DNA of 64,000 nt, from contig JAEKLQ010000044.1 in assembly GCA_019509785.1 (NCBI GenBank), positions 1-64,000 on the forward strand. The letters run 5' to 3'. Position numbers and translations under genes: made by a program. Position 1 is the stretch's first letter. Each line of letters begins with the position of its first letter. The DNA is from Fibrobacterota bacterium. Its GTDB lineage: Bacteria > Fibrobacterota > Fibrobacteria > UBA11236. Shown one piece after another: positions 1-64,000 of this stretch. The notes under the pieces are model-generated. The model did not search any database and was not told where the DNA came from. It saw only the letters and a list, made by a program, of their open reading frames with translations.

Positions 1-1394
1 AATATGTAGCTACAGACAAGGCTGGGAATACAACAACTCTTGATGGAGGAATGATTCAAAAATCCCGCGGGGATTCGCCTCCGCAAGCTTCGGTAATATC
101 GAGCGTAAAACCAACGCGTAACCCATCAAATAATTCTACTACCTACACCGGAAAAATTTCCACCGACGTAGGTCAAGGTGACCCTTGGCTCAACATTCCC
201 GTAGCCACGGCATCCGGTAAGGACTTTGTCCAAACCCTTAAAGTGAATACCTCGACTATCCAGGCTGGAACGGCGGTTGGGCTGGATGCCCGGCAGACCG
301 GAGAACTGGTTGAGCAGCACATCGGAATCGCGCTTAACCAAAATGGCACCCTCCAGGTTTTCAGCCGGCCTGATGGCCGTTCGGCCGGCACGGTTACCAC
401 AATCCCAGGTGTGTTCACCAATACCCCGGTTTGGGTCAAGGTGGAACGCAAAGGAAGCGCGGTGGAGGTTTCGTATAGCACCGATGGCCAGACCTTTACC
501 GTCGTCGGCAGTCAGAACATGGGAACGGGAAGCCTGGTGGTGGGACCGTTCTTGAACGGTGCGCCGGGGAGCACTGTCACCTATACCATTCCTGATGCGA
601 ATTGGGTCATGGGAAATAAAGCCGCGAATAGCGGTTCTTGCGGGGACGCCTTGGCACTATTTTCGGTTCAGGACATGACCCTGGCGGATCGCGTGAAAAC
701 TACAGGACAGGTACGGTCAAATGGCGCGTTTGAATTGGGTTCCGATGCCGTAATCCAAGGCAACTTTTACGGAGGCTCTACTGCGTTTTTGCGGGAAAGA
801 GCCCAGATCCAAGGGAATGCCGCCATCTACGGAACTCTGACCCGACAGAATGGAACGGTCATTACGGGTACTTTGGCGCAAGGCCAGGCTCTTCAGCCTT
901 GCAGCTTGCCGACCTTGCCGAGTCAAACGGTAGGCACCCAGAACGTAACCGTGTCGAACGATCAAATCATCCAACTTGCTCCGGGCAATTATGGGGACGT
1001 GATCGTATATTCTAGGGCAACGGTAAAGCTGCGCAGCGGCACTTACCGGTTCAAGTCCTTCCAGGTGGATACCGATGTCAAATTCGAACTGGATGCTAGA
1101 ACTTCTCTGCTTGACGTCCAGGTGCGCGACTTCATGACGTTGGGGGATCGGTTCATCATGAATACGACCGCCGGAACGGTTCCCTCCTTGATCCAATTCA
1201 CCAGTCGGCAAACCGCCGATTTGCGGTTGGGAACGGATTCCAAATTCGTAGGCGGCCTATTGGCACCGAATGCCTTGGTTATCGTCAATAGCCGTCCCAA
1301 CCAACAAGGACAAGCCCAATTCTACGGACGGCTGCAGGCCAAAAAAGTGAGCATTCAGCCGGACAGTTGGCTCAACGCCTTTACAATGCCATGA
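1..1394 (+). CDS. Large surface protein, 3' part (5' end outside window)
   Basis: The reading frame is open to the first base, with codons starting at base 3, so the gene begins outside the window; the ATG at 51 is probably internal. The first visible residues (VATDKAGNTT) resemble the end of a bacterial Ig-like repeat. About 170 residues follow that look like a concanavalin/DUF1349-type beta-sandwich, with the segment VKVERKGSAVEVSYSTDGQ. The C-terminal part, roughly residues 200-447 from the ATG at 51, is a beta-strand-rich region with phrases such as GSDAVIQGNFYGG and LRSGTYRFKSF, as in polymer-forming or right-handed beta-helical surface proteins. The stop overlaps the next gene's ATG (ATGA at 1391-1394). 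A role in adhesion or at the cell surface is inferred; no catalytic motif is visible. Confidence 0.7.
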   Translation, partial: YVATDKAGNTTTLDGGMIQKSRGDSPPQASVISSVKPTRNPSNNSTTYTGKISTDVGQGDPWLNIPVATASGKDFVQTLKVNTSTIQAGTAVGLDARQTGELVEQHIGIALNQNGTLQVFSRPDGRSAGTVTTIPGVFTNTPVWVKVERKGSAVEVSYSTDGQTFTVVGSQNMGTGSLVVGPFLNGAPGSTVTYTIPDANWVMGNKAANSGSCGDALALFSVQDMTLADRVKTTGQVRSNGAFELGSDAVIQGNFYGGSTAFLRERAQIQGNAAIYGTLTRQNGTVITGTLAQGQALQPCSLPTLPSQTVGTQNVTVSNDQIIQLAPGNYGDVIVYSRATVKLRSGTYRFKSFQVDTDVKFELDARTSLLDVQVRDFMTLGDRFIMNTTAGTVPSLIQFTSRQTADLRLGTDSKFVGGLLAPNALVIVNSRPNQQGQAQFYGRLQAKKVSIQPDSWLNAFTMP

Positions 1395-2629
1395 TCAAGC
1401 CCAGGCGATTCATCGGAACCGCCTGCGCGGCAGCTTTTGGCCTGGTCCATTCGGTTCAGGCCAAGCTGCCTAATGACAGTTTGTTCCAATATCAGTGGCC
1501 CCTGAAGAATTCCGGGGGCCAATTATGCACGGGGTGCACCGTCAATAAAGTCGGCGCCGACATGCATATGGAGCAAGCCTGGGATATCACCACCGGCGAC
1601 AGCTCCATTATCATTGCCATCCTGGATACGGGCTGCAAATGGAAATTGCCCGATTTCGCGGGCCGGATTTGGATTAATAAGGGGGAAATCCAAGGCAACG
1701 GAATCGACGATGACGGCAATGGCTTGGTCGATGATGTGAGGGGATGGGATTTCCACGACAATGACAACGATCCCGATGACATCGATGGTCATGGCACTTC
1801 CATAGCTTCGGTGATCGGAAGCGCTTCGAATGATAGACTGGGATTTGCAGGTGTGGATTGGAAATGCAAGCTGATGATATTGAGGGATGGTCGTGACTCG
1901 AGCGGGCTTCTAGATAACACCTCTAAAGCCATTCGTTACGCCATAAAAATGAAAGCGCGGGTCATCAATATTTCAAGGGGGGATACGGCCGCCGCTCTCA
2001 CAACCGAATACAAGGATGCGGTTGCAGCAGCTATTCAGGCGGGGATAGTTGTTGTAGCTGGATCTGCCAATAATGGCATTGAAAAAATTTCCGTGATCGC
2101 CCAGCTACCAGGTGTTATCGCTGTGGGCGCAACGGGTCCCGATGATCGCCGTGCAAAAGGTTTGAACCCTGGCTCTGCACCGAGCAATTACGGGGATCGA
2201 CTCGATTTGGTCGCGCCAGGTGATTACATCCCGGTATTGGATATTTCATCAAATCAACCTTATGACCAAATGGCTTCCGGCACTTCGATGGCGACTGCCC
2301 AAGTCTCTGGCGTGGTGGCCCTGCTCCTGGCCCAAGACCCGCGCCGCACCCCTGCGCAAATCCGCGACATCCTATGCTCGAGCGCCGATGATCTCGTCGG
2401 CGACCCGCTTGAAGACACGCCTGGGCGCGACAAGTATTATGGTTGCGGCCGCGTGAACGCCTTTCGCGCTTTGTCGCAGATAAGCAGCATCCGTCCGCCG
2501 CGGCCTTCGCTAAGCCAAAAGCTGAACAGCCAGATCGTGGCCTTGAACCTTTTCACCGTCGATGGAAGAAGGGTTATCAAATCGGTTCCGGCCTTCGGAA
2601 TCCAGGGGTTTGGATTAACCAAGCCGTAA
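1391..2629 (+). CDS. Secreted subtilisin-like serine protease (S8)
   Basis: The catalytic triad of the subtilase family is visible: Asp79 in IAILDTG, His134 in DGHGTSIAS and Ser299 in ASGTSMATAQVSG. The start is taken at 1391, where the ATG overlaps the upstream stop (ATGA); this gives a clean signal peptide (MIKPRRFIGTACAAAFGLVH then SVQA) and implies translational coupling, as no Shine-Dalgarno is visible. The mature protein begins almost at once with the typical subtilase opening (DSLFQYQWPLKNSG), so there is no obvious I9 propeptide. An Asp-rich GNGIDDDGNGLVDD segment between Asp and His may bind calcium. The tail (LFTVDGRRVIKS) resembles a degenerate FlgD/type-IX-like sorting sandwich. 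The protease may process the coupled surface protein; that is inference. Confidence 0.9.
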   Translation: MIKPRRFIGTACAAAFGLVHSVQAKLPNDSLFQYQWPLKNSGGQLCTGCTVNKVGADMHMEQAWDITTGDSSIIIAILDTGCKWKLPDFAGRIWINKGEIQGNGIDDDGNGLVDDVRGWDFHDNDNDPDDIDGHGTSIASVIGSASNDRLGFAGVDWKCKLMILRDGRDSSGLLDNTSKAIRYAIKMKARVINISRGDTAAALTTEYKDAVAAAIQAGIVVVAGSANNGIEKISVIAQLPGVIAVGATGPDDRRAKGLNPGSAPSNYGDRLDLVAPGDYIPVLDISSNQPYDQMASGTSMATAQVSGVVALLLAQDPRRTPAQIRDILCSSADDLVGDPLEDTPGRDKYYGCGRVNAFRALSQISSIRPPRPSLSQKLNSQIVALNLFTVDGRRVIKSVPAFGIQGFGLTKP

Positions 2630-2631
2630 AT

Positions 2632-2664
2632 GGGTTGGCCAAGGCCTTGAAGCCTCGGCCCAAC
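2632..2664. terminator. Hairpin between convergent genes
   Basis: GGGTTGGCC (2632-2640) pairs with GGCCCAAC (2657-2664), and an inner AGGC/GCCT stem closes a six-base loop. It lies between the stops of the subtilase and hisB, which converge. There is no strong T-run, so bidirectional termination is plausible but not certain. Confidence 0.4.
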
Positions 2665-2672
2665 GAGAAGGG

Positions 2673-3266
2673 TTAACCGCCCAACGTCCCCTTCGTCGAA
2701 GGCACGTCCTTCACCCTGAGCGACGGCGAAATCGCCATCGCCAGCGCCCGCGCGAAGGCTTTGAACATCCCTTCCACGCAATGGTGCGCGTTCGAACCGC
2801 GCAGCAAATCGATGTGCAGGTTCATCTTGGCGTTCTCGCCCACGCTGCGGAAGAAATGCTGGACCAGCTCGGTGTCCAGGTTGCCGATGCGGGCCGAAGG
2901 GATGGCCGCGTTGTAGACGAAGCCGATGCGGCCCGACAAATCGAGGCAGCAACGGGCCAAGGCCTCGTCCATGGTCACGTAATAGAAGCCGTAACGCTCG
3001 ATGCCCTTCTTATCCCCCACCGCCTTCAGCAGCGCCTCGCCCAGGCAGATGGCGATGTCCTCGGCGGAATGGTGCATGTCGATGTCGGTGTCGCCTTTGC
3101 ATTCCACGGTCAACCCGATGCCCGAGTGTTTGCGCAGCAAATCCAGCATATGGTCCAGGAAGCCCGAGCCGGTGGAGATGGGCCCGTCGATGGCGGCATC
3201 CAGATCCAGGGACAGCTTGATGTCCGTCTCTTTGGTTTTGCGTTTGATGTCTGCTTTGCGCGCCAC
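2673..3266 (-). CDS. hisB: Imidazoleglycerol-phosphate dehydratase
   Basis: HisB dehydrates D-erythro-imidazole-glycerol phosphate to imidazole-acetol phosphate, step 6 of histidine synthesis, in the cytosol. The 197-residue protein is the monofunctional form, without the N-terminal phosphatase of enteric HisB. Family motifs are intact: the metal-binding GSGFLDHML and MHHSAEDIAI segments, the second half-repeat LRGSNAHHCVEGMFKA, and the C-terminal STKGTL. The two repeats with HH..E and HHCVE build the Mn-binding sites of the 24-mer. The gene stands apart from other his genes and leads toward the RodZ/Maf genes only by position. The start gives a normal-length protein. Confidence 0.96.
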   Translation of the reverse strand: MARKADIKRKTKETDIKLSLDLDAAIDGPISTGSGFLDHMLDLLRKHSGIGLTVECKGDTDIDMHHSAEDIAICLGEALLKAVGDKKGIERYGFYYVTMDEALARCCLDLSGRIGFVYNAAIPSARIGNLDTELVQHFFRSVGENAKMNLHIDLLRGSNAHHCVEGMFKAFARALAMAISPSLRVKDVPSTKGTLGG

Positions 3267-3291
3267 TGGGTTCCGCCTTCCTGCTTAAGTC

Positions 3292-3489
3292 TTAGGCCTT
3301 GGCCGGTTTCGCCGTCGAAGGGATGAGTTGGCCCGGCGTCGCCTTCTTGGGCGGCTCGATGTGGTAACGCTTTTGCAGGACCGCCGTCAGTGCCTTGGTG
3401 TTCTTCTCGAAATCGTTTACCGACAAGGTCAGGTAAAGCAGGGCGGCGGGTAGCAGCAGGGCGAGGGCGATGAGCAGGAGGATGGACAT
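3292..3489 (-). CDS. Small single-pass membrane protein
   Basis: A 65-residue protein with one N-terminal membrane helix (MSILLLIALALLLPAALLYL) followed by a short polar tail rich in Lys and Pro. It starts two bases after the stop of the RodZ-like gene, so it is almost certainly co-transcribed with it. No known family is recognised. Its position suggests an accessory role with the shape-determining or envelope genes; that is inference. The close spacing and good hydrophobic helix make it a real gene rather than a chance frame. Confidence 0.65.
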   Translation of the reverse strand: MSILLLIALALLLPAALLYLTLSVNDFEKNTKALTAVLQKRYHIEPPKKATPGQLIPSTAKPAKA

Positions 3490-3491
3490 GG

Positions 3492-4589
3492 TCAGAACGT
3501 CTTCAGGGTGGTCCCGTATATCTTAAACCTTTTCCGTTCCGGGGTCACCGTTTTGTCGCCGATGGTGACTTCGACGGATTTGCGCTTGGAGACCATGACC
3601 ACGATGGTATCGGTATGGCTCACCTGCATTTGCTTGCCCAGACGGAGCAGGGTGCTGAAATCTTCCTTGCCGGAGCGGACGACCCGCACGCCTACGCTGT
3701 CGATCAGCGGCTTGATGATGGCGGAATTCAGCCCGGCCATGGAAGCGGCGGCAGAGGCGGCGGCCGTTCCTGCAGGCGCGGCCGTCGAACCGGGGGTAGC
3801 GGACGATCCCGGAGCCGCGGCGGGGACGGTCGCGGCCGATGGCGCCGGAGCGGGCGCCGTGCCGGCGGGCGGGGCTACAGGCGCCTTGCCGGCGGGCGTG
3901 GCAGGCGTGGCGGGCGTCGCCGCATGCGGGCCTGCGCCGGAGGCCGGCTTGGAAGCGGCGCTGTCGGCATGGGCGATCGCTTTCGCGGCCGCCTCGCGGT
4001 TGGCCTTGGAGGCCGGAGTCGCGGGTTGCCCGCGCGTTTCGCCGGAATCCGGCGAGCTTCGGGAAGCGCCCGAATCCGGCGCCAGCGACTTGCTGATCAG
4101 GCTATCCTGCTGGGGGGTCAAGCTATCCGATGCGCCGGCGACCGCTCCCGGCGCGGGACCCATGCCCGTGGCGGAAGGTTCGCTTTTCTTCAGCTGGTTG
4201 ATGATCACGATCAGCACGACGATCAGCACGGCGAAGATGACGATGAAGATCTGCTTATGCGAGGAAACGTGGGTGGAGGTCCGGTCCTTGTAAGGCGCGA
4301 TGGACGGGGCGGCGTGCACCGCGCCGATCTCGCGGTTGTACTTCTGCACCAGGGCCAGGGCGTCCAGGCCCAGGTAACGTCCCAGGGACCCCAGCAGGGC
4401 GCGGATGTACGGATCGCCCGGCAGGAAGTGGTAATTGCCTTGCTCCAGGGCTTCCAGGGCCTGCGGGGATATGCGCAAGTCCGCGCAGATCTTGTTCACG
4501 TCCATGTCCGACTCGATGCGCGCCTTGCGCAAGATCGCGCCGACGTTCTCGCCGTCCTGGGTGCCGTTGGCGTTGCTTTCCTCGCTCAT
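3492..4589 (-). CDS. rodZ: RodZ-like cell-shape protein
   Basis: The order is typical of RodZ. An N-terminal Xre/HTH_25 domain (residues about 14-85, GAILRKARIESDMDVNKICAD onward) is followed by a juxtamembrane stretch and one membrane helix (about 112-132, IFIVIFAVLIVVLIVII). A long Ala/Pro/Ser linker (about 140-290) and a C-terminal DUF4115-like beta domain end the protein. RodZ couples the MreB cytoskeleton to the elongation machinery. The start is the ATG at 4589 (MSEESNANGTQ), seven bases after the maf stop; the longer frame upstream runs through maf in another frame and is noise. The linker is longer and more Ala/Pro-rich than in E. coli. No mreB is in the window. Confidence 0.8.
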   Translation of the reverse strand: MSEESNANGTQDGENVGAILRKARIESDMDVNKICADLRISPQALEALEQGNYHFLPGDPYIRALLGSLGRYLGLDALALVQKYNREIGAVHAAPSIAPYKDRTSTHVSSHKQIFIVIFAVLIVVLIVIINQLKKSEPSATGMGPAPGAVAGASDSLTPQQDSLISKSLAPDSGASRSSPDSGETRGQPATPASKANREAAAKAIAHADSAASKPASGAGPHAATPATPATPAGKAPVAPPAGTAPAPAPSAATVPAAAPGSSATPGSTAAPAGTAAASAAASMAGLNSAIIKPLIDSVGVRVVRSGKEDFSTLLRLGKQMQVSHTDTIVVMVSKRKSVEVTIGDKTVTPERKRFKIYGTTLKTF

Positions 4590-4596
4590 GTCTCTC

Positions 4597-5166
4597 CTAG
4601 TCCAGATAGGGGCCCAGCAACCGCAGCGTGAGCTGGATCGGCAGGCCCATGACATTGTAAAAGCAACCGTCCACCTTTTCCACCAGTCGGGCTCCGTGCC
4701 CTTGGATGGCGTAGGCGCCGGCCTTATCGAGCGGCTCTTGCGATGCCGCGTACGCGCGCAAGACCGCATCGGAAACGCGCGCGAAGGTCACCCGCGACAG
4801 CTCCGTCCCCGAGGCGGTTATTTTACCATCCCGGGCCAGGGCCACGCCCGTCGCCACCTCATGGGTGCGGCCGTTCAGCGCCGACAACATCTCCAAGGCA
4901 TCGGCCGAGTCCCTGGGCTTGCCCAGGATCAAATCGCCGAGCAGGACCACGGTATCGGCCGCCAGGACCAGGGCCCCGGGCCGGGTCGGTTTGACGGCCT
5001 CGGCCTTCCCCCGCGCCAGGAACTCCGGCACGCGCCGCGGATCCATGCCGGGCGGGTTGATTTCCTCGTAATCGGGGACCTGAATGGTGAATCCGAATCC
5101 CAACATAGATAGGATCTGCTCCCGTCGCGGCGAGCGGCTGGCCAATACCAGCTCTGATTTCGGCAT
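4597..5166 (-). CDS. maf: Maf-family nucleoside triphosphate pyrophosphatase
   Basis: Maf/YhdE house-cleaning enzymes hydrolyse dTTP, UTP or modified NTPs to monophosphates. The 189-residue protein has the N-terminal LASRSPRREQIL loop, the YEE segment after strand 2, the substrate-binding AADTVV motif, and the KP.....A..ML..L.G..H.V.TGV signature. The C-terminal YAIQGHGARLVEKVDGCFYN segment is also typical. It lies seven bases upstream of rodZ on the same strand, an operon arrangement fitting its historical link with septation and cell shape. Confidence 0.94.
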   Translation of the reverse strand: MPKSELVLASRSPRREQILSMLGFGFTIQVPDYEEINPPGMDPRRVPEFLARGKAEAVKPTRPGALVLAADTVVLLGDLILGKPRDSADALEMLSALNGRTHEVATGVALARDGKITASGTELSRVTFARVSDAVLRAYAASQEPLDKAGAYAIQGHGARLVEKVDGCFYNVMGLPIQLTLRLLGPYLD

Positions 5167-5241
5167 GCTATCTACCGGCGACCCGCTGGGGGCCCGGAAC
5201 AGGGGACATGGCCGAAAATCTAGTTATGCGACCGCCCCGCG

Positions 5242-7896
5242 TCAGGGATTTAAGCCCGAAGACGGGGTGCGGATGCGGGAGTCGCGCGTTTCCAACTTCA
5301 CGTCCGGCAGATCGGTGATGCGGATATTGAATTGCCAGCCTTGGGTGAGCCCTTCGGGGGTCCAGCTGAAATCCATGACCCAGCAATGCAAGGTGCGGTG
5401 GAAGGCGAAGGAATGCCGCGAGAAGCGGCCCTGGGAGAAATCGTAGTCGGTATCGTAGGACATCTGCCAGGTGGCGGTGGGGTTGAGCTTGAGGCTGCCG
5501 CTGGCCGAATGGGTCCGATCCCGGCGGAAGGTCCCGTTGCCGCCCAAGGCGCTGGCGAGGGGATCGCTGCTTCCGCCCGCGCCCACGCGGGTGGAATTGA
5601 AGCTGAAGTTGTAGTTCAGATCCATGGACCAGGGCGAGGTATCGAATCGATCGGTGGCGAAGCCGCGCGTGTCCTTGACCCGCACGCCATCGTTGAAATT
5701 GCCCCCGACCGAAACGCCCTTGCGCCATCCGAAAGAATAGGAGGTGAGGATGGGGGAGACCAGGACGTCGAGGCGGGCCGGGTCGAAGTCGTCGTAAAGG
5801 GCATGGGTGGTATTGAGGGTGAAGGCGACGTCCTTGGTGAGGTAAAGGCTGAAGGTGCTGGTGATGGGGGACCATTCCCGGGTGTCGCGGGCGAAATTGT
5901 AATTGGCGCTCGATACAGCCGAGAGCAGCTTATAGGATTCGGCCTTAGGCCCTTTTTTTGTTCCCGTCGTGAGCGGACCCGATCCCGTCGTCCCGCCGTT
6001 GGTTGAACCGGCGACCGGAGCGCCCGTGGAGGAAGCCGGAACCGAGGTCGGAGCGCCGGGTTGGCCCGGGGGCGGTTGCCCGGCGGCCTCGTCCGGGGCC
6101 AACTTGAGATCCACGTCATTGCCCAGGGAAAATCCCACCGTCTGCTGGCGCGCCTGGAAGGCGGCGCCCCCGATCTTGGGGTCGGGCAGGAAGCGGGGGT
6201 TGGAATCGATCTTGGGAGCGAAGGTATAACTCACGCTGGGGCTGATGGTGTGCCGTATGCCCGCGAGCTTTCCGAACCAGGGCTTGCCATCGGGCTGCGC
6301 GATCCCGTAGATGCGCGTGTCCACCGTGGTGCTGAGATTGTAGGCGGCGAAATACTCGCCTGACTCGCCCCGGGCGGGATCCCAATCGTCGCGCACGGGA
6401 TGCAGGGAATCGCCCCGTTGGGTGGCCGTCCACATCTGGCTTAGGTTTAGGGCTGGGGTGATGTTGAAGTATTGCAACAACGGGTATTTGGCGGAAAGGT
6501 TGAAGCCGTCCTGGTAGCCCGCGTAGATGTTGCTGTCCCCGACGGCGACGCCCGCCGGGGCCGGGATTTTCACCTGATCCACGTTGAAATGGTTATGGTA
6601 ATCATAAGTGATCTTGCGGTACCAGGGATCGTCCCCGACTACCGGGGACTCGTCCTCGGAACGGGGAAACAGCGGGGCGCCCACGCGGAAGGTGAGATCG
6701 GGGATGCTGCGATCCAATTGGGTGGAGGTGAGGTTGTAGTTCTGCAGCAAGTTGGCGTTGATGGTGGCATTGTTCCACGCGAACACACGCTGGTAGCCCA
6801 AGGTGGCGTTGGCCGTCTGGTTGGCGGCTTGGGTCTCGTTGAGCGCGTTGTCCTGGATGATCTTCGGTTCGGACACGAACTGGCCGCTGCCCTTCAGGGT
6901 TTGCTTCCCGTCCGGGGTGATGGTCCAATCGTTCGCGTATTCCGCCGACCATCCCGGGTTGCTCACGTCGAACTGGCTTACGTAGGCGGTGCCGCGCAGG
7001 AATCCGTTGAAGTCGTAGCGCTTGTTGTAGCGGAATTCGCCGTTCAGGTTGGTCTTGTCGAAAGTGCCTTGCGCCCCTTCGATGACGTCTCCGGCCATCT
7101 TCAAATCGGTGTAATCGTTGATGGCCCAATAATAGCCGAGGCCCTGCAGATAGAAACCTTGGGTCTGATCGCCGCCGAACTTCGGCTGCAACAGCCCCGA
7201 GCGCCGGCCCGTTCCCAGGGGCATCACCATCATGGGCAGGATTGCCACCGGCACGTCCGCCACGTTCATGACGATGGGGCCGGAAAGCACTTTGGACTTG
7301 GGCTCCAGGATCATGCGGCGGCTGTAGAAGAAGTAATGCTTGTCGACCAGATCGCAGGTGGAGAAATCCCCGCGCGCGATGAGGATGTCCCCGTCCTTCT
7401 GGCGGCGCACCTCCACGCCGTCGAAGGTCTGGTTCCCCTTTTTGGAAGAGCCATAATAGATTTCGCCCACCTTGGTCTTCAGGTTGTAGCGCATCTTGTA
7501 GCCCAGGATGGGCGGGTTGCCCGCATCGGTGATGAGCGGGGCGCCCATGGCCTCCACCAGGTTATCCTGGTTGTAATAGATGATGGAATCGGCCACCAGG
7601 GAGGAGCCGCGGTAGGTGAGCAGGGCCTTGTCCGAGAGCGAGAAGCGATCGCTGCGATAGCGGATGCGGCGGGCCGAGTATTGCACCGTATCGGCGCGGG
7701 TGCCCAGGGAATCGGCCTTGACCGAGTCGGCATGGGCTTGGACGGAATCGGCCTTGACCTTCGCGGCCAGGCTGTCCTGGACGGCGTGGGAAAGGGTGTG
7801 CAACTGGGCGAAGATCGGCGCGGCCGAAAACAGGGCGGCAGCGATGACGGCGCGCAAGGCGGGAAGACGCGTGCGAAAGGCCGTCATGGCCGGCAT
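5242..7896 (-). CDS. lptD: LPS-assembly outer-membrane protein LptD
   Basis: LptD is the outer-membrane beta-barrel that inserts LPS into the outer leaflet. The chosen ATG at 7896 (or 7887) gives a signal peptide ending near APIFAQ and an 884-residue protein. After a short Ala/Asp/Ser-rich linker, residues about 80-200 form an OstA/LptA-like jellyroll, with repeats such as DKALLTYRGSSLVADSIIYY. The rest is the LptD barrel, with ILPMMVMPLGTGRRSGLLQP typical of the family's start. A Gly/Pro/Thr-rich insertion lies in one extracellular loop (nt about 5960-6090). A longer frame to 7977 would overlap the divergent gene's start and lacks a signal peptide. With kdsB at 58 kb it shows an LPS-bearing diderm. 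Confidence 0.88.
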   Translation of the reverse strand: MPAMTAFRTRLPALRAVIAAALFSAAPIFAQLHTLSHAVQDSLAAKVKADSVQAHADSVKADSLGTRADTVQYSARRIRYRSDRFSLSDKALLTYRGSSLVADSIIYYNQDNLVEAMGAPLITDAGNPPILGYKMRYNLKTKVGEIYYGSSKKGNQTFDGVEVRRQKDGDILIARGDFSTCDLVDKHYFFYSRRMILEPKSKVLSGPIVMNVADVPVAILPMMVMPLGTGRRSGLLQPKFGGDQTQGFYLQGLGYYWAINDYTDLKMAGDVIEGAQGTFDKTNLNGEFRYNKRYDFNGFLRGTAYVSQFDVSNPGWSAEYANDWTITPDGKQTLKGSGQFVSEPKIIQDNALNETQAANQTANATLGYQRVFAWNNATINANLLQNYNLTSTQLDRSIPDLTFRVGAPLFPRSEDESPVVGDDPWYRKITYDYHNHFNVDQVKIPAPAGVAVGDSNIYAGYQDGFNLSAKYPLLQYFNITPALNLSQMWTATQRGDSLHPVRDDWDPARGESGEYFAAYNLSTTVDTRIYGIAQPDGKPWFGKLAGIRHTISPSVSYTFAPKIDSNPRFLPDPKIGGAAFQARQQTVGFSLGNDVDLKLAPDEAAGQPPPGQPGAPTSVPASSTGAPVAGSTNGGTTGSGPLTTGTKKGPKAESYKLLSAVSSANYNFARDTREWSPITSTFSLYLTKDVAFTLNTTHALYDDFDPARLDVLVSPILTSYSFGWRKGVSVGGNFNDGVRVKDTRGFATDRFDTSPWSMDLNYNFSFNSTRVGAGGSSDPLASALGGNGTFRRDRTHSASGSLKLNPTATWQMSYDTDYDFSQGRFSRHSFAFHRTLHCWVMDFSWTPEGLTQGWQFNIRITDLPDVKLETRDSRIRTPSSGLNP

Positions 7897-7975
7897 AAGG
7901 TAGCAATCCGTAGCTGGCTGGATGCTTTTCCCGCGCGCGGCGGAAGACTTCCTAAGTAGATTAACCCTCACTCGC

Positions 7976-10705
7976 ATGCCCTACATTTTGCCTCTCCTAT
8001 GTGCCTTGGCCGGCCAGGTCGCGGGAAAGCCCCTCGAGCCTTTGCTCTGGAAGAAATTCGATTACGATACTTCGGGCCGGATCCAAGGGGTCGATTCCCT
8101 TACCTATGATGCCACCGGCAAGCGGCTGGGATTGGTCCGGAAGGGGCCTGACGGCCGGGCCGAATATTCCATCCAGTACCAATACGACGATGCCGGCAAG
8201 GCCATGAAAACCATCAAGCAATCCCCGGAAGGGGAGCTTCTTGAGGAGGCATCCTGCGGATACTCGGGAACGAAGTTGGCGGATTGGAACCGGACCGAGG
8301 GCGGCATCATCATGGACGGGCTTTCGCTCCAGATCGATAAGGAAGGCCGCCGCATCGCCTATATGCAGGTCGCCGCCACCGCCTATAGCTTCGTCCTCGA
8401 TTCCCTGGGGCGCGCGCAACGGGTTTCCCTGCTCGGAGGGATGAAGGGCGGTACGCTTGCATCGGCGGAATTCCTGTTCGACTCCCGCCACCGGCACGTC
8501 GCCACGCGATTTTTCGGGGCGGATAGCGTCCCGATCGGACGTGATACGCTGCTGCGCGAGGAAGATGGACGGCTGCGGGAATTGCGGCGGTTCGATGCCG
8601 GAGGGAAGCGGGTGAACACGGTCGAACGGACCTATGGCGCCCGGGGGGAAGCGCTGCATAAAGTCTCGCGCGACGCCCAGGGCCGAATCGAGATCAGGCA
8701 GGAGTTGGTCTACCTCTCCGTCGACTCCCTGGCCCGCCTCAACCGTTCCAGCTCTGCATGGAAAGGCAGTGCGAGTGCCGGGCCCTGCGAGCTGGAGTGG
8801 TTCCGGAATTTGGATCTCGGCATCGAAACCTCCAGTTTGCGCGGGTTAAGCCAGCTCTTCCGGCCGCCGCCGATCGGGTCGGTTCGGCCCGATCGATTAT
8901 CCTTCCGGGACAGTTTGGATCGGCAACAGGCGTTCGACCAGGCTCGTGTGAAGGCCATCCGGGACAGTTTGGGCGCAAAAGGTAGGGGAGATGCGGCCGA
9001 AAGCCTCAAGCGTATCGGCGTCTACCTCGACAGCCTTTTGCGGACCAAGCCCGAATCGGGCGGTTGGTGGGAAGCGATGGACACCGCGGCAGGAGCATAT
9101 CTGGCTGCGGGCGGTCAGAAAGCCTACGCGGGTTTACTGGAGCGGGTCCGCGCCGATTCGACTTCGCAGATGCAAGATGGCATTCTCCTGCGGCATATCC
9201 TCAAGTATAGGTTGGATCGGGCGTACGATGCCTTTTGCCAGGTTCCTGCCTCCGGCGCGGCGAGGGCTGTCGCATCGAAGCCGGCGGCCCCTCCTAAGGA
9301 CGGGAACATCCCGAAGATTCTGCGCGCCGACCTCGCCTACCGCAGGACCTTTCTGGACCGGACTCCCTCTGATCCGTCCAAGCCTGCGTTCGCGGACACG
9401 CTCTGGACCTACCCCGAGTTGTATCGCCATATCGCGGCGTTTTTGAGAACGGGGGATACAGCCTCCCTGGACAGCATCGGGAGCTATGGTTGGTCGGGGT
9501 GGTGCGGAAACGGAAGCGAAGGCTTGGATGAACCCAGATCCATGGCTTACTTGATCCGCGATCTGGAAAGCGGAAACCTGGCAGCGGCCTTACGCGGGAC
9601 CACCGAGCCGGAACGGGCCAAGCGCATCTTGGAATGCCGGGGCGAGGATTGGGAATCGTTCTTCCTGGGCGGCATCGTGGACGTGGAGTACAGAGGGCAG
9701 AGTAATTCCATAGCCATGCTGGCCCGCTACGGTTCCGCAAATTCGCTTCGAAAACTCCTGGCCCTCCATGGCCGCGGTTTTACCGGGCAAGGCTGGGTAT
9801 CGCCCACCGATCTCGGTCGATTCTTGCCGGAACCGGGCGACAAGTTCTTTCCGTATGGGGAAAGATCCATGGCATGCTATCGCGATTCCCGCGCTCCCGT
9901 TCTCCCGGTGGATCTGCGCACGGAAGTATTCAGCCGCCTGAAATCCCAAGTGGACGGGAATCCCTACGACATCGAGGCGGAATTCTTCGTCGGCCTATTC
10001 GCGCGGCTGAAGTTTCCCGAGCGCGAGGAGTACCTGAAGAAACTGGCGGCGATCCCGAATCGCTCCTCCCGAAAGGCGGCCCTCCAGGCCTTAGGGCCCT
10101 CCGCCCCGGATACCGCGACCCTTCCTTCCTTGCTTCCCGTGCAATTCGTCTTCACCTCCTTGGGAAAGCCTTTAGCGGAGAGCTATTTCAGATTTGAAGT
10201 TCCCTGCTCCCAGCAAAAGGATTCCTGTTACTGGGGATCTAGCGTGGATTTGCATGAGGGCGGTTACGCGATGGAACGGAGGAATTACCTGTCCGCATGG
10301 CGGAAAGCCAAGGCCGTGAGGTTCTGCAACCTGTACCTTTTCTCGGAACAGTTCCAGAAGGACGCGCTCTTCAGCGTGACGGTTCCCTTACGGGAAAAGC
10401 CGGACGGCCCCGTGCGCGTGGACATCCCTCTGTATCGGCTCGCTTTGAAATTGGAATTCCCGCGCGGGTTCGATTCGGCCCAAGAAAAGCAAATGCGGAT
10501 CCGGGTCGAGCGGTCCGAACAAAAGCCCGGGTCCGGCTCATCATTTCAGATCGGGTTGCGCCGCGAAGTGGTATTCCCCCGCCTCGGGGACGGGACTTAC
10601 CGGATCGCCATCGATATCCCGGGCCTCGCGCCTTGGGAATCCGGGCCGATCCAGATGCATAGGAATGAAACCCGTACGGTACGCCTACGTTCCCGACGCC
10701 GATGA
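7976..10705 (+). CDS. Large secreted protein of unknown function
   Basis: A 909-residue protein. The ATG at 7976 gives a signal peptide (MPYILPLLCALAGQVAGKPL), better than the frame's first ATG at 7922. Residues about 25-220 contain YD/RHS-like strands (FDYDTSGRIQGVDSLTYDATG, YQYDDAGK), as in many FCB-group lipoproteins. The middle (about 300-700) is mixed alpha/beta with no recognised fold. The C-terminal 180 residues are beta-rich and carry three Cys (VPCSQQKDSC and FCNLY), which could form disulfides in the periplasm. It is transcribed divergently from lptD with 79 bp between starts and ends one base before the convergent beta-propeller gene. Not a full RHS toxin: too few YD repeats and no RHS core. 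Confidence 0.7.
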   Translation: MPYILPLLCALAGQVAGKPLEPLLWKKFDYDTSGRIQGVDSLTYDATGKRLGLVRKGPDGRAEYSIQYQYDDAGKAMKTIKQSPEGELLEEASCGYSGTKLADWNRTEGGIIMDGLSLQIDKEGRRIAYMQVAATAYSFVLDSLGRAQRVSLLGGMKGGTLASAEFLFDSRHRHVATRFFGADSVPIGRDTLLREEDGRLRELRRFDAGGKRVNTVERTYGARGEALHKVSRDAQGRIEIRQELVYLSVDSLARLNRSSSAWKGSASAGPCELEWFRNLDLGIETSSLRGLSQLFRPPPIGSVRPDRLSFRDSLDRQQAFDQARVKAIRDSLGAKGRGDAAESLKRIGVYLDSLLRTKPESGGWWEAMDTAAGAYLAAGGQKAYAGLLERVRADSTSQMQDGILLRHILKYRLDRAYDAFCQVPASGAARAVASKPAAPPKDGNIPKILRADLAYRRTFLDRTPSDPSKPAFADTLWTYPELYRHIAAFLRTGDTASLDSIGSYGWSGWCGNGSEGLDEPRSMAYLIRDLESGNLAAALRGTTEPERAKRILECRGEDWESFFLGGIVDVEYRGQSNSIAMLARYGSANSLRKLLALHGRGFTGQGWVSPTDLGRFLPEPGDKFFPYGERSMACYRDSRAPVLPVDLRTEVFSRLKSQVDGNPYDIEAEFFVGLFARLKFPEREEYLKKLAAIPNRSSRKAALQALGPSAPDTATLPSLLPVQFVFTSLGKPLAESYFRFEVPCSQQKDSCYWGSSVDLHEGGYAMERRNYLSAWRKAKAVRFCNLYLFSEQFQKDALFSVTVPLREKPDGPVRVDIPLYRLALKLEFPRGFDSAQEKQMRIRVERSEQKPGSGSSFQIGLRREVVFPRLGDGTYRIAIDIPGLAPWESGPIQMHRNETRTVRLRSRRR

Positions 10706-10706
10706 A

Positions 10707-11774
10707 TCAAGGCGCGCGAGGCGGAAGCCGGGTCCGGCCCAGGGCATCGCGGAGCGGATCAATCTCATCGATTCCGAAGGCGGGGAACGGGTACGCCGAC
10801 GAAGATCTTCCGGGCAGGCGGAACGCGGGTAATCCCAGCGAAGTCGTGGCATGGAAGGGATCGCGTTGGCCCGAAACCTTCATGGGCATCTTGAAGGCCG
10901 CGTACTCGCCGACGATATAGAGGGTATCGTTGCGGCGTCCCCCGAAGGCGGCGTTGTGGATTTTCTCGCCCGGGAAGGTTATCCGCCCCAATTCCTTGCC
11001 CGCGGGGGAGAAGACGGCCACGCAACCCTCCGCCAAGCTAGTAACGTAGAAGTTACCCAGGGCGTCCAGCACCAGCCCGTCCGGGTTCCCCAGGGCGGCC
11101 GTCAATACCTGCTTGTTGGCGAGGGTGTGGTCGCTTTGGATGTCGAAGGACGCCACGGCGTAGGGTTGATTGAATAGGTTGACGTAGACCTTGCCCAGTT
11201 TCTCGTCGGACTCGATGCCGTCGGGATAGTTCAATCCGGAAGCCGCCACTATCGGGTCGGCGCCCGCATGCCAGTAAAAGACGTCGTTCCCGTCGCCGTT
11301 GGTGAAATAGACGCCGCCATCGTCCAGGACCACGAGATCGTTGTTGTGGCCGAGCTTCCCGCCGTCGGCGCGCTTGACGGCCAGATCATGCGCGGCCCCG
11401 TCCGCATCGAAGTAGGAGATCTTATCGTCCTGGCAGAAAAGCAGGCGGCCCTGGGCGTCGTACACGAGGCCGCGCACCGTGAGGCCGGCGACCGAGGCCA
11501 GGGCCACTTTAGCGCCGCCGGCGGGCAGGCGCCAGCTGCGATTGGCCACGGTTTCCGCCACGGTCACGTTGCCCTTATCGTCCGCGGCGATGCCGCCCGT
11601 ACCGGTGAGGCCCGTCATGATGGTGTCGATGACCGCGTCGGCGGCGGCTAGGGAGGCGGGCAGGGTATTGCGGGGCTGCGCGAAGGCGGCGCAGGCCAAT
11701 GCCAAGGCGAGTGTCGCACCTCTCAGAAGAGGCGTTCCTCGCCGAGGAAGAATGGGTTCGCGGCTGCTGGTCAT
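10707..11774 (-). CDS. Secreted SMP-30/gluconolactonase-like beta-propeller
   Basis: The 355-residue sequence has repeated propeller blades, for example GLVYDAQGRLLFCQDDKI, DLVVLDDGGVYFTNGDG and GLVLDALGNFYVTSLAEG, as in the SMP-30/gluconolactonase/LRE family. The LGHNNDLVV and NYPDGIE segments correspond to the Ca-binding loops. A hydrophobic N-terminal segment (LRGATLALALACAAFAQ) indicates export. The ATG at 11774 is preferred to that at 11792 because AGGAAAC lies just upstream of it. The C-terminal 40 residues are rich in Pro, Arg and Ser and may be a disordered tail. The substrate cannot be read from the sequence; a binding or lactonase role is inferred from the family. Confidence 0.75.
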   Translation of the reverse strand: MTSSREPILPRRGTPLLRGATLALALACAAFAQPRNTLPASLAAADAVIDTIMTGLTGTGGIAADDKGNVTVAETVANRSWRLPAGGAKVALASVAGLTVRGLVYDAQGRLLFCQDDKISYFDADGAAHDLAVKRADGGKLGHNNDLVVLDDGGVYFTNGDGNDVFYWHAGADPIVAASGLNYPDGIESDEKLGKVYVNLFNQPYAVASFDIQSDHTLANKQVLTAALGNPDGLVLDALGNFYVTSLAEGCVAVFSPAGKELGRITFPGEKIHNAAFGGRRNDTLYIVGEYAAFKMPMKVSGQRDPFHATTSLGLPAFRLPGRSSSAYPFPAFGIDEIDPLRDALGRTRLPPRAP

Positions 11775-11859
11775 GGTTCGGTTTCCTGGCATGAAAAATA
11801 GCGGCGTGCCGCGTCGGTTGCCGGGATTATTTGCGAAGGAAAGCGGGGGGCAGGATGTG

Positions 11860-11887
11860 CCGGCCGGGAAGCCGGTAAATCGGCCGG
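11860..11887. terminator. GC-rich hairpin downstream of fliN-like gene
   Basis: CCGGCCG (11860-11866) and CGGCCGG (11881-11887) are perfect inverted arms around a 14-base loop, just past the stop of the fliN-like gene. There is no T-tract on the minus strand, so intrinsic termination is uncertain. Confidence 0.35.
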
Positions 11888-11894
11888 GGAAAGG

Positions 11895-12185
11895 TCAGAG
11901 CAGCTTCAGACGCTCTTCCGGGCTCAGCAGAGTCACGATGCGCACCGCGAAATTCTCGTCGATGACGGCCACCTCGCCCTTGGCGATGGTCTTGGCGTTG
12001 ATGACCAGATCCACCGGTTCGCCCGCTAGGCGGTCGAGCTTCACGATGCGGCCCGGCACCAATTCCAACAGGTCCTTCACGCGCATCAGCTTGTGCCCCA
12101 GCTCCAGGCTCACCGGAAGGGTGATGTCCTGCAATTGATCCATGCTTAGCTTTTTCTTGGCGGAACGCTTGTATTCGGTGGCCAT
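11895..12185 (-). CDS. fliN: FliN/YscQ-type SpoA-domain protein
   Basis: A 96-residue protein consisting almost only of a SpoA (surface presentation of antigens) domain. It has the strand pattern LPVSLELG, LLELVPGRIVKLDRLAGEPVDLVIN, IAKGEVAVIDENFAVRIV typical of FliN and of the YscQ C-terminus. In flagella FliN forms the C-ring switch with FliM and FliG. No other flagellar or type III secretion gene is nearby, so its partner is unknown. It follows the HDOD gene by 27 bp on the same strand, probably in one operon. The N-terminal Lys-rich stretch is short, without the acidic extension of enteric FliN. Confidence 0.85.
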   Translation of the reverse strand: MATEYKRSAKKKLSMDQLQDITLPVSLELGHKLMRVKDLLELVPGRIVKLDRLAGEPVDLVINAKTIAKGEVAVIDENFAVRIVTLLSPEERLKLL

Positions 12186-12212
12186 GGTGCTATCCTCGCG
12201 GGAAAATGCGGA

Positions 12213-13094
12213 TCATAGGATTTCCAGGAAGGACTGGGCCTTCTTGATCTCCTCTTCGGCCCTGAGCCGCAAGCGGTCCCAACCGGCAGGGTCGAGTTTC
12301 AATTCCGTTCGCACCTGGGGATGGATGTCCGCGAGGGATCCGGCTTGCAAGGCCCCCTCCCGGATGCCATTTGCGAGTACGTCGGCGGCGTGGACCAGAA
12401 AGACCAATTTTACGGTGTCGTGCTGCGAGTCCGGCTCTTGCTCCAGGATATGCAGCGGGAAATGGTGCAGCCGCATGACTTCCACGTAGGGCAGGGGCAG
12501 GTTCCATTTGCGCGCCAACCAACCCCCGATATCGCCGTGGGTCAGCTTGAGGACCGCTTGCTCGGCTTGCAATTGGGGCATGCCGGTATCGCGCTTGGCC
12601 TGCAGCACTTTCTCGAATTCGGCGGGCAGCTTCTGGCTCAGCACGATGCGGCCCATATCGTGCAAAAGGCCGGCGATGAAGGTCTCTTCGATGAAATTGG
12701 CTTCGCGTTCGATGGCCAGCGCGCGCGCGATGGCGCCGGTGAGAAGGGAATGTTCCCAGAACCGGTTTACGTCCACGCCGGAGGGACTGCCCTTGGCGAA
12801 AGCCTTAAGCACGGAAGTAGTCAATACCACGTTGCGGATGGTGCTGAAGCCGAGGATCACGATGGCCTGGGTGATGGTCCCGATCCGGCCGGGAAAACCG
12901 TAAAAGGCGGAATTGACCAGCTTCAGAACCTTGGAGACCAGGGAGGGATCGGTGGAGATGGCCCGCCCGAGTTCCTCGGCCGAGGTGCGGGGATCCTGCA
13001 TGAGGCGGGTAATGGTCGCCATCATGGCCGGCAGGGTGGGAAGGTCCGTGACCTTCTGGACCAGGGCCTTCAATTCGCTGGATTCGGGATTCAA
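12213..13094 (-). CDS. HDOD-domain signalling protein
   Basis: The 293-residue protein is a single HDOD domain: LPTLPAMMATITRLMQDP at the N-terminus, the SDPSLVSKVLKLVNSAFYGFP-like core, then AIVILGFSTIRNVVLTTSV and a GLLHDMGRIVL segment with part of the HD residues. HDOD proteins are regulatory, generally without phosphodiesterase activity, and are often tied to motility, chemotaxis or c-di-GMP output. The start is a TTG at 13094 with GGAGG six bases upstream on the minus strand. It precedes the fliN-like gene in one operon, which suggests control of a motility or secretion switch. Confidence 0.88.
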   Translation of the reverse strand: MNPESSELKALVQKVTDLPTLPAMMATITRLMQDPRTSAEELGRAISTDPSLVSKVLKLVNSAFYGFPGRIGTITQAIVILGFSTIRNVVLTTSVLKAFAKGSPSGVDVNRFWEHSLLTGAIARALAIEREANFIEETFIAGLLHDMGRIVLSQKLPAEFEKVLQAKRDTGMPQLQAEQAVLKLTHGDIGGWLARKWNLPLPYVEVMRLHHFPLHILEQEPDSQHDTVKLVFLVHAADVLANGIREGALQAGSLADIHPQVRTELKLDPAGWDRLRLRAEEEIKKAQSFLEIL

Positions 13095-13252
13095 GCCTTG
13101 CCTCCGGCCATCCCGCCTCCAAAACCGGAGGCCGGTCGGCCCGGGTCCCGGTTGCCTTCGGGCGCGGCCGACGGGGGTAGCCTCCAGATTTTAGCGTCCG
13201 ACGGGGAGGACAGGCAACTTAAAATGTGCAAGAATAAGGTTGGAACCCGATT

Positions 13253-14455
13253 ATGGCGGAATCGAATCTTAAACCTGCGGCCTTCCCGGTCTTGTTCCGG
13301 GCATGGCTTTTCGCCTTTCTGCTCGGGGCCATAGCCCCGGGTACGGCCCATGCCGAGGCCTCGCTCGAAGTCATCCGTTCCCTGGGCAGCGGCTTCGGCC
13401 GCTTCAGCGTCACCGGATTCATCCTCTTCGGGGTCTTCCTGGTTGCGTTGATGGGCGGCCTGGTCCTCCTGGAGATCTTGCGCGCGGGCAAAGGGCAGCG
13501 GGAGAAAATCGATATCGGCTGGCAATACTTCGCCGAGATGGCGGGCCAGAAACGGTTGACCAGCCAGGAAGTGGAGATCCTCAAGCGCATCGTGGAGGAC
13601 GGCGGGGTCAGCAGCGCCGATATGGTCTTCGATTCCTCCTTCGTATATGAAGAGGCGTTGGAAGGATTTCTCAAGGCCAATCAGCGCCAGCTCGACAAGG
13701 AAGAGACCCAATACGCCCTGCTGCGGGGCCTGCGCCTGAAGCTCGGCTATTCCCATTTGCCTCCCGAGATCCCGCTCTCCGGCACCCGGCAGATGGAAGA
13801 GGGGATGCAAGTGAGCCTGACGGACGGTGAAGGCGTGGTCCGCAGGGGCCGCGTCCAGGAGGTGCGCGAGAAGGTTTGGGCCATCGCGTTGGAATCGGAA
13901 ATCCCTCCCACCGTGGCGATCGGCGGGGCGGTGGAATTGTCCCTATTGAGGCCCGGAGATGGGGAATATGCCGTGACCCTTCCCGTGCTGTCCACGCGCC
14001 TGGGGCAGAAGATGGTGTTCCTGCCGCATACCCGCGCGCTCGAGCGCAAGCAGTTGCGTAATTGGGTGCGTATCGACGTGAACATCCCCTGCCGCGTAAC
14101 GGTGATGGCCCGCTGCGAGGGCTGGGACAAGGAACAGGGCGGGCCCGCGGTGGGCATGGTGCTGGAAGGCCGCATGCTGGACCTGAGCGGCGGCGGCAGT
14201 TGCGCCCGCTTTACCAGCCCCATTCCCCAAGGGTACAAGCTGTCCTTGAATTTCGATCTGCCCGGCACTTCGCTACGCGGGGTGCGCTGCGAGGTCATGC
14301 GCATGACTTCGGTGGTCCGGGCCAACCGCGAGGACTTCGAGCATAACCTGAAGTTCACCGAGATGGAAACCGCGTTCCAGGAAAAGATCGTCCGCTACGT
14401 GTTCGAAAAGCAGAGAATCGATTCGCAGCTGCGGGGCCCGGTCAAGACCGAGTGA
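13253..14455 (+). CDS. Membrane-anchored PilZ-domain (c-di-GMP receptor) protein
   Basis: The 400-residue protein opens with a signal peptide (to about residue 35) and a membrane helix (about 53-75, VTGFILFGVFLVALMGGLVLL). A cytosolic helical segment, a YcgR-N/PilZN-like beta domain (about 180-265) and a C-terminal PilZ domain (about 265-390) follow. The PilZ domain keeps both c-di-GMP motifs: RNWVR (RxxxR) and DLSGGG (D/NxSxxG). It is encoded just upstream of, and in the same direction as, the pilM-Q operon but separated from it by a terminator and promoter. It is likely a c-di-GMP sensor acting on pilus or surface motility, and diverges from the HDOD-fliN pair. Confidence 0.85.
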   Translation: MAESNLKPAAFPVLFRAWLFAFLLGAIAPGTAHAEASLEVIRSLGSGFGRFSVTGFILFGVFLVALMGGLVLLEILRAGKGQREKIDIGWQYFAEMAGQKRLTSQEVEILKRIVEDGGVSSADMVFDSSFVYEEALEGFLKANQRQLDKEETQYALLRGLRLKLGYSHLPPEIPLSGTRQMEEGMQVSLTDGEGVVRRGRVQEVREKVWAIALESEIPPTVAIGGAVELSLLRPGDGEYAVTLPVLSTRLGQKMVFLPHTRALERKQLRNWVRIDVNIPCRVTVMARCEGWDKEQGGPAVGMVLEGRMLDLSGGGSCARFTSPIPQGYKLSLNFDLPGTSLRGVRCEVMRMTSVVRANREDFEHNLKFTEMETAFQEKIVRYVFEKQRIDSQLRGPVKTE

Positions 14456-14462
14456 ACTTTCC

Positions 14463-14479
14463 CGGCGGGATTCCCGCCG
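14463..14479 (+). terminator. Terminator-like hairpin after PilZ gene
   Basis: CGGCGGG (14463-14469), loop ATT, CCCGCCG (14473-14479), then TTCCTTCGATT. A perfect 7-bp GC stem followed by a moderately T-rich tail, eight bases after the PilZ gene stop; probably ends that transcript before the pil promoter. Confidence 0.6.
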
Positions 14480-14540
14480 TTCCTTCGATTAGAGACTCCG
14501 CTAACCCGCTTTCCCGTCTAAACTTCGCGACCAACATCCT

Positions 14541-14570
14541 TTGCAATCCCTTTTCCCACGGTGATATAAT
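14541..14570 (+). promoter_or_regulatory. Sigma-70-type promoter of pilMNOPQ
   Basis: TTGCAA (14541-14546) and a perfect TATAAT (14565-14570) are separated by 18 bases, close to the housekeeping consensus. Initiation would be near 14577, leaving a leader of about 80 nt before pilM. It is the best promoter seen in the window. Confidence 0.75.
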
Positions 14571-14589
14571 CTGGCTGTTGAGGAATTTT

Positions 14590-14635
14590 GGGCCTGCCTA
14601 CAGGCCCTATAGCCCGGGTCGCGAATGATCCGGGC
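14590..14635 (+). promoter_or_regulatory. Two leader hairpins upstream of pilM start
   Basis: GGGCCTG (14590-14596), loop CCTA, CAGGCCC (14601-14607) form a perfect 7-bp hairpin. GCCCGG (14612-14617) and CCGGGC (14630-14635) form a second, whose loop holds the in-frame ATG at 14625. This favours the TTG at 14658 as the start of pilM and may influence translation; the function is inferred. Confidence 0.45.
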
Positions 14636-14657
14636 CGGCTGCGGCCGAGGAGTGGCT

Positions 14658-15740
14658 TTGGGCTTCAAGGAAAAGATTCTGAACACGATCCAGGGCGAGC
14701 CTACCACGGTGGGCATCGACATCGGGAACTACAGCATCAAAATCGCCCGCGTCGCCCATCGTCCGCAAGGGCCGGTGCTGCTGGGGGCGGGCATCCACGT
14801 GCTCAAGCCCGATACCATCGTAGGCGGCGAGATCAAGAACCGCGACGAGCTTTTGCAATCGCTTACCGCGCTGGTGCACCGGACCGATCCGGCCGGGAAG
14901 ATCAAGGACGTGGTCCTCTCCCTGTCCTGGTCCTACGGCGTGATCGCGGATCGCATCAAGCTCAAGTCCAACAAGGGCGAAAGCGATGAAGAGGTGATCC
15001 TCATGGAGGCGGGCCAACGCAGCCCCTTCGACGTGGACAACATCACCCTCGACTACAAGATCCTGCACAAGTATCCCGAGAGCGACGAGATGGAAGTCCT
15101 GCTCGTGGCGGCCAAGCTTCAAGTGATGCAGTCCTACATCGACCTGCTCTACGAGGCCGGCTTGCGTCCGGTGGTGATCGACGTGGACGCCTTCGCGGTG
15201 ACCAACGCGTATCTGCTTTCGGCCCCTCCCGAGGACGGCAACAAGGTGGTCTCCCTGATCAACATCGGCGAGCACCTGACCAATCTCACCTTCCTCAAGA
15301 ACGGCACCTACCACAGCACGCGCGACATCGCGACCGCCTGCGATTTCTTCGTTAAGACCCTGATGAAGAACCTGAAGGTGGAACGCGAAGAGGCTTCCAA
15401 CATCCTGCGCGGCAAGAACGCGGACAAGTTCAACCAGGCCACCTTGAACCGCAGCATCGAGTTCTCGGCCGAGGAGCTTTCCGTGGGCATCGACCTGGCC
15501 TTCAGCTACTTCCAGTCCTCGGAGAACAATCTCAAGGTGGAAAAGATGGTGCTCTGCGGCGGAGGCGCCTGCATCCGCGATCTGGCGGGCATCCTGGCCA
15601 AACGCCATAACGTGGAGGTGGAGGTCACCGACCCGTTGGCGCATATCGCCCACGACGAAAAGAAGTTCAACGGGCCCATCCCGTCCACCATTTCCACCAT
15701 CCTGACCGTGGCCACCGGGCTGGCCTTGAGGCGCATCTGA
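14658..15740 (+). CDS. pilM: Type IV pilus inner-membrane platform protein PilM
   Basis: PilM is a cytosolic actin/FtsA-like ATP-binding protein that binds the N-terminus of PilN and connects the alignment complex to the motor. The sequence shows the FtsA-fold phosphate-1 motif TVGIDIGNYSIKIARV, the inserted 1C-type domain, the second phosphate motif (SLINIGEHLTNLTFLKNG) and the adenosine motif (KMVLCGGGACIRDLAG). I prefer the TTG at 14658 because GAGGAG sits five bases upstream; the ATG at 14625 has no ribosome site and lies in a hairpin loop. The product is about 360 residues, normal for PilM. It is first in pilMNOPQ and its stop overlaps the pilN ATG by one base. Confidence 0.93.
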   Translation: MGFKEKILNTIQGEPTTVGIDIGNYSIKIARVAHRPQGPVLLGAGIHVLKPDTIVGGEIKNRDELLQSLTALVHRTDPAGKIKDVVLSLSWSYGVIADRIKLKSNKGESDEEVILMEAGQRSPFDVDNITLDYKILHKYPESDEMEVLLVAAKLQVMQSYIDLLYEAGLRPVVIDVDAFAVTNAYLLSAPPEDGNKVVSLINIGEHLTNLTFLKNGTYHSTRDIATACDFFVKTLMKNLKVEREEASNILRGKNADKFNQATLNRSIEFSAEELSVGIDLAFSYFQSSENNLKVEKMVLCGGGACIRDLAGILAKRHNVEVEVTDPLAHIAHDEKKFNGPIPSTISTILTVATGLALRRI

Positions 15741-16603
15741 TGGCTTCCGAGACCCTCGAAACCAAGGCCCCCGATTTCATCCACGTCAATCTCCTCCCGA
15801 TCGAGTATCGGGTGGTCCGCAAGGACTACTCGTGGCTCATCGATATGCGCATCCTGCTCTCGGTCACCGCCCTCATCGGCGTTTCCGTGTCTTACCTGAT
15901 CGGCCAATCCTTTTTCCGCGCCAACCTGGAGGGCAAGAAGACCCAGCTCGAAAAGGTGCAACAAGAGATCGGGGCGAACGCCTACGTCGGGTCGCGCATC
16001 AAGGAACTGGAGAAGTTGCGGGACGAGAAGACCGCCAAGAACAATTCCCTGAAGAGCATCAGCGTCAGCAAGAAGAAGTGGGTGCGCATCCTCGAAGGCA
16101 TCAACAAATCCTTGCCGCTCAACATGTGGATCGAATCGCTCAAGCAGTCCGAGACCAACGATAACGAGATGGAGGTCAAGGGCCGCACCTACGTGTTTCC
16201 CGAGATCGCCGAATACATGATCGAATTGGAGAAGAACGAATATTTCTCCAAGGTCTTCCTGAACGGGATCGAGCTCCAGAAGGAACAGAACCGCAGCTCG
16301 TTCCTTTACACCATCCGCATCAACCTCAATCCCAACGTGGGCATCGATGCGGCCCTGGGGATAGTTACCGCGACCGCTCCCGTGTCCCCGCCTCCGGCTG
16401 CTGGCCATTCGGCGCCCGCTACTTCAGCGCCCGCCGCTTCGGCGTCCGGCCCGGCCCCGGTCCCGGTCGGCGAACCCGCGGGCGGTCCTCCTGCCGCTTC
16501 CCCGCCGGATCCGGCGGGACCCCCGCCTCCGGCCGCATCCGGACCGGTAAATAAGGCCAAGCGCGCCGTCCCCGCCGCGCCGGCCAAGGAGGACGGAGCA
16601 TGA
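15740..16603 (+). CDS. pilN: Type IV pilus assembly protein PilN
   Basis: PilN is the bitopic inner-membrane protein that binds PilM through its short cytosolic N-terminus and pairs with PilO in the periplasm. The PilM-binding segment IHVNLLPIEYR (the family's INLLP motif) lies at about residues 14-24, followed by one membrane helix (about 37-57) and a periplasmic coiled coil and ferredoxin-like domain to about 195. A Pro/Ala-rich tail of about 90 residues (195-287) is extra compared with the usual 180-200-residue PilN and may span the cell wall or bind PilP. The start overlaps the pilM stop, and the 3' end overlaps pilO (ATGA). Confidence 0.9.
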   Translation: MASETLETKAPDFIHVNLLPIEYRVVRKDYSWLIDMRILLSVTALIGVSVSYLIGQSFFRANLEGKKTQLEKVQQEIGANAYVGSRIKELEKLRDEKTAKNNSLKSISVSKKKWVRILEGINKSLPLNMWIESLKQSETNDNEMEVKGRTYVFPEIAEYMIELEKNEYFSKVFLNGIELQKEQNRSSFLYTIRINLNPNVGIDAALGIVTATAPVSPPPAAGHSAPATSAPAASASGPAPVPVGEPAGGPPAASPPDPAGPPPPAASGPVNKAKRAVPAAPAKEDGA

Positions 16604-17196
16604 AGGGCATCAACTTCAGCATCAATGCCCGTTTGTGGGTTTTCGCCGCCGTCTGCATGGGCATAATGGCTTACATGGGCTACAACTTCTACACCGCCGA
16701 GTACACGGTCTATTCGGAAAAAGTGGAAAGGCTCGATACCGACATTCGGAAGAAGAAGGGCGAGTTGCGCCAGATCCTCGCGCAAAAGCAGCGGCTCAAG
16801 GATTTGGAGTCCGAGATCGAATTGGCCAATGCCGAGTTCATCCGATTGCAAGAGATGTTCCCCGACGAAGAGGCCATCCCGCGCCGCCTGATCGACCTGA
16901 CGGCCGTAACCCGCAAATCCCTCACGGTGCCGACCAAATTCCTCCCGCTGCGCGTTGAGGAAAAGGAGTTCTACAAGGAGAACCACTACGCCATCACCAT
17001 CTCTTCGAGCTACCACGCCTTAGGGATGCTTTTCGGGGAAGTGGCCAACTTCCGCTATCCCACCGCCATCAACAAACTCCAGATCGAGAAGGCGCCGGAT
17101 CTGGATAAGGAGGTCGACGAGGCGAGGGATCATGGCGAGACCCCCCGCACCGTCGTGGCCAACTTCCAACTCACCACCTTCACCTCCAAGCGATAG
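16600..17196 (+). CDS. pilO: Type IV pilus assembly protein PilO
   Basis: A 198-residue PilO. It has a short cytosolic N-terminus, one membrane helix (about 11-30, LWVFAAVCMGIMAYMGYNFY), a periplasmic coiled coil rich in Lys/Glu (about 40-85) and a ferredoxin-like domain containing HYAITISSSYHALGMLFGEVANF, typical of PilO. It heterodimerises with PilN and contacts PilP. The start overlaps the pilN stop by four bases, and twelve bases separate its stop from the pilP-like gene. Confidence 0.92.
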   Translation: MKGINFSINARLWVFAAVCMGIMAYMGYNFYTAEYTVYSEKVERLDTDIRKKKGELRQILAQKQRLKDLESEIELANAEFIRLQEMFPDEEAIPRRLIDLTAVTRKSLTVPTKFLPLRVEEKEFYKENHYAITISSSYHALGMLFGEVANFRYPTAINKLQIEKAPDLDKEVDEARDHGETPRTVVANFQLTTFTSKR

Positions 17197-17208
17197 GCAT
17201 CCCCGGAC

Positions 17209-19590
17209 ATGAGAACCACCGCTATCCTTACCGTCCGCCTCGCCGCCGCGGCGTTGGGCCTGAGCCTGACCGCCGCCGCCCACGAGCTCAAGGACGTCTC
17301 GCTGATGGCCTCGGGAGGGAAGGCCCAACTGAAGCTGTCTTTCTCCGCGGGCGCGGGCGAAAGCGAATTCCCCCTCTACTTCCAGAAGGGCGACGCCGCC
17401 CGTGGCACCTTGACCCTTTCCTTCCTGGAGACCGGCACGGCCTATCCCTTGGGCCGGCACCCCCTGGATGCGAACGCGCCGGAGCTGGAAGATATCACCC
17501 TCAAGAAGATCACCAGCCCCAGCGGGAAGAACTTCCTAGGCATCGAATTCAAGCTTCGCGACCCCGGTTCCGCCATCCTCGCCGATGGCGAGGCCGAAGT
17601 CCAGACGGCCCCGAAGGGGATCCTGAAGATCCAGCTCGGAAAATCCACCTTGCCTAAGTACGAATGGTCCCTCGCCAAGGCGCTCCAGGCCGGCGACGCT
17701 TACCTGTCCGCCAAGGCCGCCCCCCCGCCCAAGGTTAAGAGTAAGACGGCCAAGGCCGAGGCCGCAGCGGCCGCCGCCGCCGAGCGTGAAACCGCCGAAG
17801 CCTTTTCCGCACCGGTTCCCGCCGAGCCATCCGCCCCATCCGGTCCCGGGGATTCCTCCGCGGCCCGGGACGCCCAGCCGGCCGCGGCTTCCGCCAAGCC
17901 CGTTGCCCCCGCGCGCAAGGCCCGCCTGGTCGAAATCCAGTCGCGGGTCGCCGCCGAGCAAGAGGATTTGCTGATGCTGTTCGATGCGCCGGTCGCGGTC
18001 AACCCCGTTCCTACCCGTGATCCCAAGGACACGGCCTGGACGGAAATATCGATCGAGAACGCCGTTTCGGGCCTCCCGCGCAAAGAGTACACCCTACCAG
18101 GAAACGGGGTGTTCCGGCAAATCAAGGCGGCCCTGAAGGGCGGTAAGTTGGTCGTGCGCGTAAAGCTGGCAGAAGGCGCGAGCGTCAGCGTAACGCCCCA
18201 AGAGAATGGCCTGACGCTCTCGGCCCCGGGCAAGGGCGGATCGGCATCCGCCTCCGCATGGTCGAGCAAACATCCCGGCGTTCCGGATGCCGGACCGGCG
18301 AAGGCCGAAACCGCGAAGACGGAAGCCAAGCCCGATGGGAAGGCCGAATCCAAAACGGATACGAAGGTTGAAGCAAATGCCAAAGCGGTTCCTAAGACGG
18401 AGATGGCCGGGAAGACCGAGGCATCTGCCCCGAAAACGGAGGAAGCCCCCGATCCCGTGACTTCGGCCCATGCCGACGGAATGGCCCTGGATAAAAGCCA
18501 TGGCGCCGGCGCCGGCGTTGGCGCGGGCAAAGCGAAGGGAAGCCTGTCTTCCAGCCGCGTCTTCGGTCTCGCGGCGGGCGGCAAGACCCTGGTATTGCTC
18601 AAGGATTCGGCTTCGCTCAAGAGCGATCCCGGCGCCCAGGGCAAGGTCATCCGGAAAATCCCCATCGGCGAGAAGGTGGTGCGTCTGGATACCAAGTGGG
18701 GCAAGGTGCGCGTAGTCGCGGGCCAGGATACGGGATGGCTGCGCGCTTCCGAAGCGGTTTACGACGATGAGTTGACTCCGGCCCAGGACAAGGCCATCCA
18801 AGGCAAGCTCGCATCCAACCGGGCCCGCATCGAGGCCGCGCAAGCCAAGCTGGCCGCCGCCCAGGCCAAGGAGGCGGAGAAGGCCGCGAAGGCGGAAGCC
18901 GCCCGGCTCGCTAAGGAAGAGGCCAAGCGCAAGGCCGAGGAAGCGACCGCCAAGGCGGCCGCCGAAGCGCAACGTAAGCTCGCCGAGAAGCAAGCGGCGC
19001 TGGATGCCAAACGGCAAGCCGCGGCTGCGGCCGCCGCCGCCAAGGCGAATCCGCCCGTCGGCATACAAGAAGCGGGAGCCGCGCCTAACCGCGTGGGGCA
19101 AGCGCAACCTGGCGGAGGCCCGAATCCGGGAGCGGCGCCAGGGGCGGGAGCGAAGGCGCCGGCGCAAGGAGCGCCTAAGCTCGGGTTGGCCGACAATCCA
19201 GAATTGGCCAACAAGTTGGCGCAGGAGAAGCAAGCCGCCGAAGAAGAGAAGAAGCGCATCGAGCCCGAGGAGAACCGGGTGACCTACAACAGCTATGGCC
19301 GCCGCGATCCGTTCATCCCGGTGGAGCAAGGCGCCGCCGATAACGGGATCGACATCGATCAGATGAAGGTGGTGGGGATCATCTGGCAGGCTTCCCAGCC
19401 GATGGCGGTGCTCGAGCATAGCCACGAAGCGGGCGTCTCGTTCACGGTGAAGGAGGGCGATCCGGTGCATAACGGCAGGGTGGCCCGCATCTCGCATGAT
19501 GCGGTGACCTTCGATATCAGCGAATACGGCATTTCGCGTTCCTACAGCCTGAGACTGGTTTCGAACGCGAAGGAAGGGGCCAAAAAATGA
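17209..19590 (+). CDS. pilP: PilP fused to AMIN-like and SH3 domains
   Basis: At 793 residues this is over four times the usual PilP length. A signal peptide (to about 25) is followed by an AMIN-like beta domain (about 25-170, starting HELKDVSLMASGGKAQLKLS) and a second AMIN-like segment (about 240-345). Ala/Lys/Glu-rich linkers, an SH3b-like domain (about 450-520, with VLLKDSASLKSDPGAQGKV and WGKVRV...GWLRASEAV) and a long Ala/Lys coiled coil (about 525-610) come next. A genuine PilP domain closes the protein (about 690-793, SYGRRDPFIPVEQG onward). AMIN domains, which bind peptidoglycan, are normally at the N-terminus of PilQ; here PilQ lacks them. It likely bridges PilNO, peptidoglycan and the PilQ secretin. 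The stop overlaps pilQ (ATGA). Confidence 0.85.
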   Translation: MRTTAILTVRLAAAALGLSLTAAAHELKDVSLMASGGKAQLKLSFSAGAGESEFPLYFQKGDAARGTLTLSFLETGTAYPLGRHPLDANAPELEDITLKKITSPSGKNFLGIEFKLRDPGSAILADGEAEVQTAPKGILKIQLGKSTLPKYEWSLAKALQAGDAYLSAKAAPPPKVKSKTAKAEAAAAAAAERETAEAFSAPVPAEPSAPSGPGDSSAARDAQPAAASAKPVAPARKARLVEIQSRVAAEQEDLLMLFDAPVAVNPVPTRDPKDTAWTEISIENAVSGLPRKEYTLPGNGVFRQIKAALKGGKLVVRVKLAEGASVSVTPQENGLTLSAPGKGGSASASAWSSKHPGVPDAGPAKAETAKTEAKPDGKAESKTDTKVEANAKAVPKTEMAGKTEASAPKTEEAPDPVTSAHADGMALDKSHGAGAGVGAGKAKGSLSSSRVFGLAAGGKTLVLLKDSASLKSDPGAQGKVIRKIPIGEKVVRLDTKWGKVRVVAGQDTGWLRASEAVYDDELTPAQDKAIQGKLASNRARIEAAQAKLAAAQAKEAEKAAKAEAARLAKEEAKRKAEEATAKAAAEAQRKLAEKQAALDAKRQAAAAAAAAKANPPVGIQEAGAAPNRVGQAQPGGGPNPGAAPGAGAKAPAQGAPKLGLADNPELANKLAQEKQAAEEEKKRIEPEENRVTYNSYGRRDPFIPVEQGAADNGIDIDQMKVVGIIWQASQPMAVLEHSHEAGVSFTVKEGDPVHNGRVARISHDAVTFDISEYGISRSYSLRLVSNAKEGAKK

Positions 19591-21140
19591 CTTTACGATT
19601 CCTCCGGGCCACCGCTCTGGCGGCTGGGCTCGCCAGCGCGGCCATGGGACAGGACCCGGCATCCGCGCAACCGGGGCCATCGCAAACGGCGCTGGGTTCC
19701 GCCCATCGGCAGAACTTCAGCTTCTCCAACATGGACATCCGCTCGGCGTTCCGGGCCTTGTCGGCTTCGGGACGGGTGGACATCGTGGTGGCGCCCAGCG
19801 TGTCGGCTTCCAGCGTGAACCTGATCCTGACCGATAAAACCTGGCAGGAAGCCATGCTGATCCTGTGCCAGATGTACGGCCTGAAATACCTGGTGGAAGA
19901 CAACTACCTCTACGTCATGAACCTGGCCGATTTCAACAAATCCTCGGTGGAGAACGCGCAGGCCTTGCAGGCGGCCGGATCGATGGCTCCGCTGATGCGG
20001 GACATCATCAAGCTGAAGAACGCCAAGGCCAAGGATTTGATGGATCCGATCGGGAAGATGCTCTCTACGCGGGGCAAGGTCGACGTGGTGGAACGCAACA
20101 ACGCCCTGCTGGTCTTCGACACCCGCGCCAACATCCGCGAGATCCGCGCGGCCATCCGGGAGCTGGACGTCGAGACCTACCAAGTGAACATCCAGGCCCA
20201 GATGATCCAGGTGGATGCGGACGCCTTGCGGGAAGTGGGCGTGGACTGGCAATTCGGGGTGGGGGGCGGGAAGCTCGGGCCCTTATTGAATACGCCAGGC
20301 AAGCTGCCCACCACCGTCAGCGACTTCAGCATGGTGGGGACCTCGAACCAAAGCGCGCAATCTTCATCTTCCAGCTCCAGTTCGAGCGGATCGTCGGGGG
20401 GAAGCAGCCCTACCACGGGAGCCCTCGTGGGCGGCGTGGCGGGGGCGACCACCCAATTGGCCTTCGGCCTATTGAACGGGAACCTGGCGTTGGCGGTGGC
20501 GAACCTGGTCTCGAATCTCCATGGCGAGGTCCTCGCCAAGCCGCAGATCACCACCATCGACAATACGGAGGCCAAGATTTTCATGGGCGAGCAGGTTCCC
20601 ATCCGCGTGCTGGACGCCACCGGCCATCAGGCCATCCAGCTCCAGGACGCAGGCACCTCGCTGACGGTGACTCCGCACGTAACCGCCGACGGGCGCGTGC
20701 TCTTGGATCTCAATCCGGAGAAGAATTCTTTCCGGGTCGATCCCAGCGCGGGAACCATCCTGCAGAAGCAAAGCGCCAAGACCACGGTAGTGGTGAACGA
20801 CGGCGAGACCGTGGTGATCGCGGGCCTCACCACCAAGGAAGAAACCTCGACGGAGACGGGAGTGCCGTTGCTGAAAGACATCCCTTTGCTGGGCTACTTG
20901 TTCAAGCACACGGCAAACTCCACGCGTAAGCGCGATCTGATCGTCTTCGTGACGCCGCATATCGTGGCGCAAGCCAACCGCGGGGATGAGATGGCCAAGA
21001 ACGACCTAAGGGATCTGAAAGAAGGCGAAGGGGTGTACGGGGATAATGCGCCCTCCTCAACGTCGGCGCCGGCGCCCAAGTCCGAGGTCAAGAAGTCGTC
21101 GATGGACGCTCCGCCCCCCGGCAAACCGGATTATCCCTAG
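19587..21140 (+). CDS. pilQ: Type IV pilus secretin PilQ (short, AMIN-less)
   Basis: PilQ forms the outer-membrane channel for the pilus fibre. The 517-residue protein has a signal peptide (to about 22), an STN-type N0 domain (about 40-110, NFSFSNMDIRSAFRALSAS), one secretin_N/N1 domain (about 130-195) and a Ser/Gly-rich loop (about 255-275). The C-terminal secretin domain follows (about 310-465, LLKDIPLLGYLFK and RDLIVFVTPHIV). Two AMIN domains usual before N0 are absent; equivalent domains are on the upstream PilP fusion. A Pro/Ser-rich tail of about 40 residues ends the protein. A strong terminator follows. Confidence 0.94.
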   Translation: MTLRFLRATALAAGLASAAMGQDPASAQPGPSQTALGSAHRQNFSFSNMDIRSAFRALSASGRVDIVVAPSVSASSVNLILTDKTWQEAMLILCQMYGLKYLVEDNYLYVMNLADFNKSSVENAQALQAAGSMAPLMRDIIKLKNAKAKDLMDPIGKMLSTRGKVDVVERNNALLVFDTRANIREIRAAIRELDVETYQVNIQAQMIQVDADALREVGVDWQFGVGGGKLGPLLNTPGKLPTTVSDFSMVGTSNQSAQSSSSSSSSSGSSGGSSPTTGALVGGVAGATTQLAFGLLNGNLALAVANLVSNLHGEVLAKPQITTIDNTEAKIFMGEQVPIRVLDATGHQAIQLQDAGTSLTVTPHVTADGRVLLDLNPEKNSFRVDPSAGTILQKQSAKTTVVVNDGETVVIAGLTTKEETSTETGVPLLKDIPLLGYLFKHTANSTRKRDLIVFVTPHIVAQANRGDEMAKNDLRDLKEGEGVYGDNAPSSTSAPAPKSEVKKSSMDAPPPGKPDYP

Positions 21141-21194
21141 GGCCTTACTCGCTTAGGGGCTGCGGGGCGTTGGCTTCACATCGCATTTCATGAG

Positions 21195-21223
21195 GGCCTT
21201 CCTTCGGGGAGGCCTATTTCTTT
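21195..21223 (+). terminator. Intrinsic terminator after pilQ
   Basis: GGCCTTCC (21195-21202), a TTCG tetraloop (21203-21206) and GGGAGGCC (21207-21214) form an 8-bp stem with one G-T pair, followed by TATTTCTTT. It ends the pil operon and its edge touches the stop of the convergent ABC gene. Confidence 0.8.
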
Positions 21224-22047
21224 AGGCCGCTTCTCAAGCGCAAGCTGAAGCGCCCGTCGCGCTTCTTCAGGATCACCGCGCGACCGAACACCCGTTCCAG
21301 GTTGGCTTCCGTCAGGCACTCCCGGATCTTCCCGAATCCCACGGCCCGTCCCTTGCGCAGCATCAGCGCATGGGTGAAATCGGGCAGGATCTCTTCCACG
21401 TGATGGGTGACGTAGAGGATGGCCGGGCCCGCAGGCGCGCGCATCAAGGCCGACAGGCGTTCCAGGAAGCCTTCCCGCGCCACCGGATCGAGTCCGGAAG
21501 CCGGTTCGTCGAGGATGAGGATGCCGGGCTTTACCATCAAGGCCCGAACGATGGTGGCCATGCGCCGTTGGCCCTGGCTCAATTGCGTGAATCGCCTTTT
21601 CATGAGATGACCGATGCCGGCGGCCCGCAGGAGGCTGCGCGCCCGCAAGCGATCGGAGGCCGAAGGTTGGTCGAATCGCAGCCCCATGGTGCCCACGCAA
21701 CCGGACCAGGCGATCTCTTCGACGGTCTGCCAGGCCGGGAATTCGGGCTCGATATCGTTGCCCACCCAGCCGATCACGCGGCGCAGTTCGGTGAGATCGC
21801 TCTCGCCGAACTTATTCCCCAGAACGCGGATCTCGCCTTCCTGCGGCCAGAGGAACCCTTGCAGCATCGCCAATAGGGAACTCTTGCCGCTGCCGTTGGG
21901 CCCCAGAAGCACCCAATGCTCGCCGCTGCGGATGGAGATCTCGATGTCCTTCAGGACCAGGCGCTCTTCGCGGCGCAATTCGATGCCGCGTAAGCCTATG
22001 ATTTCCCCATTCGATCGCGGGCCATTGCCCGCCGCGAGCTTCGCCAT
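21214..22047 (-). CDS. Stand-alone ABC transporter ATPase
   Basis: A single ABC nucleotide-binding domain of 277 residues: Walker A GPNGSGKSS, Q-loop region, signature LSQGQRRM, Walker B ILILDEPASGLD and a switch His in YVTHHVEE. The set is intact and should hydrolyse ATP. It resembles YlmA/ModF-type cytosolic ABC proteins, with the WVLLGPNGSGKSSLLAML opening. No permease or binding protein is adjacent, so the partner and substrate are unknown. A GGAGG lies about nine bases before the ATG. It is convergent with pilQ and divergent from the PEGA gene. Confidence 0.85.
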   Translation of the reverse strand: MAKLAAGNGPRSNGEIIGLRGIELRREERLVLKDIEISIRSGEHWVLLGPNGSGKSSLLAMLQGFLWPQEGEIRVLGNKFGESDLTELRRVIGWVGNDIEPEFPAWQTVEEIAWSGCVGTMGLRFDQPSASDRLRARSLLRAAGIGHLMKRRFTQLSQGQRRMATIVRALMVKPGILILDEPASGLDPVAREGFLERLSALMRAPAGPAILYVTHHVEEILPDFTHALMLRKGRAVGFGKIRECLTEANLERVFGRAVILKKRDGRFSLRLRSGLKK

Positions 22048-22078
22048 GCGTCTTCGCCTCCCGGTTGCGGAACGATGT

Positions 22079-22084
22079 TATAAT
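22079..22084 (+). promoter_or_regulatory. TATAAT -10 element before PEGA gene
   Basis: A perfect TATAAT nine bases before the GTG start. No good -35 hexamer is seen at the right distance, and the spacing would give a nearly leaderless mRNA, so it is a suggestion only. Confidence 0.35.
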
Positions 22085-22092
22085 TCCGCGAG

Positions 22093-22476
22093 GTGATCAA
22101 GTTTTCGCGCCCTCGCTCCCTCCCGTATCCACAGCAGGCCCGGTTCCAGGTCTTGGCTGCCGCGGCCGCCCTGACTCTTGCCGTCGCCGCTATTTCCGCG
22201 GCCCCGACGGATAGGCTTTCCTCGGCCGCGTCCCCCGCGCCCGCTTCCGCCTATGGATTGATTTGGCTGGACGTCGACCCCGGCCCCGCCGAGGTCGCCC
22301 TGGACGGGGACTTCCTGGACGCGGGCGTTTGGCTTATCTCCGTATCCCCCGGGCAACACGAGGTCCGCGTCCGCAAAACGGGCTTTCGCGACTACGCGGG
22401 CCGCGTTTTGGTCCCGCCAGGAGGCAGCGTGCACCTCGACGTGCGCTTGCAACCGGGCGCCGCGGGCGATTCCTGA
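22093..22476 (+). CDS. Exported PEGA-domain protein
   Basis: A 127-residue protein starting at GTG 22093. The N-terminus has a basic stretch and hydrophobic segment (FQVLAAAAALTLAVAAISAA) acting as signal peptide or anchor. Residues about 55-120 form one PEGA domain (LIWLDVDPGPAEVALDGDF, then PGQHEVRVRKTGF), a small beta-fold common in surface-layer and envelope proteins and often linked to polysaccharide binding. The ribosome site is weak and the gene diverges from the ABC ATPase. No partner is clear from the context. Confidence 0.75.
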   Translation: MIKFSRPRSLPYPQQARFQVLAAAAALTLAVAAISAAPTDRLSSAASPAPASAYGLIWLDVDPGPAEVALDGDFLDAGVWLISVSPGQHEVRVRKTGFRDYAGRVLVPPGGSVHLDVRLQPGAAGDS

Positions 22477-22549
22477 TCCGATTCGCTTCGAATCGCCCCC
22501 ATCCCTCCCCGGCGGACCCCGATTCCAGGCTCCGCGACGGCTTTTTGGG

Positions 22550-22555
22550 TATAAT
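22550..22555 (+). promoter_or_regulatory. TATAAT -10 element before small membrane protein
   Basis: Perfect TATAAT, 31 bases before the ATG at 22587; the preceding CTTTTTGGG may be the end of the PEGA-gene terminator. No convincing -35 is present. Confidence 0.4.
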
Positions 22556-22586
22556 TCCGATCGGGCATTCGTCGTGGAGGTTTCCG

Positions 22587-22796
22587 ATGTCCAGAGGCAT
22601 GCGCTTAATGATCATGATGCTGGTCGTCGCGGGAATGATCACGATGATGATGCAATGCGCGAAAAGGTCCATGACCCATCACCGCGCCCCGCCTCCGCCG
22701 CAAGACGGCACGGCGCCGGACCAGCCTGCGTCGCCGGACCAGCCTGGGGCGCCGGACCAACCTGCGGCGCCGAGTCAGCCCGCGGCGCCGGGTTGA
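22587..22796 (+). CDS. Small membrane protein with PDQPAx repeats
   Basis: A 69-residue protein. The ATG at 22587 has GGAGG six bases upstream, an excellent ribosome site. It has one Met-rich hydrophobic helix (MRLMIMMLVVAGMITMMM), a Cys right after it (not a standard lipobox), and a Pro-rich tail made of four six-residue repeats (PDQPAS, PDQPGA, PDQPAA, PSQPAA). The tail looks extended, like periplasm-spanning linkers. It ends seven bases before thiL, suggesting co-transcription. Family not recognised. Confidence 0.6.
   Translation: MSRGMRLMIMMLVVAGMITMMMQCAKRSMTHHRAPPPPQDGTAPDQPASPDQPGAPDQPAAPSQPAAPG
22716..22787 (+). repeat. Four tandem 18-bp repeats
   Basis: Units at 22716, 22734, 22752 and 22770 share the pattern CCGGACCAGCCTGCGNCG with a few changes and encode the hexapeptide repeats of the small membrane protein. 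Being in frame, copy number could vary without breaking the gene. Confidence 0.85.
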
Positions 22797-22803
22797 GCGG
22801 AGC

Positions 22804-23781
22804 ATGAACCGCTTCTTCGCCCCCGGGGGCGAATTCTCGCTCATCGAGTCCTTATTCGACGCATCCCATTTCTCCAAGGACGGGCATGGCTTGGGCGATG
22901 ACGCCTACCTGCTGGAAGCCGGCGGGGAAACCTGGGCGGTATCCGCCGATGCCAGCGTGGAGGGGATCCATTTCCGCCTGGATTGGACCACGCCGGAGGC
23001 GGCCCTCGAGAAGGCGCTCCTATCCAATCTCTCCGACATCAACGCCATGGGCGGCCGCGCCTCCTTGGCCTTCCTCACCTTGGGGGCCTTGAAATCGTGG
23101 GATGGCGCGCAAATCGCGCGCTTGAAGGAAACCTTGGCGCGCCTGGAGAGCCAGCATGGATTCCGCATGGCCGGCGGCGATACGGTACGCAAGGACCAGG
23201 AAATTTTTTTCGGCTTCACGGTCATGGGCAAGATCACGGGGCGGCCCTTGCTTCGTTCCAACGTGCGACCCGGTCATCGCCTCTACGTCAGCGGGCCGTT
23301 GGGGCGGTCGGCGGCAGGATTAGCCTTATATCGGGCCGGAGAGCGGCCCGGCCGGGACCCGGCCTTTGACCGCTTCTTGACCGCGCATGATCTTCCCCGG
23401 CCGCCTTTGGCGCTGGGGCCCGCCCTGGCGGCCCTGCCCGGCCCGGTGGCGGCCATCGATCTGAGCGACGGGCTTTCTTCGGAGCTGGCCCACCTTTCCC
23501 GGCAGTCGGGTTGCAGGCTGTCGGTGGAATGGGGTAAGCTTCCTTATGACGATGGCCTGGAACGGCTTCCCGGCGGCGGGCGGTGGCGCGATTGGGTGCT
23601 CCATGGCGGAGAGGAATACCGATTATTGTTCTCCGGGAACTTCTCGCCGGAAGATCTCGCGCGGCTTTCCGCGCGCGGGGAGATCCGGGAGATCGGGTCC
23701 GCGCGCGCGGGCGAAGGCGTAGGTCTCGTGGACGAATCGGGAACCGAAAGGGAATTGGAGGCCGCGGGCTGGAGCCACTGA
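22804..23781 (+). CDS. thiL: Thiamine-monophosphate kinase
   Basis: ThiL phosphorylates thiamine monophosphate to the coenzyme thiamine diphosphate. The 325-residue protein shows the AIRS/PurM fold: the GEFSLIESLF opening, the GLGDDAYLL metal-binding loop, VSADASVEGIHF, SNLSDINAMGGRA, MAGGDTVRKD and IDLSDGLSSELAHL, all standard ThiL motifs with the Asp residues kept. The start follows the small repeat protein by seven bases. No other thi gene is near. Length is normal. Confidence 0.95.
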   Translation: MNRFFAPGGEFSLIESLFDASHFSKDGHGLGDDAYLLEAGGETWAVSADASVEGIHFRLDWTTPEAALEKALLSNLSDINAMGGRASLAFLTLGALKSWDGAQIARLKETLARLESQHGFRMAGGDTVRKDQEIFFGFTVMGKITGRPLLRSNVRPGHRLYVSGPLGRSAAGLALYRAGERPGRDPAFDRFLTAHDLPRPPLALGPALAALPGPVAAIDLSDGLSSELAHLSRQSGCRLSVEWGKLPYDDGLERLPGGGRWRDWVLHGGEEYRLLFSGNFSPEDLARLSARGEIREIGSARAGEGVGLVDESGTERELEAAGWSH

Positions 23782-23803
23782 GCTCCGGAAGCGGCGAGCG
23801 CCG

Positions 23804-25714
23804 ATGAGCATCCAACAGGTTAAACGGAACAAGCGCAAGGTAGGGGAAATCCTGCTGGCGCAAGGCTATATCAACCAGGAGCAGCTCGATCATGCCCTGG
23901 AGCAGCACGCCACCACCGGCATCAGCCTGGGCACCGTGCTGGTGAAGCTCGGCTTCATCGACGAGGATACCCTGAACGCGGTGCTGGGCAAGCAGCTCGA
24001 GCTCAGCTACCGCAAGCGCATCGGCGATTTGCTGGTGGAGCAGGGTTATATCACCCAACCACAGCTCGCCAACGGCCTGGCCCAGCAGAAGACCATGGCC
24101 ATGCCCCTGGGGAAATGCCTGGTCAAGCTCGGCTACATCGAAGAGACCAAGCTTCTCGACGTGCTGGCGGCGCAGCTCGATCTCCAGCATATCAACCTGG
24201 AAAACTTCAAGTTCAACCCGAACATCACCCGGCTCATCTCCGAGGAGATGGCCCGTTCCTATAAGACCATCCCGCTTTACGAGAACAACGGCGTCCTCAC
24301 CGTGGCCATGGTGGATCCCACCAACCTGCGCTCGCTGGATCATATCAAGTTCAAGACCGGCAAGGACGTGGAGCCGGTGATCGCCACCGAAGCCGAAATC
24401 ACGGTGGCCATCGGGCGCGCTTACGCCGGGGGCAAGGAAGCCCTCAGCGATCTCATCGGCGGCCAGGAGGATAAGGATCTCGTCCTGGATGATAACGACA
24501 AGAAGAAGGAGGAGGAGGAAGGCCTCACGGGGGACGAAGAGGGCCGGCAGATCATCAAGATCGTCAACCTGATCGTGAGCGAAGCCATCCGCCTCGGCGC
24601 ATCGGACGTCCATCTGGAGCCGCAAGAGCGCAACATGCGCATCCGCTACCGCATCGACGGCGAACTGATGGAACAGAATCCCATCCCGGCCCGCCTCATG
24701 GTGCAGATCGTCTCGCGCCTCAAGGTGCTGGGAGGCATGGACATCGCCGAAAAGCGGAAGCCCCTGGACGGCCGCGCGCATATCAAGTACCGCGGCCAGG
24801 AGGTGGATTTGCGCCTTTCCACCTTCCCGACCCTGCTGCGCTCCCGCGGCGTGGTGGAGAAGATGGTGATCCGCATCATCGATCCCAACCAGGAAGTCGC
24901 CACCATCGATAAGATCGGTTTTTCGCCCTCGGTGTTCCCGAGTATCGCCCGCCTGATCGAATTGCCCGACGGCATCATCCTCACCACCGGCCCCACGGGC
25001 TCGGGCAAATCCAGCACCCTGTACGCCTTCGTCCAGAGGGTGGCCTCCCCTTCGGTGAACGTCGTGACCATGGAAGATCCGGTCGAGAAGAACATCCCGG
25101 GCATCACCCAAGGGCAGATCAATAACCTGGCCGGTTTTACCTTCGCGGCCGGCATGCGCGCCATCCTCCGCCAGGACCCGGACGTCATCATGCTGGGCGA
25201 AATGCGCGATAAGGAGACTTCGGAGATGGCGATCCAGGCGGCTCTCACGGGCCATCTGGTGATCTCCACCTTGCATACAAACGACGCCGCCGGCGCCTTC
25301 ACTCGCCTGCTGGACATGGGCGTCGAACCTTTCCTGGTCACCTCTTGCGTCAAGGGCGTACTCGCGCAGCGGCTGGTGCGGCGCATTTGCGAGAAATGCC
25401 GCCAAAAGGTGGAGGTGCCGGACGTGGTGCTGGAAGGCATCGGCATCCGCCCGGGAACGCCCTTCTTCCAAGGCAAGGGCTGCCAGCAATGCAATAACAC
25501 CGGGTACCGGGGGCGCTTGGCCCTCTTCGAGCTGCTCATTCCCGACGAGCACATCCATCAGATGATCTTGGAGCGCAAGTCCAGCGACGAGATCAAGCTC
25601 TACGCGATCCGCCAATTGGGGATGGCCACCCTCCGCCGCGACGGCCTGGAGAAAGCCCTCTCCGGCCAGACCACCATCGAGCAGGTCGTGGCCGTCTCGC
25701 AGTCCGAGATGTGA
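23804..25714 (+). CDS. pilB: Type IV pilus extension ATPase PilB with two MshEN domains
   Basis: The 636-residue protein starts with two successive MshEN-type domains (about 10-65 and 67-125; VGEILLAQGYINQEQLDHAL and IGDLLVEQGYITQPQLANGL), modules known to bind c-di-GMP. A GspE N-domain (about 130-215), an acidic linker and the AAA-type secretion ATPase follow: Walker A GPTGSGKSST (Lys402), the Asp box, Walker B IMLGEMRD and the His box STLHTNDA. A tetracysteine zinc motif (CEKC and CQQC) is intact. It drives pilus polymerisation or type II secretion; PilB is favoured by the nearby pilMNOPQ. The gene's end overlaps the next gene's GTG by four bases. Confidence 0.92.
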   Translation: MSIQQVKRNKRKVGEILLAQGYINQEQLDHALEQHATTGISLGTVLVKLGFIDEDTLNAVLGKQLELSYRKRIGDLLVEQGYITQPQLANGLAQQKTMAMPLGKCLVKLGYIEETKLLDVLAAQLDLQHINLENFKFNPNITRLISEEMARSYKTIPLYENNGVLTVAMVDPTNLRSLDHIKFKTGKDVEPVIATEAEITVAIGRAYAGGKEALSDLIGGQEDKDLVLDDNDKKKEEEEGLTGDEEGRQIIKIVNLIVSEAIRLGASDVHLEPQERNMRIRYRIDGELMEQNPIPARLMVQIVSRLKVLGGMDIAEKRKPLDGRAHIKYRGQEVDLRLSTFPTLLRSRGVVEKMVIRIIDPNQEVATIDKIGFSPSVFPSIARLIELPDGIILTTGPTGSGKSSTLYAFVQRVASPSVNVVTMEDPVEKNIPGITQGQINNLAGFTFAAGMRAILRQDPDVIMLGEMRDKETSEMAIQAALTGHLVISTLHTNDAAGAFTRLLDMGVEPFLVTSCVKGVLAQRLVRRICEKCRQKVEVPDVVLEGIGIRPGTPFFQGKGCQQCNNTGYRGRLALFELLIPDEHIHQMILERKSSDEIKLYAIRQLGMATLRRDGLEKALSGQTTIEQVVAVSQSEM

Positions 25715-27249
25715 AAACCCCCATCCGCTTCCCGGCCTGGGCCGCCGCCTTTCCCTTGCTCGCGGCCTATGCGGCCCTCAAATTCTCCTTCGGCATCCTC
25801 ATCTGCGATGACGCCTATATCACCCTGGCCCATGCGCGTTCCTGGGCCTCCGGCCTCGGCCCCGTCATGTCCGCCTTGAATCCGGTCTGCGCCACCAGCA
25901 CGCCCCTGCATACGACCCTGCTCGCTCTCGCGGGACGGATCCTGGGCGGCGGGAACTACCCGGATTACGCGTACGGGATCAACGCGGTTTGGGATCTCAT
26001 CGGCTGCGGCTATCTCTATCGCCTGGCGCGCTTCGGACGGAAACTTCCCGGCCCCTGGCCCTGGCTATGCGTCGCCGCCTATGCGCTCTCCGTCAACGCC
26101 CTCGCCGTTTCGGCGTCGGGGATGGAGACGCCCATGTACGTCGCCCTGGCGTTGGCCGGAACCTGGTACGGCCTGTACGCGGAACGCGCCGGTTACGGCT
26201 TGGCCCTGGTGGCCTTCCTCGCCCCGCTGGCGCGACCCGAAGGAGCGCTTCTGCCCGGCGTCCTGATCCTCGCGCGTGCTTCCGGCGCCGGACGCCGCTT
26301 CCGGCTTGATAGGGATTCGCGCCTGGCCGCCGTCGCCGCGGCCATGGGTCTCTGCCTCTTCTTCGCTTTCAACTTTTACGCCTACGGCCACGCCTTGCCG
26401 CATTCCATCGTGGCCAAACGGGCCGAAATCCACGTCGGGCCCCTGGAGGGCTTGGGCGCCTGGATGCTGAACGTCTTCTTCAAGGGACCCTGCTTCGGAG
26501 GCACGCGAACCGTAGCCATAGCCAATCTGCTGATCCTGGCCGCCGCGGCATGGGGCTGGAAGCCGCCGGGGAACGCGAACCGAAGTAACATGAACGATAC
26601 GGTAACAGAAAGGTTTCCTTGGCCCATCCTGGCCTGGCCGGGGGCCTACTTCCTCTTTTTCATGGCGACGGGAGCGAGTTACGTCCTTTTCCCATGGTAC
26701 TTCCTCCCCGTCCTGCCTTTCTTGATCCTGGTCGTTGTCGAGGGCCTGGCGCGCGGGATGCAAGGCCTGCCTGCTTCCGCGGCGTGGGCCCTCTTTTTCG
26801 GCTTCCTGGCGTACGTGCCGGCCCAGACTTTCCGTCAGCAATTGCCGGCGAAGCATCGTTTGGCCGAGGCCGGGCGGGAAGGCCGCTACCGGGAAGCGGC
26901 CCGCATCGTCGACTCGCTGTCCATTCCCGGCCGTCCGACCATGGTCATGATCGACGAGGTGGGGGCGATCGGGTATTGGTCGCATGCGCGCATCCTGGAT
27001 ATGCACGGGCTGCTCTCCCCCGAGGCCATGCCCTATCTGGGCCCCGCCGAAGGGCATTGGCTGCGCATGGCGAAGCTACAGGATCGGATGGATCCCGAAT
27101 GGATCGTGGGCCTAAGGCTCGCCAAGGACGAGGGCTTGCTGTACCCCGGCGAAGACGGATTCTATGCGGGCTACGCCCCGGTCCGGATTCTGCGCATCGC
27201 GAAGCATCCGTACAATCTGGAGATGTGGCGGCGCCTGCCGCCGGATTGA
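25711..27249 (+). CDS. Polytopic GT-C-like membrane glycosyltransferase
   Basis: A 512-residue protein with about ten hydrophobic helices. After the first helix comes DDAYITLAHARSWASGLG, which matches the Asp-Asp catalytic loop of GT-C glycosyltransferases that use polyprenyl-phosphate sugars (ArnT/PMT/GT39 relatives). A soluble C-terminal part (about 400-512) has the TMVMIDEVGAIGYWSHARILDMHGL segment seen in related family members. The GTG start overlaps the pilB stop by four bases, so it is translated with pilB; pilin or surface glycosylation is a reasonable guess. Acceptor and donor cannot be told from sequence. Confidence 0.72.
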   Translation: MKTPIRFPAWAAAFPLLAAYAALKFSFGILICDDAYITLAHARSWASGLGPVMSALNPVCATSTPLHTTLLALAGRILGGGNYPDYAYGINAVWDLIGCGYLYRLARFGRKLPGPWPWLCVAAYALSVNALAVSASGMETPMYVALALAGTWYGLYAERAGYGLALVAFLAPLARPEGALLPGVLILARASGAGRRFRLDRDSRLAAVAAAMGLCLFFAFNFYAYGHALPHSIVAKRAEIHVGPLEGLGAWMLNVFFKGPCFGGTRTVAIANLLILAAAAWGWKPPGNANRSNMNDTVTERFPWPILAWPGAYFLFFMATGASYVLFPWYFLPVLPFLILVVVEGLARGMQGLPASAAWALFFGFLAYVPAQTFRQQLPAKHRLAEAGREGRYREAARIVDSLSIPGRPTMVMIDEVGAIGYWSHARILDMHGLLSPEAMPYLGPAEGHWLRMAKLQDRMDPEWIVGLRLAKDEGLLYPGEDGFYAGYAPVRILRIAKHPYNLEMWRRLPPD

Positions 27250-27285
27250 CGGGAGGCGCGGTTAGGAGATGCTTTACCTGGCCCT

Positions 27286-27555
27286 TCAGGCTTGCGGAGC
27301 GGCCGTGGGCGGCTGCCGGCCCCGGGGAAAGCGATGCCGCGGGATGAGATCCCGCCCCAACAGGAAGGCCATGAATATGGTCAGGGGTATGGTAACGATG
27401 ACCCCGAAGCCGTAGGAGACGAGGGCTCCCACCACGTTGATGGCGATCAGGATCGCCAGGAAAGCGATGGCCTTACCCCATGCGACCGGCTCGTTGAGGG
27501 CTGGCAGATGGCTGTCTTTCTCGTTCTTTTCTTCCGTATCCTTATCCTCAGCCAT
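27286..27555 (-). CDS. Small two-helix membrane protein
   Basis: An 89-residue protein with an acidic/Lys-rich N-terminus (MAEDKDTEEKNEKDS), two adjacent membrane helices (about 26-48 and 50-70) and a basic Pro-rich tail. The ATG at 27555 has GGAGG seven bases upstream, better than the frame's first start at 27591. It lies 32 bp after the bacterioferritin gene on the same strand and is probably its operon partner. No family recognised. Confidence 0.65.
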   Translation of the reverse strand: MAEDKDTEEKNEKDSHLPALNEPVAWGKAIAFLAILIAINVVGALVSYGFGVIVTIPLTIFMAFLLGRDLIPRHRFPRGRQPPTAAPQA

Positions 27556-27587
27556 GGTACCTCCTCCCGTCGGGTTCAGCCCCGGCC

Positions 27588-28121
27588 TCAACCCTTACGC
27601 ATGATCAGACTGGACATATCTTCCGCATGCTCCTCTTCGGTGGCCAGGATCTCCTCCATCAATCTGCGGGTGGTGGGATCCTTGTCCGTCAGGTACTGGA
27701 TGATTTCCCGGTAGCTGTCGATGGCGATGCGTTCGGCCACCAGGTTCTCCTTGATCATGTCCTCCAGGGAGCGGCCCTCGATGTATTCGGCATGGCTGCG
27801 TTCGATCAAGGTGGCGGGATTGAGATCGGGCTCGCCTCCCAATTGGACGATACGATCGGCGATCTGGTCGGCATGCTGCAATTCCTGGGTGGCATGCTCC
27901 ATGAATTCGGCCTTCGCCGCTTCGGAATTGGGGCCCGAGGCCATGAAATAATGGCGGCGGTAGCGCAGATTGCAGACTATCTCCGTGGCCAAAGCCTGGT
28001 TCAATAGCTTGATCACGGCCTCGCGATTGGCGGAATAGCCTTTGGTCACGGCGCCGTCGTCGATACGTTGGCGGGCCCTTTCGCGCAAGGTGCGCACATC
28101 GGTCATGGTGGCGTCGGCCAT
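27588..28121 (-). CDS. bfr: Bacterioferritin-like ferritin
   Basis: A 177-residue four-helix ferritin-like protein. Metal ligands are visible as Glu in LNQALATEIV, the E..QH pair in EHATQELQHADQI, Glu in LVAERIAIDSYREII and the E..H pair in ATEEEHAEDMSS, the pattern of bacterioferritin and related Dps-like ferritins. It oxidises and stores iron, which protects against iron-driven oxidative damage. The ATG at 28121 is preceded by AGGAGGAAGA, an excellent ribosome site; the upstream in-frame start at 28172 has none. A 17-bp palindrome sits just upstream and could be an operator. Confidence 0.85.
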   Translation of the reverse strand: MADATMTDVRTLRERARQRIDDGAVTKGYSANREAVIKLLNQALATEIVCNLRYRRHYFMASGPNSEAAKAEFMEHATQELQHADQIADRIVQLGGEPDLNPATLIERSHAEYIEGRSLEDMIKENLVAERIAIDSYREIIQYLTDKDPTTRRLMEEILATEEEHAEDMSSLIMRKG

Positions 28122-28136
28122 TCTTCCTCCTGGAAA

Positions 28137-28153
28137 ATTGGGCCGGGCCCAAT
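28137..28153 (-). promoter_or_regulatory. Palindrome upstream of bfr (operator or leader hairpin)
   Basis: ATTGGGCC, a central G, GGCCCAAT: a perfect 8-1-8 inverted repeat ending 15 bases before the bfr ATG. In RNA it can fold as ATTGGG/CCCAAT with a five-base loop, followed by TTTT. It could bind a regulator or act as a leader hairpin; too GC-rich for a Fur box. Confidence 0.45.
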
Positions 28154-28205
28154 AGGGGGCTCGGCCTCTCATGCCGAAAATACTTTTCCAGGCCGGGGGG
28201 TGGAC

Positions 28206-28904
28206 TTATTTCGCGGAAGCCGGATTCCCGCGTTTTGCCGCCGGATTCGCGGCGCCTTTCGCGGCCGCTCTCGTGGCCGGTTTCGCGGGGGTCTTGCGGG
28301 AGGGCTTGGGGCTGGCGAGGACCAAGGGCCGCACCGGGGGCAGGAGGTTGTCGATCACGATCCATTGCTTGCGTTTGGACATGCGGAAATTCTTCGACTT
28401 TTCCACGCTCTCCGTGGCCTTGATGGCCGCCGCCGGAATCTGGGTCAGCAGGTCGAGGGGATAGGCGTACTCAGAGGCCCGGGCGGTCTTGCCGTTGAAT
28501 TCGACGCGCTCCACGGGCCAGCAGGATATCCCGGGGGCGGCCTGGGTGAAGGTGGAGTCCTTGCCCATTACCGCGAATACGACCACGCGCGCATCCCGCT
28601 TGAAAGCCGTTTCCTCGAAATCCTTATCGTTCCATGCCACTTCGATTTCGCGGCGGTTCCAGCGTCCCTTGATCAGGCCATCGACGCGCACGGTAGCCCT
28701 GCGGCCGTCGCCGAACAACCCGCCCGAGACGTTCGCCACCGTGCCGGCGACGACCAAGCCGGCATGGGACATCAGCCACGCATAGCTACGCGGCTGCAAA
28801 TCGGCGGCGCGGGCGCTCGCGGTGGCGAGGACCAGGAGAGCGAGGAAGGGGGCGGCCAGGCGGTACATGATCCGAATGATAACCGCGCGGAGTCGGGCCG
28901 GCAT
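28206..28904 (-). CDS. Exported protein with basic Ala/Lys/Pro tail, unknown function
   Basis: A 232-residue protein. The ATG at 28904 has AAAGGAAG eight bases upstream and gives a signal peptide ending at ATASARA. The mature part (about 35-185) is beta-rich (GLVVAGTVANVSGG, RATVRVDGLIKGRW), reminiscent of small OB- or beta-barrel periplasmic domains, without a clear family. The last 50 residues are strongly basic and of low complexity (KPSRKTPAKPATRAAAKGAA), probably binding anionic wall polymers. It is transcribed toward bfr from a separate start. Confidence 0.65.
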   Translation of the reverse strand: MPARLRAVIIRIMYRLAAPFLALLVLATASARAADLQPRSYAWLMSHAGLVVAGTVANVSGGLFGDGRRATVRVDGLIKGRWNRREIEVAWNDKDFEETAFKRDARVVVFAVMGKDSTFTQAAPGISCWPVERVEFNGKTARASEYAYPLDLLTQIPAAAIKATESVEKSKNFRMSKRKQWIVIDNLLPPVRPLVLASPKPSRKTPAKPATRAAAKGAANPAAKRGNPASAK

Positions 28905-28956
28905 GGGGTAGGCTTCCTTTTCGGGGAAGGATTCCCGGGAGCATGGGCCCCGCCGA

Positions 28957-29472
28957 TCAGGTTTCCGGGCCGTAGTGCGTTTTGCGATCCCAATCGGCCC
29001 AGGTCCGGAAGGCGGCTTTCGCCTCTCTCGCCAGCATTCTCTTCATGCGCATTTTGCGGCTTCGCGCGGGGCGCATGATCTCCTCGTAGAGGAAGGCGTC
29101 CCCGAAGCCGATGGCCGCCGCGTCGGCGCGGGTGTTGGCGAAGACGATGGCGTCGACGCGGGCCCAGTATGCGGCCGCCAGGCACATGGGGCAGGGCTCG
29201 CAAGAGGTATACAGGACGCAACCGTCCAGATGGAAGCGGCGCAGGCGCCGGCCGGCGGCGCGCAGGGCCACCACTTCGGCATGCGCGGTGGGATCATTCT
29301 CGGCCAGGACGCGGTTGTGCCCTCGGCCCACCACCTTTCCGTCCTTCGCCACCACCGCGCCGAAGGGCCCTCCGCGGCCATCCTTGAGCCCATGGGCGGA
29401 AAGGGCGATGGCCTCGGCCATCAACTGGCGCGGGGTTTTGCCCTTGGGCTTCGGCCGGGCGGATCGCTTCAC
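28957..29472 (-). CDS. guaD: Guanine deaminase (cytidine-deaminase fold)
   Basis: A zinc-dependent deaminase of about 171 residues with HAEVV (zinc His and catalytic Glu) and CEPCPMC (zinc Cys pair). The C-terminal GFGDAFLYEEI matches the Bacillus GuaD type better than tRNA adenosine deaminase TadA. Guanine would be deaminated to xanthine. The GTG at 29472 overlaps the methyltransferase stop by four bases (GTGA); the much longer frame upstream only reads through that gene. Alternative: a TadA-like enzyme, less likely. Confidence 0.78.
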   Translation of the reverse strand: MKRSARPKPKGKTPRQLMAEAIALSAHGLKDGRGGPFGAVVAKDGKVVGRGHNRVLAENDPTAHAEVVALRAAGRRLRRFHLDGCVLYTSCEPCPMCLAAAYWARVDAIVFANTRADAAAIGFGDAFLYEEIMRPARSRKMRMKRMLAREAKAAFRTWADWDRKTHYGPET

Positions 29473-30227
29473 TTGAGCTTCGCCAGGCGGAGGGAGAGCG
29501 GCCAGCGCACTTTGCGGCTCCGGGCCGGATCGCCCCAGGCGGCCGCCATTTCTTCGCGTACCAGGGCGACGGGATCCTTCCCTTTGGCCTTGCGATAATA
29601 CTGCACCGCCGACCAGGTCCCGAAATAGTCCAGCAGTTCGGAGAAATCCCAATCGGTTTCCATGGCGAATTCCGGCGCGGCCAAGGCGGGGAAGGGAAGG
29701 TCCAGGGAGCGGTAGCCGTTCTCGACATGAACCCGTTCGGGCGGCCAATAAGGGCCCACCAGGCCATGGTAAAGCCGAAAGTAGGCGAGATCGAAATCCG
29801 GGGTAACCTGGCAGTTACCGTAGCACCAGGCCGCCAGCACCGCGCCCGGCCTGGCTACGCGGGCGGCCTCGGCGGCGAAGGCGGGCACGTCGAACCAGTG
29901 CAGGGCCTGGGCCACCGCCACCAAATCCACGCTGGCGTCGCGCAAGGGCGCGCGTTCGGCGGCGGCCGCGGCGTAAAGCAAGCCCGGAACCCGCCGGGCT
30001 TTGGCGATCTGAGAGGCGCTGGCATCGGTGGCGATCACCGCGCGGAAGCGGGCCGCCAAGGGACGCGAGGCCTGGCCCGAGCCGGCCCCGCATTCCCAGG
30101 CCGTCCCCGTTCCGGCGGGAAGGGAAGCCAGGTAATCGAACAGGGATTCGGGATAGGTGGGACGCGCCCGGGCATAGCCGGCCGCATTCCCGGAGAAATG
30201 ATCCTTGAAGGCGGGGGCGTCGCTCAT
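29469..30227 (-). CDS. SAM-dependent methyltransferase (class I)
   Basis: A 252-residue Methyltransf_11/25-type enzyme: motif I WECGAGSGQASRPLA, the acidic residue after strand 2 (VIATDAS), motif II/III with DLVAVAQALHWFD, and VARPGAVLAAW. The HWFD motif after strand 4 is typical of small-molecule methyltransferases related to YafE/UbiE. The substrate is unknown. The ATG overlaps the Nudix gene's stop (ATGA) and its own stop overlaps guaD, so the three are translationally coupled. Confidence 0.85.
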   Translation of the reverse strand: MSDAPAFKDHFSGNAAGYARARPTYPESLFDYLASLPAGTGTAWECGAGSGQASRPLAARFRAVIATDASASQIAKARRVPGLLYAAAAAERAPLRDASVDLVAVAQALHWFDVPAFAAEAARVARPGAVLAAWCYGNCQVTPDFDLAYFRLYHGLVGPYWPPERVHVENGYRSLDLPFPALAAPEFAMETDWDFSELLDYFGTWSAVQYYRKAKGKDPVALVREEMAAAWGDPARSRKVRWPLSLRLAKLK

Positions 30228-30799
30228 GCGCCGGCTTCGCGATCCAGAAAGTAACGCGCCCGCGCCAGCGCCGCCACGGTCAGGGATTCCGTGAGTTCGC
30301 CTGCCATCGCCATGCGCCAGGCTTCTCCGAAATCCATGGCCTTCACCGCGAGCTGCTCATCCCCGTCGGGATCCTGCGGCCCGGGGGTGAGATCGCGCGC
30401 GAGGTACAAGTGGCCGATCTCGTCGGTGCAGGCGTTGGACAGTTCCAAGCTCCCGAGGTAATCCCAACGGGCGGCCGAGTAGCCGGTCTCCTCCCGTAAT
30501 TCGCGCTTCGCCGAATCCAGCGGTTCTTCCCGGCCCTCAGGGCACCCGCCTTCGGGCAGCTCCCAGAAATAACGATCGAAAGGATACCGGTGCTGGCCCA
30601 CGAGGATGACCCGGCCCTGGGCATCGATGGGCACCACGGCCACCGCGATGTTCTTGAAATGGACCGTTCCGTAGATGCCCGGGGATCCGTCCGGGCGGAG
30701 GACGTCGTCCTCGCGCACGCGGATCCAGGGGTTATCGTAGACCTCCCGGCGACGCAGCCGGGTCCAAGGGCCTATTTCTTCTGGGGAAGCGCCTTCCAT
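30224..30799 (-). CDS. Nudix hydrolase, ADP-ribose pyrophosphatase-like
   Basis: A Nudix box is present (GGCPEGREEPLDSAKRELRE then ETGY), preceded by the FWELPEGG segment and followed by a residue pattern typical of ADP-sugar pyrophosphatases of the NudF group. The N-terminal YDNPWIRVREDDVLRPDG beta-strands support this. The ATG at 30799 gives 191 residues and overlaps the 3' end of the upstream gene by 28 bases; no Shine-Dalgarno is visible, so translation is probably coupled. The longer frame upstream is antisense-like noise. Confidence 0.82.
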   Translation of the reverse strand: MEGASPEEIGPWTRLRRREVYDNPWIRVREDDVLRPDGSPGIYGTVHFKNIAVAVVPIDAQGRVILVGQHRYPFDRYFWELPEGGCPEGREEPLDSAKRELREETGYSAARWDYLGSLELSNACTDEIGHLYLARDLTPGPQDPDGDEQLAVKAMDFGEAWRMAMAGELTESLTVAALARARYFLDREAGA

Positions 30800-32292
30800 A
30801 TGCGGGAAATATACTCTCCGCCATGGCCCGTATTGCGCAACGGCGCCAACAGCCCGGACTTGGGGAGCTTCGCCATAACAGGCGAGGCGCGACGTTCGAG
30901 GGACATCGGGAGCCGAGAGGGCATGCCGGCCGCGGTCTTCGCGAGGGAACCCGCCTTCGCGGGCAGAGCGACGGTCTCGAAACCGGTTCCCGTTACGCAA
31001 CTCATCAAATCGGCCAGGCCTTCGCCTTCGGGGCAAACGGGATCCTTTTGGCTCAGGCCGAAATCCATGCTGAGGGCGCACGTGCTCGTCTTATACGAAT
31101 AGACGGTGTGCAGGGAATCTCCTTGGTTGGAAAAGTCGATGGTGGCGGTCTCGCCCTTGCCGTTCTTGAATTGGATTTCCTTGCAGGTGTTCTTCGTCAT
31201 GGTGATGGTGGTGTCCGCGGAGAATTCCGCGGCGAAGTAGTAGCCGAAATAATCGCCGGCGCAGGTCTCCGCGGTGATGGCTTCCGTGGCCTGGGATTCG
31301 CTGATGGTGTACACGGCGGTCAAGGATTCGAAAGGGCTGTCCCCGCCGGTGGTGTCGCTGGTGCAGCCGGTCCGCAGATCGGCGGGCAATAACGCGTTGG
31401 CATCGACCAGGTTCCATGTTCCGACGATGTCCGTGGCGGTGCCGGTGAACATCGGGCCCGTGCAATCCCCCGTCGCCCAGGTCCATAGCTTGCCGTCGCG
31501 TACCGCGTAGGAGGACGTATCCTCGGTGGTGTCGCGCAGGATCTTCGTGCTGCTCCCCGAATCGCAGTAGACGTCGATGAATTGCGTGACGATGGTTTTC
31601 TTGGCGTGATCGATGGCGATGACCTTTTGGACCAGGTTGCCGGTGAGCTCGACCCCCACGTCGCCGGTCAGGCTCAGGTAGATGAGGACGTCGGTTTCGG
31701 TTTCCGATGCGGGCTCGTAGGTGCGGGTGCGGTATCCGGTCTTGGAAATCTCCAAGGTGGCCGCGGCGGCCTTGGCCAGGGAGGCGATGCGAGGCGTCGC
31801 GGAAGCGGCGCCGCCGGTCGGAGAAGCGATGCCCGGCGCGAGTACGGCCTTCCAGGTGAGGGTTTGATCCGCGGCGGTGAGGCGAAGGATAACCACGCCT
31901 ACGTGCGGCAAGCCCGCGGGCAGGGGAAGGGCATTGGCGCCCGCGGACAACTTCACGTTCGAAGCGGAAAAGGCGCGGCGGCCATCCGTGGTCAGCCATT
32001 CCAGGCGCGCGGCAACGGCGGAAGGGCTGCGCACGATCAGGGATCCCCGGCGATACGTCAAGGAGAAGGCGCCGGCCCCCGTTCCCGGATTCCGTATCGC
32101 GATGGCCTTGGCGAGATCGAAGGCTCCATCGGCATCCGTGGTCACGCATGAGGTGGGATCCGACTTGATGCAGACCTTGGCCCCGGAGATGGGGTTCTCG
32201 AGCTTATCGAAGACATTGCCGGAAATATCCAAGGCATGGATGGGAAGGGCTATGGCGATGGCGAGCGCGGCGAGAATCGGGGTTGGTCGCAT
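30772..32292 (-). CDS. Secreted modular protein A (regulatory-like domain, Cys-rich C-terminus)
   Basis: A 506-residue exported protein (signal peptide MRPTPILAALAIAIALPIHA; AAAGGAAA ribosome site). Residues about 22-75 form a carboxypeptidase-regulatory-like beta-sandwich (GNVFDKLENPISGAKVCI), 80-165 a FlgD/type-IX-tail-like domain (LEWLTTDGRRAF...VGVVILRL), then a second regulatory-like part (ATLEISKTGYRTRTYEP). Residues about 215-430 form a domain with spaced Cys (VYCDSG, GDCTGP, RTGCTSD, KNTCKEI, TCALS, SCVTG). The next gene upstream is a divergent paralogue with the same order. The last 70 residues are basic. Function unknown; probably a surface protein specific to this lineage. Confidence 0.72.
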   Translation of the reverse strand: MRPTPILAALAIAIALPIHALDISGNVFDKLENPISGAKVCIKSDPTSCVTTDADGAFDLAKAIAIRNPGTGAGAFSLTYRRGSLIVRSPSAVAARLEWLTTDGRRAFSASNVKLSAGANALPLPAGLPHVGVVILRLTAADQTLTWKAVLAPGIASPTGGAASATPRIASLAKAAAATLEISKTGYRTRTYEPASETETDVLIYLSLTGDVGVELTGNLVQKVIAIDHAKKTIVTQFIDVYCDSGSSTKILRDTTEDTSSYAVRDGKLWTWATGDCTGPMFTGTATDIVGTWNLVDANALLPADLRTGCTSDTTGGDSPFESLTAVYTISESQATEAITAETCAGDYFGYYFAAEFSADTTITMTKNTCKEIQFKNGKGETATIDFSNQGDSLHTVYSYKTSTCALSMDFGLSQKDPVCPEGEGLADLMSCVTGTGFETVALPAKAGSLAKTAAGMPSRLPMSLERRASPVMAKLPKSGLLAPLRNTGHGGEYISRIWKALPQKK

Positions 32293-32349
32293 GCGGATTT
32301 CCTTTCGGGTCGGCGAAGTGGCTACGGGAGTCCCAAAAATGGCTTATTT

Positions 32350-32398
32350 CTCGGTACTACACCAGGGCGAATCGGTACGCGATACCGGCACCACCGAG
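32350..32398 (-). terminator. Hairpin between paralogous secreted genes
   Basis: CTCGGT (32350-32355) pairs with ACCGAG (32393-32398) around an inner perfect hairpin CGGTA, CGCGA, TACCG (32373-32387). On the minus strand it follows the stop of the upstream paralogue and is followed by AAATAAGCCATTTTT. Probable terminator. Confidence 0.45.
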
Positions 32399-32414
32399 CC
32401 CTGAAACCTGCCGG

Positions 32415-33770
32415 TTACTGTCCGAACCCGGAGGTCCGCACGCAAGCCTGCCAGGTGGTATCCGCCAAGACGACCCCGGATTGCGCTTCCGGGCAAGCCT
32501 TCGGCGCCGTCGTATCGAGGATCAGCGGCACGCCCGCGGAGACGCAGGTCTTGTCCCCGAAAGCGAAGGAGACTTGCAGGGAATCCGCCGATGCCGGATA
32601 CGAATAGGCGGCCGTCTCGTTCCTGGCATTCTTCAGAACCACTTCCTGGCAGGTGTTCTTGATGAGCGCGAGATGCCCGTTCTGCCCGTCCAAGGCCGTC
32701 GGATCCCCGATGAGCTGGTTGCCCAGGCAAGCGCGGCGGCGGATGCGGATGGTAAGGGAATCGGATTTGAGATCGATGTCCCAGCCCCCGCCTTCATTCA
32801 GGAAGAACAGGTTCGGCACGCTGGTGACCAGGGAATCCTTGTCGGGTTCGCAGGTCACCGGGAACAGCCCTGACGGCAGCGGTACCAGGCCCTGCGATTT
32901 CCATTGGCCGTAGAGACCGCTCCCGTCCTTGGCGAGCGCGACGCCAAAGCAATTGCCCGCCGGGATATACCATTTGCCGCCTTGGATCCAGATGGGCAAG
33001 GACGATTGCGCCTCTTGGGACACGGGCGCGGATCCGTTACAACCGGGTTCGGCGTACGCGTAATGCAATAGATGGTTGGCGCTGTCGATATCCAGAAGCC
33101 GGGCCCGGATGAGGCCCGCGTACGGCAGGCCGGTATCGCCGTCCACCGCCATGCGGATGACGGCGGTATCCAAATCCTTGCGGGGCCGGAAAAGGGCGGC
33201 CTGGTATCCCGGTTTCACGATCGTGAAGGCGTGCAAGTTGGCGGTGGCGATTTTCCCGAGAACGGAAATGCGCGCCGGATGGCCGGCGTCGCCAAGGGCC
33301 GGGAAGGCGTAACGCGCGTGTTCCGTCTCCAGGCGGAAGAAAGCCAGCCCCGCAAATGGCTCGCGCCAGGAAACCGGGTTGCTTCCCGCGCGCAGGGAAA
33401 GGGAAAGCGCGGGCCCGATGCGACGGCCGTTCATCGCGAAGCGCAGGAGGCGGACGAGCGCCGGCTGGGGGGCGTCGATGATCAAGGAACCGGCGCGGAT
33501 CGAGAAGGAAAGGCCGGGCGCGGCGGACGGGGCCTGGGGCAAGGACACCGTCGGGGAAAATACGGATTTGCCTTGGGAATCGGAGGTCTGGCATTGGCCC
33601 GCATCCTCTTGCAAACAGATGCTGGCTCCCGGGATGGCTTGCCCCATTTTATCCGTCAGGATGAAATGCACTTCCAGCGCCCGTACCGGCCGCGCGAGCG
33701 TGGCGAAGAAGATGAGGGATAGCGTTATAGGAGCAAGGAAAAGTCGAAGCGATGCGGACCTGGGGTTCAA
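32415..33770 (-). CDS. Secreted modular protein B, paralogue of A
   Basis: A 451-residue exported protein. The TTG start at 33770 has GGGAGG a few bases upstream on the minus strand. The layout matches protein A: signal peptide, a regulatory-like domain (LTDKMGQAIPGASICLQED), a central FlgD/type-IX-tail-like sandwich (LLRFAMNGRRIGP...GLAFFRLET), a KPGYQAALFRP segment, then a Cys-containing C-terminal domain (EPGCNGS, GNCFGVA, VTCEPD, RRACLG, KNTCQEV, KTCVS, QACVR). Identity is low outside motifs, so this is an old duplication. Unlike A it ends without a basic tail. Function unknown. Confidence 0.72.
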   Translation of the reverse strand: MNPRSASLRLFLAPITLSLIFFATLARPVRALEVHFILTDKMGQAIPGASICLQEDAGQCQTSDSQGKSVFSPTVSLPQAPSAAPGLSFSIRAGSLIIDAPQPALVRLLRFAMNGRRIGPALSLSLRAGSNPVSWREPFAGLAFFRLETEHARYAFPALGDAGHPARISVLGKIATANLHAFTIVKPGYQAALFRPRKDLDTAVIRMAVDGDTGLPYAGLIRARLLDIDSANHLLHYAYAEPGCNGSAPVSQEAQSSLPIWIQGGKWYIPAGNCFGVALAKDGSGLYGQWKSQGLVPLPSGLFPVTCEPDKDSLVTSVPNLFFLNEGGGWDIDLKSDSLTIRIRRRACLGNQLIGDPTALDGQNGHLALIKNTCQEVVLKNARNETAAYSYPASADSLQVSFAFGDKTCVSAGVPLILDTTAPKACPEAQSGVVLADTTWQACVRTSGFGQ

Positions 33771-33798
33771 GGGTCCCTCCCGGGATTAATGCCCCCTA

Positions 33799-33804
33799 AC
33801 TATA
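33799..33804 (-). promoter_or_regulatory. TATAGT -10 element for protein B gene
   Basis: TATAGT on the minus strand, about 30 bases before the TTG start, with no clear -35. A palindrome CCGGATCCGG (33816-33825) lies just upstream and could be an operator or chance. Confidence 0.3.
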
Positions 33805-33832
33805 CCACGCGGCGGCCGGATCCGGGAATCCG

Positions 33833-34264
33833 TTAGTCGCGTGTGGCCCAATCCGGGCGGCCCTGGCGGCGTTGTCCCAGGAAGAGGACGGTCTCGGCGA
33901 CGGCCCATTCCTCCGCGGGCAGATCGAAGGGGTGGCCGGCTTCCCCGGCCAGTTCCCGCTGTTCGACCACGCTGTCGTAGAAGAAGGACAGTGCCTGGAT
34001 CAAATCGATGAGGGCACGGGCGGAGTAGCGGCCGGATTCGGCCTGCTCCTCGATGAAGGATTGCACTTGCCCGGGACGGAGCCTTTCGGGCTTGAGGGCA
34101 TGGCGGGCCAGGAAGGGCGAAAGCGCCCGGGTCCAGCGGACCCGGCGTTCCGCCTCGATGCCGCGGCGTTCCAGGGCGGAATCGAACCGGTTCATCCAAT
34201 GCTGTATTTGGGCGGATTCGACGTGCCTTTGGGCGCGTAACACGGCGGTCGCGAATGGAACCAT
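33833..34264 (-). CDS. Stand-alone recombinase-type SAM-like DNA-binding domain protein
   Basis: A 143-residue protein. The ATG at 34264 is preceded by GGGAGG at good spacing; the GTG six bases upstream lies in that site. Residues about 20-100 look like the N-terminal core-binding (SAM-like) domain of tyrosine recombinases: HWMNRFDSALERRG, then RPGQVQSFIEEQAESGRYSARALIDLIQALSFFYD. The catalytic domain with the R-H-R-Y residues is absent, and the sequence ends with a short basic tail. It may be a decayed integrase remnant or an adaptor DNA-binding protein. A cluster of hairpins precedes it. Confidence 0.6.
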   Translation of the reverse strand: MVPFATAVLRAQRHVESAQIQHWMNRFDSALERRGIEAERRVRWTRALSPFLARHALKPERLRPGQVQSFIEEQAESGRYSARALIDLIQALSFFYDSVVEQRELAGEAGHPFDLPAEEWAVAETVLFLGQRRQGRPDWATRD

Positions 34265-34285
34265 ATTCACCTCCCGGGTTCGTTC

Positions 34286-34363
34286 CCAATGTCGCTCATT
34301 GGACGTCTCCGGAGGATGATCGGTATCACGATCCCGCTTCGCCCTGTGAGGGGGCTCACAGGG
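34286..34363. other. Three consecutive hairpins
   Basis: Three inverted repeats lie in 78 bases between two minus-strand genes: CCAATG/CATTGG (34286-34302, five-base loop), GATCG/CGATC (34318-34333) and CCCTGTGAG/CTCACAGGG (34342-34363, nine-base stem with GGGG loop). The last is a possible terminator for the LamG-dockerin gene, though no T-run follows. The group may also be a recombination or regulatory site. Confidence 0.5.
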
Positions 34364-34389
34364 GGGCTACGCGCATCCTCACGAAGGGC

Positions 34390-37188
34390 TCAACGGGAAC
34401 CCAGGGAAAGGTGGAGCCAGGCCTTGTCGCCATCGGGCGCGGAGAGGCGGATCCAAATGAGGCCGCGCGGCCAACCGCGTTCGGGAAGATCGAAGACGGC
34501 CGGGGCGCGATCCCAGGATTGCGACCAGAGGCGTTGGCCGCGCCCATCGAAGGCTTGCAGGCGCGCGGGCTTTCCCGCGAGGTTGGCGAACTGGATGCGG
34601 TTGCCGGAAAGGCGCGCCCCTGCTGGGACGGCCGCGCGATGATGGATGACGGGAGTGGGATCGACCTGCAACGGAGCGGAGACGAAGCCGTCGCCCGTAA
34701 GCCGGCCTTCGTTCAGGTAGGCGGAAAGGAGGGTTATCGGCCCGGGAGCCGTCGCTGAATCGGCCATTGCCGTGATGCGGAGGAGACCGGTCGCATCCCC
34801 GACCAGGGGAACCTCGCCGACCGTGGCTACGGAAAGGACGTGGCTGACGGGATCGAAGTGGGAGACCACCCTGTCGGAGAACCACGAGGAGTGGATTTGG
34901 CCCACTTGCGTGACCGTCGCGGGTAATTGGAAACGGAACTCGGCCGCGGTAAGGCCGACGAGGCCGCTTCCGGACAGGCTGTAGACGTAATCCCCCGCCG
35001 TCCCGGCGGCCGAGGGAGGATTGATCGTCAACGCCGCGCCGGTGACGGGGGAGGCGGCTGCGCGCTTGCCCAATCCCTTTTCCATGGGAAAGGAGCCGAT
35101 CAATCCGATGGCGTACTGGAAGACCAGGGCCGCGTCATAGCTGGAGATGCCACCGGTGCCGCTTACGTCCGCCAGTGCCGGATCGAATTTCGCGGAATCC
35201 GTTCCCGGTCGGAAGCCCACCACGTAGTCCAGGATGGCTTGGGCATCGAAGATGTCGACTTTGCCATCCCCATTGACGTCGCCGGGCAGCGAACGCGGCG
35301 CGGAAACCGTGATCCGTCCCGGTACCAAGGTGGCGACCAACTCGCCTTTGTCGTCGAGACGGATGCCCTCCAGGTTCACGTCGGTAAAGGCGCCCAAGGG
35401 GGCTTCGGCCGGAATGACGAAGCCGAAACGCAATAGCTCGCCCTCGCTTTTGCCAAGTGCGACGGGAGCGCCGCCCAAGGCGACGGGAATGGAATCCTTG
35501 CGTGCATCGTTCCATCCCTTTAGGGCCCAATCGCGCGCCAGGCCGCTATCGGTTTTGATCCCCGCGAAGCGGGCCACGGTAGAATCGACGCGCAAGACGA
35601 ACTGGCAAGCCGACAGGGTGGCCGAGCTCAAGTTAGCCAAGCGCAATGGCACCCATACCGAATCGCCCGGTTTCCCGAAGAACTTGCCCATCCCGAGATT
35701 CAGGACGGGAGGCCGGGACGGAATGCGCTTGTATTCGGCCGCGATCTCCGCCGCTCCCAGCGCCCTCCCGTAAATGCTCATCTCATCGATACGGCCATGG
35801 AACCAGCCAGGCGTGGATTGGTTGCGCATGCAGGCGCCGATCTGGGGCAGCGGCGGAGGATAGCCGATCTCCCCCCACGTCTCCGCGGCGCCCGCCTGGA
35901 CTCCGTCGATCCACATCCTCCCGTATCCGTCGCTTACCGTGAGGGCGACCATATGCCAGGCGCCATCGGCCAGGGAAACGGGGCGGAAGATCTCGGACCA
36001 ATAAGCGCCGTTATAGACCTTCCTCCCGGTGACGCCTTCGAGTTCGCCGAATCGGAAACGGAACTCGGTCCCTTGGTCCACCGAATCCCCGATGGTGTAA
36101 ATCAGGTTGCTGTAGATGACGCGCTGATCATTACCGATCCCTTGTTCATACGGCTGTATCCATGCCGCCACGGTGAAGGCCGGGGGATTGAAAGCCGAAT
36201 CGGAAGGCAGCTGGACGTAGGTGTCCTTCCCGTTGAATTCCAAGGAAGATCCGCGCGCGCCGGCTTTCCATGCGGTTTCCCCGTGGATGGCCCCGTCGAA
36301 GCCGTTCCCGCTGCGATCGTGCAGTATCGCGCCTTCGCCTTCGTCGAAATCGTACTGGGCGATCAGGCCGCCGGTCTGGGGCGGTTTGACCTTATCGGCG
36401 AGGAGGGCGTAGGCGGCGGCCATTTCGGACGCGTCGAGACCGCGATCATAAATGCTCATCTCGTCGATGCGGCCGCGGAAGAATCCCTTGCTGGCCCAGT
36501 TGCGGAGGCATGCGCCGATCTGGGGCAATGAGGTTGGCTGCGGGATCGCGGCCCAAGGTTGGGGCGCTCCCGCCATGTTCCCGTCGACCCACAGGGTTCC
36601 GATGCCTTGCGAAACCGAAAAAGCCACCCAGTGCCAGGCGCCATCGGCCAAGGATACGGGGCGCATCATATCGGACCAGTGGCCATTGAATTCGGCGCCG
36701 GCGGAAACGCCTTCCAATTGGCTGTTCCGGAAACGCAGCAACGATCCCTGCGTGAGCAATCCGGGCGTCGTGGAGACGAGATTGCTGTAGATGTCCCGCT
36801 CCACCGTCCCGGGGCCTTGATCCGTAGGTTGGATCCACGCCGCCACCGTGAAGGAGGCGAGCAGGAAAGCCGAATCGGCAGGCAATTGCACGTAGGCATC
36901 GATGCCGTTGAATTCCAGCGCGCTTCCCTTTATCCCGGCAGCCCATTTCGCCCCGCCTTGGATGGCCCCATCGAAACCATGGCCGCTGCGATCGTGCAGG
37001 ACCGCGCCATCGCCATCGTCGAAATCGTATCGGGCCACCAGTCCGTTTTCCGAGGCGATCGGATCCGAAGCGGCCGCATTCGCGACGATCCCCAGGCCGA
37101 TCGCGACCGCGGACGCCGCGAGCGGGAAAAATCCGGCGCATAACCTGAGAGCATGGAATCGGACAGATAGCGGTTGCACTGCGGGCAT
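34390..37188 (-). CDS. Secreted LamG-LamG-cohesin-dockerin protein
   Basis: A 932-residue protein; the ATG at 37188 has AAAGGAG seven bases upstream and gives a long signal peptide. Two LamG/concanavalin-type domains (about 45-245 and 265-470) are close repeats (NGLVARYDFDDGDGAVLHDR versus GGLIAQYDFDEGEGAILHDR). A cohesin-like sandwich (about 490-630, DSVWVPLRLANLSSATLSAC) and a type I dockerin (about 632-700) follow. The dockerin's first repeat is DVNGDGKVDIFDAQAILDYV; the second, DVSGTGGISSYDAALVFQYA, is partly degenerate. A second cohesin-like domain and a FlgD/type-IX-like tail (LQAFDGRGQRLWSQSW) end it. LamG domains suggest carbohydrate binding; no catalytic domain is seen. Confidence 0.85.
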   Translation of the reverse strand: MPAVQPLSVRFHALRLCAGFFPLAASAVAIGLGIVANAAASDPIASENGLVARYDFDDGDGAVLHDRSGHGFDGAIQGGAKWAAGIKGSALEFNGIDAYVQLPADSAFLLASFTVAAWIQPTDQGPGTVERDIYSNLVSTTPGLLTQGSLLRFRNSQLEGVSAGAEFNGHWSDMMRPVSLADGAWHWVAFSVSQGIGTLWVDGNMAGAPQPWAAIPQPTSLPQIGACLRNWASKGFFRGRIDEMSIYDRGLDASEMAAAYALLADKVKPPQTGGLIAQYDFDEGEGAILHDRSGNGFDGAIHGETAWKAGARGSSLEFNGKDTYVQLPSDSAFNPPAFTVAAWIQPYEQGIGNDQRVIYSNLIYTIGDSVDQGTEFRFRFGELEGVTGRKVYNGAYWSEIFRPVSLADGAWHMVALTVSDGYGRMWIDGVQAGAAETWGEIGYPPPLPQIGACMRNQSTPGWFHGRIDEMSIYGRALGAAEIAAEYKRIPSRPPVLNLGMGKFFGKPGDSVWVPLRLANLSSATLSACQFVLRVDSTVARFAGIKTDSGLARDWALKGWNDARKDSIPVALGGAPVALGKSEGELLRFGFVIPAEAPLGAFTDVNLEGIRLDDKGELVATLVPGRITVSAPRSLPGDVNGDGKVDIFDAQAILDYVVGFRPGTDSAKFDPALADVSGTGGISSYDAALVFQYAIGLIGSFPMEKGLGKRAAASPVTGAALTINPPSAAGTAGDYVYSLSGSGLVGLTAAEFRFQLPATVTQVGQIHSSWFSDRVVSHFDPVSHVLSVATVGEVPLVGDATGLLRITAMADSATAPGPITLLSAYLNEGRLTGDGFVSAPLQVDPTPVIHHRAAVPAGARLSGNRIQFANLAGKPARLQAFDGRGQRLWSQSWDRAPAVFDLPERGWPRGLIWIRLSAPDGDKAWLHLSLGSR

Positions 37189-37292
37189 GGCAACTCCTTT
37201 GATATCGCGGTAAGGAAAAGGTAACACCGATCGGGCCGGAATTCATGCCTTTCCCGCATCGGGGAACCGGATTTCCCTCCCCTAGGAAAGAA

Positions 37293-37317
37293 AAGGCACC
37301 ATAAACCCTAGTGCCTT
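37293..37317 (-). terminator. Intrinsic terminator on the minus strand, no CDS upstream
   Basis: AAGGCAC and GTGCCTT form a perfect 7-bp stem with an 11-base loop; on the minus strand it is followed by TTCTTTCC. It faces a transcript coming from 37320-37680, where no minus-strand gene is credible, and so supports a non-coding RNA there. Confidence 0.6.
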
Positions 37318-37394
37318 CCATTGAAATCTTCTTGCCGCGCCCGATTCCGCCGTTTTTCCCACGCCCTTCCCTTCCTCTCCAAGCGGACGGGCAG

Positions 37395-37650
37395 ATGTGG
37401 GTTGCGGCGAGGCCGGAAAGGGCGGGTCCGGGTCTCCGGTTCGCCGAGTTGCAAGCGCCTCGATCCGGGGATGGGAATGGTCCGCAAAGGACGGCCAGCC
37501 CGAGGCAGCCGGCGAGAGACACACAGTTTGCTTTCCGCGGGCGTCCCCATCCCCGGATCGCGAACCGACCGCGACGCATTGACCAGCGAGCTCCGAGGCG
37601 AACCGGAGCCCCGGCCCCGCCCGGACCCACCTCAGCCGCAGCCCCGGCAT
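37395..37650 (-). ncRNA. Candidate structured non-coding RNA (long nested hairpin)
   Basis: Nested inverted arms, outside in: 37399-37412 with 37630-37644 (14 pairs, one G-T, one bulge); GGGTCCGGG 37424-37432 with 37620-37628; CTCCGGTTCGCC 37434-37445 with 37597-37608; CGATCCGGGGATGGG 37461-37475 with 37546-37560. The last three are perfect (9, 12, 15 bp). They would fold into one long rod with a central asymmetric bubble (15 and 36 nt) and a 70-nt apical part that has further stems. The topology recalls 6S RNA, but I see no sequence proof. The minus strand is chosen because a terminator follows on that side. This lies in a 489-bp stretch without a real gene. Confidence 0.55.
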
Positions 37651-37677
37651 ACCCCGATTTCTATCTTTACCCCCTCG

Positions 37678-40206
37678 ATGCAATCCCTCCCCGATCTCAA
37701 GCCTTCCGACCTGAATCCGCCCCAGCTCGAAGCCGTCACCTACGGCCCGGGGCCGCAATTGATCCTGGCCGGGGCCGGATCCGGAAAGACGCGGGTCCTG
37801 ACGTATAAGATCGCGTGGCTGATCCGCGAACGGGGCTTACGGCCCTGGGAAGTCTTGGCGGTCACCTTCACCAACAAGGCCGCGCAGGAAATGCGCCTGC
37901 GCATCGCGGGGCTGATCGGCTATGCGGGGAATCTGCGCTGGGTGGGAACCTTCCACAGCATTTGCGCGCGGCTGCTGCGTTTCCACGCCACCCGGCTCGG
38001 CTATACGGCCAACTTCTCCATCTTCGACACGGACGATCAGAAACGCTTCATCAAGGCCGTACTGAAAGCGGAAAAGCTCGAGGACGACGTGCGCTTCTCC
38101 GCGGACGCGGTGAGGCATTACATCAGCCGGAATAAGAACCAGGGAATTACGACCGATCAGGCCAAGCTGGAAGCGGAGGACACGTACGAGGAGCGCATGG
38201 CGCTGCTGTACCACAAGTACAACGAGGAGCTGATCAAGAACAACGGGATGGATTTCGACGACTTGATCTTCCTCGCCATCCGCTTGCTGGAGTCCTTTCC
38301 GGAAATCCGCGAGGTATTCAGTTCCGGCTTCCGTTACGTGCTCATCGATGAGTACCAGGATACCAACAAGGCGCAGTACAAGCTGATCCGCCTGCTGGTG
38401 GGCCCGCATCATAACCTGGTGGTGGTGGGCGACGACGATCAAAGCATCTACGGCTGGCGCGGCGCGGATATCGGCAACATCCTTAGCTTCCGGAAGGACT
38501 TTCCGGAGGCGAAGGTGACCAAGCTGGAGCAGAATTACCGCTCCTCCGCGAACATCCTGGGCGTGGCCTCTTCGGTCATCCGCAACAATAAGAACCGGAT
38601 GGACAAGACCATTTGGACCGCCAACGAGCCGGGCGAGAAGATCGGACTGTTGGAACTGGACGACGAGATCCTGGAGGCGGCCTGGGTGGCCCGCCGCATC
38701 GGCGAGCAGGACGGGGGGAACCGCTTCAAACCCGGGGATACCGCGGTTTTCTACCGTACCAATGCGCAGTCGCGCGTCCTGGAAGACGAACTGCGGAGGC
38801 AGCGCATCCCCTACCTGATCGTCGGGGGCATCCGCTTCTACGAACGCAGGGAGGTGAAGGATTTGATGGCGTACCTGCGGGTGCTTTCCAATCCGCAGGA
38901 TAGCGTCTCCCTGGCGCGCATCATCAACGTGCCCAAACGCGGCATCGGGGACAAGAGCATCCAGACGGTGGAACTGTACGCGGCGGAAACGGGCATCGGC
39001 CTGTTCGATGGCCTGCGCCGGGCCCGCTCCAGCGGCCTATCGGATGCCGCGGCCAAGCGCATCCTGGAATTCGTGGCCCTGATCGACACCTTGCGCGCGC
39101 TCGCGGCCAACGAGTCCTTGCCCACCCTCATCGCCGAAATCATCAATCGTACCGGCTTCAAATCCCATCTCGAGGAAGAGGGGACAGAAGAGGCCTTGGA
39201 TCGCCTGGCCAACGTCGAGGAACTGGTGGCGGCGGCCCAGGACTTCCTGCGGCGCCGCTCCGACAACGAACTCGAAGCCGCCCGCGACCCCGATGCGGAC
39301 GAAGCGGATCGTTTTCAACGCGCGCTGGAACTGAAATTCCCTTTGCCTTCACGCGAGGATGCGGACTCGACGACGGGCGGATCCGTCGCCGAAACCGGGG
39401 CCGATTCCGCGGCACTTGATTTCTTCGGGGACGCCCTTCCCGGAGGTAACCTACATGCTACCTCGGGCGGATCGTCGCCTGCCGGCCCGCGTACGGGCCG
39501 TCTGGAAGATCTGGAGTTGTTCCTCCAGGAAATCTCCCTGCTGGCGGATACCGATGGGCTTAAGGCTTCGCAGGAAGCGGTGACCTTGATGACGGTGCAC
39601 AGCGCCAAGGGGCTGGAATTCCCGCGCGTGTTCGTGACCGGATTGGAAGACGGCCTCTTCCCGATGCTGAGGGAAGGGGATGACGGGGACGTGGAGGAGG
39701 AGCGGCGGCTGTTCTACGTCGCCGTGACGCGGGCCCGCGAGCAATTGAACCTGACCTACGCGCGGCGCCGGCGGCGCTACGGCATGTATCAGGAGGCGGG
39801 GGGCTCCCGTTTCCTGGGCGAAATCGATCGGAACTACCTGGAAATCGCCAGGCCCCGGATGCCGCAAAGCCCTTTCGCGAAAGCGGCCGGGCGCGAGGAA
39901 CGTTCCTGGGGCGGGTTCGGGGGCGCCCGCGGCGGATCCGGGCCCTCACGCGGCTACGGGACCTCGGGCGGGCGCGGGAGCGACGATTTCGGCACCACCG
40001 CGACCCCGGACTACGAGGATTTCAGCCAAGAACACGAGGAAGGCTTCCGCAAGGGACAGCGCGTGCGCCATGAAAAGTTCGGCGACGGAACCGTAATGGC
40101 GACCGATGGGAACGGCGAATCAGCGCGGGTGCACGTCCTGTTCGCGGATCATATCCGCCGGGTGCTGATGGTGAAGTTCGCCAAATTGCGCACGCTCGAT
40201 CCCTGA
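37678..40206 (+). CDS. pcrA: UvrD/PcrA-type DNA helicase
   Basis: An 842-residue superfamily 1A helicase acting in mismatch and excision repair and in clearing stalled forks. Motifs in order: Q motif (LNPPQLEAV), I AGAGSGKT (Lys37), Ia VTFTNKAAQEM, II LIDEYQDTN, III GDDDQSIYGWRGA, IV EQNYRSS, V MTVHSAKGLEF, VI FYVAVTRARE. A Gly-rich C-terminal linker precedes the PcrA-type tail RVRHEKFGDGTV, which contacts RNA polymerase in relatives. The ATG at 37678 fits the family start; the frame is open to 37321, but that part is Arg/Pro-rich and overlaps the structured region. Two acidic insertions lie in the 2B region. Confidence 0.95.
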   Translation: MQSLPDLKPSDLNPPQLEAVTYGPGPQLILAGAGSGKTRVLTYKIAWLIRERGLRPWEVLAVTFTNKAAQEMRLRIAGLIGYAGNLRWVGTFHSICARLLRFHATRLGYTANFSIFDTDDQKRFIKAVLKAEKLEDDVRFSADAVRHYISRNKNQGITTDQAKLEAEDTYEERMALLYHKYNEELIKNNGMDFDDLIFLAIRLLESFPEIREVFSSGFRYVLIDEYQDTNKAQYKLIRLLVGPHHNLVVVGDDDQSIYGWRGADIGNILSFRKDFPEAKVTKLEQNYRSSANILGVASSVIRNNKNRMDKTIWTANEPGEKIGLLELDDEILEAAWVARRIGEQDGGNRFKPGDTAVFYRTNAQSRVLEDELRRQRIPYLIVGGIRFYERREVKDLMAYLRVLSNPQDSVSLARIINVPKRGIGDKSIQTVELYAAETGIGLFDGLRRARSSGLSDAAAKRILEFVALIDTLRALAANESLPTLIAEIINRTGFKSHLEEEGTEEALDRLANVEELVAAAQDFLRRRSDNELEAARDPDADEADRFQRALELKFPLPSREDADSTTGGSVAETGADSAALDFFGDALPGGNLHATSGGSSPAGPRTGRLEDLELFLQEISLLADTDGLKASQEAVTLMTVHSAKGLEFPRVFVTGLEDGLFPMLREGDDGDVEEERRLFYVAVTRAREQLNLTYARRRRRYGMYQEAGGSRFLGEIDRNYLEIARPRMPQSPFAKAAGREERSWGGFGGARGGSGPSRGYGTSGGRGSDDFGTTATPDYEDFSQEHEEGFRKGQRVRHEKFGDGTVMATDGNGESARVHVLFADHIRRVLMVKFAKLRTLDP

Positions 40207-40268
40207 AATCAATTACCGAATAATTACATTCTCCGGTCGCGATTAATCCTTCAGCGGATCGGAGTCCC

Positions 40269-43200
40269 ATGCACCGTTCCACCTCCCTCGCGGGCGCCGC
40301 CTTCCTTTGCGCGATCGCTTCCGCCATGGCCGCCTCCGCGACGCCCGGCGATACGGTTATCACGGCATCGCTTCCGGCGGCCGGCCGCCATGAAACCACG
40401 GTCGCCTTGTCCCGCTGGGGACGCTATAGCCTGCGCAGTTCCGGCGAACAACCGGTGGCGCTCTCGGTTTCCGATCGGCGCAACGGACTCCTGCGGCGGG
40501 ACGGCGAACCGGGACAGCGCCATGGCCGCATCGATCTTTTCCTCGACCTGGGGGAATACAAGCTGGCGGTGCAGGGGCCCAAGAAGTCCCCCGGTAACGC
40601 CACGGTTACGGTATCCCCCTTCGCTCCGGCCCCCGGGGCCGAATCTTCCCGTCTCACCGCCTTGCGGGAGAACCGCCTGGAACTGGACGATCTCCGGGAA
40701 GCCTCCTACTGGTTCGAGTTGCCTTCGGACAGCGTGGTGTGGCTGGAATCGGCGGGGCGCAATCTGGCGGACATGGTGGTCTGGCGCGATGGCGAATGGC
40801 GCGTGCCGGTAACGTTCCAACCGTTTACGGCCCGTCCCGCGGACGGCACCCCGTGGAAGGGCCTGGCCGGAGCGGTGCGGCTGCCCAAGGGATCCTACCG
40901 GGTGGGCCTGTACGGCGGCGAAACGCCGGCCTGGTCGGAGCGGGCCGGAGAGCATCCCGCTTTTATGCGCATGGGCCTGGAGTCCTTGGGGACCGGCGTC
41001 CGCGGCGCGCGTACGCTTCCTCCGCATGGCTTCGAGGAATTCCTGCTGGCTCCGGGAACCGCCGATGTCGTTGTGGAAGAAGCGGACAAGCAACGGCTGG
41101 CGGCGGAAATCACCCGCTTGGGCCCGGACTTCGCGCCGGCCGGTTGGATGGCCGGCGATTCCATATACGGGAAATCGTCCGCTCCGCGGATCCTGCTTCA
41201 TCCCGGGGACGTGGCCGCCGGCCAAGGCTGGCGCCTCTTGAAAGTGTGGGGCGCGCCCGGGCGGGCGTATACGTTGCAAACCTTCGGGCCCTGCGTCTGC
41301 GCTCTCTCGGGAAAGGCTGCGGCGGAATGGTGGGTGGTCTCGCAGCATAGCGGCAATCCCGAGGATCAGATCGGGGCCAGCGGCGTGGTGGTGAATCATA
41401 AGGACGGTTCCCTGGTGGCGGTGGTCGCGGATTCAGTCAGCACCAAGGAAATCGCCCGGCGTTTCAATCTTCTCGGGCGCATGACCGACTTCATTTGGAT
41501 TCCGGAAGCGGGCAAGTACGCCTTCGCGCCGGGAGGTACGTCTTACCGATGGAGCTTGGGCCGCTACTTCCACTACCCGCCCGCCAATTACGCGCCGCCG
41601 GCGGTGAACGAGGGCGCGAAGGCCTTGCAGCTCGATGCCGGCCTTTATCTCCTGACCCTGACCCCGCAAGAAAAAGGCATCGCCACCTTCGTCCTGGGCA
41701 AGTCCACCCTAATGGGGGGGCTTGTCGCGTCGGGGAAATCGGCGCTGGGAGCGGCGGACGGTCGCGCCTGGGATCCGCCCCGGCCCGAGGTGCGCTTCCC
41801 CCGCATCGCTTTGGCCAAGGACGCGGAGTATGACGTCCGGATCAATTCCCAATCGCCGGAGCTAGCCACGGTTTCGGCCCGAAAGCTGCCCCTGGATCCC
41901 GATGAGCCCGTGGCCCTGTGGCTGAAGCCGGGCGAACGCGTCGATCTTCCCTTGAAGCTGGCGGGGAAGAGGATCCTCTCCGTGCGGGACGCGCGCGGCG
42001 AATCGCTTCCCTTAGAAGCCGGCGGCCGACATGCCGGGCCCTGGGAAGCCTCGGGTAACTTGACGGTTACCCTGGCGGGAGCCGGCGCGGCGCGCCTGGT
42101 GGTCCTTTCCGCCATGCCTCCCGAACGATCCTCCGATGGCCCGGCGCCCCGGTTTCCGGATGCCGCCCGCGCGGCTTTGCCCAAGTTCCCCGGGCTGGAA
42201 GCGGGCAAGCCCGCCTGGCTCGATCTGGATCGCGGCGGCGACCGCACCTATGCCTTGCGGGTGGCCCAGCCCGGCCTCTATCGCCTGGAGACCACCGGCC
42301 GACTGGAAACGTCCTTGCATCTCGCCGATCGCTTCCAGGAATTCGTCCGCGACGCGAAGGCCAACGGCGTGGGGCGCAACGCCCTGATCCTGGAATACCT
42401 GTTGCCCGGGGATTATCAGCTCATGGTCCGCCCCGGCGGCCGATCGGCCGGGCATCTGGGATTGTCCGCGGCCCGCAACGGGTGGGTCGAGGCCGGAGCC
42501 TTGGAGCCCGGCATCGATAACCGCGCCTTCGTGGACGCGTTTTCCGGCGCGGCCTACGGGCTGCGCATCGCTTCGGCCGGCAGGTATCGCATCGAGTCCC
42601 AGGGCCTGAACGGAAGCCACTCCCTGCGGTTGGAGGATAAGGACGGATGGCCGGTGGAGCCAGCCGTGTCGGCCAGTCCGCTAACCCTTTCCTTGGCCAA
42701 GGGCGAGTACCGGCTTTTTTCCCTGCCCGCCCCTCAGCCCGGCCGCCGCGTGGCGCGCCTGACCGCCCTGGCCGAGAAGCGCGCCATCAAGGGCAAGGGT
42801 CCCCATCCTCTTCCCCTCAATACCACCTTGTCGTCCACCTGGATGGACCCGGCGGCCAAGGGCCCGGGCGGACCCAAGGGTCCGGGCGGCGATTCTTCGG
42901 CCGCTGCCGCGCCAGCCGTCTTCACCTTCTCCCTGCCGGCTCCCATCACGGCCCGGCTTTCCGTCAGCAACGGGTTCAACGCCTCCCTCTTCAGTAACAC
43001 CCGGGATACCCGTAACCCTGGAGATACCTTGGGCCGGAAAGACGCGGCCATCGCCGCCTGGACCGGGATCCGCAAGCTCCAGCTGCCGGCCGGGGACTAC
43101 CGCATGCTCGTGTTCCCGGCCAAGAAGCGCAACCTGGCCCCCTACCAGGTCTCCGTCGCCACCCGGAATCTCGTTCCCGGCCTCGCCTTCGCGCTCAGGA

Positions 43201-45884
43201 AGAAGGAGACCTTCGCGGTGTCTCTGGGCCGGCCCAGCATCGTCGAGTTCGGCAGCCAAGGGCTCCTCGACGTAACGGCCAAGTTACTGGATGCGGACGG
43301 GACCGTCCTGGCCGCCAACGACGACGGCTACCTGGACTGGAATTTCTCCATCTCGCGCGCGCTTCCGGCCGGAAAGTATTTCCTGCGGGTGGAATCGGCG
43401 GAGCCGCGATTCACCTCGACCACGGTTTTCATGCGCGCCCTGACCGACACCGCGATGGACACCTTGGCGGGGGACGGTAAGTCCCGCGCTATGGAACGCC
43501 GCTTGAACCGCCGGCTCGGGATCTTCCCGCTGGCCGAGGGGCCGGGGGACGTGGTCGCCTGCGCGGCCCAAGGCATTTCGCGCGTCGGGCTTTCCTTGGA
43601 GCGCGCCGTTTCCGGCGACGTCTGGCAGCCTCTGGCCCAGGACGGCGGCCTGGCGCCCGCGGTGAGCGTTCCGCGCGCGCCGGGGGCGCGCTATCGGCTG
43701 AAGGTCTGGTCCGAAGCCAATGCGGATGATCCGGTTACGGTAGGCTATCTGGCGGTCGCGTCGCGGGCGGTGGACGCCAAGCAAGCGGCGTCCGGCCTGA
43801 CCGGTCGGCCCGAGGACTTGGGGATGCAACATCGCGCCTGGTTCAAGGTGGACCTGGGCAAGTCCGCGCCGGGGCATTTCCGCTCCGTCTCCGAACAGAA
43901 TCCGCTGGGCGGCCTGGCGGTCGCCACGGCCCTGGACAGCGTCTTCGATGGCGGGGATGGGACGGAATTCTCTTCCTTGTCCCGCTATGCCTGGATCGAA
44001 TTGCGCTTCGAGCAGGCGGGCGGATTCCGCGTGAAGGTGGAACCGCTGGCCCTAGGTAACTCCCCGGTTACCCTCTCCCTCGCCGGTAGTCGTCCGCGCG
44101 TGCTCGCGACGAAGCGGGCCGAGGGCGCTGTGGGGCTTTTACGCGTCGAGGCCGACGGCGCCAGTCCCCTGGCGGGACCGCTCGCCGCGGGGCCGGGCCC
44201 GCGTTTCCGCGTGCGGGGAACGGAAGTCACCCAGGCGGTATGGTTGGGGGATGCCGGAGCGGCTACGATGGCGCTTCCCGGCGATCCGCAGGCGATCGCC
44301 CTTTGGAACTCCGCTCCTTCAGGCGACGGCAATCGTCCGGCGGCCAAATTGTCCTGGAGCGAATTGCCGCTGAGCGACGGCGGCGCGGCCGGGCCCGGAC
44401 TTTCCGCCTGGGCGCCGGGCAAGCCGGCGGCGCGCGTTTTGCATTTGCCCGTCGGCGGCATGCTGGCACGGGTAACTCTACCGCCCCAGGGAGCGGTTCT
44501 GCTCCGCCGGCCCGATGGCTCTCGTGAACTTGAGTGCGACTTCGACGCCGAGCCTGAAACGCGGGAGTACCGCGCGGAAGGCGGGGATCTTTATCTGTTG
44601 GCGCTCGATGCTAAGGCGCATTTCGAAGCCGCCTTTTTCGCGGCCGCGAAGGGCGGGTCTCCCGGGCCATTGGCCGAAGGGGCCGGGCGCGGTTTCGACT
44701 TCCCCGCCGAGGGCTTGGAACTCGTTTCCGTAGGCGCCGCCAAGCCGATGGGATTGTTCTGCCGCGGCGCCGTGAAGACGGCCGCCTACGTGGGCAGGGA
44801 CGGCAAACTCTGGGCCGACCTTGCCGATGGCGGCAGCGTGGGCCCCGGCGGGATCCTGGCCCTGCGCCATGGGGCGGGCAAGGCCCAGATCGATCTTTGC
44901 GATGCCTCCTCCCCGGCGGCGGTGATGGCTTGCGAATGGGCGGCCGGCTTGTCGCCTTCGGAAACGCAAACCCTCCCTCGGTCGTCGCTTTTGCCACTGC
45001 ATGATCGCGTCAACTGGTTCGCCTTCGCCTTGCAGGATACCCAGCACGTGAATCTCGGCGCCCACGCGCCCTTGGCGGCCATGCTGCTCAGGGATGGCGC
45101 CCCCTATCGGTACCAAGAGGCGTGGGAGCGCTTCAATTGGGACCTGCCGCTGCCGCCGGGGAAATACGCCCTGGGCATCCGCCCTTTCGCGGGAGCGAGC
45201 TTGGAAGGCGCGTCCTTGGCCGGCCTGTTCCGTTCCATCCCGACGGTCACGGAAGCCCATCCCTTCACCGCCTTCCTAGGACCGGGAGAGAGCCGCCTGC
45301 TGCGCTTCGACGTGGCCCGCAAGGCCGACTTCGGCATCGGCCTGCGCATGGGGAAGGAAACCGTGGAGGCGCGCCTTTACGATGGCGATGGACGCGTGGT
45401 GGCGCAAGGCAAGCAGCAGTTCGTGAAGTTGAATCCGGGCGCCTACCATCTATGGATGCGCGTGCCCGAGGGTTCGGAAGGCACGGAAGTGACGGCCCTG
45501 GTATTCGGGCAGGAGTCCCCGCCCAATGAGCCGCCCGAGCGCTTGGTCAAATGGATCATCGAAGGGGCGCAAGGGCCCCGGCCCGAGACCGCGATGGAGC
45601 AAGCGGCGGAGCCGGATCAGCGGAAGCCGGAATGGGAACGCTTGCTGAGGCGCGAAGCTTACGGGGGCGGCGAAGAATCCCGCGACGAGGGAGGGGAAGG
45701 CGGCGAAGGCGCGGCCAATCCCGAGGGCGGCGAAGGGGGCGAGGGCGGGCAAGGCGGCGAGGCCGCGGAGGCGACGGGCGATGGCGGAAACGCGGAGGCC
45801 GGCGATGGCGCGGGCCAGGACCTCTCCGGCGGGGATGGGCAAGGAGCGGGTGATGCGGGGAACGCGGAGGGCCAAGGTGAATAA
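40269..45884 (+). CDS. Giant exported beta-repeat (PPC-like) protein
   Basis: An 1871-residue protein with a signal peptide (MHRSTSLAGAAFLCAIASAM) and GGAG before the ATG. It consists of many beta-sandwich units that end in a recurring phrase: LDLGEYKLAVQG, LPKGSYRVGLYG, LLPGDYQLMVRP, LAKGEYRLFSLP, LPAGDYRMLVFP, LPAGKYFLRVES, LNPGAYHLWMRV. This is the strand pattern of bacterial pre-peptidase C-terminal (PPC) domains, at least seven copies. The last 70 residues (from about 1800) are an acidic Gly/Glu-rich low-complexity tail. No catalytic motif is visible. Its stop overlaps the alpha-2-macroglobulin start by eight bases, so the two are translationally coupled and probably work together in the periplasm. 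Family not recognised beyond PPC-like repeats. Confidence 0.75.
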   Translation: MHRSTSLAGAAFLCAIASAMAASATPGDTVITASLPAAGRHETTVALSRWGRYSLRSSGEQPVALSVSDRRNGLLRRDGEPGQRHGRIDLFLDLGEYKLAVQGPKKSPGNATVTVSPFAPAPGAESSRLTALRENRLELDDLREASYWFELPSDSVVWLESAGRNLADMVVWRDGEWRVPVTFQPFTARPADGTPWKGLAGAVRLPKGSYRVGLYGGETPAWSERAGEHPAFMRMGLESLGTGVRGARTLPPHGFEEFLLAPGTADVVVEEADKQRLAAEITRLGPDFAPAGWMAGDSIYGKSSAPRILLHPGDVAAGQGWRLLKVWGAPGRAYTLQTFGPCVCALSGKAAAEWWVVSQHSGNPEDQIGASGVVVNHKDGSLVAVVADSVSTKEIARRFNLLGRMTDFIWIPEAGKYAFAPGGTSYRWSLGRYFHYPPANYAPPAVNEGAKALQLDAGLYLLTLTPQEKGIATFVLGKSTLMGGLVASGKSALGAADGRAWDPPRPEVRFPRIALAKDAEYDVRINSQSPELATVSARKLPLDPDEPVALWLKPGERVDLPLKLAGKRILSVRDARGESLPLEAGGRHAGPWEASGNLTVTLAGAGAARLVVLSAMPPERSSDGPAPRFPDAARAALPKFPGLEAGKPAWLDLDRGGDRTYALRVAQPGLYRLETTGRLETSLHLADRFQEFVRDAKANGVGRNALILEYLLPGDYQLMVRPGGRSAGHLGLSAARNGWVEAGALEPGIDNRAFVDAFSGAAYGLRIASAGRYRIESQGLNGSHSLRLEDKDGWPVEPAVSASPLTLSLAKGEYRLFSLPAPQPGRRVARLTALAEKRAIKGKGPHPLPLNTTLSSTWMDPAAKGPGGPKGPGGDSSAAAAPAVFTFSLPAPITARLSVSNGFNASLFSNTRDTRNPGDTLGRKDAAIAAWTGIRKLQLPAGDYRMLVFPAKKRNLAPYQVSVATRNLVPGLAFALRKKETFAVSLGRPSIVEFGSQGLLDVTAKLLDADGTVLAANDDGYLDWNFSISRALPAGKYFLRVESAEPRFTSTTVFMRALTDTAMDTLAGDGKSRAMERRLNRRLGIFPLAEGPGDVVACAAQGISRVGLSLERAVSGDVWQPLAQDGGLAPAVSVPRAPGARYRLKVWSEANADDPVTVGYLAVASRAVDAKQAASGLTGRPEDLGMQHRAWFKVDLGKSAPGHFRSVSEQNPLGGLAVATALDSVFDGGDGTEFSSLSRYAWIELRFEQAGGFRVKVEPLALGNSPVTLSLAGSRPRVLATKRAEGAVGLLRVEADGASPLAGPLAAGPGPRFRVRGTEVTQAVWLGDAGAATMALPGDPQAIALWNSAPSGDGNRPAAKLSWSELPLSDGGAAGPGLSAWAPGKPAARVLHLPVGGMLARVTLPPQGAVLLRRPDGSRELECDFDAEPETREYRAEGGDLYLLALDAKAHFEAAFFAAAKGGSPGPLAEGAGRGFDFPAEGLELVSVGAAKPMGLFCRGAVKTAAYVGRDGKLWADLADGGSVGPGGILALRHGAGKAQIDLCDASSPAAVMACEWAAGLSPSETQTLPRSSLLPLHDRVNWFAFALQDTQHVNLGAHAPLAAMLLRDGAPYRYQEAWERFNWDLPLPPGKYALGIRPFAGASLEGASLAGLFRSIPTVTEAHPFTAFLGPGESRLLRFDVARKADFGIGLRMGKETVEARLYDGDGRVVAQGKQQFVKLNPGAYHLWMRVPEGSEGTEVTALVFGQESPPNEPPERLVKWIIEGAQGPRPETAMEQAAEPDQRKPEWERLLRREAYGGGEESRDEGGEGGEGAANPEGGEGGEGGQGGEAAEATGDGGNAEAGDGAGQDLSGGDGQGAGDAGNAEGQGE

Positions 45885-48800
45885 ACGATTCCTCGGGAGA
45901 ATAGTCCTGGCCGGGTGGATGGGCTTCGCATTCGCGGCCGCAGCGGCGCCGCCCGAAAAACGCGTCCCGTACGATTACCGGCCCGCCGACCTGGGGCAGG
46001 CGCGTCCGCAGGGCGGGGCCATGATCATGCCGGGATCCTTCCTGCGCGAGTACGATCCGATCACCATCCTTTATGGTCGTGATCTGAATCCCAAGGCCCC
46101 AGGCCCCCTGGATCGGCCGGATTCGCTGGTAACCTTGAAGCCCTCTCAGCCGGGGGAATGGCGCTGGCTGGATCCCCGCACCATCGAGTTCCGTCCGGCC
46201 GTTCCCTGGAAGCCGATGCAGGCCTACGTCGTGAAGGCGGGAGGCGAAAGCAAAACCCTGACCGCGCTGCTGACGCCGCCGCTTTCCATCTCGCCCGCCG
46301 GCGGGAGCGAAGGGTTGGAGCCATTCTCCCGCGTGGAGTTGGAGTTCTCCCAGCCCGTGGCGCCCGAAGTGCTGGCCAAGCTGGTCACCTTCGAGGCCAC
46401 GCCGCTGCCCGGCATCGAGAGCAAGAACGCGCGCGTCTACGGCCCGGCCGAATACCATATCAAGTCCCTGGAGAAGGGCGGGCCCGGCTCGGCCCGCTAC
46501 GCCTTCATCTTCCCGCGGCCTTTCGCCAACGGCCAGCGTATCCGCACCGTGGTGCGCCTGGCCGCCGATCCTTCCCTCTCGGACGCCAAGCGGGTCTACT
46601 CCGCCGATACCCGCCGCGAGTTCACCTTGGATAAGGCGGGCACTTTCGAATACCAGTTCACCCTCAACTCCGAAGGCAGCAATTACGGGCGCGATCAAGC
46701 CATCCGCCTGCCGGACGACGGTTCCTTGATACTGGACTTTTCCGCCAAGCCCGAGGGCCTGTCCCTATCGCAAGTGAAAAGCCTGCTCAATTTCTCCCCG
46801 GCCCCGCGCCGCATGGACTGGTCGCTTTCCCAGAAACGCATCACGGTAAAGCTATCCGTCGATCAGGAACGGCTTTACCAAGTGACCCTGGCCCCCACCG
46901 GCATCGTCGATGGCGACGGCCGCAAGCTCCATCTCGATCATCCCTGCCGCTTTTGGATCTATCAGCCGCTCGATCGGCAATACGCCCGCTGGGGGCTGGG
47001 ACAGGGGCTTTTGGAGCGCTACGGCCCGCAGCATTTCCCCTTGTTGGTGAACGGCGTCAAGAGCCTGGACCTGCGCATCTATAAGATCAGCGCCAAGCAT
47101 AAGGCCTTCTGGCCCTATCCGGACGAACCGGTGCGCGTGGACGAGAGCCAGGCCCCGCCGGGACCGGGCGAGGAACCCGAACGGGAGCAGGACATCTTGC
47201 GGCCGTTGGGCGCCTTCGAGATGGACAAGCATATCCGCATGCTGGGCGCGCCGCATTATTCCGCGGTGATTGATCTGGATCAAGAAGGAGTGACCCGATT
47301 CCAGAGCCTGGATCTGAAACCCCTATTCGCCAAGATCTCCGGGGCCGACAAGCCCGGCGCGTACCTGGTGGGATTCCGCCCGTTGGACGGGACCACGGAA
47401 CGGGCCTATGTGCGCCTGCTGGTCACCGATCTGGCCCTCACTACCGTCGAGGCTAAACGCCAGGCGCGCTTCGCGGTCACCTCGGTTTCGACGGGCAAGC
47501 CCGTGGCCGATGCCGAGATCCAGATCGAAGGCGCGGTCAAGGACAAGCTGGAAGTGCTGGCCAAGGGCCGCACCGACGCGGACGGCATGTTCGCGGTGGA
47601 GCATACCCAGCTCCTCTCGGGCGGCTTCGAGGGTTCCTCCCTCAAGCGGGTCACCGTCCGCAAGGATGATGACATGTTGGTTTTGGACACCCGGCCGGGG
47701 GAGGCCCCGCCGTCCTTCGCCAACAACCATTGGGCGGGTTCGCAATCCGGGTCCGAATGGTTGTCCTGGCTGGCGCGGGATCCCTACGACTACGCCCAGG
47801 ACAAGGTTCCCGCGGGCTTCGTCTTCACCGAGCGCCCCATTTACCGGCCCGACGAGCATGTCTACTTCAAGGGCATCGCGCGCACCCTTTTCCACGGCAA
47901 GGTGGAAGCGCCCGATGCGGCGGCCAGCTATTCGGCGGTGGTGGAAAGCCCCGCCGGCCTCAAGTACGAGTTCCATCCGCGGTTGTCCGCCTCCGGCACG
48001 TTCAACGATAGCCTGGTCGAGAAGAACCTTCCCACCGGCGACTATAGCTTGCGGTTGCTTCGTCATCATCCCAAGGAAGGGGAGAGCGAGGTGGCTTCGA
48101 CCGGTTTCGCCATCGAGGCTTATAAGCTGCCGAAGTTCGAGATCAAGCTGCAAGCCCCGGATAAGGCCCAGAACGATCGGCCCGTATCCGTGAAGCTGAA
48201 CGCTGCCTACTACGCGGGCGGGAAGGTGGCCGGGCAGAACGTGGCTTGGCGGGTGGTATCTTATCCCTTCGCTTACGCGCCCGACGGCGTGGCGGGCTTC
48301 ATCCTGTCGACGGACGCCCGTTATGGCGGCGCCGAACCGGAGCATCAGGAAGGGGCGTTGGAACAGAAGGACGTCACCGACGACAACGGCCAAGCGGTCC
48401 TGGCGGTGAATCCGCAATCCGCCACCGGGGGCAATCCGCGCAAATACCTGATCGAAGCCACGGTCACCGATGCGGACGAGCAGACGGTTTCCAACCGGAC
48501 CACCTTCGTGGCCTTGCCGCCCTTTATCTTGGCGCTCAAGACCGAAAGGCACATCGCCGGCGGATCGACCATCAAGGCGGAGGTGGCGGCACTGGGCGTG
48601 GACGGCAAGTTCGAAGCCGGCCACAAGGTGTCGGTGCAATTGAAGAAGATGTCCTGGATCGCCTACCTGCAGGAGACGGATTTCTCGCGGGGCAAGCCCA
48701 AGTACCGCACCCGGGAATCGATCGATCTGATCGGCGAGAAGCCGGTGACCACGGGAAGCGCGCCCGTGCCCGTCGAATTCGGGGGCCAGGAGCCGGGCGT

Positions 48801-51726
48801 TTTCGTGCTGGAACTTTCCTCCCGCGATCGCCTGGGGCGCTTGCAGACCGTGAAGGCGGACCTCTTCCTGGCGGGTAACAAGCCGGTTACCTGGAAGAAG
48901 GGGGAACAAGCCTTGTTCGAGACCGTGCCGGACAAGGAGAAATACCTGCCGGGCCAGGAGGCCCGCATCCTGCTGAAGAGCCCGTTCCAGAAGGCCCGGG
49001 CCTTGGCCGTCATCGAGCGGCCGGCGGGGGAGCCGGAATACCGCTGGGTGGACATCGCCGACGGGCAGGGAACCTTGACCCTGTCCATCGGGCCCGAGAT
49101 GGCCCCGCGCATCCCGGTGGATTTCCTGCTGATGCGTCCGCGCATCGGCAACGAGAAGCGCATCCCGGACGGGACCGTCGTGGACGCGGCGCGTCCGCAG
49201 ACCTTGGGCAATACCACTTGGCTCAAGGTGGAGCCGACCGGCAACCTCCTGAAAGTCGCCTTGGAGCATCCCCAGACCGTGCGGCCGGGAACCCGTTTCG
49301 ACATGACCGTGAGCCTGAAGGATGATCAGGGGAATCCCCGGCCCGGCGAAGTGGCGTTATGGCTGGTGGACGAAGCCGTCCTCTCGCTGCGCAAGGAGAA
49401 GCCGCTTGACCCATTGCCTTCCTTCCTGCCTCAGGTGGAATCCCACGTATCCTTACGGGACACGCGCAACCTGATCATGGGCGATCTGCGCGTGCCCGAG
49501 AACCCCGGCGGCGACGGGAACGGCGGGCCGGACGCCTTCTTCGGGAAGATGACGGTGCGCAAGAACTTCAAGACCGTGCCTTATTGGAACCCGGCCATCC
49601 CCGTAGACAAGTCGGGCAAGGCCACGGTCTCCATCGCCATGTCCGACGACCTCACCAATTTCGCCGTGCGCGCGGTGGCGGTGTCCGCCATGGACCGCTT
49701 CGGCCAAGGCTCCTCGCAAGTGCGCGTGCGCCTGCCGGTGTTGGTGCAACCCGCCTTGCCGCGCTTCGTTCGCCTAGGCGATCGATTCATGGCGGGAGGC
49801 GTGGCCCGCGTGGTGGAGGGCCCGGGCGGGGCCGCCTCTTGGTCCATCGATGCCCAGGGGCTTAAGGCCACATTGCCGGCGGCGGTTTCCGAGACGAATT
49901 TGATCCCCGATAAGCCGACGGTTCTGCGGGCGGAGATGCAGGTCGAGCAGGTCGGATTCGACGCTGCGGGACGGCTGAAGCGGGATTCGGTCGGCATCCG
50001 CATGGCGGTGGAACGCAAATCGGACAAGGCTGGCGATGCCTTCGCGGTGAGCATCCCCCTCAAATCCGATCGGCCGCTGGAATCGGAAAATGTCTTTGCG
50101 CAGGTTACGCCGGGTAAGCCCTTGTCGGCGCCGGCCATCGCCGGGGCCATACGGCCGGGCACCTTGGCCCGGGACTTGGCGGTGAGCGATCAGCTGGGCA
50201 TCCTCAAGGCTTTGGCCGCCATGACGTCGCTTGTGGGTTACCCCTACGGGTGCGCCGAGCAGCGCCTGAGCCAGGCCTATCCGGCCGTGGCCTACCGGGA
50301 CATCTGGGCCAAGTTCGGGCTGGAGCCTCCCATGCCGGACGTGAAACGCTCCGTGGCGGCCACCGTGGACTACCTGTCCCATGCCCAGGCCCCCGACGGC
50401 CTGATCGGGTACTGGCCCGGATCGACCGGCTACCTTTACCTTACCGCCTACGCGGTGGAATTCCTGAGCGAGGTCAAGCAGGCCAACGCGAAGTCGAAAG
50501 CGGGATATCCCTTCGACGATGCGGTCTATAAGAAAGCCATCGACGCCCTGAAGCGCGGCCTGCGCACCGATTACACCCGCTTCATCGAGGGCCAAACGTA
50601 TTACGAGCGGTCTTGCGCCCTGTACGCCCTGGCCCTGGCGGGCGAGCTGGACGTGGGCTATGCCCGGGAGCTGGCGGGCGCCGCCAACGACGTCGACGTG
50701 CAGAGCCAAGCGCAAATCTACCAGGCGCTCTTACGCAAGCCGGACGCGCTCAAGGCGGAACTGGCGGCACTGCGCGAGCGGCTTTGGAAGCAGACCGTTT
50801 TCAAGCAGCAGGATGGCAAGGAGGTGTTCGCGGGTCTGCAGCAGCGGTCCTTCCGCATCGGCGCCCGCGTCCACGCGGACGAGATCACGGCGCTGGCGAC
50901 CTTGGTGAGCGCCTTCAGCGCCGAGCCGCAGCGGCCGCCCAAGCTGCCCATGCTGGTCGATGAACTGGTCTCCCTGGGGGACGGCGATTCCTGGGGATCC
51001 ACGGCGGAAAACGGCCTGGGTCTCCTGGCCATGCGGGATTTCCTTTCCGGGCCCTCGGGTAACGGGCAAGTTACGGGGACCCTGGCTTGCGGCGGGAGCG
51101 CCCAGCGCATGGCCTACGATCGTTCCAAGGGCGCCTTCGCGACCCGTTGCGCCGATGCCGGCAAGTTGGAACTGCGGATCGATGCCGCCTCCGTCCCGGT
51201 CTACGCGCGCCTCACGCAACGCTGGATGCCCGCCGAGCCCGGCAGCCAGGCTCCCGCGGTGCAAAAGGGCTTCGTCGTGAAGCGCGAGTTGATTTATGTC
51301 CGGCCGGGTCAACCCGATCGGCACACGCCTCTGGACGCCCCCGGCAGCGCCCAATCCCTCCAGGTCGGGGACATCATCGAGGATCATATCCAAGTGCAGA
51401 ATCCCGTGGCCCGGCATTGGGTGGCGGTAACCGCCCCCTTCGCGGCCGGCATGGAATACCTGAATCCGCGCCTGGAGACTTCGGGCGAAGACGCCAAGCC
51501 CAAGGGCGCTACCACTAATTCTGGCGATTACCAGGCTTTCCTGGACGATGGGGCGACCTGGTTCTTCGAGAGCCTGCCCGAAGGGACGTACGACTTCTAT
51601 TTCCGGGTGCGCGCGTCGGTGGAAGGCGCTTATAGCCTGCCCTCGGCCCGCGCCGAGATGATGTACGAGATGGGGAATTACGGGACCAGCCCGGGAGCCC
51701 AGGTGGCGGTGCGGCCGGCGCCGTAA
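45877..51726 (+). CDS. Bacterial alpha-2-macroglobulin with thioester
   Basis: A 1949-residue protein of the YfhM/ECAM type. Bacterial alpha-2-macroglobulins trap proteases in the periplasm by a bait region and a reactive thioester. The thioester motif CAEQ (Cys1459, in YPYGCAEQRLSQAYPA) is present, with the alpha-hexagon TED domain around it; MG and MG2-type domains occur upstream (YRPDEHVYFKGIAR, and VALWLVDEAVLSL at the MG7/nucleotide side). The GTG at 45877 has GGAGG six bases upstream. The signal peptide lacks a lipobox Cys, unlike E. coli YfhM, so the protein may be soluble. It is followed six bases later by pbpC, the classic partner. Confidence 0.92.
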   Translation: MNKRFLGRIVLAGWMGFAFAAAAAPPEKRVPYDYRPADLGQARPQGGAMIMPGSFLREYDPITILYGRDLNPKAPGPLDRPDSLVTLKPSQPGEWRWLDPRTIEFRPAVPWKPMQAYVVKAGGESKTLTALLTPPLSISPAGGSEGLEPFSRVELEFSQPVAPEVLAKLVTFEATPLPGIESKNARVYGPAEYHIKSLEKGGPGSARYAFIFPRPFANGQRIRTVVRLAADPSLSDAKRVYSADTRREFTLDKAGTFEYQFTLNSEGSNYGRDQAIRLPDDGSLILDFSAKPEGLSLSQVKSLLNFSPAPRRMDWSLSQKRITVKLSVDQERLYQVTLAPTGIVDGDGRKLHLDHPCRFWIYQPLDRQYARWGLGQGLLERYGPQHFPLLVNGVKSLDLRIYKISAKHKAFWPYPDEPVRVDESQAPPGPGEEPEREQDILRPLGAFEMDKHIRMLGAPHYSAVIDLDQEGVTRFQSLDLKPLFAKISGADKPGAYLVGFRPLDGTTERAYVRLLVTDLALTTVEAKRQARFAVTSVSTGKPVADAEIQIEGAVKDKLEVLAKGRTDADGMFAVEHTQLLSGGFEGSSLKRVTVRKDDDMLVLDTRPGEAPPSFANNHWAGSQSGSEWLSWLARDPYDYAQDKVPAGFVFTERPIYRPDEHVYFKGIARTLFHGKVEAPDAAASYSAVVESPAGLKYEFHPRLSASGTFNDSLVEKNLPTGDYSLRLLRHHPKEGESEVASTGFAIEAYKLPKFEIKLQAPDKAQNDRPVSVKLNAAYYAGGKVAGQNVAWRVVSYPFAYAPDGVAGFILSTDARYGGAEPEHQEGALEQKDVTDDNGQAVLAVNPQSATGGNPRKYLIEATVTDADEQTVSNRTTFVALPPFILALKTERHIAGGSTIKAEVAALGVDGKFEAGHKVSVQLKKMSWIAYLQETDFSRGKPKYRTRESIDLIGEKPVTTGSAPVPVEFGGQEPGVFVLELSSRDRLGRLQTVKADLFLAGNKPVTWKKGEQALFETVPDKEKYLPGQEARILLKSPFQKARALAVIERPAGEPEYRWVDIADGQGTLTLSIGPEMAPRIPVDFLLMRPRIGNEKRIPDGTVVDAARPQTLGNTTWLKVEPTGNLLKVALEHPQTVRPGTRFDMTVSLKDDQGNPRPGEVALWLVDEAVLSLRKEKPLDPLPSFLPQVESHVSLRDTRNLIMGDLRVPENPGGDGNGGPDAFFGKMTVRKNFKTVPYWNPAIPVDKSGKATVSIAMSDDLTNFAVRAVAVSAMDRFGQGSSQVRVRLPVLVQPALPRFVRLGDRFMAGGVARVVEGPGGAASWSIDAQGLKATLPAAVSETNLIPDKPTVLRAEMQVEQVGFDAAGRLKRDSVGIRMAVERKSDKAGDAFAVSIPLKSDRPLESENVFAQVTPGKPLSAPAIAGAIRPGTLARDLAVSDQLGILKALAAMTSLVGYPYGCAEQRLSQAYPAVAYRDIWAKFGLEPPMPDVKRSVAATVDYLSHAQAPDGLIGYWPGSTGYLYLTAYAVEFLSEVKQANAKSKAGYPFDDAVYKKAIDALKRGLRTDYTRFIEGQTYYERSCALYALALAGELDVGYARELAGAANDVDVQSQAQIYQALLRKPDALKAELAALRERLWKQTVFKQQDGKEVFAGLQQRSFRIGARVHADEITALATLVSAFSAEPQRPPKLPMLVDELVSLGDGDSWGSTAENGLGLLAMRDFLSGPSGNGQVTGTLACGGSAQRMAYDRSKGAFATRCADAGKLELRIDAASVPVYARLTQRWMPAEPGSQAPAVQKGFVVKRELIYVRPGQPDRHTPLDAPGSAQSLQVGDIIEDHIQVQNPVARHWVAVTAPFAAGMEYLNPRLETSGEDAKPKGATTNSGDYQAFLDDGATWFFESLPEGTYDFYFRVRASVEGAYSLPSARAEMMYEMGNYGTSPGAQVAVRPAP

Positions 51727-51732
51727 TCGGAA

Positions 51733-54174
51733 ATGGCCGCGTTCCCTCCATCCGGCAAAACCCCTTCCGGGTTCGTGAAGGCCCGCCGCGGTTGGGCGGC
51801 CCTATTGCTGGCGCTGCCGTTAATACCCATCGTCCATGGCCTTTTCGACGCGCGCCTCAAGGCGCGCACGCCTTCGCTGCATCTGCTCGATCGCAATTGG
51901 CGCTTCATCGCCGCCCTCGATAACGGCCAAGGCGATTTCGGGTACTGGGACATGCCCGATTCCCTGCCTCCCGCCCTGATCGCCGCCGCCCTGGCCGCCG
52001 AGGACCGCCGCTTCGCCTCCCATCCCGGCATCGACGCGCGCGCGGTCGCCGGGGCCTTCCGCGACCATTACCTGCGTCGCGGCCCCCAGCGGGGCGCTTC
52101 CACCTTGGCCATGCAGGTGGCCCGCCTGCAACGCTCCGGGGGCGCCGGCTGGTATTGGAAAATCCACGATGCCGCCGCGGCCTTAGGTCTCACCGCGCGC
52201 CTGGGCCGGACCGGGATCCTGCGCGCCTATTTCCGCGACGCTCCCTACGGCAACCGCATTTCGGGGGCGGCCTGCGCGGCCCGCCGCTATTTCCGGAAAC
52301 CCGTCCAGGACGTGAGCCTGGCCGAAGCGGCTTTGTTGGCCGCGTTGCCTAAGGCGCCTTCTCGCTATAACCTCTTCGACGTGGAGGGCTTCGCGGGGGC
52401 CCGGCGTCGCGCGGCCCTCATCCTGAAGCGGGCCCAGGCTTACGGTTTCATCGATGCGGAGAAGCGGGACGGGGCGTTGGCGGAATTGGCCTCCTTGGAT
52501 CGGCCGGCCCGCCAATCGCGCGATCCCAGCGTGCTGCATTACCTGCGCCAAGCCGCCGTTCATACGGCAGCCGCGCACACGGCCGTACCCGCGCATCCCC
52601 GCGGCGAAGAACGAACCACCCTCGACCTCGCCGTGCAGGATACCCTGCAATCCCTGCTCCGGCGCGAGCTGCCCCAACTCCTGAAATGGGAGGCCGGCAA
52701 CGCCGCCGCCCTGGTGCTGGACGTCCGTCGGGGCCAGGTCCTCGCCTATGTAGGCTCGCAGGGTTATTTCGACCCGCGCGGCGGCGCCATCGATTTCGCC
52801 AACCTGCCCCGGTCCACGGGGAGCCTGCTCAAGCCTTTCATTTACGCCATGGGCATGGAGTGGAAAGGTTACACGGCCGCTACCGTGCTCGACGATCAGG
52901 GCCACGACTTCGGGACCGGGAACCACTCCTTCGTGCCGGAGGATTACGATCATAAATACCTGGGCCCGGTGCTGTACAAGAACGCCCTGGCCAATAGCCG
53001 CAACATCCCCGCCGTGGAAGTATTGAAGGCGGTGGGCGTGGATGAATTCTACCGGCGCTGCGTCGCCCTGGGGCTGGCGCGCGACGACGGCCAGGCGGGC
53101 CACTACGGCTTGGGCCTTTCCATCGGAGGGTTGTATTGCTCCCTGCAACAGGTGGCCGAGGCCTATCTGGCCTTGGCCAACCAGGGAGAGCGCCGCCCTC
53201 TGGTTTGGGAATTGCCGGACAGCGCCACGGGACGAACCGCGGTAGAACCCGAATCCGCCCATGCCGAGCCCGAGCGCGTTATGCCTGCCGATATCGCCAT
53301 GATGATCCGCCGCTTCCTGGCCGATCCCGTGGCCCGCCTGCCGGGCTTCCCCCGGGGCGGCAACCTCGAATATCCCTTCGCGGTCTCCGTCAAGACCGGC
53401 ACCTCCGAAGGCTACCGCGATTCCTGGTGCATGGCTTTCAGCGATACCTACCTGGTCGGGGTTTGGATCGGCAATGCCGATTTTTCGCCCACAAAGGGGC
53501 TCAGCGGGTACGAAGGCGCCGCGCGCATCGCCAAACGCATGCTGTACGCTTTGCACCCCGATCGCCTGGACGGCCTGCGAGACGGCGAAACCCCGTATCC
53601 TCCCGGTTACGTCCCCGTGCCCATCTGCCGGCTCACCGGAAAGCGCGCGGACCGCTTTACGCCTTACGTCACCACCGAATACTTCAAGCCCGGCACCGAG
53701 CCGCTGGAGTACAGCGATGCGCAACAGACCTTGCCGGTGGATGCGCGCAATGGGCTATTGGCCTACCCCGGCTGCCCCGTGCCCATACGGTGGAAACGCT
53801 TCACCGTGCTGGAACCGCGTTATCGTGAATGGGCCGCCGCCCAGGGCCTGGAGGTCCCGCCCGATCGCTATAGCCCGGAATGCGGCGGCCAAGGATTCGC
53901 AGACCGTTACGCTCTCTCCATCACCTCCCCCCGCGGAGGTTCGCGCTTCTTCATCGATCCGGAGATGCCGGAGGGCGCGAGCGTCTTGCCCATCGCCTGC
54001 CGCATCGATCCCGCGCCTGCCACCGTCCTGTGGCTCGCCGATGGGGAAGAGGTGGCCGAGGTGAAATTCCCTTTCACCTTGAAATGGCCTATGCGCGCGG
54101 GGCCGCATACCTTCCAGGCGGTCGTTCCAGGGACCAATTATCGTAGTGCAACGGTCCGGCTGGAAGTGTATTGA
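51733..54174 (+). CDS. pbpC: Penicillin-binding protein 1C
   Basis: A bifunctional class A PBP of 813 residues. After one membrane helix comes the GT51 glycosyltransferase domain with catalytic Glu90 in AAEDRRF, then QRGASTLAMQVARL and YGNRISGAACAARRYF. The transpeptidase has STGSLLKP (Ser364, Lys367), the SRN motif and KTGTSEGYRD (Lys554). A C-terminal BiPBP_C beta domain (about 720-813) identifies PBP1C. Linkage to alpha-2-macroglobulin is conserved in many diderms, where PBP1C is thought to repair wall breaches while the macroglobulin blocks intruding proteases. All catalytic residues are kept. Confidence 0.95.
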   Translation: MAAFPPSGKTPSGFVKARRGWAALLLALPLIPIVHGLFDARLKARTPSLHLLDRNWRFIAALDNGQGDFGYWDMPDSLPPALIAAALAAEDRRFASHPGIDARAVAGAFRDHYLRRGPQRGASTLAMQVARLQRSGGAGWYWKIHDAAAALGLTARLGRTGILRAYFRDAPYGNRISGAACAARRYFRKPVQDVSLAEAALLAALPKAPSRYNLFDVEGFAGARRRAALILKRAQAYGFIDAEKRDGALAELASLDRPARQSRDPSVLHYLRQAAVHTAAAHTAVPAHPRGEERTTLDLAVQDTLQSLLRRELPQLLKWEAGNAAALVLDVRRGQVLAYVGSQGYFDPRGGAIDFANLPRSTGSLLKPFIYAMGMEWKGYTAATVLDDQGHDFGTGNHSFVPEDYDHKYLGPVLYKNALANSRNIPAVEVLKAVGVDEFYRRCVALGLARDDGQAGHYGLGLSIGGLYCSLQQVAEAYLALANQGERRPLVWELPDSATGRTAVEPESAHAEPERVMPADIAMMIRRFLADPVARLPGFPRGGNLEYPFAVSVKTGTSEGYRDSWCMAFSDTYLVGVWIGNADFSPTKGLSGYEGAARIAKRMLYALHPDRLDGLRDGETPYPPGYVPVPICRLTGKRADRFTPYVTTEYFKPGTEPLEYSDAQQTLPVDARNGLLAYPGCPVPIRWKRFTVLEPRYREWAAAQGLEVPPDRYSPECGGQGFADRYALSITSPRGGSRFFIDPEMPEGASVLPIACRIDPAPATVLWLADGEEVAEVKFPFTLKWPMRAGPHTFQAVVPGTNYRSATVRLEVY

Positions 54175-54195
54175 AAACGGAAGTGTATTGAAAAC
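54162..54195 (+). repeat. Tandem 17-bp duplication covering the pbpC stop
   Basis: GGAAGTGTATTGAAAAC occurs at 54162-54178 and again at 54179-54195. The first copy includes the last codons and TGA of pbpC. A slippage-type duplication; no effect on the protein. Confidence 0.9.
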
Positions 54196-54308
54196 GTATC
54201 GCTAACGTACTTGTTCGGAAAACGGTCTTCCCGCCCTTGCGCCCCGCGGCTTCCCCTTGATACATTCGCTTGCGCTCGCGCATCGAACTTACGAAACCAG
54301 GAGGAAGC

Positions 54309-56015
54309 ATGCTTCGTCGTACCCTCGATCCGTTCTTCGCGACCGTGGCCATGGTCGCCGCAGGCCTTCCCGGCCCGGCCCGTTCCGCCCTGCCGGCGGG
54401 CCCCTGCGATTACCTCGTCATCACGGACTCGGTCCTTGCCCCGCAGGCCAGGCGCCTGGCCGATTTGCGGCATCGCGTTACGCCGGCCATCGCCGCGCAT
54501 CCCTGCGTGGCCGATATGGGCGATATCTACCGCGCTTTCCCGCCCACGGGATGGCGCTGGACTTCCCTGCGTGATTATCTGGCCTCGCGCTATCGCGCTT
54601 CCCCCCACGAGATGGGCCACGTTGCCTTGATGGGAGGCGCATCCTTCGACGATGCCTCTGCCGCCAACCATGTACCCGTCTATCGGGAAGAATCGCCCTC
54701 CTTGATCCAACCTCCTCCCGGTGTCGATACCTTGACCACCGACGATGCCTACACGGAATTCTTCGACAGCATCGCCCATGCCGATGACTTTGGCCCGCGC
54801 TTCGCCTTGGGCCGCATCCCCGCGTCGACGCCGGAACAGGCCGATGCCTATTTAGACAAGGTGGAGGATTACGAGTCGGCTTTCCCTTACGGGCCCCAGG
54901 CCTTCACCTACGGGTACCTCAGCGATGACGATATCCAGATCGGGCTCCCGGACAGCCTGATGCCGATCCAGAACTTTCCCGAGAATCATTACGATCTCTG
55001 GGAGGGGTTGAAGGTGAAGCCTTTCGTGCGCCGGGTCCTCTCTATCGAATTCCCTTTGCATTCTGACGGGACCAAGCCGGAGGCCAGGGACAGCGCCGTG
55101 GCCTTGCTCAATGCCGGTCCGGCGCGGGCGTATTGGGTAGGGACGGGAAATCCTTCCCAGTTCACCGATGAGAAGATGTTCATGGTCCCGGGGGACTTGC
55201 CGCGTTTGCGGACGAAACGGTTGCAACCGGTGGTGGTCGCGCTTTCCGCCTCGGTCGCCCGATTCGTGGACCCCGGGAGCGTCATCGGCCGGGATTTGCT
55301 GCTCCATCCCGATGGCGCCATCGCCTTCCTGGGCGCGACCAGCCTGACCTATCCAGGGCCCAATCTCAACCTCGCGCGCGCTTTCGATTCCGCTGCGGCG
55401 CGGGGCGGGACCGTAGGCGCCGCCGTCGCGGCGGCCAAGCGGGCCGACGCTTCCATAGGAGCCACGGATATGCGGAACGCGGCCGCCTATGTGCTGCTTG
55501 GCGATCCGGGCCTGAGCCTGCATCCGCCCATCCTCGATCTGGTTCCGGCGCAAGGCAGCGGGCCGGGACGCCTGATCTTGGAAGGCGCGGGCGCGCCCGG
55601 GGATTCCGCCTGCTTCCAGCTGGTCCGCATCGATTCCTTGCCCTGGAACGCCGTCATCCTTTCCGCCAACCAGGCCCAGCGCGATCGGAAATACGTCCGG
55701 GAGACCGTGGTGGCCGAGGGCCGGGCGGCCCTGGGAACGGGAGGATCGGTAACCTTCGCGCTACCTTCCGCCGGAGATCCCCGCGCGGCGGCGGTCAAGG
55801 TCATGACCTGGAATTCGAAAAACATGCATTACGGCCATTTCCCTTTGGAGTCTCTCGGCATCGCGGCGTTACGATCCGTTCCCGGCGCGGCCCGGACGCC
55901 CCCGGGCTACCGGATGCGCGTGCGCGGGAGCTCCCTGGTTCTGGAAGGGAAGGGCGGCATCTATGGGCTGGACGGGCGATCCTTAGCCCCCCAGGTCCTA
56001 TCGCACGGCAAGTAA
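54309..56015 (+). CDS. C25 (gingipain-fold) protein lacking catalytic His and Cys
   Basis: A 568-residue exported protein; the ATG at 54309 has AGGAGG four bases upstream and gives a signal peptide ending near GPARSA. It follows the C25 order: DYLVITDSVL, a VALMGGASFDD strand, RFALGRIPASTPEQADAYLDKVEDYE, then the two catalytic regions. Where gingipains have GHG, this has VGTG (about residue 275); where they have LSC, this has LSASVARF (about residue 311). Both catalytic residues are thus replaced. The GAIAFLGATSLTYPGP segment and a C-terminal beta-sandwich remain. Likely a non-proteolytic relative with a binding role. It is a separate unit 134 bp after pbpC. Confidence 0.7.
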   Translation: MLRRTLDPFFATVAMVAAGLPGPARSALPAGPCDYLVITDSVLAPQARRLADLRHRVTPAIAAHPCVADMGDIYRAFPPTGWRWTSLRDYLASRYRASPHEMGHVALMGGASFDDASAANHVPVYREESPSLIQPPPGVDTLTTDDAYTEFFDSIAHADDFGPRFALGRIPASTPEQADAYLDKVEDYESAFPYGPQAFTYGYLSDDDIQIGLPDSLMPIQNFPENHYDLWEGLKVKPFVRRVLSIEFPLHSDGTKPEARDSAVALLNAGPARAYWVGTGNPSQFTDEKMFMVPGDLPRLRTKRLQPVVVALSASVARFVDPGSVIGRDLLLHPDGAIAFLGATSLTYPGPNLNLARAFDSAAARGGTVGAAVAAAKRADASIGATDMRNAAAYVLLGDPGLSLHPPILDLVPAQGSGPGRLILEGAGAPGDSACFQLVRIDSLPWNAVILSANQAQRDRKYVRETVVAEGRAALGTGGSVTFALPSAGDPRAAAVKVMTWNSKNMHYGHFPLESLGIAALRSVPGAARTPPGYRMRVRGSSLVLEGKGGIYGLDGRSLAPQVLSHGK

Positions 56016-56024
56016 CCGTCCGAG

Positions 56025-56045
56025 GTTAGGCCGTTCTGGCCTAAC
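56025..56045. terminator. Hairpin downstream of C25-like gene
   Basis: GTTAGGCC, loop GTTCT, GGCCTAAC: a perfect 8-bp stem nine bases after the stop. No T-run follows, so termination is likely only in part, or this is an operator. Confidence 0.5.
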
Positions 56046-56161
56046 GCCGTAGGGATGCGCGTGGCAGGCTCGGCCTAAACGCCTTATCTTCTACTGGCGG
56101 CCCGGGGATTCCTTACTTCTACGGGCGATCGCATCCGGCCTCGCGGCCGGAAGGGGGATTC

Positions 56162-57544
56162 ATGCCGAAGCGCTCACCAGGTTTTGCATTCTCCCTGGCA
56201 TCGGTCCTCATCGCGATCCCCGCGCTGCCGCTTCATGCCCAGGAAGGCCCCCTTCATTTCCGCAAGCTCTGCCTCAATCCGCAATTCTATTCGGAAGGCA
56301 TCAGCGCCGGCGATCTGGATCATGACGGCATCATCGATATCGTGGCCGGGCCCTATTATTACCCAGGCCCCGACTTCGCGCGCAAAGTGGACTTCCGCCA
56401 ACCGCGGACCACCCCCTTCGATACCACCGGCGATTCCGATTGCTACTCCGTCTTCCCTTTCGACTTCAACGGCGACGGATGGCTCGACGTCCTCTCCACG
56501 CGGCAGAATGGCGGGATGGAAGCCGTCTGGTACGAGAATCCCAAGGGCGCGGGAGGTCTCTGGCCCGAGCACGTGGTCCACTCCGTCGTCCAAAACGAAT
56601 CGGCGACCCTTCTCGACATGGACGGCGACGGCAAGCCCGAGTTGATCACCAATTCCGGCGGGTATGGCGGTTGGATCGCGCCCGATTGGTCCAAACCCGC
56701 TTCCCCCTGGTCTTTACATCGTGTCACCCAGGTCCAGAACTGGGGCTCGTATACGCATGGCATTGGCGCCGGGGACGTCAATGGCGACGGGCGACTCGAT
56801 CTGATGTTCTCCACCGGCTGGTGGGAACATCCCGCAGCCGTCGCGGACACGCCGTGGACCTTTCACGCCGCCACCTTAGGCGGGCAGGCTGCGCCTCAGG
56901 AAAGTCCGGGAGGCGCGCAGATGTACGCCTACGATGTGGACGGCGACGGGGACAACGATATCGTAACCAGCTTGCAAGCGCATGGCTTCGGTTTGTCCTG
57001 GTTCGAGAATAAGGGCGGAGGCCTCGCCTTCGATGCGCATCAGCTCGTGGGGCTGCCTTCCGAGAAGGCCAAATACGGGGTCGCGTTTTCGCAATTGCAC
57101 GCGCTGGCCCTGGCCGACCTGGACGGAGACGGATTGAAGGACATCATCACCGGCAAGAGGAAGGGCGCCCATGGCAACGGCGTCGCCGACATCGATTCGC
57201 CCGCGGTGCTCTATTGGTTCAAGTTGACGCGGCCCGCCGGGCAGGCGCCGCGTTTCACGCCTTACCTCATCGATAGCGAAGCCGGCATCGGAACCCAAAT
57301 AACCATCGCGGACGTGAACGGGGACGGACGGCCGGATATCCTGGTCGCCCGCCGCCGCGGCGCCTTCGTCTTCTTCAACGACGGGACGGGAACCGCGCTA
57401 CGGCCCGGACGGTCGCGCAAGATCGCCGAGCGGTTCCCGAAGGCGCCCTCTCCGACTTTGTTATTCCCGCATGGGGACGGGAGTGAAGACGCTCTGGGTC
57501 GCGCTCCAATCGATGGAAGCCGGGCTCCGGACGCCGGGGACTGA
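56162..57544 (+). CDS. Exported FG-GAP/VCBS beta-propeller protein
   Basis: A 460-residue protein with a signal peptide (to PLHAQ) and AGGGGGA before the ATG. Six or more FG-GAP blades carry Ca-binding Asp loops: DLDHDGIIDI, DFNGDGWLDV, DMDGDGKPEL, DVNGDGRLDL, DVDGDGDNDI, DLDGDGLKDI, DVNGDGRPDI. Such integrin-type propellers are common in secreted adhesins and enzymes of FCB bacteria. No catalytic domain is fused. The last 50 residues are low complexity, and no type-IX-like tail is visible. Confidence 0.85.
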   Translation: MPKRSPGFAFSLASVLIAIPALPLHAQEGPLHFRKLCLNPQFYSEGISAGDLDHDGIIDIVAGPYYYPGPDFARKVDFRQPRTTPFDTTGDSDCYSVFPFDFNGDGWLDVLSTRQNGGMEAVWYENPKGAGGLWPEHVVHSVVQNESATLLDMDGDGKPELITNSGGYGGWIAPDWSKPASPWSLHRVTQVQNWGSYTHGIGAGDVNGDGRLDLMFSTGWWEHPAAVADTPWTFHAATLGGQAAPQESPGGAQMYAYDVDGDGDNDIVTSLQAHGFGLSWFENKGGGLAFDAHQLVGLPSEKAKYGVAFSQLHALALADLDGDGLKDIITGKRKGAHGNGVADIDSPAVLYWFKLTRPAGQAPRFTPYLIDSEAGIGTQITIADVNGDGRPDILVARRRGAFVFFNDGTGTALRPGRSRKIAERFPKAPSPTLLFPHGDGSEDALGRAPIDGSRAPDAGD

Positions 57545-57674
57545 TCGTCACGGAAGGGTCACGATTCCGTATTTTCGCAGCGCGAAGACGTTTTATCCCC
57601 CCGATCGCGCTGCCGGAACGCAACCTTTTCCCGGGCCAAGCGTCCAATGGAGGTATCAACCCCAGGGGTTCAGG

Positions 57675-57944
57675 ATGCCGGACATCATTTCCATTTGCTG
57701 CGGATGCGGGTCGATCAAAAACGAGGCGGGCGCTTGGGCCCGGGACCTGGATTACCGGCGCCTGCTCCCGTCCAACCGGCTGAGCCATGGGATTTGCCCA
57801 GCCTGCGTGGAGAGGATCTATCCTGAGCTGGCCGGGCTGCTGGCCAAACGGGCGCTGGCCTCCGGCGGGGAAGGCCGTGCGGTTCCGCCCCGCGTCCAGG
57901 CCCCATGGACCGCCTCCGCCCTGGCGCCCTCTCCGATTCCATGA
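57675..57944 (+). CDS. Small zinc-ribbon-like protein
   Basis: An 89-residue protein. Two Cys clusters (ICCGCGSI near residues 7-14, and GICPACVERIYPEL) form a four-Cys zinc site; the SHGICP-x-C...YPEL pattern occurs in small cytosolic proteins and as a tail on response regulators. The ATG at 57675 has an AGGGG a few bases upstream. The last 25 residues are Pro/Ala-rich and may be read-through of non-conserved sequence. It precedes gatC by 68 bp in the same direction. Function unknown. Confidence 0.6.
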   Translation: MPDIISICCGCGSIKNEAGAWARDLDYRRLLPSNRLSHGICPACVERIYPELAGLLAKRALASGGEGRAVPPRVQAPWTASALAPSPIP

Positions 57945-58012
57945 GAGGACAGGGCCTTTTGCTATCTTTGCTCCTTGGCGCGGCCCGCGCCGATCGCAAC
58001 CCCGGAGTCAGG

Positions 58013-58303
58013 ATGGAAGTCAGTCGCGAACAAGTCCTCAAGATGGCCAAGCTGGCCCGCCTCGAGCTCTCCGATGCCGACGTGGAGAAAATGACGGGCT
58101 CGCTGGACAAGCTGGTCGGTTATATGGCCATGCTCAAGGAAATCGATCTCAAGGACGTGGAGCCGATGCTCGCCGTCGATACCTCTACCCGTCCGCTCCG
58201 CCCCGACGAACCCCATGTCAGTCTGCCCAAGGAAAAGACCTTCGCCAACGCGCCGTCGGTCAACATGGACCATTTCTCGATCCCGAAGGTGATCGGCGGC
58301 TGA
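58013..58303 (+). CDS. gatC: Aspartyl/glutamyl-tRNA amidotransferase subunit C
   Basis: GatC is the small subunit that stabilises the GatA-GatB amidotransferase, which converts Glu-tRNA(Gln) and Asp-tRNA(Asn) to the amide forms. The 96-residue sequence matches the family: SREQVLKMAKLARLELSD at the N-terminus and VEPMLAVDTSTRPLRPDE, then an FANAPSVNMDHFSIPKVI end. The ATG at 58013 has GGAG five to eight bases upstream; the frame's earlier ATG overlaps the zinc protein. gatA and gatB are not in the window. kdsB starts one base after its stop. Confidence 0.93.
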   Translation: MEVSREQVLKMAKLARLELSDADVEKMTGSLDKLVGYMAMLKEIDLKDVEPMLAVDTSTRPLRPDEPHVSLPKEKTFANAPSVNMDHFSIPKVIGG

Positions 58304-58304
58304 G

Positions 58305-59054
58305 TTGGCCCCGGTCAGCTGCGTCGTTCCCGCCCGGCTGGCCTCCAGCCGCTTCCCGGGCAAGATGCTGCATCCCCTGCTTGGGACCCCCATCGTCGTA
58401 CATACCCTGCGCCGCGCGCGCGAGGCCGGCTGTTTCGACGAAATCATCTGCTTAACGGATGCGGACGAAATCCAGGCCGCCGTCGAAGCCGCCGGCTTCC
58501 GCGCCTTGCTTTCCGGCCCCGCGGCCAACGGGACCGATCGCATCGGCAGGCACCTCCATCTGCTCCGCAACGATTTGATCGTCAACCTGCAAGGGGATGA
58601 GCCCGCCTTCGCCCCCGCGGCCCTGCGTCTCTTGGCCGGCGCGCTAGCGCATGAGCCCCGCGAGGTCCATATCCTGGTCGAGGACCGGCCCGCCGATCCC
58701 GCCGATCTCGCCAACCCCAATCGCTGCAAGGCCGGCCTGGACGCGACCGGGCACGTATCGGATTTCTACCGCTCGACGCCGCGCGTACCCGTGGCCGATT
58801 CGCGCTTGCAATTCGGCGCGTACGCCTATTCAAAAAGTTTCCTCTGCCAATATGCCGAATTGGCCCCATCCGGCCCGGAAGTCTCGATAAGCCATGAGAT
58901 GCTGCGCGATCTCGCATTGGCCCCCATCCGGGCCCACGCATGCTCCTGGCCCAGCCAAGCCGTGGATGTCCCTAGGGATGCGGAACTCGCCCTGGCGCTG
59001 CTCGAGCGGGACTTCTCCGCCGATGCCACGTCCTTCGCTCCTGGATCCCGATAA
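58305..59054 (+). CDS. kdsB: CMP-KDO synthetase (3-deoxy-manno-octulosonate cytidylyltransferase)
   Basis: KdsB activates KDO with CTP for lipid A/LPS core synthesis. The 249-residue protein has the nucleotide-binding opening VVPARLASSRFPGKML, then LTDADEIQAAVEAAGF, NGTDRIG and the VNLQGDEP metal motif, all diagnostic. It begins at a TTG (58305) one base after gatC; the frame has no better start, so coupling with gatC is likely. The C-terminal region is slightly divergent (HACSWPSQAVDVPRDAEL). Relatives (CMP-sialate synthetase) lack this N-terminal pattern. With lptD it indicates LPS. It stands before pyrG, whose product supplies CTP. Confidence 0.9.
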   Translation: MAPVSCVVPARLASSRFPGKMLHPLLGTPIVVHTLRRAREAGCFDEIICLTDADEIQAAVEAAGFRALLSGPAANGTDRIGRHLHLLRNDLIVNLQGDEPAFAPAALRLLAGALAHEPREVHILVEDRPADPADLANPNRCKAGLDATGHVSDFYRSTPRVPVADSRLQFGAYAYSKSFLCQYAELAPSGPEVSISHEMLRDLALAPIRAHACSWPSQAVDVPRDAELALALLERDFSADATSFAPGSR

Positions 59055-59359
59055 TTCTCGCGGGTCATTTTGGCGTTGCGCTCACTACGGTGCCATGGTT
59101 TATTTTCGGTAAGCAATTACGTATCTTTCCCGGCTTGGAGGCGCCGTGTATTTTCGGACCGGTTTTTTCGGCATTCCGCCCTTCATCGGATGGGGGAGGA
59201 GCCGACCCCGGAACCGGCAAGCGGATGATTCTCCCCGAGATAGAAAAGGGCCGCGAGCCCTACTCCCGTTTAGCCCCGCAGACAGCGCGAACTCCGGCTT
59301 AAGCCAAGCCATTAGAGTTATAATTGTGGAATCCCAGTCCGTCCAGGAAGGTGTGAACC
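59055..59359 (+). promoter_or_regulatory. pyrG upstream region with -10 element
   Basis: A 305-bp stretch without a credible gene. A perfect TATAAT lies at 59319-59324, 35 bases before the GTG of pyrG, with no clear -35. TTTTCGG occurs three times (near 59103, 59151 and 59166), the last two flanking ACCGG, perhaps a weak terminator for kdsB. AGGAAGG (59345-59351) is the pyrG ribosome site. I see no known CTP-sensing attenuator. Confidence 0.45.
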
Positions 59360-60997
59360 GTGTCCAAGCCCCGTAAAGCCACTTGCAAATATATCGTCGT
59401 GACCGGGGGCGTGCTTTCGGGCCTGGGCAAGGGCATCGCCGCGGCTTCCATCGGCAATCTGCTGTCGGGCCGCCTCAAGGTCATCCCCGTCAAGTGCGAC
59501 GGGTACCTCAATACCGATCCGGGCACCATGAATCCCATCGAGCACGGCGAAGTGTTCGTGCAGGACGATGGCGGCGAAGTGGACATGGACTTCGGCCATT
59601 ACGAACGCTTCATGGGCATCGAGACCAAGTTCTATTGGAACCTCACCATGGGGAAGGTGTTCAAGAACATCCTGGATAAGGAGCGGCGCGGCGATTACCT
59701 GGGCAAGACCGTCCAGTTCATCCCCCACGTCACCGATTCCATCAAGAACTGGTACCATGACATCGCGGCCAAGGAAAACGCCGACGTGCTGCTCATCGAG
59801 GTCGGGGGCACGGTGGGCGATTTGGAAAACCAGTTCTACCTGGAGGCCATCCGCCAGCTGAAGCGGGACGTGGGCTCGGACAACCTCATCTATATCCATC
59901 TCACCTACGTGCCCGTGCCCGAAGGCGTGCATGAGCAGAAGTCCAAGCCCACCCAGATGTCGGTGCGCCTGCTCAACGAAAAAGGCATCGAGCCCGATAT
60001 CATCATCGGGCGCTGCTCGGAGTTGCTCAAGCCCTCCATCAAAGAGAAGATCGCCTCGTACTGCAACATCCCGGCTACCGCCGTCATCTCTGGCCCGGAC
60101 GTCCGTTCGGTCTACGAGATCCCGCTCATCTACGAGAAGGAAGGCTTGCCCGAGCTTTTGCATAGCTATCTCGGCATCTATTCGCCGCCCGACCTGCGCC
60201 AATGGGAGAACTGGGTCACCAACATCAAGAACAACCAGGAGCATCCCCGCAAGGTGGTCACCATCGCCCTCTGCGGCAAGTACACCACCCTGGAGGATTC
60301 CTACGCTTCGGTGGTGGAGGCCCTCACCCATTGCGGCGCCCATCTCAACGTGCGCGTCGATATCAAGTGGGTGGACACCGCCAAGCTGGAAGCCCCCGGG
60401 GCGGTCGAAGCCATCCTGGAGGGCGTTAACGGCGTCATCGTGCCCGGCGGGTTCGGCCATCGCGGCATCGAAGGCAAGATCAAGGTCATCAAGTACGTGC
60501 GCGAGAAGAACATCCCTTACCTGGGCATTTGTTACGGGATGCAACTCGCCGTGGTCGAATTCGCCCGCAACGTGGCCGGCCTCAAGGACGCCAACACCAC
60601 CGAAGTGCGCGAAGAAGGCATCGTGGTGCCGCATCCCGTCATCGACATCCTTCCCGGCCAGGTGAACGTGACCGCCAAGGGCGGCACCATGCGCCTCGGC
60701 GGGCACGACGTGGAGATAAAACCCGGCACGCGCGCCTTTTCCATCTTCGGCAACCAGGGATTGGTGCGCCAGCGCTTCCGCCACCGCTACGAGGTGAACC
60801 CGGAGTACATCTCCCGCCTCGAAGAGAAGGGGCTGGTCTTTTCCGGCAAGCACCCCACCGAAAACATCATGCAGGTGATGGAACTGCCGGGCCACAAGTA
60901 TTTCATGGGCTGCCAGTTCCATCCCGAACTTACCAGCAACCTCCGCAGCCCCAGCCCGCTCTTCTACCACCTGGTCAAGGCCGCGATCCCGGAATAG
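59360..60997 (+). CDS. pyrG: CTP synthase
   Basis: PyrG makes CTP from UTP, ATP and glutamine. The 545-residue protein has the N-terminal synthetase domain (VTGGVLSGLGKGIAAASIGN with P-loop Lys, CDGYLNTDPGTMNP, EVGGTVGDLE) and the C-terminal class I glutamine amidotransferase, with nucleophile Cys391 in LGICYGMQLA and the QFHPELTS His-Glu pair. Length and motifs are normal. It starts at GTG 59360 with AGGAAG nine bases upstream. It precedes a response regulator gene by 23 bp. Confidence 0.97.
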   Translation: MSKPRKATCKYIVVTGGVLSGLGKGIAAASIGNLLSGRLKVIPVKCDGYLNTDPGTMNPIEHGEVFVQDDGGEVDMDFGHYERFMGIETKFYWNLTMGKVFKNILDKERRGDYLGKTVQFIPHVTDSIKNWYHDIAAKENADVLLIEVGGTVGDLENQFYLEAIRQLKRDVGSDNLIYIHLTYVPVPEGVHEQKSKPTQMSVRLLNEKGIEPDIIIGRCSELLKPSIKEKIASYCNIPATAVISGPDVRSVYEIPLIYEKEGLPELLHSYLGIYSPPDLRQWENWVTNIKNNQEHPRKVVTIALCGKYTTLEDSYASVVEALTHCGAHLNVRVDIKWVDTAKLEAPGAVEAILEGVNGVIVPGGFGHRGIEGKIKVIKYVREKNIPYLGICYGMQLAVVEFARNVAGLKDANTTEVREEGIVVPHPVIDILPGQVNVTAKGGTMRLGGHDVEIKPGTRAFSIFGNQGLVRQRFRHRYEVNPEYISRLEEKGLVFSGKHPTENIMQVMELPGHKYFMGCQFHPELTSNLRSPSPLFYHLVKAAIPE

Positions 60998-61020
60998 TTC
61001 CGGAGCCGCTCGGAAAGATC

Positions 61021-62412
61021 ATGGCCCGTCTAATCATCATCGATGATGAAAGCCATATCGCCGACATCCTCACGCGCTTCTTCAAGGAGAAGGGCCACGA
61101 CGCCGTCGGGGTGACGCAAGCCGAGCAAGCCCTGGCCCTTTTGGAAGCCGGCCCTTTCGATCTGGTCATCACCGATATCGCCATGCATGGGCTGTCGGGC
61201 CTGGATCTGCTGGACAAGATGAAGCGGCAAGGCATCGACGTGCCCGTCATCGTCACCACCGGCAATCCTTCCCACACCTCCGCGGTACAGGCCCTTCGCG
61301 GCGGCGCCTTCGATTACGTGGTCAAGCCTTTCCACCTGGAAGAGATCGCCGAGCGCGCGGAGAAGGCCCTTTCCGCCAAGCGCGTCAAGGACGAGCATCT
61401 TCTCTACTCCAAGCTGGTTTCCCTGCACTCCATTTCGCGGGTGACGGCCGATGCCGCTTCCATGGACGAGCTCTCCTCCAAGGTCATCAAGCTGGGCACG
61501 CGCTTGACGGGATCGGACGGCGGCTGGTACTGGGTTTCCTCGCCGGACTCGGACACCGCCTTGAGCGGGGCCAAGGTGATCTATCCCGACGCGGATAACC
61601 TGAACCAGCACGCTTTCCTGCTGCGGATCGCGCGCGCGACCGCGGAAAAGGTGGACGTCGAAGTCACGGATGCGCCGGCGTACGGGGAATGCCGCGCGGC
61701 CTGGTTCCTGTCGCTCCCGGTAGAGGTATCTTCCGCGTTACATGGGGTCCTCATCTTCCGGCGGGAAAAGCCCTCCCCCAAATATGACGCGGTGGACTTG
61801 GAGGTTTTCAACCAATTGGCGGCCACCTTCGCCTTGGGGATCAGGGCCCTCCCGGGTAAGCCCTTGGAAGCCTGGGCCCGCCTGGTGGGCCAAATGGTCG
61901 ATGAGCATTGCCCCGGCTACGAAAGCAAAGGCGAGCGGGTGGAGGCCTTGGGCCGGATCCTGATGAAGGAAATGAATTGGCCCGACGGGGTCACCGAGGC
62001 CTGGCCGCTGGTTTGCCGCATCTACGACATCGCCAAGGTGCGCCTGCCCCAACGCCTTTTGGAAAACAAGGAGGTGCTGGCCGACGAGGATCTGGAGTTC
62101 GTGCACGCGCAGGCGGCTTGGGCCTGCGAACGGATCGCCTCGATTCCCGGCCTGGAGACCACCGCGAGGGTTCTGGAGGACTTCCAGGAGAACTACGACG
62201 GATGCGGCCGTCCGCGCGGGATCAAGGGAAGGGCGATCTCGCCCTTGGCCAGGCTGCTTGCGGTGGCGGACGCCTTCATATCCATGCGGAGCGCGCGGCC
62301 CTATCGGGAAGCCCTCAGCGAAGCGGATGCGATCGAGGTGGTGCGGCAGGGGAGCGGGAAGCGCTTCGATCCGGAAATCGTGCTGGCGCTGAGTAAGGCG
62401 CGGGGGATTTAA
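61021..62412 (+). CDS. REC-GAF-like regulator with degenerate HD-GYP domain
   Basis: The 463-residue protein begins with a receiver domain (acidic pair Asp8/Asp9, phosphoacceptor Asp52 in VITDIAMHG, a Thr pair and Lys in VVKPF). A GAF-like domain (about 125-285) and an HD-GYP-type domain (about 290-463) follow. In the last, the HD pair is Tyr335-Asp336 (YDIAK instead of HDxGK), the HHE triple is Phe-Gln-Glu (388-390) and GYP is GRP (396-398), so c-di-GMP hydrolysis is unlikely. LLAVADAFISMRSARPYREAL is otherwise well kept. It may still bind c-di-GMP or protein partners. The ATG has GGAAAG upstream and lies 23 bp after pyrG; no sensor kinase is adjacent. Confidence 0.85.
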   Translation: MARLIIIDDESHIADILTRFFKEKGHDAVGVTQAEQALALLEAGPFDLVITDIAMHGLSGLDLLDKMKRQGIDVPVIVTTGNPSHTSAVQALRGGAFDYVVKPFHLEEIAERAEKALSAKRVKDEHLLYSKLVSLHSISRVTADAASMDELSSKVIKLGTRLTGSDGGWYWVSSPDSDTALSGAKVIYPDADNLNQHAFLLRIARATAEKVDVEVTDAPAYGECRAAWFLSLPVEVSSALHGVLIFRREKPSPKYDAVDLEVFNQLAATFALGIRALPGKPLEAWARLVGQMVDEHCPGYESKGERVEALGRILMKEMNWPDGVTEAWPLVCRIYDIAKVRLPQRLLENKEVLADEDLEFVHAQAAWACERIASIPGLETTARVLEDFQENYDGCGRPRGIKGRAISPLARLLAVADAFISMRSARPYREALSEADAIEVVRQGSGKRFDPEIVLALSKARGI

Positions 62413-62416
62413 GTTA

Positions 62417-62455
62417 GACCCGTCTCTTCCGGGTCCCGACCAACCACTCCGGGAC
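62417..62455. terminator. Overlapping hairpins between convergent genes
   Basis: GACCCG (62417-62422) with CGGGTC (62430-62435), and alternatively GTCCCG (62433-62438) with CGGGAC (62450-62455). The two are mutually exclusive and stand between the stops of the regulator and the DinB-like gene. No T-run. Confidence 0.4.
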
Positions 62456-62474
62456 AAGGCTCCCGCAATCTTCC

Positions 62475-63002
62475 CTACGGCTTCGTATAAGTCCCTTGGG
62501 TATATTCCCCCGACTTCCCTTTCGGAACCGATAGGGACTTCCAATCCTCTCCCCGGAACTGCTTCGCCAGGATCACGATCTGCCCCACGTGGTAGGCGTA
62601 GTGGGAAACCTGCCGATGGATCGCTTGAACCAATGAAAGTGGTTCTTTCCTGATCACCACCGGCTTCCCGAAATCCGCTTCGGTCAGTCCCCCGAGCGCG
62701 GCCTCCAAGTAACCCCATCCCCGCCCATAAAGCTCCAGGATCCTTTGCTTGGAGAGCCGGGCTTCCTCGAATTCGCCGTCCCGGTTCCGATCGGGTTTTT
62801 CCCCGTCTTCCGTAAAAAGGTTCGTCCATCGCGATTTCATGTTCCCATGCAAATGCTTGACGATGATGGCGATGGAGTTCGCCCCGCGGACGTCGGTATT
62901 CAATTCCTGCTCCGATAGGGCTTCGAGGGACTTGAGCCCGAGGGATTTGTAACGGGTGAATTCCGACTTCGCGCTTTCCAGGAAATCGAGATGAATGCCC
63001 AT
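62475..63002 (-). CDS. DinB-superfamily protein (DUF1572-like)
   Basis: A 175-residue four-helix protein of the DinB/YfiT superfamily. Three His that could bind a metal are visible: one in IIVKHLHGNMKSRW and two in VSHYAYHVGQI, the usual HxxxH pattern of the third helix. The N-terminal FTRYKSLGLKSLEALSEQEL segment also fits. Such proteins act as thiol- or bacillithiol-dependent transferases or detoxification enzymes in a few studied cases; the substrate here is unknown. It is the last gene before the partial surface protein, five bases from it on the same strand. Confidence 0.85.
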   Translation of the reverse strand: MGIHLDFLESAKSEFTRYKSLGLKSLEALSEQELNTDVRGANSIAIIVKHLHGNMKSRWTNLFTEDGEKPDRNRDGEFEEARLSKQRILELYGRGWGYLEAALGGLTEADFGKPVVIRKEPLSLVQAIHRQVSHYAYHVGQIVILAKQFRGEDWKSLSVPKGKSGEYTQGTYTKP

Positions 63003-63007
63003 GCGCC

Positions 63008-64000
63008 CTACGGAGCCTGCCAGCCGAGCCGACGCATCACGCCGGTGCGGGTATACTGCACCTCTTGCTTGCCGCTATCGAAGGTGAAGAGGACCTTCCA
63101 GATATAAACTCCCTGGCCGGCCTTCCGGCCATGGTCGTCCTTCAGATCCCAGACCAGATAGCTGACTTCGCCTTTGGGCGCGATACGGTAGCGGTTGTTC
63201 AATTCCCCGTTGTACCCGAAGGGCTGCTTGAACCTTTTCAGGAAGGTGCCCCGGTTATCGTAGATGGTGATGTCAGCGATGTACTTGCCCGTCGAAACGA
63301 CTTGTATCGTCGAGATTCCCGGAGGCATGGTGGTCACGCCGGTCCCCTCCACGCCAACCGAAGGGGAGGTCACGGCCGGGATGGCCGGATTGAACGGACG
63401 GCCCTCCACGAATCCGACCGGAGGGATCCAGGAAACCGTGTATTTGCCGGTGGCGGAATCCAGAACGGAATAACTGGTGGTGGTACTCCCCGTGCGGGGA
63501 TCCTGATTGGTGACCATGAATCCGGGATTGGCCGCGTCGAGGCCGACCACCGGGGGATACCCGCGGAACAGATCGATTTTCCGCGGGGGCGGGGTCCCGT
63601 CCAAGGGGACGCCATGTACGGGAGGCGGATTGAAATTCATGTCGGTGTAGGTCCCGTCCACGTTCAGGTAGACGCAGTCGCCTTTCGTGGGCGAACCTTT
63701 CGGGTTCGCGGCATCGGCCAGTACGGTAAGCTTGGTGTTGGAACCGTCGATAGTAGGGCTCTGCGTAACCACCACCGTCTGCGCGTTCACGAAATCCTCG
63801 CACTTGCCGTTCACGGATTTCGACCACAACAGGACCGTGGTCCATTGCCCTTTGGTACGGATGGGTTCGGAGGCGATAACCGTGATGGTGTCGATGTTCG
63901 CCTCTAAGCCCGGCTGGAGCTTGGAAGCATCGAAGGGCTTTATCGTGCCGCTGAGGAGGATCGGCCCGATGGAATCGTCGATGGCATGGCTTTGCCCGCC
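63008..64000 (-). CDS. Surface protein with FlgD-like C-terminus, N-terminus outside window
   Basis: The minus-strand frame is open to the window's last base, so the gene begins to the right; the TTG near 63829 is internal. The visible part has beta-rich repeats of possible Ig-like type (IDTITVIASEPIRTKG, QTVVVTQSPTIDG) with a few Cys. The C-terminal FlgD-type sandwich (YLVWDLKDDHGRKAGQGVYI) matches tails common on exported FCB-group proteins and related to type IX secretion signals. A surface or secreted role is inferred. Its stop is five bases before the DinB-like gene's start. Confidence 0.75.
   Translation of the reverse strand, partial: GGQSHAIDDSIGPILLSGTIKPFDASKLQPGLEANIDTITVIASEPIRTKGQWTTVLLWSKSVNGKCEDFVNAQTVVVTQSPTIDGSNTKLTVLADAANPKGSPTKGDCVYLNVDGTYTDMNFNPPPVHGVPLDGTPPPRKIDLFRGYPPVVGLDAANPGFMVTNQDPRTGSTTTSYSVLDSATGKYTVSWIPPVGFVEGRPFNPAIPAVTSPSVGVEGTGVTTMPPGISTIQVVSTGKYIADITIYDNRGTFLKRFKQPFGYNGELNNRYRIAPKGEVSYLVWDLKDDHGRKAGQGVYIWKVLFTFDSGKQEVQYTRTGVMRRLGWQAP

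Follow-up and report, generated by a model that had tools for sequence, protein, structure and literature searches.

A nested palindrome upstream of pcrA belongs to a genus-specific family of dispersed intergenic repeats

The window (the whole stretch of 64,000 nucleotides of a Fibrobacterota contig that was analyzed) contains a 489-bp spacer upstream of pcrA that is filled with inverted arms. The first-pass annotation had read this spacer as a candidate structured noncoding RNA, reminiscent of 6S RNA and equipped with its own terminator, and had named a DNA element such as a miniature inverted-repeat transposable element (MITE) as the alternative. The locus raises the question of whether its arms serve a transcript or the DNA itself.

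Nested arms and anatomy of the element

The nested perfect arms were recovered at the places where they had been claimed. A perfect 15-bp arm (37461-37475) pairs with 37546-37560, and a 12-bp arm sits within a 37-nt outer pair that is 81% complementary (37409-37445 with 37597-37633). The longest perfect inverted repeat of the 489-bp spacer measures 15 bp, compared to a maximum of 12 bp in first-order Markov shuffles (0/300). The nested inverted arms of the window are real and lie beyond chance. Folding, which had been proposed as a check, indicated stable structures on both strands. RNA folds of 37285-37680 reach z-scores of -3.7 (minus strand) and -5.2 (plus strand), and DNA folds of 37405-37640 reach -6.2 and -4.4, so that the scores span -3.7 to -6.2 across RNA and DNA on both strands. 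The suggested likeness to 6S RNA (RF00013), a rod with a central bubble, was not borne out, as an Rfam scan of the window at gathering and relaxed thresholds (E up to 10) returned no family match, 6S included.

In the window, the copy has the minus strand as its functional polarity. Along this strand, the element and its surroundings are organized as follows.

37409..37634, minus strand: whole element, bounded by the 5' terminal motif on one side and by the end of 3' arm pairing on the other (copy comparison by blastn and covariance models)
37619..37634, minus strand: 5' terminal motif TGAGGTGGGTCCGGGC, with family form GAGGTGGGTCTGGGC (k-mer enrichment and positions over copies)
37597..37622, minus strand: 5' arm of the outer stem P1 (arm pairing; helix 1 of the covariation count)
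37562..37596, minus strand: 5' side of the conserved internal bubble, CTCGGA.GCTCGCT...GCGGTC (alignments)
37546..37560, minus strand: 5' arm of the inner stem P2, perfect over 15 bp (helix 4 of the covariation count)
37535..37542, minus strand: 5' arm of the apical stem P3, GCCCGCGG, near-invariant in the family (helix 6, 98% paired)
37506..37534, minus strand: apical module of type A, which varies between species at the same site (alignments)
37498..37505, minus strand: 3' arm of the apical stem P3, CCTCGGGC (helix 6)
37479..37496, minus strand: side hairpin P4 (GGCCGTCC/GGACC), family consensus TTTCGAT..CCTGG..ATCGAT (folds and alignment)
37461..37475, minus strand: 3' arm of the inner stem P2 (helix 4 of the covariation count)
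37446..37458, minus strand: 3' side of the conserved internal bubble, GCGCTTGCAACTC (alignments)
37420..37445, minus strand: 3' arm of the outer stem P1 (arm pairing; helix 1 of the covariation count)
37293..37317, minus strand: terminator-like hairpin outside the element, with an equivalent beside only 2/58 copies

Across the family, the unit measures approximately 225 bp and keeps a fixed polarity and architecture, proceeding from the 5' motif GAGGTGGGTCTGGGC through the outer stem, an asymmetric bubble, and an inner stem of approximately 17 bp to the apical hairpin. The bubble carries CTCGGATGCTCGCT...GCGGTC on its 5' side and CGCTCGCAACTCG on its 3' side. The apical hairpin, GCCCGCG...CGCGGGC, combines a near-invariant stem with an exchangeable loop, and the apical modules sort into types, with the window copy belonging to the AACCAAACTGTNGGTCTCTCGCCGGCTG-like type A. 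The cores of seven copies, oriented alike, span 166 to 171 nt. A GGTCT/C sequence typically lies 20 to 25 nt ahead of the core, in the region of the 5' terminal motif, and k-mer enrichment of this motif found GGTGGGTC in 14 copies versus 0.6 in shuffles.

Copies, shared sites, and neighboring genes

A blastn search of the genome itself detected seven further copies with 70 to 77% identity over approximately 130 to 215 bp, in both orientations, together with many weaker matches. A covariance model built from seven aligned copies (R1) found at least 35 copies in this genome and at least 20 in three congeners (E <= 0.01). A second model built from 56 copies (R2) was searched against six genomes of the genus and gave at least 45 copies in the own genome and at least 20, at least 5, at least 3, at least 1, and 0 in the others; the counts of both models are lower bounds, as a limited number of candidates was scored per genome. 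No copies were found in the fifth congener (G001). Among 168 genomes of the phylum searched with the covariance model, matches occur in this genus only. In addition, blastn against plasmids and phages returned no relatives of the element, and the exact apical pattern does not occur in viral contigs. All copies examined are intergenic according to codon-based gene calls, and the few called ORFs that overlap a copy do so through over-extended starts. The window stretch is therefore one copy of a dispersed, genus-specific, intergenic repeat family, which rules out a single-copy RNA gene as its reading. Multiple genomic copies, one of the outcomes that had been named beforehand as speaking against the RNA proposal, are indeed present.

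Element positions are shared between species. Upstream of pcrA, an element pointing away from the gene is present in G000, G002, G003, and G005; G001 has a different neighbor upstream of pcrA, and the gene was not found in G004. A scan of contigs for pcrA, with relatives masked, found only distant pcrA genes. Element loci with matching flanks include PhoH/GlgB, an aldo-keto reductase, a CDP-alcohol phosphatidyltransferase, mfd, and others, and at HDOD-ftsY and pepA-guaA both copies of a pair lie at matching flanks. The T6SS vipB site holds element pairs in three genomes. Every locus detected in G002, G003, and G004, together with the majority in G005, has flanking genes in common with element loci of G000, and the orientation of the element at shared sites is likewise common between species. 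With flanking proteins approximately 75 to 90% identical, the shape and position of the element are kept and its sequence is changed, above all in the apical module, of which each species tends to have its own version. In these relatives, which are too distant for a comparison of empty sites or target-site duplications, orthologous spacers lacking the element contain other repeats or sequence that does not align.

The HDOD-ftsY spacer harbors a different long-palindrome repeat in G002 and G004 (L237 and L240; arms GCGTCCGCGCGGGCCCGAGGGGTTCC in G002) and an ordinary-looking, MITE-like insertion with ends AACAGGGTGTTGAAAAAGTCC / GGACTTTTTCAACGCCCTGTT in G003 (L238). Such spacers thus appear to attract further repeats as well, and the genus has more than one family of long palindromes.

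At 16 loci, two copies lie within approximately 1 kb of each other, and in 16/16 they face each other with their 5' ends outward, a uniformity with p = 2e-10 if orientation were random. The 5' end of the element abuts a gene: of the 24 copies with a same-strand gene upstream, 22 have its stop codon at a distance of no more than 67 nt, and 11 of no more than 10 nt, and at most other copies a divergent gene starts at the 5' end. As 5' ends abut genes and pairs face each other, a facing pair represents the two edges of one spacer. A relaxed full-model search of 30 loci with single copies revealed no convincing partners beside them.

Several other sequences were noted at individual loci. The sequence GGTCTTATGGCTG...CCGCTC..CTCGCGGGG, present both at L179 and in the stretch that separates the two copies of L144, suggests a further repeat family, and at L165 CCACGGACCTTCGGGGGTGGGTC-like units form a short tandem array in the middle of the pair. 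At L160, L165, L168, L143, L140, and L167, a conserved GTGCGCCC..GGGCGCC hairpin lies ahead of several neighbor genes, with a TTTCTATCTT-like sequence directly ahead of the start codon. In the window, TTTCTATCTT is located upstream of pcrA (37658-37668) without the hairpin.

Covariation and wobble pairs

Covariation in relatives, a test that had also been proposed, yielded a strong signal. In a MAFFT alignment of seven copies made free of structure, RNAalifold found 48 pairs, 19 of which have compensatory double changes. Among 56 copies, double changes occur in 43/47 pairs, 93.2% of cells are paired versus at most 47% in slid structures, and the covariation score is reached by 0/500 shuffles, in an alignment that was fitted to the model and hence leans toward its structure. 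The four strict orthologs upstream of pcrA show 18/42 pairs doubly changed (0/500 shuffles). An absence of covariation in relatives, the other outcome held to count against the proposal, is the opposite of what was observed. The paired changes lead almost exclusively from one Watson-Crick pair to another.

Transitions yield G-U and A-C equally from Watson-Crick pairs, so that an excess of G-U would be expected if selection acted on an RNA strand. The arms were aligned with scores that treat G-U and A-C alike. P2 contains 1011 Watson-Crick, 14 G-U, and 11 A-C pairs, and the inner part of P1 contains 6 G-U and 19 A-C, bringing the inner stems together to 20 G-U versus 30 A-C. Isolated mismatches, with three flanking pairs on each side, amount to 20 G-U and 21 A-C overall. 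As a control, 31 tRNAs of the same genome have 37 G-U versus 1 A-C in 527 pairs. Comparison of element and tRNA mismatch counts gave Fisher p values of 4e-9 and 6e-7, to be read with the kinship of the copies in mind, which makes these counts not independent events. Both sets were found by methods that favor G-U, a bias that works against the result. With G-U no commoner than A-C in the inner stems, unlike in the tRNAs, pairing of the element stems is, judging from these counts, maintained at the DNA level. The outer arms (30 to 110 nt out) contain 233 G-U versus 80 A-C, for which composition predicts approximately 1.6 to 1, and their isolated mismatches number 8 G-U and 4 A-C. This excess is only partly explained by base composition, so a single-strand contribution may exist in the outer arms.

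Readings of the family and known systems

Taken together, we consider it probable that the family consists of large, genus-specific intergenic DNA palindromes that form hairpins or cruciforms, spread anciently as non-autonomous elements, and have their arms maintained at the DNA level. The DNA element that had been offered as an alternative gains support from the dispersed multicopy family and from stems without an RNA wobble signature. Under this reading, the unit would work as folded DNA, either as a hairpin on single-stranded DNA or as a cruciform, and a putative protein would recognize its foot, bubble, and apical stem. The element may have spread in an ancestor, with copies nowadays presumably inherited mostly in place. 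Its arms would be kept complementary by selection on the DNA fold, by arm-to-arm copying via template switching, or by both; hairpin-templated copying is a published source of compensatory changes (PMC8794818).

A more far-reaching reading, which we regard as possible though rather unlikely, is that of domesticated structural DNA. Here, polar elements at fixed sites would mark intergenic edges, and the apical loop would act as a species-specific key that changes genome-wide in concert with a putative structure-reading protein.

Also unlikely are functionless old palindromes, with arms kept complementary merely by template-switch repair in replication. Hairpin-templated template switching can generate such compensatory paired changes (PMC8794818), and the double Watson-Crick changes seen here, with intermediates being scarce, are in line with this process; in addition, no phenotype is known. 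However, the conserved unpaired sequences and lengths (GCTCGCT...GGTC, CGCTCGCAACTCG, GCCCGCG/CGCGGGCTTTC) are left unexplained, as are the 5' terminal motif, the kept polarity at shared sites, and the uniform facing of pairs.

We consider it improbable that each copy is transcribed into a structured noncoding RNA, be it of a new class or 6S-like. The stable fold, the conserved bubble and apical stem, the massive covariation, and outer arms rich in G-U over A-C would suit such a family, as would the observation that one polarity scores far above the other. However, the inner stems lack the G-U preference that is clear in tRNAs, and dozens of copies are present per genome, often right behind a stop codon. 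No promoter-like motif is shared upstream of the copies, and TATCTT, considered as the element promoter, was discarded, as it lies on the opposite strand, toward the neighboring gene. The hairpin at 37293-37317 and its T-run do exist. Nevertheless, a terminator-like hairpin occurs within approximately 300 nt on the 3' side of only 2/58 copies (56/58 are without one), and the terminator of the window is hence incidental and not part of the unit. Moreover, the element differs from 6S RNA in its copy number of at least 45 in its own genome, its missing RNA-type wobble signature, and its lack of a model match. A structured RNA with its own terminator is thus not supported for this multicopy, Rfam-unmatched element. 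In 61 genomes of relatives, no 6S RNA scored above the cutoff. A subthreshold candidate of 39.8 bits, the best match, is located at G012:C53:361-539 (L009) in a distant class member; the other genomes of the 61 have no 6S match at E <= 0.001.

Least likely of all is a conventional MITE, in which a DNA transposon with terminal inverted repeats has lost internal sequence and is moved by a transposase acting in trans. Such an origin would suit the scatter of copies in either orientation, their inverted arms, the facing pairs, and copy numbers from 0 to at least 45 between congeners. Against it stand the long, asymmetric interior with its covarying stems, copies down to approximately half identical, sites common to several species, no gene found between facing copies, and no Y1/TnpB-type transposase in carriers. 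In addition, one orthologous site (L238) holds a true MITE of a different type, which looks unlike the element. Of the MITE alternative, the DNA element is supported and the textbook MITE appears unlikely, given the orthologous sites, the compensatory evolution, and neither a transposase partner nor a target-site duplication being found.

The RAYT/Y1 transposase (PF01797) is absent from all five carrier genomes, and its only matches among the six genus genomes are in G001, the genome without elements. The TnpB-type nuclease (PF07282) is absent from all six. Their absence from carriers rules out both as partners. The transposase search covered the Y1 and TnpB families. With neither such an enzyme nor a target-site duplication or empty site found, past mobility is deduced from copy number. 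An orphan IscB/TnpB omega RNA was also rejected, given the absence of PF07282 from the six genomes and no HEARO/Rfam match.

The family is best read as new, being REPIN-like in lifestyle and distinct from REPs, MITEs, 6S RNA, and omega RNA. ERIC, Correia/NEMIS, and BOX elements are foldable, imperfect intergenic palindromes of approximately 100 to 200 bp, present in several to hundreds of copies. No relation to them was seen in the Rfam scans, on which the sequence comparison relies; unlike them, the element occupies the same sites in diverged species, carries apical loops particular to each species, and covaries by Watson-Crick changes only. Integron attC sites have a folded DNA strand as the functional unit, in which some positions stay unpaired and the apical part varies. 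In contrast, the element is much longer, stands singly beside housekeeping genes, and has no cassettes, arrays, or integrase link that we could see.

REPs and REPINs are dispersed, polar extragenic palindromes that are long-lived, often lie just downstream of genes, and occur as singles and inverted pairs (PMC8049555, PMC3733652). The element resembles them in being an extragenic palindrome with polarity, found as singles and inverted pairs. However, REPs measure 20 to 40 bp, with a GTAG/CGTC tag and stems of 5 to 13 bp (PMC3733652), whereas the element has approximately 225 bp, nested stems, a bubble, an exchangeable apical module, and the terminal motif GAGGTGGGTCTGGGC. REPIN systems use RAYT (TnpAREP), and carriers of the element are without Y1 transposase. 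G-T pairs are also frequent in REPs, and the authors who described them interpreted this as pointing to a function at the RNA level (PMC3733652), in contrast to the inner stems described here, which have no G-U preference.

Strong covariation is commonly taken to demonstrate a functional RNA, and the stems of this element display one of the strongest such signals without the RNA wobble signature. The family therefore provides a natural test of how folding and arm copying at the DNA level can mimic RNA covariation, as well as a warning for noncoding RNA discovery pipelines. Its interest is greater when it is regarded as a DNA element instead of an RNA. With it, the bacterial intergenic palindromes gain a large member of complex architecture, and the conservation of its positions suggests a function for the host.
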